Positions 1 to 21,249 of a DNA stretch of 21,249 nt are shown here, piece after piece. Origin of the DNA: a virus; IMG/VR virus record IMGVR_UViG_3300000228_000047, positions 1 to 21,249 of that record, one strand, 5' to 3'. The translations under genes were made by a program, and so were the position numbers. Within the stretch, counting starts at the first letter, position 1. Every line of letters begins with the position of its first letter. The notes under the pieces are model-generated. The model was not told the origin of the DNA. It ran no database searches and was given only the letters and a program-made list of their open reading frames with translations.

Positions 1-1515
1 TGGATTGTTAATCTCTTGTTGGAGAGCCCAAGTACTTCCTGAGCGAACATAAACATACGCTGACCCAGCATCAGTAGCGCCAGTGTCATCACCGTGTGCT
101 CCTACGACTAGGCTGTCTCTATAAAGAGAAACTGAAATACCAAACTGATCACTAGTAACTGGGGATGGATTGTTAATCTCTTGTTGGAGAGCCCAAGTAC
201 TTCCTGAGCGAACATAAACATACACTGAACCAGCATCAGTAGCATTAGTGTCATCAGCATATGCTCCTACGACTAGAGTATCACCATAAAGAGAAACACT
301 ACCGCCAAAGTAATCATAATCAACTGGAGTAGGGTTGTTAATCTCTTGATGCGAAGTGGTCAAGACATAATCATAAAAAGGTATATCATAAACATACACT
401 GACCCAGCATCAGTAGCATTAGCGTCATCACCATATGCTCCTACGACAAGACTGTTACCATAAAGAGAAACACAGGTTCCAAAATGATCACTAGTAACTG
501 GGGTCGGGTTGTTAATAGTCTGTTGAAGAGCCCAAATAACTCCGGAACGAGTATAAACATACACTGAACCAGTTTCGGAAGCACCAGTGTCATCGCCGTG
601 TGCTGTTACTACTAGACTATCACCATAAAGAGAAACTCTATCGCCAAACCAATCACTAGCAACTGGAGTAGGGTTGTTAATAGTCTGTTGGAGAGCCCAA
701 GTAGTCCCTGAGCGAACATAAACATACACCGAACCAACATCGGTAGCATTAGTGTCATCAGCATATGCTCCTACGACTAGAGTATCACCATAAAGAGAAA
801 CACTACCGCCAAAGTAATCATAATCAACTGGAGTAGGGTTGTTAATAGTCTGTTGGAGAGCCCAAGTAGTCCCTGAGCGAACATAAACATACACCGAACC
901 AACATCGGTAGCACTGGTGTCATCTCTTACTGATGATACTACTAGACTATCACCATAAAGAGCAACACTATACCCAAACTGATCACTAGCAACTGGAGTT
1001 GGGTTGTTAATCTCTTGTTGGAGAGCCCAAGTAGTCCCTGAGCGAACATAAACATACACTGAACCACCAGTAACGCCAGCGTCATCACCATATGCTCCTA
1101 CGACTAGACTGTTACCATAAAGAGAAACGCTATACCCAAACCGATCACTAGCAACTGGAGTCGGGTTGTTAATAGTCTGTTGAAGAGTCCAAGTAGTCCC
1201 TGAGCGAACATAAACATACACTGAACCAACATCAATAGCACCAGTGCTATTATTATCACCATGTGCTCCTACGACTAGAGTATCACCATGAAGAGCAACA
1301 CTATACCCAAAGTAATCATAATCAACTGGAGATGGATTGTTAATCTCTTGTTGGAGAGTCCAAGTAGTTCCTGAACGAACATAAACATACACTGAACCAG
1401 CGTCAGTGCCACTGACGCCATCTAATAATGCTGATACTACTAGAGTATCTCCGAAAAGAGAAACACTGTGCCCAAACAAATCATTATCAACTGGGGTCGG
1501 GTTGTTTATAGTTTG
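1..1515. repeat. Tandem ~165-bp repeats encoding FG-GAP units
   Basis: The INNP-coding segment recurs near 1, 166, 331, 504, 672, 838, 1006, 1165, 1333 and 1500, giving units of roughly 159-174 bp, all in frame. DNA identity is unusually high. The stretch from about 239 to 342 reappears unchanged from about 747 to 848, although those units are not adjacent. The unit near 345-395 differs: the usual VRSGxTWxLQQ segment is replaced by an unrelated sequence three residues longer. Confidence 0.85.
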
Positions 1516-1623
1516 TTGTAACTGGGCACTGACACTGGGTAAATAAGTCTTTGGTATTTGTTTATAAAGCTCAGGAAAATCAACCCTATTAAAAAACACT
1601 TCATCTGTTATTTCACCTATCAT
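1..1623 (-). CDS. FG-GAP repeat (beta-propeller) tail protein, 3' end outside window
   Basis: The reading frame is open from the ATG at 1623 to the window edge (541 codons), so the C-terminus is missing. A unique N-terminus of about 36 residues is followed by nine full FG-GAP units and the start of a tenth. Each unit has the pattern INNPTPV-x-x-D-x-FG-x-SVSLYGDTLVVGA-x-x-DD, then GSVYVYVRSG. This matches the FG-GAP family (as in integrin alpha propellers), where each unit of about 55 residues forms one propeller blade. The ATG follows an AAAAGGAT ribosome binding site. The gene sits directly after the gp6-like baseplate wedge gene, where tail fibre or adhesin genes usually lie, so an exposed distal tail or receptor-binding role is inferred rather than shown. 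More than seven blades suggests either two propellers or a long repeat array. The FG-GAP assignment is firm; the function is not. Confidence 0.8.
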   Translation of the reverse strand, partial: MIGEITDEVFFNRVDFPELYKQIPKTYLPSVSAQLQQTINNPTPVDNDLFGHSVSLFGDTLVVSALLDGVSGTDAGSVYVYVRSGTTWTLQQEINNPSPVDYDYFGYSVALHGDTLVVGAHGDNNSTGAIDVGSVYVYVRSGTTWTLQQTINNPTPVASDRFGYSVSLYGNSLVVGAYGDDAGVTGGSVYVYVRSGTTWALQQEINNPTPVASDQFGYSVALYGDSLVVSSVRDDTSATDVGSVYVYVRSGTTWALQQTINNPTPVDYDYFGGSVSLYGDTLVVGAYADDTNATDVGSVYVYVRSGTTWALQQTINNPTPVASDWFGDRVSLYGDSLVVTAHGDDTGASETGSVYVYTRSGVIWALQQTINNPTPVTSDHFGTCVSLYGNSLVVGAYGDDANATDAGSVYVYDIPFYDYVLTTSHQEINNPTPVDYDYFGGSVSLYGDTLVVGAYADDTNATDAGSVYVYVRSGSTWALQQEINNPSPVTSDQFGISVSLYRDSLVVGAHGDDTGATDAGSAYVYVRSGSTWALQQEINNP

Positions 1624-1652
1624 ATATTATCCTTTTGGTTGAAATTTTTATA

Positions 1653-2996
1653 TTATCTTGAAAAATTTATCGTTAGATTTCTCAAACTTTGAAGTGGGTC
1701 AATCCAAATTTCTTCATCTAAACTCGCGTAAAACTTACCAGATGCTAATTCAGTTAATTCTACTGCTATATCTGAACAAGAAAGTTTATAACCAGAGTAT
1801 CTAATTTTGTTTTCCCTTGAACTTGCGTATTCGTCAATCAAAACACTAATAGCATATGATGTTTCTGAACCAACATAGTGAACATTGAAAACAACATCCA
1901 ATCTTCCTATGGTAACTGGATCTAACACATTAAGGTTCACTAAAACCGCATTCCCTCTTTTGTTTTCAATCAATTCCCTGATAGAATTTTCAATAGTTGG
2001 TGTAAAAAGCTCTTCTTTAGGTAAAATGGTGATATCTTCAGCTGGATAATTATCCTTAACAATTGTGTCGTGGATGTATTCACCGAATTCTCTCATAATA
2101 CCATTATAATAATCTTGTGTTTGTACCCATCTTCCATCCACTGAATTTCTTATTGCTATTTTTCTAAGGATTTCTTTATCAAGATACTTAGTTGGTTTTC
2201 TCAAAACAACTATCGTTAAAACCTCCTTTGAAACTATCAAACCACCTAGATTCATTGAGTCAACATTAAAATTCTCTAAAAGGTCATCACCAAATGAAAT
2301 GAAGTCAAATTTTAGTATATCATTGTTTTCTAGTTTTTTTCCAATTGAGCCATCACCGAAAACTAATTTCACATAATTGTCATAAGATAATCTTAAACAT
2401 GAGTCCTTTAAAGTCGGGTCATATAAATTAAGCTCTTCATCTATTAATGAAACTGATATATCGTTTATAGATAATTGCTGAAATTCACCAGCGACATATT
2501 TATGTAAAGCAGTAATTTCTACTTGTAAGAAATCCTTAGCGGTAAAAATGGTTTCTTGGTATGACTCAACTTTACCTACAGTAACCGTTACCTTACATTC
2601 AGAGTTTGCAAAGTGTTGAACTGTTTCGTATACAATGATATCGTAATTTTTGTATGTGCCAATCTTTTGACCAGCGGTCAAGAAACCAGTTACTAATGGC
2701 ATGAAAGTAATTTCTATGATAAAAGATTTAGCTGGTGGTCTATAAACCCCCTTGTTTATAGCAAGTTCTGTCACACTTGAATCAAGTTTTGCGAACTGTA
2801 GCGTACCTTCTCTTACCCTCATCAAATTATAGTGGTTTTTGATTGCCTGAGAACCAGCAATCAGTTCTATAATGGTTTTCCCTGCCCCACCGCTGAAGTA
2901 ATCATCCCAAGCAAGCCCATCTGGAAGGGAAGAAACCGCGTCTTGAAGTTCTTTCGCGATAGAAACAGGGGATAGATTTTTCTTATCAAACTGCAT
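1653..2996 (-). CDS. Baseplate wedge protein, gp6/J-like
   Basis: This 447-aa protein is likely the wedge component that forms the ring around the baseplate hub in contractile tails. The N-terminal region (about residues 1-90) has the pattern of baseplate J/gp6 proteins: a GLAWDDYFSG stretch, then a helical ELIAGSQAIKNHYNLMRVREG segment, and a conserved-looking SVTELAINKGVYRPPAKS turn into beta structure. The middle carries the LVFGDGSIGKKLENND motif (about 213-228), typical of the J-like fold, and the C-terminal third has alternating strands and helices. It is shorter than T4 gp6 (660 aa). The start overlaps the end of the gp25 gene by 11 bases and has an AAAGGAT ribosome binding site. The order gp25 then gp6/J is the standard neighbour pair in contractile injection systems, which supports the call. 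The wedge assignment is fairly secure; exact orthology to gp6 or to P2 J is not decided. Confidence 0.8.
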   Translation of the reverse strand: MQFDKKNLSPVSIAKELQDAVSSLPDGLAWDDYFSGGAGKTIIELIAGSQAIKNHYNLMRVREGTLQFAKLDSSVTELAINKGVYRPPAKSFIIEITFMPLVTGFLTAGQKIGTYKNYDIIVYETVQHFANSECKVTVTVGKVESYQETIFTAKDFLQVEITALHKYVAGEFQQLSINDISVSLIDEELNLYDPTLKDSCLRLSYDNYVKLVFGDGSIGKKLENNDILKFDFISFGDDLLENFNVDSMNLGGLIVSKEVLTIVVLRKPTKYLDKEILRKIAIRNSVDGRWVQTQDYYNGIMREFGEYIHDTIVKDNYPAEDITILPKEELFTPTIENSIRELIENKRGNAVLVNLNVLDPVTIGRLDVVFNVHYVGSETSYAISVLIDEYASSRENKIRYSGYKLSCSDIAVELTELASGKFYASLDEEIWIDPLQSLRNLTINFSR

Positions 2997-3378
2997 AGAA
3001 TTTATCCTTTTGTTTTTTTGATACCCTTGATTGATAGAGGTATAGGTCAGAAACTTTACCTTTTATCGTGAAAGCTATTTCAACATAAATGTCGTGAAAA
3101 TTCTCACCTTTCACGAATGAAAGTGAGGAGTTAATTTCGATTCTGGGTTCATATTGTTTTAATGCAGTATAAACCTCTAAGTAAATTTGCTTCTCTGTAA
3201 GTGGTGTTACAATCTCGAAAAGAAACCTTTCTAAGCTAACGCCAAAATTTGGGTTAAAAAGGCGTTCACCTTTTTCAGTATTTAATATATTATGAATCGA
3301 CTGGTAGATGTCTTCTAAGTCATATAACAAATCTTGTTCTAATGGGTCTTGTTGGTTTACATCACTATAAAAAATCAT
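2986..3378 (-). CDS. Baseplate wedge protein, gp25/GpW lysozyme-like family
   Basis: This 130-aa protein has the length and layout of the gp25/GPW family, small wedge subunits that join the sheath to the baseplate. Recognisable elements are an N-terminal helix (LLYDLEDIYQSIHNIL), the GERLFNPNFGVSLERFLFE segment (37-55) and the diagnostic EPRIEI motif (77-82), followed by strand-rich sequence. Despite the family nickname 'lysozyme-like', no muramidase catalytic pair is expected and none is seen. A strong AGGAGG ribosome binding site precedes the ATG, and the spike gene ends just upstream. This is one of the most secure family assignments in the window because the EPR motif, the length and the neighbours all agree. 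Confidence 0.9.
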   Translation of the reverse strand: MIFYSDVNQQDPLEQDLLYDLEDIYQSIHNILNTEKGERLFNPNFGVSLERFLFEIVTPLTEKQIYLEVYTALKQYEPRIEINSSLSFVKGENFHDIYVEIAFTIKGKVSDLYLYQSRVSKKQKDKFYAV

Positions 3379-3389
3379 TATTAATCCTC

Positions 3390-4250
3390 CTAAGGCGCAG
3401 GCGGAACGGAGGTAGAAGTCTTACTTCCACCAGACTGTACACCTTCGTGTTTATGTCCTATAAGACCTATTGCGCCAGATTTTATTTCCCCGTTTGCATC
3501 TATTGTACCAGATACTTCCAATTTCCCGTTAACCTTAACAGTTGATGCATTCAGTACGATATTACCAGATGAGGTAATCGTTATGTCACCACCAGAACAA
3601 GTAATAGTCAATTCACCATTAACGGTCAATTTATCGTTTTCACCGACTTTCACTTCTCGGTATGACCCAATGTCCCTTTTTTCATAATCAGAAATTGCGA
3701 CCTTAAAATAATCACTTATTTTGATATCCGCATAATTGTCAGTAACTAATTTTAAGTAATCTTTAACATTTACAGTTGCTGCCCCAGCACCATCTATGTT
3801 ACAGTCAGTTTTACTTGAGTGTTTCATGAGAAGATTACCCTTCTTCATATTAGACTGAATTCCAGTACCAGACTTATCTAATGAACCCCAAGTCTCTGGG
3901 TAATCACCTTGAAGCCACCCTAAGCCGTTATGGTTAGTGGTCATAGTTTGGCTAGTCGCTTGCCAAGTGTAATCATCACCGCCGACTTTTTTCACCTTGA
4001 CTTTTGTACCAACCGCTGGAACCCTCAAACTTGATGCTTCCCCAGTACCAGTTCCGATTGGTTCTAACATAGTGACCCAAGGCAGATCTTCTGTTGGTAT
4101 CCCTGCTTCATCGTCAGAGTACCCTCTTATTCTTACTTTTACTCTCCCTAATTTTTTAGGGTCTTTATCATTCTCGACTATAACGGCATTCACATCTCCG
4201 TGTTCGTGTTGAGAAGAGTCAAGAAACTCATTAAGGGTAACTCCAGCCAT
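3390..4250 (-). CDS. Baseplate spike protein, gp5/gpV-like with OB fold and beta-helix tip
   Basis: This 286-aa protein is the likely membrane-piercing spike. Residues about 20-105 fit the OB fold of gp5/gpV/VgrG proteins (AVIVENDKDPKKLGRVKVRI, then DLPWVTMLEP and a VGTKVKVKK strand). Residues about 150-260 alternate short polar and hydrophobic stretches with VNGELTITCSGGDITITSSG-type repeats, as in a trimeric beta-helix. Near the C-terminus is GHKHEG (H266, H268), resembling the HxH motif that binds iron at the tip of P2 gpV. Unlike T4 gp5 there is no lysozyme domain between the OB fold and the helix; the wall-degrading domains in this phage are in the tape measure. It lies between the hub and gp25 genes, the expected order. 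The spike role is secure; metal binding is inferred. Confidence 0.85.
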   Translation of the reverse strand: MAGVTLNEFLDSSQHEHGDVNAVIVENDKDPKKLGRVKVRIRGYSDDEAGIPTEDLPWVTMLEPIGTGTGEASSLRVPAVGTKVKVKKVGGDDYTWQATSQTMTTNHNGLGWLQGDYPETWGSLDKSGTGIQSNMKKGNLLMKHSSKTDCNIDGAGAATVNVKDYLKLVTDNYADIKISDYFKVAISDYEKRDIGSYREVKVGENDKLTVNGELTITCSGGDITITSSGNIVLNASTVKVNGKLEVSGTIDANGEIKSGAIGLIGHKHEGVQSGGSKTSTSVPPAP

Positions 4251-4266
4251 ATATATATTCTCCTTT

Positions 4267-5532
4267 TTAGAACGGTAGTAGTTCAGTTATTGGTGATAAC
4301 AGTGAACTAAGGTAATCAGGCGTATCACCAAATAAACTACCTGTTTGTCCATTTATACCATCTTTAGAAATTGTAATCTTGATTGCTGCTCTGTTATTGG
4401 CGAAAAATCTAGTTATGTTCGTTATCGCATATAAACCGCCAAGTGAGTTCATTTCACTATTATTAGGGTCTTTTGTTGGTCGCCAAGGGGTAAAATGTAT
4501 TAAATCCAATAGTTCATAATCTTGCCATCTTCCTAAAATATGAATTTCAACTTCAAGTGAATTAAGCATAGCAACTTTCGGTATATTTACTAACCTGGAC
4601 TTTGAGTAATTATCATGAAAATTATCAGTATCCACTGTTCGTTCTATTTCTGTTTTGGTGGGTGAATTCCCAGAAATATTCAACCCACCGCTGACCATCA
4701 CTGGTGAAATTTTAGGAGTAGAAACTTTCTTTGCTGCTCCATCAGTTGAACTATGTATAGGCGTGATTTTAGTATTAGTGACCATATTATTCAATAAACC
4801 GAAGTCAGACACAATAGTGTAGTCTGGCTCATATGCTGCTGTGTTTAATGGAACTTTATCCCCATCCTTAAATTGCTTCAAGTACCACTTCGTTTTTTGT
4901 TGTGATATTTTATTTATATCAGTTATTAAAAACTTTCCTGACATCTCTATAGCGTATATTAAAGCATTGTTATCGTTGAGGTAAGAACGCTTCCAGACAT
5001 CATTTAAGAACCTGTGTGGTGAATGGTTGGGTCTAAACCAGTTCATGGCGTCGTTAGCTGTTTCTGAGGTTTCGACGGTGACCTGAAAATACTTCGACGC
5101 AACTTCTTTCATAACTTCTATAGATGTCTTTTTTGGGTATGATTTTTGTTCATTATCTCTTAGATAATTTATACCGTTGAAAATTAACCCCTTGATATTA
5201 ACCAATGTGTAAAATGAGTCCATCACTGAATGATTGAATTTTTGTATTTGCATCTCAGCGTATTTGTTTTGATTAATGTCTTTACCAAACCAACAAGAAA
5301 TTCTTGCGCCCTCATTAAGCTTAGATATGATGGAAGAGTCTAGTGTTTTAAATGTAAGTGAGAAAATAGGAACATCACCGCCTATTTTCTCTTCCATAAC
5401 AAATTCTATGACTCTGCCATTTTTACCTAAAAAATCACCAGTACCCTCGATTATAAAGCCGAAAAAATATTGACCCAACACGCCAGCAATAGTTGCGCCA
5501 GAAAGTAGTGAATTTAATTTCGGTGCAGGCAT
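4267..5532 (-). CDS. Baseplate hub protein, gp27/gpD-like
   Basis: This 421-aa protein is probably the trimeric hub that connects the tail tube to the spike. The strand-rich N-terminal half (GFIIEGTGDFLGKNGRVIEF, FSLTFKTLD, ARISCWFGKD, YAEMQIQKFNHSV), followed by LRDNEQKSYPKKTSIEVMKEV and a helix leading to VTVETSETANDAMNW and HRFLNDVWKRSYL, resembles gp27/gpD hub proteins. In these, a first tube-like domain is followed by an embedded 'KTS...' domain. The C-terminal part (EVEIHILGRWQDYELLDLIH, then GLYAITNITRF) fits the second tube-like domain. It starts on TAATG, shared with the stop of the 121-aa gene, and precedes the spike gene, which is the usual partner order. Orthology is judged by pattern and position rather than by a single diagnostic residue. 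Confidence 0.75.
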   Translation of the reverse strand: MPAPKLNSLLSGATIAGVLGQYFFGFIIEGTGDFLGKNGRVIEFVMEEKIGGDVPIFSLTFKTLDSSIISKLNEGARISCWFGKDINQNKYAEMQIQKFNHSVMDSFYTLVNIKGLIFNGINYLRDNEQKSYPKKTSIEVMKEVASKYFQVTVETSETANDAMNWFRPNHSPHRFLNDVWKRSYLNDNNALIYAIEMSGKFLITDINKISQQKTKWYLKQFKDGDKVPLNTAAYEPDYTIVSDFGLLNNMVTNTKITPIHSSTDGAAKKVSTPKISPVMVSGGLNISGNSPTKTEIERTVDTDNFHDNYSKSRLVNIPKVAMLNSLEVEIHILGRWQDYELLDLIHFTPWRPTKDPNNSEMNSLGGLYAITNITRFFANNRAAIKITISKDGINGQTGSLFGDTPDYLSSLLSPITELLPF

Positions 5533-5897
5533 TATATTTTTTTCCTATCTGAAAAATTTTGTTTTAATACCATAGTGCTTCTTAAAGAGAAAATATCATT
5601 TGTTGAAGGAATTTTTATGATAGCAGAAGATGGAATGTTCCAATCTATGTAATTATTATATTCCATTAAAAACCACCAATAATCAGTCGAACCAACTTTC
5701 TTAAATGAAAGATTATCGAACCTATATTCATATTCACCTACTTTTGTTTCACCAACATGGGAGACTTCATCATTCATCTCCCTTAAGAAAACTGAACTAA
5801 GTACATCATAAGTGTCTTCTTTAAATTCCATAAATGCCTCTAATGGGAGAACATTTTCAGTGAATGGTTTTGTTTTATCTATAAAAAAATCAGCCAT
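5532..5897 (-). CDS. Baseplate protein, gp53/LysM-like
   Basis: This 121-aa protein has a central motif, YRFDNLSFKKVGSTDYWWFL (residues 58-77) followed by MEYNN, that resembles gp53-type wedge proteins and the LysM-like proteins of simple contractile tails. In those, 'Y.fdn.a....G....WW.i...N' leads to 'I.iP'. Here it is followed by SSAIIKIPS (90-98). Such proteins sit at the outside of the hub and link wedges to the centre. The gene is coupled at both ends: it begins at the stop of the 234-aa gene and its stop overlaps the hub start. Location between the tube-junction candidate and the hub matches the LysM position in Mu-like and other phages. The baseplate role is likely; gp53 orthology is tentative. 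Confidence 0.6.
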   Translation of the reverse strand: MADFFIDKTKPFTENVLPLEAFMEFKEDTYDVLSSVFLREMNDEVSHVGETKVGEYEYRFDNLSFKKVGSTDYWWFLMEYNNYIDWNIPSSAIIKIPSTNDIFSLRSTMVLKQNFSDRKKI

Positions 5898-6601
5898 TAA
5901 AAACTCCCTCCGCCACCGCCACCGATACCGCCTGAAAATAAACCTATGTTAGCACCACTTGCCCCGATGAAACAGTTCTTAAATTCTTGCGCTGAGAATA
6001 ATCTTGACGGTGATAATACCATTGATATTTTTGCGTACAACGGAATCGAAGTACCCTTCACCCTCTGTTTTGAAATTTCGACTGTTGCTGTGGTTACCAC
6101 GAACATATCTATTGCTTTAAACCATTCCCCGATATACACTGATACTTCCCCAGTAGCATTACTCAAAGCATCTATGGTATAACCACCTGGAACGGTCTGT
6201 AATAGGTCATCAGCATATGACCCAGGAAGTACATAATCCCAAACAAAATTAGCAATATCGAGTGGGTTCTGACCTTTTTTTGCCATAACAACTATATTCA
6301 GTGAAATAGCTTGGACTTCTGAACCACCCCAAGCAACTTGTGTTTGTAGGAATGTCTTTGTAGTTTTATCTGTCCCTATACCCTTGGCAATATTATCAGT
6401 GGTTTTTGATATAGCAGATGATACGGTAGAATCTGCTATTTGCCCTGCTATTGAAGTCGGTCCAAAGTTAGAGGTTGCGCCGAATGAATAATCGGCATCA
6501 ATGAACCCTGATATTGGTGGCAGATTGTTACTAAGGACATAAACCAAATTTTTTGGATCTGAGGTCAGTGATTCTAAATAGAGAGCTTCTGAATTTGCCA
6601 T
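5897..6601 (-). CDS. Putative tail tube-baseplate junction protein (gp48/gp54 position)
   Basis: This 234-aa protein lies directly after the tape measure, where T4 has genes 48 and 54, whose products cap the hub and start tube polymerisation. Its C-terminal half (EWFKAIDMFVVTTATVEISK, KGTSIPLYAKISMVLSPSR) alternates strands much like tube-fold proteins. The middle (about 95-125) has hydrophobic VQAISLNIVVMAKKGQNPLD followed by a helix and DYVLPGS. The N-terminus is Ser/Thr/Gly-rich, and the protein ends in a glycine run (IGGGGGGSF). No signal peptide or transmembrane segment is convincing. It is translationally coupled to the next gene (TAATG). A tube-like baseplate protein is inferred from position and strand pattern; I do not recognise the sequence itself with certainty. 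Confidence 0.5.
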   Translation of the reverse strand: MANSEALYLESLTSDPKNLVYVLSNNLPPISGFIDADYSFGATSNFGPTSIAGQIADSTVSSAISKTTDNIAKGIGTDKTTKTFLQTQVAWGGSEVQAISLNIVVMAKKGQNPLDIANFVWDYVLPGSYADDLLQTVPGGYTIDALSNATGEVSVYIGEWFKAIDMFVVTTATVEISKQRVKGTSIPLYAKISMVLSPSRLFSAQEFKNCFIGASGANIGLFSGGIGGGGGGSF

Positions 6602-6637
6602 ATTACCTCGTTTTACTATATTTAACTTGGCAGATTT

Positions 6638-9600
6638 TTATCTACCAGCTAAAAGCCCTCTTAGGATATCTAGAGAAGAGTCTGAAACACTTGCCGTAAC
6701 AGGACTAGACGAACCTCCGCCAGATGAACCAATACTACCTATCATTGATGGTAGTTGACTTATACCAGATGCTGCCGAAGTATTCGCCGATAGTAAAGAA
6801 CTATTGAAGTTCTTCTGCCCTGAAGCAATTTGCCCTAAAGCCCCACCAAATGGTAAAGAATTCATGTTACCCAGAACTTGTGACATTGAATAACCATTTG
6901 TGCTGCTTGAACTGGGTCTACCCAAAACCCCATTAAAGTTCACTCCAGCCATTGCCTTACCGACCGTTTGCTGAATTTCACCACCTGAGTTTCCTGATAA
7001 CCCACCCAAACTTCCTGGGCTACCAAAACTTCCTGGGCTACCAAAACTTCCTGGGCTACCCAAACTTCCTGGGCTACCCAAACTTCCTGGGCTACCAAAA
7101 CTTCCTGGGCTACCAAAACTTCCTAAACCACCTATGCCAGATGGTCTCATCTGAGAGGAACTAGCAAACGATGATTGAGTAGATGGCATACTACCATAAG
7201 ACCCTCCGCCACCGCCAACAGAGTTACCCACGGATTTGGCTGGTAACTCAGCTTCATTCATAGGTGATTGTGAAGCTGAACCGTCAGCTAACGCAGATGT
7301 GTCTCCTATAGCTTCTTTTGCCCACTCTGGTAAAGTACTAGAAGAACCATTTGCCCCCCAAGCTCTTTCTTTTCCTATGTCGACATGGATAAATCCTGGG
7401 TATATTCCTATCCCAGTAAATCCAGCTTGTTTAGCCATTTTTATGAAACTAACCTTAGACTGCAATTCCTTACTTTTCCAAGCTATATCAACCGCTTTGC
7501 CTTCCATGTGCATAGATTGTTTAGCACCATGTACACTTTTGTTATAGGCTGGGCTTCTATACGCAGACAAAATATGAAGCCCTCCCCCAGCCATATTACT
7601 CAACTTATCTAATTTTGATCTTGTTAAAGAAAGCAAACCTTCTAACGATTTACCAGTGTATTTCCCAGTTGACTCAATGTTTGCGGTGTTCATTGAAGAA
7701 CCGCCAGAAGACCCACCAGCCATCATTGGACCTCCAGCTGGCATAGTAGTTTTCAGAGGTCCCCCAGCTGGCATCACAGCAAATTGTTCACCAGAGGCAG
7801 GGGTCGCCCCAGACATACTTCCGGACATTTCAGCTTCGCCATAGAAATTTTGAGCGGTTTTGGTTCTTTCACCGAGTGCTGCCCCAGAAGAGCGTTCATA
7901 AGATTTATCGACTGTGTATGCGGCACCTGATGCGGTTGTCGCTTGTCTTAGTTTATCCCCTGCTCCTTTCTCAGAGCCTTGCGTAAGCTCATAATTAACA
8001 AAACCAAGTTGTTCTTGGAATGTTGATTCCCTAATATCTTTACCAGCCCACTTTTTAAAGTTTGCTTGTCTATCTGGGTGCCACTGTGCTATACCATACG
8101 CTTTTCCACCATCACCCAACGCATCAGTTTTAAACTTAGATTCAACCGCTAAATTACCAACTAATCCAGCAGACTGTTCTTTTGTCCACCCCTTTGATTG
8201 AAAGAACGCCATTGCTTCTTTACTTTCACCAGTTTCAGATAGTCCAGGTCCACCATAAGAACCTCCTCCGCCACCTACTGAGCCTCCACCGGAAAATCCA
8301 CCTCCACCTGATGGGTTATCTCCACCAAAACCGAAGATTCCAGAAACGGAATCTTTCATTTTTTCCCACATAGATTTTTCTTTGGTTTGGTCAAGTAAAT
8401 CTTCTGCTACTTTTTGTTTCTCAGCTATTTTTCTTGATTCCCTTATACTCCTTAGTTCTTCAAGTATAAGTATTTGGGTTGCTTCTGTTCCTAGTGTATT
8501 AGGAACACCTTCACCGCCTGCCATTTGTTCTTGTAGCCTATATAGGTCTTGAAGAGTACCGGAACTCTGTAAAGTATTTGATGACGGGTTGGCTCCACTA
8601 ACAAGAGCTTTATCCGTAACAACTTTATTAAACTCAGTGAGTTTTGGGGCAGGATCGCTTGTTTCACTGGATGGCATCAATGTATCAAAAATTGCAGGGA
8701 GGGTTAATAAAGACCCAAGTGGGAGAATTGCTTTAGAAGCAAACCCACCTATTTTTGACAATAAACCACCTTTTTTACCAGAAGGTTTAGGTGTTCCGCT
8801 GTCTACACTAGGAGTGCTCACTGGTGAAGGTAAAGTATTCGGTGCAACGCTGGATGAATTCATATCATGGGCAGCAAGAGCCATATCAGCACCAACACTA
8901 ACTGCTGTACCCACTCCTGGGAAAGTACTGGCTAAACCGCCCCCTATTTCAAGAGCAGCACCAGTAAAGTCACCATCCATTATTCTAGATATACCAAACC
9001 CTAGTCCAGCCAGTGCCCCAACAATTGGTATTTTCTTAAGGAGTGACTTCCCTACAGTCTTAGATAATATACCTGATGTCTTTTCCAATCCTTTCTTTAT
9101 AAAGTCACTACCCTTTGAAATGATGTCACTAGCATTTCCAGCCCCAGGAATTCTAGACATTAAAGAAGCAATTTTACCTTTCGGCTTCGCCGTTTGTGTT
9201 TTGGTTGGTTTATTATTTGATGATCCTTGTGAGGTTTGGGCATGTGATGAATTCTTGTTACTATCATCACCAAAAAATCCACCAACGACCCCGTCCATTA
9301 CCCCACCACCAGCCATGGCACCCATTGCCATACCACTAAAACCTAACCCACCTAATTTTTCAAGAAACCCTTGTAACATCGTACCATATTTTCCGAATTT
9401 TCCGAGCGGTAGTTTTGATAATATTTTAGCAAAATATTTTATACCTACTGCGCCCAGCAATGTTGAAAAAAATCCACTAGACTCTTCTTTTTTATCGCCT
9501 TTTTTATTGTTTGACTCCTTTAGGTCATCCCCTAAATCTTCAACTGCTTCCCTTACTCTATCTACTGACTCTTCAACATCTACTACTGCAACCTCTAAGT

Positions 9601-10870
9601 CATCTTGTTTGGTGAAGTTATCTCTTTTCTCGGCTTCAGCATCATCTAATGCTTGCGTATTTCTCTTTTGTTCTTGTTCAGTTAATTTAAGAAGTCTTCT
9701 CAACAGGTCACTGGCGTTTTGGTCTGATTCTTTTTTCAACCCATTAAACCCTAATAGCATGTCCTTTGTTCTTAAAAAGTTATCAGATACAACAGACTTT
9801 AATACGGAAGAAACCTTTTTGTCTGAAATATCAGAAAACTTTTTCATATATTTTTCAGTGTTGTCATTATTACTTTCTGTGATATTAACGATCTCTTTAA
9901 ATATTTCTTCTGTTTTTTCAAATTGCTTTATGTATTCTTCAGACCCTTCCCCGTATTGTTCTTTTAGCTGGTTTAATAAAATGATTTGTTTCTTACTAAC
10001 CTCAGTTAAATCACCGCCATGCTTGTCAATAAAGTCTTCTAACCTTTCTTGTTGCATAAATGTGTGTTCTTTCATAGAAGACAACATTGACTCAGTTATA
10101 CCTGAAAGGTCACCACCCAATCTTTCCACCAATTCAGTTAGCATTTTTTCGTATTCAGTTTTTGATGACTCAGACTTACCAAGTACCGCGATAGCTTGAT
10201 CTCTTAGTGCGTCCTGAAATGCCTCAGTTTCTTTTCTTCTCGCTTTGGTGTTAATGTGTAAGTTTATTTTTAAATCTTTATGGATATTATCAACAATCTC
10301 ATCGAGCCCAGAATTAAATGAATCTGAAAGTCTATTAAGATTCCCTTTAAAAAAACCAGCGTTTTTCTTTTCTTCTGCTATTTTTTTATCATTAAATTCT
10401 TTTTGCGTTTTCTTTCTTTCTAACTCTCTCTTGATATTTCTTTTTGCTTCAAGTTTTTCCCTGTCGTTATCGTTCGCAATACTGTCTTCGATTACTTCAG
10501 TCATTTCTTCGAAAACCTTTAGTTGGGTTTTCCTGTATTCTTTTTCAGCGTTATCTCGCATTTCTTGTTTTTTATCAGCTTGGGCTTTTTCTTTCTTACC
10601 ATTTTTATTGGCGTTTTCAGCGTTCTTTTTGAAGAACGCTTGTAATGACTCTACACCAGAAGCTACGGATGCCATTAAGAAATTTGTCTGTGAACCCCTC
10701 TTACCAGCAATAAAAAGAGTCGGTTTTGTTGATTTTACTGGTCTCGCTGATTCTCTTTCGTCATTCTTTTTATTGAAACCGAAATCTCTTTCTTGGGTTT
10801 TATTAGCTTCTTTATTATACTTTAATAATTTTTCTAAAAGTTTTTCTACATTAGTTTTGTCTTCAGCCAT
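6638..10870 (-). CDS. Tail tape measure protein with phage-tail lysozyme and M15 peptidase domains
   Basis: This 1410-aa protein is by far the largest in the window, as expected for the protein that sets tail length. Residues 1-480 are highly charged coiled coil (many EKK/KEE repeats). Hydrophobic Gly/Ala-rich segments follow around 490-560 and 625-690, typical of tape measures. Residues about 878-1012 look like a phage-tail lysozyme (FFQSKGWTKEQSAGLVGNLA, then AYGIAQWHPDRQ). Residues about 1090-1165 match M15-type peptidases: SAYRSP, SMHMEGKAVDIAW (H1121, D1128) and FIHVDIG (H1162), the expected zinc ligands. The C-terminus is Ser/Gly-rich with a hexapeptide repeat. The ATG overlaps the end of the gp51-like frame by 8 bases and has a GGAGG site six bases upstream. 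The protein would be ejected at infection, so both wall-cutting activities would arrive at the peptidoglycan with it. Confidence 0.9.
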   Translation of the reverse strand: MAEDKTNVEKLLEKLLKYNKEANKTQERDFGFNKKNDERESARPVKSTKPTLFIAGKRGSQTNFLMASVASGVESLQAFFKKNAENANKNGKKEKAQADKKQEMRDNAEKEYRKTQLKVFEEMTEVIEDSIANDNDREKLEAKRNIKRELERKKTQKEFNDKKIAEEKKNAGFFKGNLNRLSDSFNSGLDEIVDNIHKDLKINLHINTKARRKETEAFQDALRDQAIAVLGKSESSKTEYEKMLTELVERLGGDLSGITESMLSSMKEHTFMQQERLEDFIDKHGGDLTEVSKKQIILLNQLKEQYGEGSEEYIKQFEKTEEIFKEIVNITESNNDNTEKYMKKFSDISDKKVSSVLKSVVSDNFLRTKDMLLGFNGLKKESDQNASDLLRRLLKLTEQEQKRNTQALDDAEAEKRDNFTKQDDLEVAVVDVEESVDRVREAVEDLGDDLKESNNKKGDKKEESSGFFSTLLGAVGIKYFAKILSKLPLGKFGKYGTMLQGFLEKLGGLGFSGMAMGAMAGGGVMDGVVGGFFGDDSNKNSSHAQTSQGSSNNKPTKTQTAKPKGKIASLMSRIPGAGNASDIISKGSDFIKKGLEKTSGILSKTVGKSLLKKIPIVGALAGLGFGISRIMDGDFTGAALEIGGGLASTFPGVGTAVSVGADMALAAHDMNSSSVAPNTLPSPVSTPSVDSGTPKPSGKKGGLLSKIGGFASKAILPLGSLLTLPAIFDTLMPSSETSDPAPKLTEFNKVVTDKALVSGANPSSNTLQSSGTLQDLYRLQEQMAGGEGVPNTLGTEATQILILEELRSIRESRKIAEKQKVAEDLLDQTKEKSMWEKMKDSVSGIFGFGGDNPSGGGGFSGGGSVGGGGGSYGGPGLSETGESKEAMAFFQSKGWTKEQSAGLVGNLAVESKFKTDALGDGGKAYGIAQWHPDRQANFKKWAGKDIRESTFQEQLGFVNYELTQGSEKGAGDKLRQATTASGAAYTVDKSYERSSGAALGERTKTAQNFYGEAEMSGSMSGATPASGEQFAVMPAGGPLKTTMPAGGPMMAGGSSGGSSMNTANIESTGKYTGKSLEGLLSLTRSKLDKLSNMAGGGLHILSAYRSPAYNKSVHGAKQSMHMEGKAVDIAWKSKELQSKVSFIKMAKQAGFTGIGIYPGFIHVDIGKERAWGANGSSSTLPEWAKEAIGDTSALADGSASQSPMNEAELPAKSVGNSVGGGGGSYGSMPSTQSSFASSSQMRPSGIGGLGSFGSPGSFGSPGSLGSPGSLGSPGSFGSPGSFGSPGSLGGLSGNSGGEIQQTVGKAMAGVNFNGVLGRPSSSSTNGYSMSQVLGNMNSLPFGGALGQIASGQKNFNSSLLSANTSAASGISQLPSMIGSIGSSGGGSSSPVTASVSDSSLDILRGLLAGR
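7011..7124. repeat. 18-bp tandem repeat in the tape measure gene
   Basis: There are six full copies of an 18-bp unit (7011-7118) plus a partial seventh. On the coding strand they encode repeats of GSFGSP or GSLGSP (about residues 1250-1288). Copies differ only at the base that switches Phe and Leu. The unit length is a multiple of three, so copy-number changes keep the frame. Confidence 0.9.
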
Positions 10871-11102
10871 TATAAGCCTCCATTTCTTGTTCTAAATATT
10901 TGAACAACTGTTTTTCTATGTACACAACATCCAAGAACTCCATTTCGTGAAGGGTACTAGGGCTTATGTGCATTTTGTATGCCAAAATTGATTCTTTTTC
11001 TAAGAGAGTCTTTGGATTTATCTGTGGAACCAATGTACTCAATGATGTCTGGAAAGGGTATGTCGTGTAAACGACCGCAAACCTCCCCGTCTGGTTTATC
11101 AC
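10863..11102 (-). CDS. gp51-like tail assembly frame, probably expressed by +1 frameshift from the gp26-like gene
   Basis: This frame is open from just after a TAA at 11112-11114 to the TGA at 10863, overlapping the gp26-like gene for about 146 bases. If read alone from GTG at 11102 it gives 79 residues, but no ribosome binding site precedes that GTG. The C-terminal half (LLEKESILAYKMHISPSTL, then HEMEFLDVVYIEKQLFKYLE) reads like a compact helical chaperone domain. It stands where T4 has gene 51, directly after gene 26 and before the tape measure. The frame is +1 (or -2) relative to gp26. Candidate slip sites are CTT-AGA (10999-11004) and CCC-TAG (10957-10962). The upstream 30 or so codons may not be translated in this frame. 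That the frame is real is likely; the way it is expressed is inferred. Confidence 0.6.
   Translation of the reverse strand: MINQTGRFAVVYTTYPFQTSLSTLVPQINPKTLLEKESILAYKMHISPSTLHEMEFLDVVYIEKQLFKYLEQEMEAYNG
10957..10962 (-). other. Candidate +1 frameshift site CCC-TAG
   Basis: The last sense codon and stop of the gp26-like gene read CCC TAG. A proline tRNA slipping one base forward onto CCT would continue in the overlapping frame (AGT ACC CTT...). It would add 31 residues and stop inside the start of the tape measure gene, giving a 337-aa product. CCC followed by a stop codon is a known type of +1 site, reported for structural genes of Listeria phage PSA. An alternative site, CTT AGA, lies at 10999-11004. 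Confidence 0.45.
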
Positions 11103-11877
11103 CTGACTTGTTTATTCTTGCGGAGCACGAAAACCTTAGGTCTTGTACGCCATGGAACAAAGAAACATCAATGGTTTCAAGTAAATTAACATTCAAACCA
11201 TTCAATACCTCTTTGATTATAGTCAATCTATCCTTTTCAGAACCACCAATAATACAATTTGACATATATACATCTAAATCTTCCCTATTACCATCAAATA
11301 TCATTTTTTTAAATCGACCTATAGTCATAGGGGTGAAACTGACTTCAGATGTTTCTTCACCATTCTCGTAAAGGAACGGGGATTCTAAATCAACTGTAAT
11401 AGGTAACGGGACAGAAATCTCTTCAAATAACAAATCATCTAAGCTGAAAGGTTCTTTATTTAGCGCACCGCAACTACTACATTCATAACTCATCGTATAT
11501 TCTAGAGTACCGAATGTTGATAACTTAACCATTGTTGTTATATAATAGAAATCAAAATAGGTGAGGTCTTCTTTATCGAAACTTGTATGTATTTTTGTGA
11601 GAAAAAAATCTATTGTTTCTGTGTCAGCTAATGTACTCACTGCTAAAAATTTCATTTCACCAAATGTTAGTGGTGAAAAATATACCACCGATTCACTAGG
11701 ATAAGAAACTCCACCAGATGGTAAATCTATTATGTTAAGTTGGTTTACAGAAGTTGGTCTTTTTGTCGGGATTGCTTTCTGTTTCTCCTCTTCAACCATT
11801 TTGACATTATTCTCTTCAGCGTACCTTTTTGCTTCTAGGCTTTCAGCATAGGTAACTGGTCTCATTCGTTTTTCCAT
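10957..11877 (-). CDS. Tail/baseplate assembly protein, T4 gp26-like, with zinc-ribbon-type cysteines
   Basis: This 306-aa protein resembles the T4 gp26 base-plate protein family: LNIIDLPSGGVSYP (48-60), then VVYFSPLTFGEMKFLA (64-79), and a helical 'DFFLTKIH' region. Two cysteine pairs, C133-x-x-C136 and C251...C267, could form a zinc ribbon, and the first pair sits in the usual 'Y.C..CG' context. T4 gp26 (208 aa) is shorter, so this version has an extended N-terminus rich in Glu and Lys. The gene lies between the tube and tape measure genes, where tail assembly chaperones belong, and its 3' end is overlapped in +1 by the gp51-like frame. A zinc-binding assembly factor that handles the tape measure or hub is inferred. 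The AAGGGG ribosome binding site seven bases before the ATG can pair with an upstream C-rich segment. Confidence 0.75.
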   Translation of the reverse strand: MEKRMRPVTYAESLEAKRYAEENNVKMVEEEKQKAIPTKRPTSVNQLNIIDLPSGGVSYPSESVVYFSPLTFGEMKFLAVSTLADTETIDFFLTKIHTSFDKEDLTYFDFYYITTMVKLSTFGTLEYTMSYECSSCGALNKEPFSLDDLLFEEISVPLPITVDLESPFLYENGEETSEVSFTPMTIGRFKKMIFDGNREDLDVYMSNCIIGGSEKDRLTIIKEVLNGLNVNLLETIDVSLFHGVQDLRFSCSARINKSGDKPDGEVCGRLHDIPFPDIIEYIGSTDKSKDSLRKRINFGIQNAHKP

Positions 11878-11882
11878 TTAAA

Positions 11883-11929
11883 TTCCCCTTGTACATTTTT
11901 TCTATTTAATTATTTTCGAAAGGGGGGAA
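11883..11929 (-). promoter_or_regulatory. Possible hairpin covering the ribosome binding site of the gp26-like gene
   Basis: On the transcript, a CCCCCCTT run (from 11920-11927) can pair with AAGGGG (11885-11890), which is the ribosome binding site of the downstream gene. The stem has six base pairs, four of them G-C, and a loop of about 29 bases. It could hold down translation of the assembly protein relative to the tube protein made from the same message. No experimental support. Confidence 0.35.
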
Positions 11930-11951
11930 ATTGGGTAGTTTAAAATTATAC

Positions 11952-12536
11952 TCAGAAGAAAGAAGGTACTTTTACTGGATTCAAATAATTTAAGTTAGTA
12001 GTATCAGCAGAAAACCTGTTATCTTTTTCGTTGGTGTCTAAATTCACCCATTGAAGAGACCCAGCCACAACTGAAAAGGTCACTTGATAGTTCGGTACTG
12101 ACCCATCTGTATCACCATTGTATATAATGTTTCCGGAAGGTATGACTTTACCTATCCATTTATATACCGACTTCCCAGTCGACTTTAATTTATGTACGGT
12201 AAATTTCTTCGATGCGTCTTCAACAAGAGCAACTTCATAACCATCTTGTGATACACACGACGCCATCCACTCTGTAATAAACCTTGTTACTTTTAAGTCT
12301 TCGCTATCGACATAAGAAATAGTTAAAGTCGGTAAAGTTCTTCCTGATATATATTCAATATTTGAAGAACCGAGGGATTCATTCGTTACCCCAAAGAAAC
12401 CAAGTTCTAATGTAGTTGCTGAAGTGAACCCACCAAATAGGTTTTCTAAACCATCTAATTCAAACTCCCACTTATTACTCGCGTCCCATTGGATAGAACG
12501 CATTCTATGTAAAGTAATTTTTTGAAACGATGCCAT
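11952..12536 (-). CDS. Tail tube-like protein (second copy)
   Basis: This 194-aa protein has the tube-fold signature of the gp19 family: an N-terminal KWEFELDGLENLFGGF strand-turn, LELGFFGVTNESL, a TLPTLTISYVDSEDL strand followed by the helix VTRFITEWMAS, and a final strand hairpin (NYQVTFSVVAGSLQWVN). It directly follows another tube-like gene of almost the same length but clearly different sequence. One of the two probably builds the tube and the other a specialised ring (tube end or tube-baseplate interface), or both enter the tube. The ATG at 12536 has an AAGGA site and is preceded by the hairpin region at 12554-12616. Tube-fold assignment is fairly sure; which paralogue is the major subunit cannot be told from the sequence. 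Confidence 0.7.
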   Translation of the reverse strand: MASFQKITLHRMRSIQWDASNKWEFELDGLENLFGGFTSATTLELGFFGVTNESLGSSNIEYISGRTLPTLTISYVDSEDLKVTRFITEWMASCVSQDGYEVALVEDASKKFTVHKLKSTGKSVYKWIGKVIPSGNIIYNGDTDGSVPNYQVTFSVVAGSLQWVNLDTNEKDNRFSADTTNLNYLNPVKVPSFF

Positions 12537-12553
12537 ACTGTTTTCCTTATATT

Positions 12554-12616
12554 AGGATTATTGTAAAATGTAATTTTATCACGCTTTACAATAATCCTCG
12601 ATTTATTCGAGGATTA
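12554..12616 (-). promoter_or_regulatory. Two competing hairpins between the tube genes
   Basis: In the intergenic RNA, the central arm CGAGGATTATTGTAAA (12585-12600) can pair in two ways. Upstream it forms a 9-bp hairpin with TAATCCTCG (12608-12616), loop of 7. Downstream it forms a 14-bp perfect stem with TTTACAATAATCCT (12554-12567), whose 17-base loop can pair further. Both stems use the AGGATTA part, so they cannot fully form together. The second stem ends a few bases before the AAGGA ribosome binding site of the next gene. There is no clear U-run after the first hairpin, so it is a poor classical terminator. A role in attenuation, RNA processing or message stability is inferred. Confidence 0.65.
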
Positions 12617-12619
12617 AAA

Positions 12620-13207
12620 TTAACCTACATTATAAGGTTGTTCTGGTTCAGCTAAGAAAGGGGTATCTACTTCGATGAAGTAGTCATAAGAAATTGTCAT
12701 TGTTGGTTGAACAATATCACCAGTTTCTGAAAGGTCACCAAGTTCATAATCTTCCAAATAACATCCTCTTAATTCCCAAGCAGTTGCTTTTGAGCCTGAA
12801 ATACCATTTTGTCTATTTAGTCTTCTAATAACAATTGTTGCTTCTATTTCACTCTTCGGGAATTGGAAACCATTATTTGTACCAATAATTTTTTCTCTCC
12901 AAGCTCTTATAAAATCATGTACTGGGGAGTCAAAATCGGATTCAACTAATGTGAATGTGATTTGACCTGAGTAATCATAATCTCCTGGTTGTTTAACTTT
13001 GTGCCCTCTAATAGTAATTTCCAGTGAGTTTCCTGTTCTTTTAGGTATCTCAGCTGAAACAGCCCTTAGGTTCATTGTTTCTAAAAATTGCCCGTGTGTA
13101 CCAGCAAGTTGTGCTGGTGGGTCTAGAAATTCAACAGTCCAAAGATTTGATACCATCGCATCTCCGATACCATACCTTACCGTTTCTATAGTTGGTCTTT
13201 TTGCCAT
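12620..13207 (-). CDS. Tail tube protein, gp19-like
   Basis: This 195-aa protein is the likely inner tube subunit. Typical tube-family elements are NLWTVEFLDPPAQL (21-34), a LRAVSAEIPKRTGNSLEITI segment (47-66), the DSPVHDFIRAWREKI helix, and near the C-terminus the diagnostic GCYLEDYELGDLSETGDIVQ (148-167) followed by PTMTISYDYF. It comes immediately after the sheath gene, the usual sheath-tube order of contractile tails, and its downstream neighbour is a diverged tube-like paralogue. The stop is followed directly by the hairpin pair described separately. The tube assignment is strong because the C-terminal 'L.....D......T...T..YDY' strand pattern and the context agree. Confidence 0.85.
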   Translation of the reverse strand: MAKRPTIETVRYGIGDAMVSNLWTVEFLDPPAQLAGTHGQFLETMNLRAVSAEIPKRTGNSLEITIRGHKVKQPGDYDYSGQITFTLVESDFDSPVHDFIRAWREKIIGTNNGFQFPKSEIEATIVIRRLNRQNGISGSKATAWELRGCYLEDYELGDLSETGDIVQPTMTISYDYFIEVDTPFLAEPEQPYNVG

Positions 13208-13226
13208 CTTAAAATCTCCTTATTTG

Positions 13227-15551
13227 TTATGAAAAACTTACAGTACCGTTATTGATAACAGTTGTAAAGTTTATGTATTCAATTGAATAAACTGGTTTGA
13301 CATAAATATCAACATTCAATATGTTATTAACGGTATCTTGTGGTGAGTTATTGGTGTCATCACAAACCACAGAGAAAGCTGAAATACCGTTTCTTGCGTG
13401 AATTCCAGTCAAGTACCCGTTTATAGTTCCTTCAACAGAAGCTCTCACATCGGTCGTGTTCAATTCGAATAAATATCTTTCTAAGAAAGTTGAAATCTCT
13501 GGCTTAATTTTATTCAAAAGAAGTCTTACATTCATTCTATCTACTGCGGTAGCCACATAAGTCAATGTATGTTGACCCCAAATAGCCACGCCTTTACCTG
13601 GAGAAAATCTAATAGGGTTAATACCGTTATCAGAAAGAACATCTAAGTCCCCGTCAGTAAATTTAACTTGTACATCATTAACAAACAGTCTTCCTCTATT
13701 GAAGCCTGCTGCTGGGTACCAAATTTCATATTCAGAAGCGGAAATACTAATTGCTGCTGCTGCAAACCCGTCTGGGGCAATGAATATTTCTCTGTTGTTG
13801 TATTTATCGGTAATTTTGATATGTGATGTATATAGAGCAGCATATGATGAATTGATATTCAAATCTGTTGTTCTGTAATTAACTATATCAGATAAATATG
13901 TGACTGGGTTCAACCCAAGTTCAAATGGAACAGTTAGGACTGCTATTGAATCATCTCTTTCCTCACAAATTTGAGAAATTTTGTTTTGGTACGGTGATGA
14001 AGACCAACCACCATCTAAAAACACTGTCAACGGATAATTGTTCTTGTTAGCCATTAAGCTTGCTGATACAATCATATCAGAGTCAGTTACCGCGCCACCA
14101 TCATTACCGCCGACAAATCTAATTAAAGATCCAGTTCTAAGAACTTCTTTTGGTAATACATCTGCTGGTATAGCTTGGTTAGAAATAGCATTAATATAAT
14201 TCGAACCAGTTAATACAGTTTCGATGTATATATTTCTTCCAAATCCATCTCTTGCGTCTATGTCTCTTGAACAAATGAATGATTCTCTAGGTTTCACAAG
14301 GTTTGAAGTAGAAAAAACATTCACCGTGAATGTTCCAGGCAGTTTCTGGTTTTGCGTCACAATTTCTACTCTGATGTCTTTAGACCAATTTCCCTCATTA
14401 ACAGAGTATAATAAAATACAATCATCAACGGAGAATGGTAATGGAGAAGCGTCAGTGAATCCTAGTGCTACGGCATCTGTTTCTGGTGCTGACGCTGGTG
14501 CTGTATCTACCAATGCTGGGTTATTGAAAAAAGTGTCTAAAGTAACAGAAACACCAGTCGCGCTTGATATAGTCGCACTTGATACTGAAGAAGTACCGTT
14601 AGTCATCGAAGCAGACACTTGTAAAATCTTACCAGTAACAGATGTAGTCGCGATATATGTTGGAAATATATCTGAAACTTGAATGGTACCAGTCCCGTCC
14701 GCTACGCCACTTACATTCATCGTAATTAATGGATTTCCTCTATACCCAGTACCAGTAGTCATAGTTGGGAGAGCAGAAGATAGTGTAGCGGTTGTACCTG
14801 TCGCGCTCAAGACTGTTCTAGTATAAGACACACCTGAAACTATAAAAGATAAAGTACTACCAACAAAATCAGCCAATGCTATCACAGACGAGCCTACGCC
14901 GTCAACTATGTTTGTTATATTATAAGTAGCACCAGAAACAAAAGAAACGTCAAATGTAGCATAATCACTTGATTTCACGATTGAAGCAGTACCTGTTCCC
15001 GTGAATGATATAGCTGAATCAATTGAAGTCGTTAAAGTAGCAACGCTTCCAGTAACTGAAGAAACTACAAAAGAACCTTGACCGACAGACGGGATGTTTA
15101 TAGATCTACCAACCAAATCAGTCGAAACACCACCAGTCAATGAAGAAATAGTTATTTCATTTGAGCCATCTACAATATTACTAGCAGTAAATACTATTGC
15201 TTTTTTCGATGGGGCAGTTTCATTAACTTGAACATACGGTGTAAGAGAAGCGGAACCAACTTTTTTTACGAAAGCACCTCCATTGAGAGCACCATTCGCT
15301 GTTCTAATGACCCACATAGTTCGTGTTTTTTCAAGTGCGGTGAGTGCACTGTAGTATGCTAAATTGTAACCGACTTTTATTGTATTATCTGGGGTGAATT
15401 TATTCAAAAGATCATTTTCACTCGTAACTAAAACTGGGACATTAATCGGACCTTTTTTAGCTGGGATAACGATAGCATTATAAACGCCTGTTTGTCCGCC
15501 TATTTTTTGAACAAGATTTTGTTCATAAGTTTTTACGCTTGCTGCTGGCAT
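13227..15551 (-). CDS. Tail sheath protein, gp18-like, with large surface insertion
   Basis: This 774-aa protein is the contractile sheath subunit. The N-terminus (KIGGQTGVYNAIVIPAKKGP, then VTSENDLLNKFTP) and the C-terminal third are canonical: GKGVAIWGQHTLTYVATAVDRMN-type segment (about 650-675), LNKIKPEISTFLERYLFELN, VEGTINGYL, VVCDDTNNS and a final VDIYVKPVYSIEYINF strand region that joins neighbouring subunits. Between about residues 105 and 365 lies a Ser/Thr/Val/Gly-rich insertion with repeated strand patterns (VVSSVTGSVATLTTSI, TRTVLSATGTTATLSSALP), probably an Ig-like or related beta-sandwich exposed on the sheath surface. T4 gp18 is 659 aa and also has a protruding insertion. A GAAGGAGAG ribosome binding site precedes the ATG, just after the stop of the 50-aa gene. 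Confidence 0.92.
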   Translation of the reverse strand: MPAASVKTYEQNLVQKIGGQTGVYNAIVIPAKKGPINVPVLVTSENDLLNKFTPDNTIKVGYNLAYYSALTALEKTRTMWVIRTANGALNGGAFVKKVGSASLTPYVQVNETAPSKKAIVFTASNIVDGSNEITISSLTGGVSTDLVGRSINIPSVGQGSFVVSSVTGSVATLTTSIDSAISFTGTGTASIVKSSDYATFDVSFVSGATYNITNIVDGVGSSVIALADFVGSTLSFIVSGVSYTRTVLSATGTTATLSSALPTMTTGTGYRGNPLITMNVSGVADGTGTIQVSDIFPTYIATTSVTGKILQVSASMTNGTSSVSSATISSATGVSVTLDTFFNNPALVDTAPASAPETDAVALGFTDASPLPFSVDDCILLYSVNEGNWSKDIRVEIVTQNQKLPGTFTVNVFSTSNLVKPRESFICSRDIDARDGFGRNIYIETVLTGSNYINAISNQAIPADVLPKEVLRTGSLIRFVGGNDGGAVTDSDMIVSASLMANKNNYPLTVFLDGGWSSSPYQNKISQICEERDDSIAVLTVPFELGLNPVTYLSDIVNYRTTDLNINSSYAALYTSHIKITDKYNNREIFIAPDGFAAAAISISASEYEIWYPAAGFNRGRLFVNDVQVKFTDGDLDVLSDNGINPIRFSPGKGVAIWGQHTLTYVATAVDRMNVRLLLNKIKPEISTFLERYLFELNTTDVRASVEGTINGYLTGIHARNGISAFSVVCDDTNNSPQDTVNNILNVDIYVKPVYSIEYINFTTVINNGTVSFS

Positions 15552-15563
15552 TTTACTCTCCTT

Positions 15564-15716
15564 CTATATTGTAACTAAGATTAAACCTGCAGGTAGTTTT
15601 CCTGGAAGTAAATCTTTATGTTTTATTTGTATTGTTTCATTCGGCGAAACAACGATTGTTTGCCCGTCGTATTTTACCATGACTGGGTAATTCACCATTG
15701 AAATTAGTTTGGTCAT
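15564..15716 (-). CDS. Small protein of unknown function (50 aa) before the sheath gene
   Basis: This short reading frame encodes 50 residues beginning MTKLISMVNYPVMVKYDGQT and ending LPAGLILVTI. It has a textbook ribosome binding site, AAGGAG (15723-15728), six bases before the ATG, and its TAG is 12 bases upstream of the sheath ATG. It fits neatly between the stop of the 219-aa gene and the sheath start, so the region is better explained by a gene than by a spacer. The strand pattern (short strands, one charged stretch IKHKDL, a hydrophobic end) suggests a small beta protein. No family is recognised. A small neck or sheath-associated subunit is possible by position only. Confidence 0.7.
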   Translation of the reverse strand: MTKLISMVNYPVMVKYDGQTIVVSPNETIQIKHKDLLPGKLPAGLILVTI

Positions 15717-15757
15717 CTTCAACTCCTTATTTTAATATATTTAATTAAACTCTAAGT

Positions 15758-16417
15758 TCACTGGATTAGTTCACTTTTTATGAGACCTGTCCCCTCTGGT
15801 GGTATACCTTGCCAAAGCTTGTAATCAATTTCTTTTATCACTGAACCTATTTCTAGTGGCATAATTACAGGGAAATTTAAATTGAGTGATAACCCAATTC
15901 CTATCACTGGACCAAGAGACGCTAGGTCTTCTTTTTCAAATGAAGTGGTTGTATTAGGTTGAGCTGAACATTTTATAACCCCGATGGGGTCACCATAATC
16001 AGCATCGAACACCTCAAACTCACCAGTATTTACATATAGGTGTTCTTCAATAGTTTCCGCGATAGACATATTGTTAGTCACGACCTTAATCCCTATGTCC
16101 AATGATGCCATTCTCATAGTAGTTTCGGCATCGGCGTAATCCATAGCCAATGGGGTAGTATTGACGGTTACTCTGGATGGTTTATTATTGTAATTAGACG
16201 GCGACAAAGAACCTCTGTTCCAAATTATAAAAACCCAATCTTTAGGGGTCTCTCCTTCTTCTCGTTGGAATATTCCTTCCCTCGCTAACCACTGTGAAGC
16301 CCTGCCCCTGAAATCAAGTGTTTCATCATAAATATATGTATCCATCACAGTGAAATGTTTTAGGGTATCGTTTCTTAATTTATCAAGAAGCCCTATTATA
16401 ACTGAAGAAACATTCAT
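15758..16417 (-). CDS. Putative tail terminator/tail completion protein
   Basis: This 219-aa protein lies directly upstream of the sheath operon segment, where proteins that cap the tail and accept the head are usually encoded. It begins MNVSSVIIGLLDKLRNDTLK, an amphipathic helix, then mixed strands (KDWVFIIWNRGSLSP, MRMASLDIGIKVVTN), a helix (SIAETIEEHLYVNTGEF) and strands near GPVIGIGLSLNLNFPVIMP. The helix-then-sheet order and size are compatible with tail terminator proteins such as T4 gp3/gp15 or lambda U, but no diagnostic motif is seen. An AAAGG site precedes the ATG. Function is assigned from position and length only. Confidence 0.4.
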   Translation of the reverse strand: MNVSSVIIGLLDKLRNDTLKHFTVMDTYIYDETLDFRGRASQWLAREGIFQREEGETPKDWVFIIWNRGSLSPSNYNNKPSRVTVNTTPLAMDYADAETTMRMASLDIGIKVVTNNMSIAETIEEHLYVNTGEFEVFDADYGDPIGVIKCSAQPNTTTSFEKEDLASLGPVIGIGLSLNLNFPVIMPLEIGSVIKEIDYKLWQGIPPEGTGLIKSELIQ

Positions 16418-16430
16418 TATTACTACCTTT

Positions 16431-16856
16431 TTATGCTACTGGCACAATAGAATGTATACCGTAAATAGGGTCACCGTTCACCCCATTTACAACCATTGTG
16501 TTTTGTGTTCTGAAAACTTTTATACCGTCTTTAAAGAGAACCTCAACTTTAGAGTTTCTCGGTATATCTAAGTGTTCGCCTATTGTGTAAATTTTCCCCT
16601 CATCGTCGTTGAATGTACTATACCCTTCTAGGCTTAACCCAGAAAACTCTTGAAGCCCATATACACCAGTCACTAAAAACCTTCCGTCGTCATCAGGAGT
16701 ATTCTTATATTCATATTGTTGTGAACTGTCATTATATAAAGTCGGTTTAGAAATTGGGTGGTATATATTACAAGGGAGACCTTGTAAATATTGAAGGTGC
16801 TTTATAGCTAAGTAATTTCTTCTTGTCTGAAGACCAAATGAGATTTCTGTTATCAT
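16431..16856 (-). CDS. Putative head-tail joining/neck protein (141 aa)
   Basis: This 141-aa protein is strand-rich: GLPCNIYHPISKP, then GRFLVTGVYGLQEFSG, a GYSTFNDDEGKIYTIGEHLD segment, SKVEVLF and a C-terminal GDPIYGIHSIVPVA. Its start overlaps the stop of the preceding 113-aa gene by four bases (ATGA), so the two are likely translated together. Small beta-barrel head-closure or stopper proteins have this size and location, but I do not recognise a specific family. No membrane segment or signal peptide is visible. The gene is surely coding, given the coupling and the tight spacing; the neck role is inference from the neighbours. Confidence 0.4.
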   Translation of the reverse strand: MITEISFGLQTRRNYLAIKHLQYLQGLPCNIYHPISKPTLYNDSSQQYEYKNTPDDDGRFLVTGVYGLQEFSGLSLEGYSTFNDDEGKIYTIGEHLDIPRNSKVEVLFKDGIKVFRTQNTMVVNGVNGDPIYGIHSIVPVA

Positions 16857-17194
16857 TTAGACGGTTCCTCATTCACATATTTTTGGATAGAATTTATCCA
16901 TTCAACGAATCCATTAAAAGTATCCCTTCTCACTCTAATCGTGAATAGAGTTTTACTAAGGATCCATTCCCACTTAAAATAAATGAGTGGTCCAGCAACA
17001 ACGGTTTTCATATTTGTTCTGAGGTTTTTAAATATTACATCTACAAGCCCCTCATTCATCCCTTCTAGCTCATTTTCAGTTATTGGGTGTGTAATGTCAC
17101 TCGAGACGAAATCGTCTTTTTTAGCCTCTTCTATCATCTCTTCGTAATATGTATCACTATAAAATAGTTCATCTATTTTTTCATTATCTTTCAT
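16853..17194 (-). CDS. Unknown small protein in the neck gene cluster (113 aa)
   Basis: This 113-aa protein has an acidic N-terminal half (IDELFYSDTYYEEMIEEAKK) and a more basic, aromatic C-terminal half (GPLIYFKWEWILSKTLFTIR, then VRRDTFNGFVEWINSI). The ATG has a strong AAGGGGGAG site. It is coupled by an ATGA overlap to the following gene. No known family is evident. Position between the connector candidate and the head-tail joining candidate suggests an accessory neck or tail completion factor. Confidence 0.4.
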   Translation of the reverse strand: MKDNEKIDELFYSDTYYEEMIEEAKKDDFVSSDITHPITENELEGMNEGLVDVIFKNLRTNMKTVVAGPLIYFKWEWILSKTLFTIRVRRDTFNGFVEWINSIQKYVNEEPSK

Positions 17195-17203
17195 TACTCC
17201 CCC

Positions 17204-17785
17204 TTAAAGAATACTTAGATACCAATTATCTTGTTCTGTTTTTAATGACTCCAAAGTATTCTCCCATAATTCTTTACCCTCTGAGTATAATTCAGACCCG
17301 TCATTTTCAAATGGCTGGTCACCAAATGAAAAAGATTTTCTACTTGAACCAACATACATCATATAAAGACCTAAAATCATTTCAATTAACTCAGTATTTG
17401 TCGAGTCATAATCTTCCAAAGTTCCTTCAACTAATAATTCAGCAATGTAGCTTCCAGTTATTTCTGTTCTGAATAACCCATTGTCTTTATTGTAGTCCCA
17501 TGACCATTGAATTCTTCCACTTGGACCTGCTAGTATAGGGTCGAAAAAGTAAAGATCAACTACACTTAGGATTCTTCTTCCTTCAGTGTCGTATTTCATG
17601 ATAGTGGTGTATTCCGAAACTGAAAAATCTGATTGTTTGAAAAGTGGTCGCCAGTTGGCATAAGTAGAAATGGCTCTTTTTACTAAGCCAGATAATACAA
17701 CATCGTCGACTTCTATATCGTCGATACCGATGAAGTATTGTAAGGAATTAATAAGGAGGTACTCTCTCAATGAATCTAAAGTCAT
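17204..17785 (-). CDS. Putative head-tail connector/neck protein (193 aa)
   Basis: This 193-aa protein begins with a helical region (LDSLREYLLINSLQYFIG, then IEVDDVVLSGLVKRAISTYA and NWRP). Helical adaptor proteins that dock under the portal often begin in a similar way, with 'l..yv...ig'-like starts. The middle has strands (GRRILSVVDLYFFDPILAG, GRIQWSWDYN), and the C-terminus is again helical (IEMILGLYMMYVGSSRKSF, then EGKELWENTLESLKTEQDNW). It is preceded by an AGGGGG ribosome binding site. The order relative to sheath and tube fits an adaptor or neck protein. No diagnostic motif proves this. Confidence 0.45.
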   Translation of the reverse strand: MTLDSLREYLLINSLQYFIGIDDIEVDDVVLSGLVKRAISTYANWRPLFKQSDFSVSEYTTIMKYDTEGRRILSVVDLYFFDPILAGPSGRIQWSWDYNKDNGLFRTEITGSYIAELLVEGTLEDYDSTNTELIEMILGLYMMYVGSSRKSFSFGDQPFENDGSELYSEGKELWENTLESLKTEQDNWYLSIL

Positions 17786-17804
17786 GTGACCCCCTTATTT
17801 GGTG

Positions 17805-18455
17805 TTAGTCTACGAGAGACTCAAGAAGTGTTTTTTTAACGATTTTTTTACCGTCATTAAGTTTGAAATTTTCGTTTCCGATAAGACTTTCAAGGAAAGC
17901 TTCTTTTTTACTTTCTCTCTTAATTTCAGTTTTTTCTTCTTTGTCGTCTTTTTTGTCACTCATTTCTTTTTTGTCACTCATTTCTTTTTTGTCACTCATT
18001 TCTTCTTCGCTATCTTTCATTTCTTCGCCATCTTTCATTTCTTTTTTGTCACCCATAGCTTCAGCAATTCTTTCAGCTAATATTGATTCAAGCTCTTCAT
18101 CGATTCTGTCCATCATTTCTTCATCAAGGATAACTGAACCTTCAGATTTTAAAGACTCGATTACTTTTTCTTTCATTGCTTCTTCAACTGCTTCAATGTC
18201 AGCCTCTAGTATAACAAGCGAACCTTCAGATTTTAAAGACTCGATTACTTTTTCTTTCATTGCTTCTTCAACTGCTTCGATGTCAGCCTCTAGTATAACA
18301 AGCGAACCAGACTCTTTTACGATATCAACTGCTGAACTCTCATCAATTTCTATTTCACTTTCGGAAATAAAAAAACCATTTGCTAAAAGTAGAGACTTAG
18401 CTTCCTCAATTTTAATCTTTGTTTCATTCAACTTTCTTAAATCTTTTATTGACAT
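17805..18455 (-). CDS. Acidic repeat protein of unknown function (216 aa)
   Basis: This 216-aa protein is extremely rich in Glu and Lys. The core contains two consecutive identical 28-residue units beginning EGSLVILEADIEAVEEAMKE. A lower-complexity stretch follows, with three MSDKKE-type hexapeptides, and then a basic tail (IKRESKKEAFLESLIG, KIVKKTLLESLVD). The composition and predicted helices resemble phage prohead core or internal proteins, but nothing specific is recognised. The DNA copies of the 28-residue unit differ by one silent base, so the duplication is recent. The N-terminal AKSLLLANGFFISESEIEID resembles a motif in the neighbouring 186-aa protein. A SPI-type or scaffold role is only a guess. 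Confidence 0.6.
   Translation of the reverse strand: MSIKDLRKLNETKIKIEEAKSLLLANGFFISESEIEIDESSAVDIVKESGSLVILEADIEAVEEAMKEKVIESLKSEGSLVILEADIEAVEEAMKEKVIESLKSEGSVILDEEMMDRIDEELESILAERIAEAMGDKKEMKDGEEMKDSEEEMSDKKEMSDKKEMSDKKDDKEEKTEIKRESKKEAFLESLIGNENFKLNDGKKIVKKTLLESLVD
17955..18004. repeat. 18-bp tandem repeat (MSDKKE)
   Basis: Two perfect copies of an 18-bp unit (17955-17972 and 17973-17990) and most of a third encode MSDKKE on the minus strand. Degenerate relatives (MKDGEE, MKDSEE) follow at 18005-18050. In-frame unit length allows expansion or loss without breaking the gene. Confidence 0.9.
18136..18303. repeat. 84-bp tandem duplication
   Basis: Two adjacent 84-bp copies (18136-18219, 18220-18303) differ at one position in the middle (caatgtc versus cgatgtc) plus small differences at the outer edge. 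They encode the same 28 residues twice. A partial third copy of the coding motif (EGSVILDEE) and a partial fourth at the other end (ESGSLVILEADIEA) show that the unit is older than the last duplication. Confidence 0.9.
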
Positions 18456-18459
18456 CTTT

Positions 18460-19020
18460 TTATTCCCCTACTAATATATGTTCATCTGTAATTTCAATTA
18501 CAAGGTTAGGATTGATTGCTTCAATCGCTTCAGCTATTCGTGTTTTGTTTTCACATTTTACAACAAGCCCGTCTTCGTGTATTTCAATCTCGATCCCTTC
18601 AGCGTCTATGGCTTCTGCGATTTTCTCGAAATCAAGTTCAAGTGTTTCAAGTGATTCAAGCGTATCAATTGCTTCCGGTTCTTTCGCGATTCTTAGATCT
18701 TTCACACTTTCAATTGATTTAGGTGTAGCTGAAAGTTGATAAGCCCCTTTCACTTCGAAATCATATTCAGCGGCAAAAACGCTCATAAGCAACATCATAA
18801 ATGATTGTGCCGTAAACTCTGTTGTGTAGATAAGGAAGCCATTTCCAACTCTAGAGATATTAGGTTCTCTTTCATAAACCTTAACAAAATTAACTAAATC
18901 AGTTGGTATGATTTTATCTTCATTTTGTTTGTCAGAAATAAGAAGCCCGTTTTCAGTTAATGAAACTTCTAGGTTTTCATTAGTTGAAAGTATGCTGGCA
19001 AGTTCTTCTAATTTTATCAT
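18460..19020 (-). CDS. Unknown protein with three repeated helix-hairpin motifs (186 aa)
   Basis: The start is placed at the ATG at 19020 rather than an in-frame ATG at 19053, because AAAGGGGGG stands five bases before 19020 and the upstream ATG lies inside the preceding gene with no such site. The resulting 186-aa protein has three related segments: LASILSTNENLEVSLTENGL (N-terminus), IAEAIDAEGIEIEIHEDGLV and IAEAIEAINPNLVIEITDEH (C-terminus), each a helix leading to a strand and hairpin. A central region (FLIYTTEFTAQSFMMLLMSV) is hydrophobic but not a clear membrane segment. It is strongly acidic, like its neighbours. Function is unknown; membership of a head or prohead gene set is possible. 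Confidence 0.6.
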   Translation of the reverse strand: MIKLEELASILSTNENLEVSLTENGLLISDKQNEDKIIPTDLVNFVKVYEREPNISRVGNGFLIYTTEFTAQSFMMLLMSVFAAEYDFEVKGAYQLSATPKSIESVKDLRIAKEPEAIDTLESLETLELDFEKIAEAIDAEGIEIEIHEDGLVVKCENKTRIAEAIEAINPNLVIEITDEHILVGE

Positions 19021-19025
19021 ATAAT

Positions 19026-19034
19026 CCCCCCTTT
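19026..19034 (-). promoter_or_regulatory. Ribosome binding site deciding the start of the 186-aa gene
   Basis: AAAGGGGGG on the minus strand is followed by ATTAT and the ATG at 19020. It overlaps the TAA of the preceding gene by one base, suggesting coupled translation. This argues against the longer start at 19053. Confidence 0.8.
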
Positions 19035-19387
19035 TATTTTTCTTCAGTTTCAATTTTAACTGAATTTCTTCTTGAATTACCTTTTTTTACAGGTGTTTCG
19101 ATAATCTCTTCCTTCGCTTCTTGCTTAGGTTCAGATTCAGGTGTTTCGATAATCTCTTCCTTCGCTTCTTGCTTAGGTTCAGATCTTTCGCCCCCGACTT
19201 GTAATTCATCATTCTCAATTTGCAAAGTGAAAGTCATGTAAGATTCTGGGTAACTGACCGCCGTCCTTTCGTCTTTAATAGCGATTTCAATGTCCTTGTT
19301 TTTTCTTAGAGTATGTACAACGCCATCTACCCTAAATAAAACAGAACCTTCCGTATCAGTCTTAGCCAAGTAAGTCCCTATAGTCAT
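19034..19387 (-). CDS. Small unknown protein with duplicated acidic segment (117 aa)
   Basis: This 117-aa protein has a strand-rich N-terminal domain (VLFRVDGVVHTLRKNKDIEI, then SYMTFTLQIENDELQVGGE) followed by an extended charged tail. The tail contains the 16-residue unit SEPKQEAKEEIIETPE twice, almost identical, and ends in a basic patch (KKGNSRRNSVKIETEEK). The ATG has an AAGGAG ribosome binding site. A compact domain plus low-complexity tail is common in phage structural and decoration proteins, but no family is recognised. It is the first gene after the homing endonuclease. Confidence 0.6.
   Translation of the reverse strand: MTIGTYLAKTDTEGSVLFRVDGVVHTLRKNKDIEIAIKDERTAVSYPESYMTFTLQIENDELQVGGERSEPKQEAKEEIIETPESEPKQEAKEEIIETPVKKGNSRRNSVKIETEEK
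19091..19184. repeat. 48-bp tandem duplication in the 117-aa gene
   Basis: The 48-bp unit starting aggtgtttcgataatctctt at 19091 recurs at 19139 and is essentially unchanged to about 19184. It encodes 16 residues per copy and keeps the frame. Confidence 0.9.
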
Positions 19388-19503
19388 ATTAAATCTCCTT
19401 AATTGATTTTGTTTATTTAGTTTATTTAATTGGGGTAAAAATTAATCCCTCTTAGATGGAATTTAAGAAGTATAAATAGTTTTTAATCAGTACACAGTCT
19501 ATA

Positions 19504-21129
19504 TCACTTACTATAATGTTTCTTATATACTTTACTACCTGAATCAAATATCTTCCTGAACCCGTTATTATACATATTTTCTGTCTCAGTGAGTTCAGGG
19601 TCGAAATTATCTAATATGTCTTTTAGTTTATGTTTTTGGTATTTGTTCCTTGATCCCAATACAAGGCTATCTGGTTTGAAGTAGAAATAGTTCGGTGAAG
19701 TTGTGTGAGTGAATTCAAACCCAATTTTTTCATAAAGGTTTCCTTGTGACCATCTCCTATTCGCATAAGACATTAAAGATTTTGGTTCGTACATTTTTTC
19801 GAAATACTTTAAAAGCCTAGAAGCACCACCAACCACCGTGAAGTTCAACTTAGAACAAAACCGTATCAGTTCATATTCGTGATGCTTGTTAAATCTAGCT
19901 TTACCGAAAGTCATTAAAGAAACTAATTCTTTATTATAGAACAGACCTACCCTAATTGAAGCTACACTACTCCCTTGGAGATGATTCAGGTTTAAGAAAG
20001 AAGATGCTTCTTTCGGACTAACTTCTTTCACTTCACATTTACGAGCGTATATTTTTTCAGAAATACCCATCTTATTTAAAAGGACTGATTCCCATATGCC
20101 TTTCTTTATAGGATCTAACCATTCACTTTCGAATATATGAAATAACTGGTACCCAAGTTCTTCTGATATAACAGTTTTACTTAAATGATATTTTGGGTCA
20201 TCGATTGGGTTATTAAACATTGTATAATTTGATTTACCGTGTGAATGAAACATCATACCATTGTATTCGATATGGGTCTTATAGTGCGGTAGTGTTATAT
20301 CAAATTCAACCATTCTTCCTTCGTGTTTAAACCTATCATTGAACTTCGCGCCAACTGGGTGATAAACGCTGACTAAATCGAATATCTTTTTTTGTGTAAT
20401 CCCGAAAGTTTTCTTGTTTGGCTCGAATATTTCCATATTCTTTTTCAAGTTGTCCCTGAGTGTTTGTGAAGTTCCAAAGAAGTTGTCAAATTCATTCGAA
20501 AGGAAGAACCCACTTTTTACGAATTCATCCCTAATGAATAGCTCATCTTTTAATATATGTTGTTTATGTTTGAGTATATGAGAGCGAGAGTTATTATAGT
20601 TTTCATCACCGTATCTGAGTAACTTAGTTTCTTTAATCTTTCTTATGAAAGATTCTTTTTCATAAACGGTTCTTTTTAACATCTGTTTACTTCTGATATC
20701 AGAAAGATTAGGATATTTTATTTTTATGGTTTCTTTTTGTTTGTTAGTATTATTATAGTTTTCATCACCGTATCTGAGTAACTTAGTTTCTTTTATTTTC
20801 TTTACTCTAAGTTCTTCTTTTTCTACTGACGATATTTTCGGTTCTTTATTATGGCAGGTTAAACTACAATACTTCCCAATGAACCCAGCTCTAAAAGAAA
20901 ACCTTGATTTCAGTTTACCGCAAGCGCAAGTTATTTCTTCTTCAGTTTGGGATGTATGTAAAATAGAAAATTTTTGGATGACTGAAAGGTCGTGGTTGGA
21001 ACGCATACCAAATAGACTGTTTATGGCATTTGAATAATATTCTTCGTTGTGCATGTATTCACGGGAATTAAAATAACCGCTTTTTGTAATGAGTTTATTT
21101 AGCGCGGTTAGCGTACTTCGTTTATTCAA
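19504..21129 (-). CDS. Free-standing homing-endonuclease-like protein (Vsr/EDxHD-type nuclease)
   Basis: This 541-aa protein resembles the phage homing endonucleases with a Vsr-like nuclease core. Residues 68-92 hold a zinc-finger-like C-x-C...C-xxx-C (C68, C70, C88, C92). Residues 111-127 and 164-180 are an identical KIKETKLLRYGDENYNN motif, as in DNA-binding repeats of such enzymes. The nuclease core spans about 270-337: VEFDITLP, then HIEYNGMMFHS (E288, H295), YHLSKT (H315, K318) and GYQLFHIFESEW (H331, E334). The C-terminal domain (IYARKCEVKEV, NHLQG, ELVSLMTFGK, RFCSKLNF, NRRWSQGNLYEKIGF) is one often attached to these enzymes. An in-frame TAA lies six bases upstream of the start (21133-21135), so translation must begin at the TTG at 21129 or later; there is no good ribosome binding site. 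Family is fairly sure; activity is not shown. The 116 bases between this gene and the next (19388-19503) show nothing beyond the next gene's ribosome binding site. Confidence 0.85.
   Translation of the reverse strand: MNKRSTLTALNKLITKSGYFNSREYMHNEEYYSNAINSLFGMRSNHDLSVIQKFSILHTSQTEEEITCACGKLKSRFSFRAGFIGKYCSLTCHNKEPKISSVEKEELRVKKIKETKLLRYGDENYNNTNKQKETIKIKYPNLSDIRSKQMLKRTVYEKESFIRKIKETKLLRYGDENYNNSRSHILKHKQHILKDELFIRDEFVKSGFFLSNEFDNFFGTSQTLRDNLKKNMEIFEPNKKTFGITQKKIFDLVSVYHPVGAKFNDRFKHEGRMVEFDITLPHYKTHIEYNGMMFHSHGKSNYTMFNNPIDDPKYHLSKTVISEELGYQLFHIFESEWLDPIKKGIWESVLLNKMGISEKIYARKCEVKEVSPKEASSFLNLNHLQGSSVASIRVGLFYNKELVSLMTFGKARFNKHHEYELIRFCSKLNFTVVGGASRLLKYFEKMYEPKSLMSYANRRWSQGNLYEKIGFEFTHTTSPNYFYFKPDSLVLGSRNKYQKHKLKDILDNFDPELTETENMYNNGFRKIFDSGSKVYKKHYSK
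20590..20799. repeat. Duplicated DNA-binding motif in the endonuclease gene
   Basis: The segments 20590-20640 and 20749-20799 are nearly identical and encode the same 17 residues (KIKETKLLRYGDENYNN), 53 residues apart. Synonymous differences are few, so either the duplication is recent or the two copies are kept alike by recombination. Confidence 0.85.
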
Positions 21130-21145
21130 AATTTACTCACTGTTT

Positions 21146-21249
21146 ATGATACTATGATACTATGATACTATGATACTATGATACTATGATACTATGATAC
21201 TATGATACTATGATACTATGATACTATGATACTATGATACTATGATACT
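21146..21249. repeat. Octamer tandem array (ATGATACT, at least 13 copies) reaching the window end
   Basis: Thirteen perfect copies of ATGATACT fill 21146-21249 and the array continues past the window edge. Because eight is not a multiple of three, every reading frame on both strands meets a stop, so it is non-coding. The unit is not self-complementary. It lies 17 bases upstream of the TTG start of the endonuclease gene, in its 5' region. It could be a slippage-prone microsatellite, a protein-binding array or an artefact at a contig join. Confidence 0.95.

Follow-up and report, generated by a model that had tools for sequence, protein, structure and literature searches.

The gp26-like gene of the window (the 21,249-nucleotide stretch of viral DNA from IMG/VR record IMGVR_UViG_3300000228_000047 that was analyzed here, from a T4-related phage) is very probably decoded in two ways, giving a short chaperone of 306 aa and a long chaperone made by ribosomes that slip +1 at a UUU-C sequence. 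A preliminary description of this DNA had proposed a programmed +1, not -1, frameshift that would extend the gp26-like protein, and both the conservation of the +1 frame and the closed state of the -1 frame argue for it.

Overlapping frames upstream of the tape measure gene

Two overlapping frames on the same strand (all features given here are on the minus strand) lie immediately upstream of the tape measure gene in the window. The same layout was found in most relatives, the deviations being GR11A, with one additional ORF between, and phiLo, in which the next ORF has no tape measure identification. The gp26-like ORF (10957..11877), encoding the unshifted 306-aa product, matches PF12322 (T4_baseplate) and overlaps by 155 nt with a +1-phase frame that is open from stop to stop at 10863..11111 (82 codons plus TGA). 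ORF analysis confirmed that this frame overlaps the 3' end of the gp26-like gene, as had been described, and that the -1 frame is closed, with just 15 open codons spanning the gp26 stop. Also as described, the 3' end of the +1 frame, at 10863, falls within the start of the tape measure ORF (6638..10870; ATG at 10870), which has its own Shine-Dalgarno (SD) sequence, GGAGG, at 10881-10877 and encodes a 1410-aa protein matching phrog_9570 (tape measure, E=7e-33), PF18013, and PF08291, with phage lysozyme and M15 peptidase domains. The earlier statement that the +1 frame has no ribosome binding site of its own held as well, the sole start codon at its head (GTG 11102) having an upstream pairing of -0.7 kcal/mol. 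Neither Rfam matches nor tRNAs were found in the window.

The group of loci sharing the +1 frame comprised 22 members: nine IMG/VR contigs (one of them, L001, a near-copy of the window) and 13 named-phage loci, with hosts in Rhizobium, Vibrio, Pseudomonas, E. coli, Acinetobacter, and Thermus. The +1 frame was open and its peptide conserved in all 22, and the eight other IMG/VR homologues retained it at 42-65% identity. It terminates in the relatives at or near the start of the next gene, which is the tape measure gene in nearly all, while the -1 frame of every relative in the group was closed or only briefly open. A profile made exclusively of +1 peptides from the distant phages placed seven of the nine window-group peptides above every unrelated decoy. 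Among five close homologues, the differences per gp26 codon position 1/2/3 were.30/.21/.54 upstream versus.30/.11/.16 in the overlap, synonymous differences per codon fell from.32 to.08 in frame 0, and those of the +1 frame rose from.06 to.22. Judged by these sequence comparisons, the +1 frame is a genuine coding frame, beyond chance, and the comparison between loci shows it to be translated. Placing the phase change at the gp26 stop gave a much worse fit than placing it upstream (by -7.4 and -11.3 log units). The phase change by itself localizes the slip site just broadly in the nine-locus set and was therefore combined with the positions at which the +1 frame opens. No further homologues came from scanning IMG/VR with profiles of the distant groups or from bacterial genomes. 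Several annotators record a small ORF at the position of the +1 frame.

The proposed UUU-C slip site and its upstream elements

The proposed slip site, CCC-UUU-C (11052..11058), is the sole in-frame TTT-Y of the overlap in the window and lies 32 codons before the gp26 stop. An in-frame CC[CG]TTT[CT] was present in 21 of the 22 loci, the exception being Vibrio Va2, with GTG-TTT-CCC, and the nine-locus alignment shows no variation in the TTT codon. The +1 frame opens just 0-3 codons before TTT-Y in five loci (L009, TM39, GR11A, phiLo, and Va2). CCC accounts for only 2 of the 78 Pro codons of the window locus, yet it is kept at the slip site, as is TTT in the P. putida phages, where it makes up 6-9% of Phe codons. 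By comparison of the loci, entry into the +1 frame is placed at or very near UUU-C.

The preliminary description had put forward two other slip sites, CCC-TAG at the gp26 stop (10957..10962) and CTT-AGA (10999..11004). Both sequences are where they were said to be, and both were rejected as slip sites because they are not conserved in homologues. Only the window and L001 have CCC before the stop, the stop falls at differing codons in homologues, and the phase change lies far upstream; CTT-AGA is replaced by ATT-AGA, GTT-AGA, or CTC-GGA in four of nine aligned loci. The homologue alignment suggested earlier as a check thus bore out the overlap but not these codons. Although Listeria phage PSA is known to shift +1 at a CCC-stop (PMC5009743), the constraint on the +1 frame starts well before both sequences, and a +1 shift at either is hardly credible. 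A -2 move at UUU-C would reach the same frame as +1 and is indistinguishable from it by frame alone. It is nevertheless most improbable: it would have the Phe-tRNA re-pair with CCU, whereas a +1 move brings it onto UUC, a better codon for this tRNA, and the invariant part of the site, UUU-Y, is all that +1 requires. The predicted junction is IPFQT for +1 and one residue longer for -2.

The codon in the A site after the slip UUU is a sense codon, not a stop. UUU-CGU was found in 12 of the 13 named-phage loci (all but Va2), so that the UUU-C slip of the +1 group resembles the UUU_CGN of influenza A PA-X and the amalgaviruses. The window departs from that pattern with UUU-CCA, and the nine-locus group has UUU-C or UUU-U without CGN. 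The present case further differs from PA-X in having a bacterial ribosome and a putative SD-like stimulator, and CGU is a common, not a rare, Arg codon in most of these phages, so a slow A-site codon is no obvious cause of the slip.

Upstream of the slip site lies an SD-like stretch, GGGGAGG (11082..11088), with a predicted anti-SD pairing of -11.7 kcal/mol that falls at the 1.1 percentile of coding positions in the window. Such a stretch was enriched upstream of the slip site across 13 representative loci (Fisher p=4e-12) and is encoded by differing residues across lineages, and the comparison shows it to be under selection. Between it and the slip site is a predicted hairpin, GTCGT-TTAC-ACGAC (11062..11075; RNAfold -5.1 kcal/mol), which is predicted likewise in most relatives; Thermus phiLo, the P. 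putida phages, and GR11A have a weak one or none. Folding of the 25 nt preceding the slip site was significant overall (combined p=3e-5), but it shortens the SD-to-site distance only moderately compared to shuffled sequences. Covariation of the stem is not claimed, because the register of the hairpin drifts among close homologues. In prfB, encoding RF2, a peptidyl-tRNA likewise slips forward downstream of an internal SD, but there a stop codon occupies the A site and the SD is 3 nt from the slip codon, the distance reported for +1 stimulation (PMC5009743). Here the linear distance from the SD to the CCN codon ranged from 14 to 49 nt across loci, mostly with an intervening hairpin.

The strong SD could instead serve an internal start, making the +1 frame a separate small gene, translated either from this SD or coupled to gp26, and no fusion protein would be made. 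A +1-frame GTG near the SD, 6-8 codons before the site, in L002, L003, L005, L006, and L008, and a similarly placed TTG, 4 codons before the site, in the P. putida phages fit this alternative, as does the small ORF that annotators list there. We consider it very unlikely, however, since no start codon of the +1 frame follows the SD-like GGGGAGG in the window or the SD in about half of the loci, and no start codon is conserved for the +1 ORF. The first start lies 19 codons after the site in Acinetobacter TPeters and 42 codons after it in Thermus phiLo, yet the preceding peptide is conserved, and the frame opens just at the site in TM39, phiLo, GR11A, and Va2.

Under the frameshift reading, most ribosomes would complete frame 0 and produce the 306-aa protein. 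In a minority, the Phe-tRNA on UUU (11055-11053) would slip one base forward to UUC (11054-11052), and ribosomal slippage at UUU would be the event that changes the frame. These ribosomes would then read the +1 frame to 10863 (about 11051-10863), appending 62 residues (QTSLSTLVPQINPKTLLEKESILAYKMHISPSTLHEMEFLDVVYIEKQLFKYLEQEMEAYNG). A stimulus to slip probably comes from the SD-like stretch, drawn closer by the hairpin, much as from the SD of prfB, the two elements together being the putative stimulators. We know of no earlier description of such a composite stimulator, in which a hairpin brings an SD into range. The predicted frameshift product (10863..11877) has 337 aa, residues 1-275 from frame 0 and 276-337 from the +1 frame, and is identical whether CCCT or UUUC is read as the single step. 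Its predicted junction peptide is LHDIPFQTSLSTLVPQINPK, versus LHDIPFPDIIEYIGSTDK without a shift; for the E. coli phage IME392 the corresponding peptides are GVSQLAEPFVEMK and GVSQLAEPFR. The short and long proteins would form a tail assembly chaperone pair produced just before the tape measure protein and corresponding to lambda gpG/gpGT and to T4 gp26/gp51.

The gp26/gp51 family

The gp26-like ORF matched PF12322 with E=3e-8 and 34.1 bits (curated cut-off, 24.5) and the baseplate hub family phrog_150 with E=7e-8, and its BFVD fold matches were baseplate hub proteins of many myoviruses, with E values down to 1.5e-12. When the short form was modeled (pLDDT 73), the gp26 family gave the only matches in this viral library, and there was no match in the PDB. 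A shifted overlap could still encode hub subunits, as annotated, and not tape measure chaperones. Although T4 gp26 has been described as part of the hub, the hub literature is contradictory, and the review that covers it also lists both gp26 and gp51 in a table as chaperones of hub assembly, with gp51 missing from the final particle (PMC3004832). A short and a long form encoded right in front of the tape measure gene are moreover the G/GT arrangement, and the annotators of phage Stupor label gp26 and gp51 tape measure chaperones. We regard a hub role as doubtful, and the short and long proteins probably act as chaperones.

T4 genes 26 and 51 had been described as separate neighbors and taken to be two halves of what is fused here. 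They are neighbors, but on opposite strands, and both products match PF12322 (gp26, 8.8e-64; gp51, 3.9e-52). T4 gp51 consists of the full PF12322 domain plus a C-terminal extension, as does the frameshift product predicted here. On this sequence evidence gp26 and gp51 are paralogues, and they resemble the short and the long form after a duplication rather than two halves, carried in T4 by two divergently transcribed genes and in the window by a single gene with a frameshift. The earlier label "gp51-like" for the +1 domain is appropriate by position only: there was no HMM match between this domain and the T4 gp51 extension or phrog_634, and its comparison with the "gp51" set of the -1 type was not significant (hhalign probability 4.7, E=0.008). 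The -1 set, with the short "gp51" (phrog_634) of cyanophages, by contrast, did match the T4 gp51 extension (E=2.5e-6).

T4-like cyanophages and rhizobial T4-like phages resemble the window in that a small overlapping frame comes after the gp26 domain; in the cyanophages this frame lies directly before the next tail gene. Their extension is in the -1 frame, behind U-UUU-UUC/G, whereas that of the window is in the +1 frame; an in-frame T-TTT-TT[C/T/G] one or two codons before the gp26 stop was present in 8 of 12 sampled phages of the -1 type. In the gp26 tree, a branch supported at 100/100 set the +1 group apart on one side, and the -1 cyanophage and rhizobial loci lay on the opposite side.

Proposed frameshifting in the T4 superfamily

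The proposed equivalence to lambda G/GT stood insofar as both systems have a short and a frameshift-extended protein just upstream of the tape measure gene and a conserved downstream frame without its own start. It did not extend to the signal, which is a slippery heptamer for -1 in lambda and CC[CG]-UUU-Y for +1 here, or to the N-terminal domain, which in the window belongs to PF12322 and matched no solved structure. As a feature of long-tailed phages the G/GT frameshift has entered the textbooks, with T4 as the named exception, and Xu et al. reportedly described a conserved set of tail assembly chaperone frameshifts in 2004. T4 gp51 is essential, and its function has long been unclear. A 2016 review likewise describes the chaperone frameshift as conserved in long-tailed phages "except T4" and gives that of the halophilic archaeal myovirus HSTV-2 as very likely +1 (PMC5009743). 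No report of gp26/gp51 frameshifting was found in the literature searched.

Given the +1 group, the -1 extension of cyanophages and rhizobial phages, and the T4 paralogues, the T4 superfamily appears to use three routes: +1 frameshifting, -1 frameshifting, or gene duplication. T4 itself appears to have replaced the frameshift with two gene copies. We put the chances at about even that chaperone frameshifting is both ancestral and general in this superfamily, with a +1 side (SD plus hairpin), a -1 side, and T4, in which 26 and 51 are duplicated. If duplication gave rise to the short (gp26) and the long (gp51) form in T4, the T4 exception vanishes and a role of gp51 as the T4 "GT" can be tested. 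To our knowledge, few natural forward-slip signals of bacteria have been described, and the +1 group would supply a family of them (UUU-C with SD and hairpin). In the records, most +1 frames of the group either lack annotation or appear as hypothetical small genes, and the full-length chaperone is consequently not represented there.

A conserved frame overlapping the gp26-like gene

The gp26-like ORF (11877-10957, minus strand) encodes a protein that matched both PF12322 (34 bits, cut-off 24.5) and phrog_150 ("baseplate hub"). ORF lists and frame reading agreed with the preliminary description that a +1-phase frame (11111-10863, minus strand) is open over the 3' end of this gene and stops within the start of the tape-measure ORF (10870-6638, minus strand; tape-measure family match, 7e-33), a single protein with both phage lysozyme (884-1010) and M15 peptidase (1084-1164) domains. 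They also bore out that the -1 frame is unusable, with just 15 codons open across the gp26 stop. On the same strand, two successive tube-like genes (11952-12536 and 12620-13207), each matching phrog_45, sit downstream of a large ORF (13227-15551).

The comparison with homologues proposed as a check found the +1 frame open across the gp26 stop in all 22 loci. Nine of these form the IMG/VR set, made up of one near-copy, identical to the window across the compared stretch, and eight loci at 42-65% identity. The other 13, from about nine lineages, belong to named phages found by tblastn at roughly 22-30% identity: Rhizobium RHph_TM39; Vibrio GR7B, GR11A, 1.031, 150E35-1, and Va2; E. coli IME392 and EP_H11; Acinetobacter Ab1-TPeters; Thermus phiLo; and P. 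putida Aura, Voja-6, and Peetri. The +1 frame reached the tape-measure start or its vicinity in the relatives except GR11A, where, unlike in most others, an extra ORF (L033:3946-4449) separates it from the next large gene, and phiLo, where the following ORF was not recognised as a tape measure. A profile built from the distant phages' +1 peptides alone matched seven of the nine window-group peptides (E 4e-9 to 0.007), all better than the best unrelated decoy or shuffle against the same profile (E 0.012), and the +1 frame therefore codes for a conserved domain. The +1 frames are absent from the records of GR7B, IME392, TPeters, phiLo, Aura, and Va2.

Point of entry into the +1 frame

Neither slip site put forward in the preliminary description held. 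Placing the phase change at the gp26 stop (CCC-TAG) cost 7 to 11 log units, and CTT-AGA varies among homologues. Three lines of evidence converged on the TTT-Y in CC[CG]TTT[CT], suggesting that ribosomes enter the +1 frame at one place. In the five nearest homologues, change was fastest at position 3 of the gp26 codons ahead of the overlap but at position 1 inside it, and synonymous differences per codon, from upstream to overlap, fell from.32 to.08 in frame 0 and rose from.06 to.22 in the +1 frame. In five loci, the +1 frame opens 0 to 3 codons before a single in-frame TTT-Y, and this same TTT-Y is the sole one of the overlap in nearly all loci. The motif CC[CG]TTT[CT] surrounds it in 21 of 22 group members, the exception being Va2 (GTG-TTT-CCC); the window has CCC-UUU-CCA (11058-11050), and 12 of the 13 named-phage loci have UUU-CGU. 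CCC is disfavoured in the window locus (2 of 78 proline codons), as is TTT in the P. putida phages (6-9% of Phe codons). Because CCG stands for CCC in several loci and Va2 has no proline codon there, UUU-Y is the common part of the site, which suggests that the Phe-tRNA would slip from UUU to UUC.

If the +1 frame were instead a separate gene with its own start, start codons would be expected, and some loci do have one near the Shine-Dalgarno (SD)-like stretch that lies 5' of the site. However, such a codon is missing from the window and about half of the other loci, the first +1-frame start comes only 19 (TPeters) or 42 (phiLo) codons past the site, and in TM39, phiLo, GR11A, and Va2 the frame opens no earlier than the site.

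Signals upstream of the probable slip site

The SD-like stretch, found upstream of each site, ranked in the best 0.4-8% of coding positions of its own locus (combined p=4e-12 for 13 representative loci, counted as independent though related phages are not fully so). Different lineages encode different residues there, so selection acts on the RNA, and this part of the proposed signal is well supported. Most loci are also predicted to fold a hairpin between it and the site (window, GTCGT-TTAC-ACGAC; TM39, -6.0 kcal/mol, z -5.7; GR7B, -16.9 kcal/mol, z -4.8), with an overall p of 3e-5 for folding of the 25 nt 5' of the site (loci counted as independent, kinship not fully absent). Folding would reduce the SD-to-CCN spacing from 14-49 linear nt to 1-16 unpaired nt, the summed spacing being somewhat smaller than in shuffles (117 versus 166, sd 23). 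Published work puts the best SD spacing at 3 nt when the stimulated shift is +1 and at 9-14 nt when it is -1 (PMC5009743); the hairpin could thus bring the SD into range of the putative slip site. We offer this role as a hypothesis only, because a clear hairpin was not found in phiLo, the P. putida phages, or GR11A and the stem register drifts.

Relation to T4 and to phages with a -1 extension

T4 genes 26 and 51 (L032:7803-9229) are indeed two genes, as previously described, divergently transcribed from opposite strands, but gp51 itself contains the gp26 domain. Both proteins fall in PF12322 (8.8e-64 and 3.9e-52) and, judged by sequence, are paralogues. Of the 282 phrog_150 columns, T4 gp26 covers 14-235 and T4 gp51 13-280, with cyanophage gp26 at 5-232 and the short cyanophage "gp51" at 241-278; T4 gp51 is thus the gp26 domain plus a short extension (about 48 residues) in a single ORF. 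According to a 2016 review, frameshifting of the lambda G/GT type is conserved among long-tailed phages except T4 (PMC5009743). The present comparison suggests that T4 swapped such a frameshift for duplication, the gp26 tree not giving the ancestral state. Of the proposed frameshift joining gp26 and gp51, the putative shift into a conserved +1 domain stands, but this domain had no significant sequence match to the gp51 extension. Homology with the T4/cyanophage extension is not demonstrable by sequence, so the two are equated by their position and size and by the gp26 domain common to both systems. The T4 literature (PMC3004832) and gene position suggest a chaperone function for the gp26-like products.

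The -1-frame "gp51" peptides matched the T4 gp51 C-terminus (E=2.5e-6). Four cyanophages, as well as pf16, PhiW-14, OLIVR5, and RL38J1, carry the extension in the -1 frame after an in-frame T-TTT-TT[C/T/G] 1-2 codons before the gp26 stop (L045:4670-4696; gp26 3' ends of L047, L048, L049, L050, L053, L054, and L043), making -1 frameshifting likely in these phages. A weak SD-like stretch lies 5' of the heptamer (p=0.005, loci counted as independent, kinship not fully absent). The canonical heptamer was not found at the gp26/gp51 junctions of Cygsa01, K469, ECML-4, and Kuja (L044, L051, L052, and L055), though gp51 is in the -1 frame; Cygsa01 and K469 may rely on coupling instead, since their stop and start overlap (TAATG). 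Synechococcus phage S-WAM1 (L048:2702-2893) and E. coli phage ECML-4 (L052:2813-2974) carry no annotation for the gp51 frame.

In a maximum-likelihood gp26 tree, a branch with 100/100 support split the +1 group from the -1 phages and T4. Stenotrophomonas phage IME-SM1 (L056:2650-2900) has a +1-frame extension yet falls on the T4/cyanophage side, and is possibly an independent +1 case slipping at GAT-TTT-TCG.
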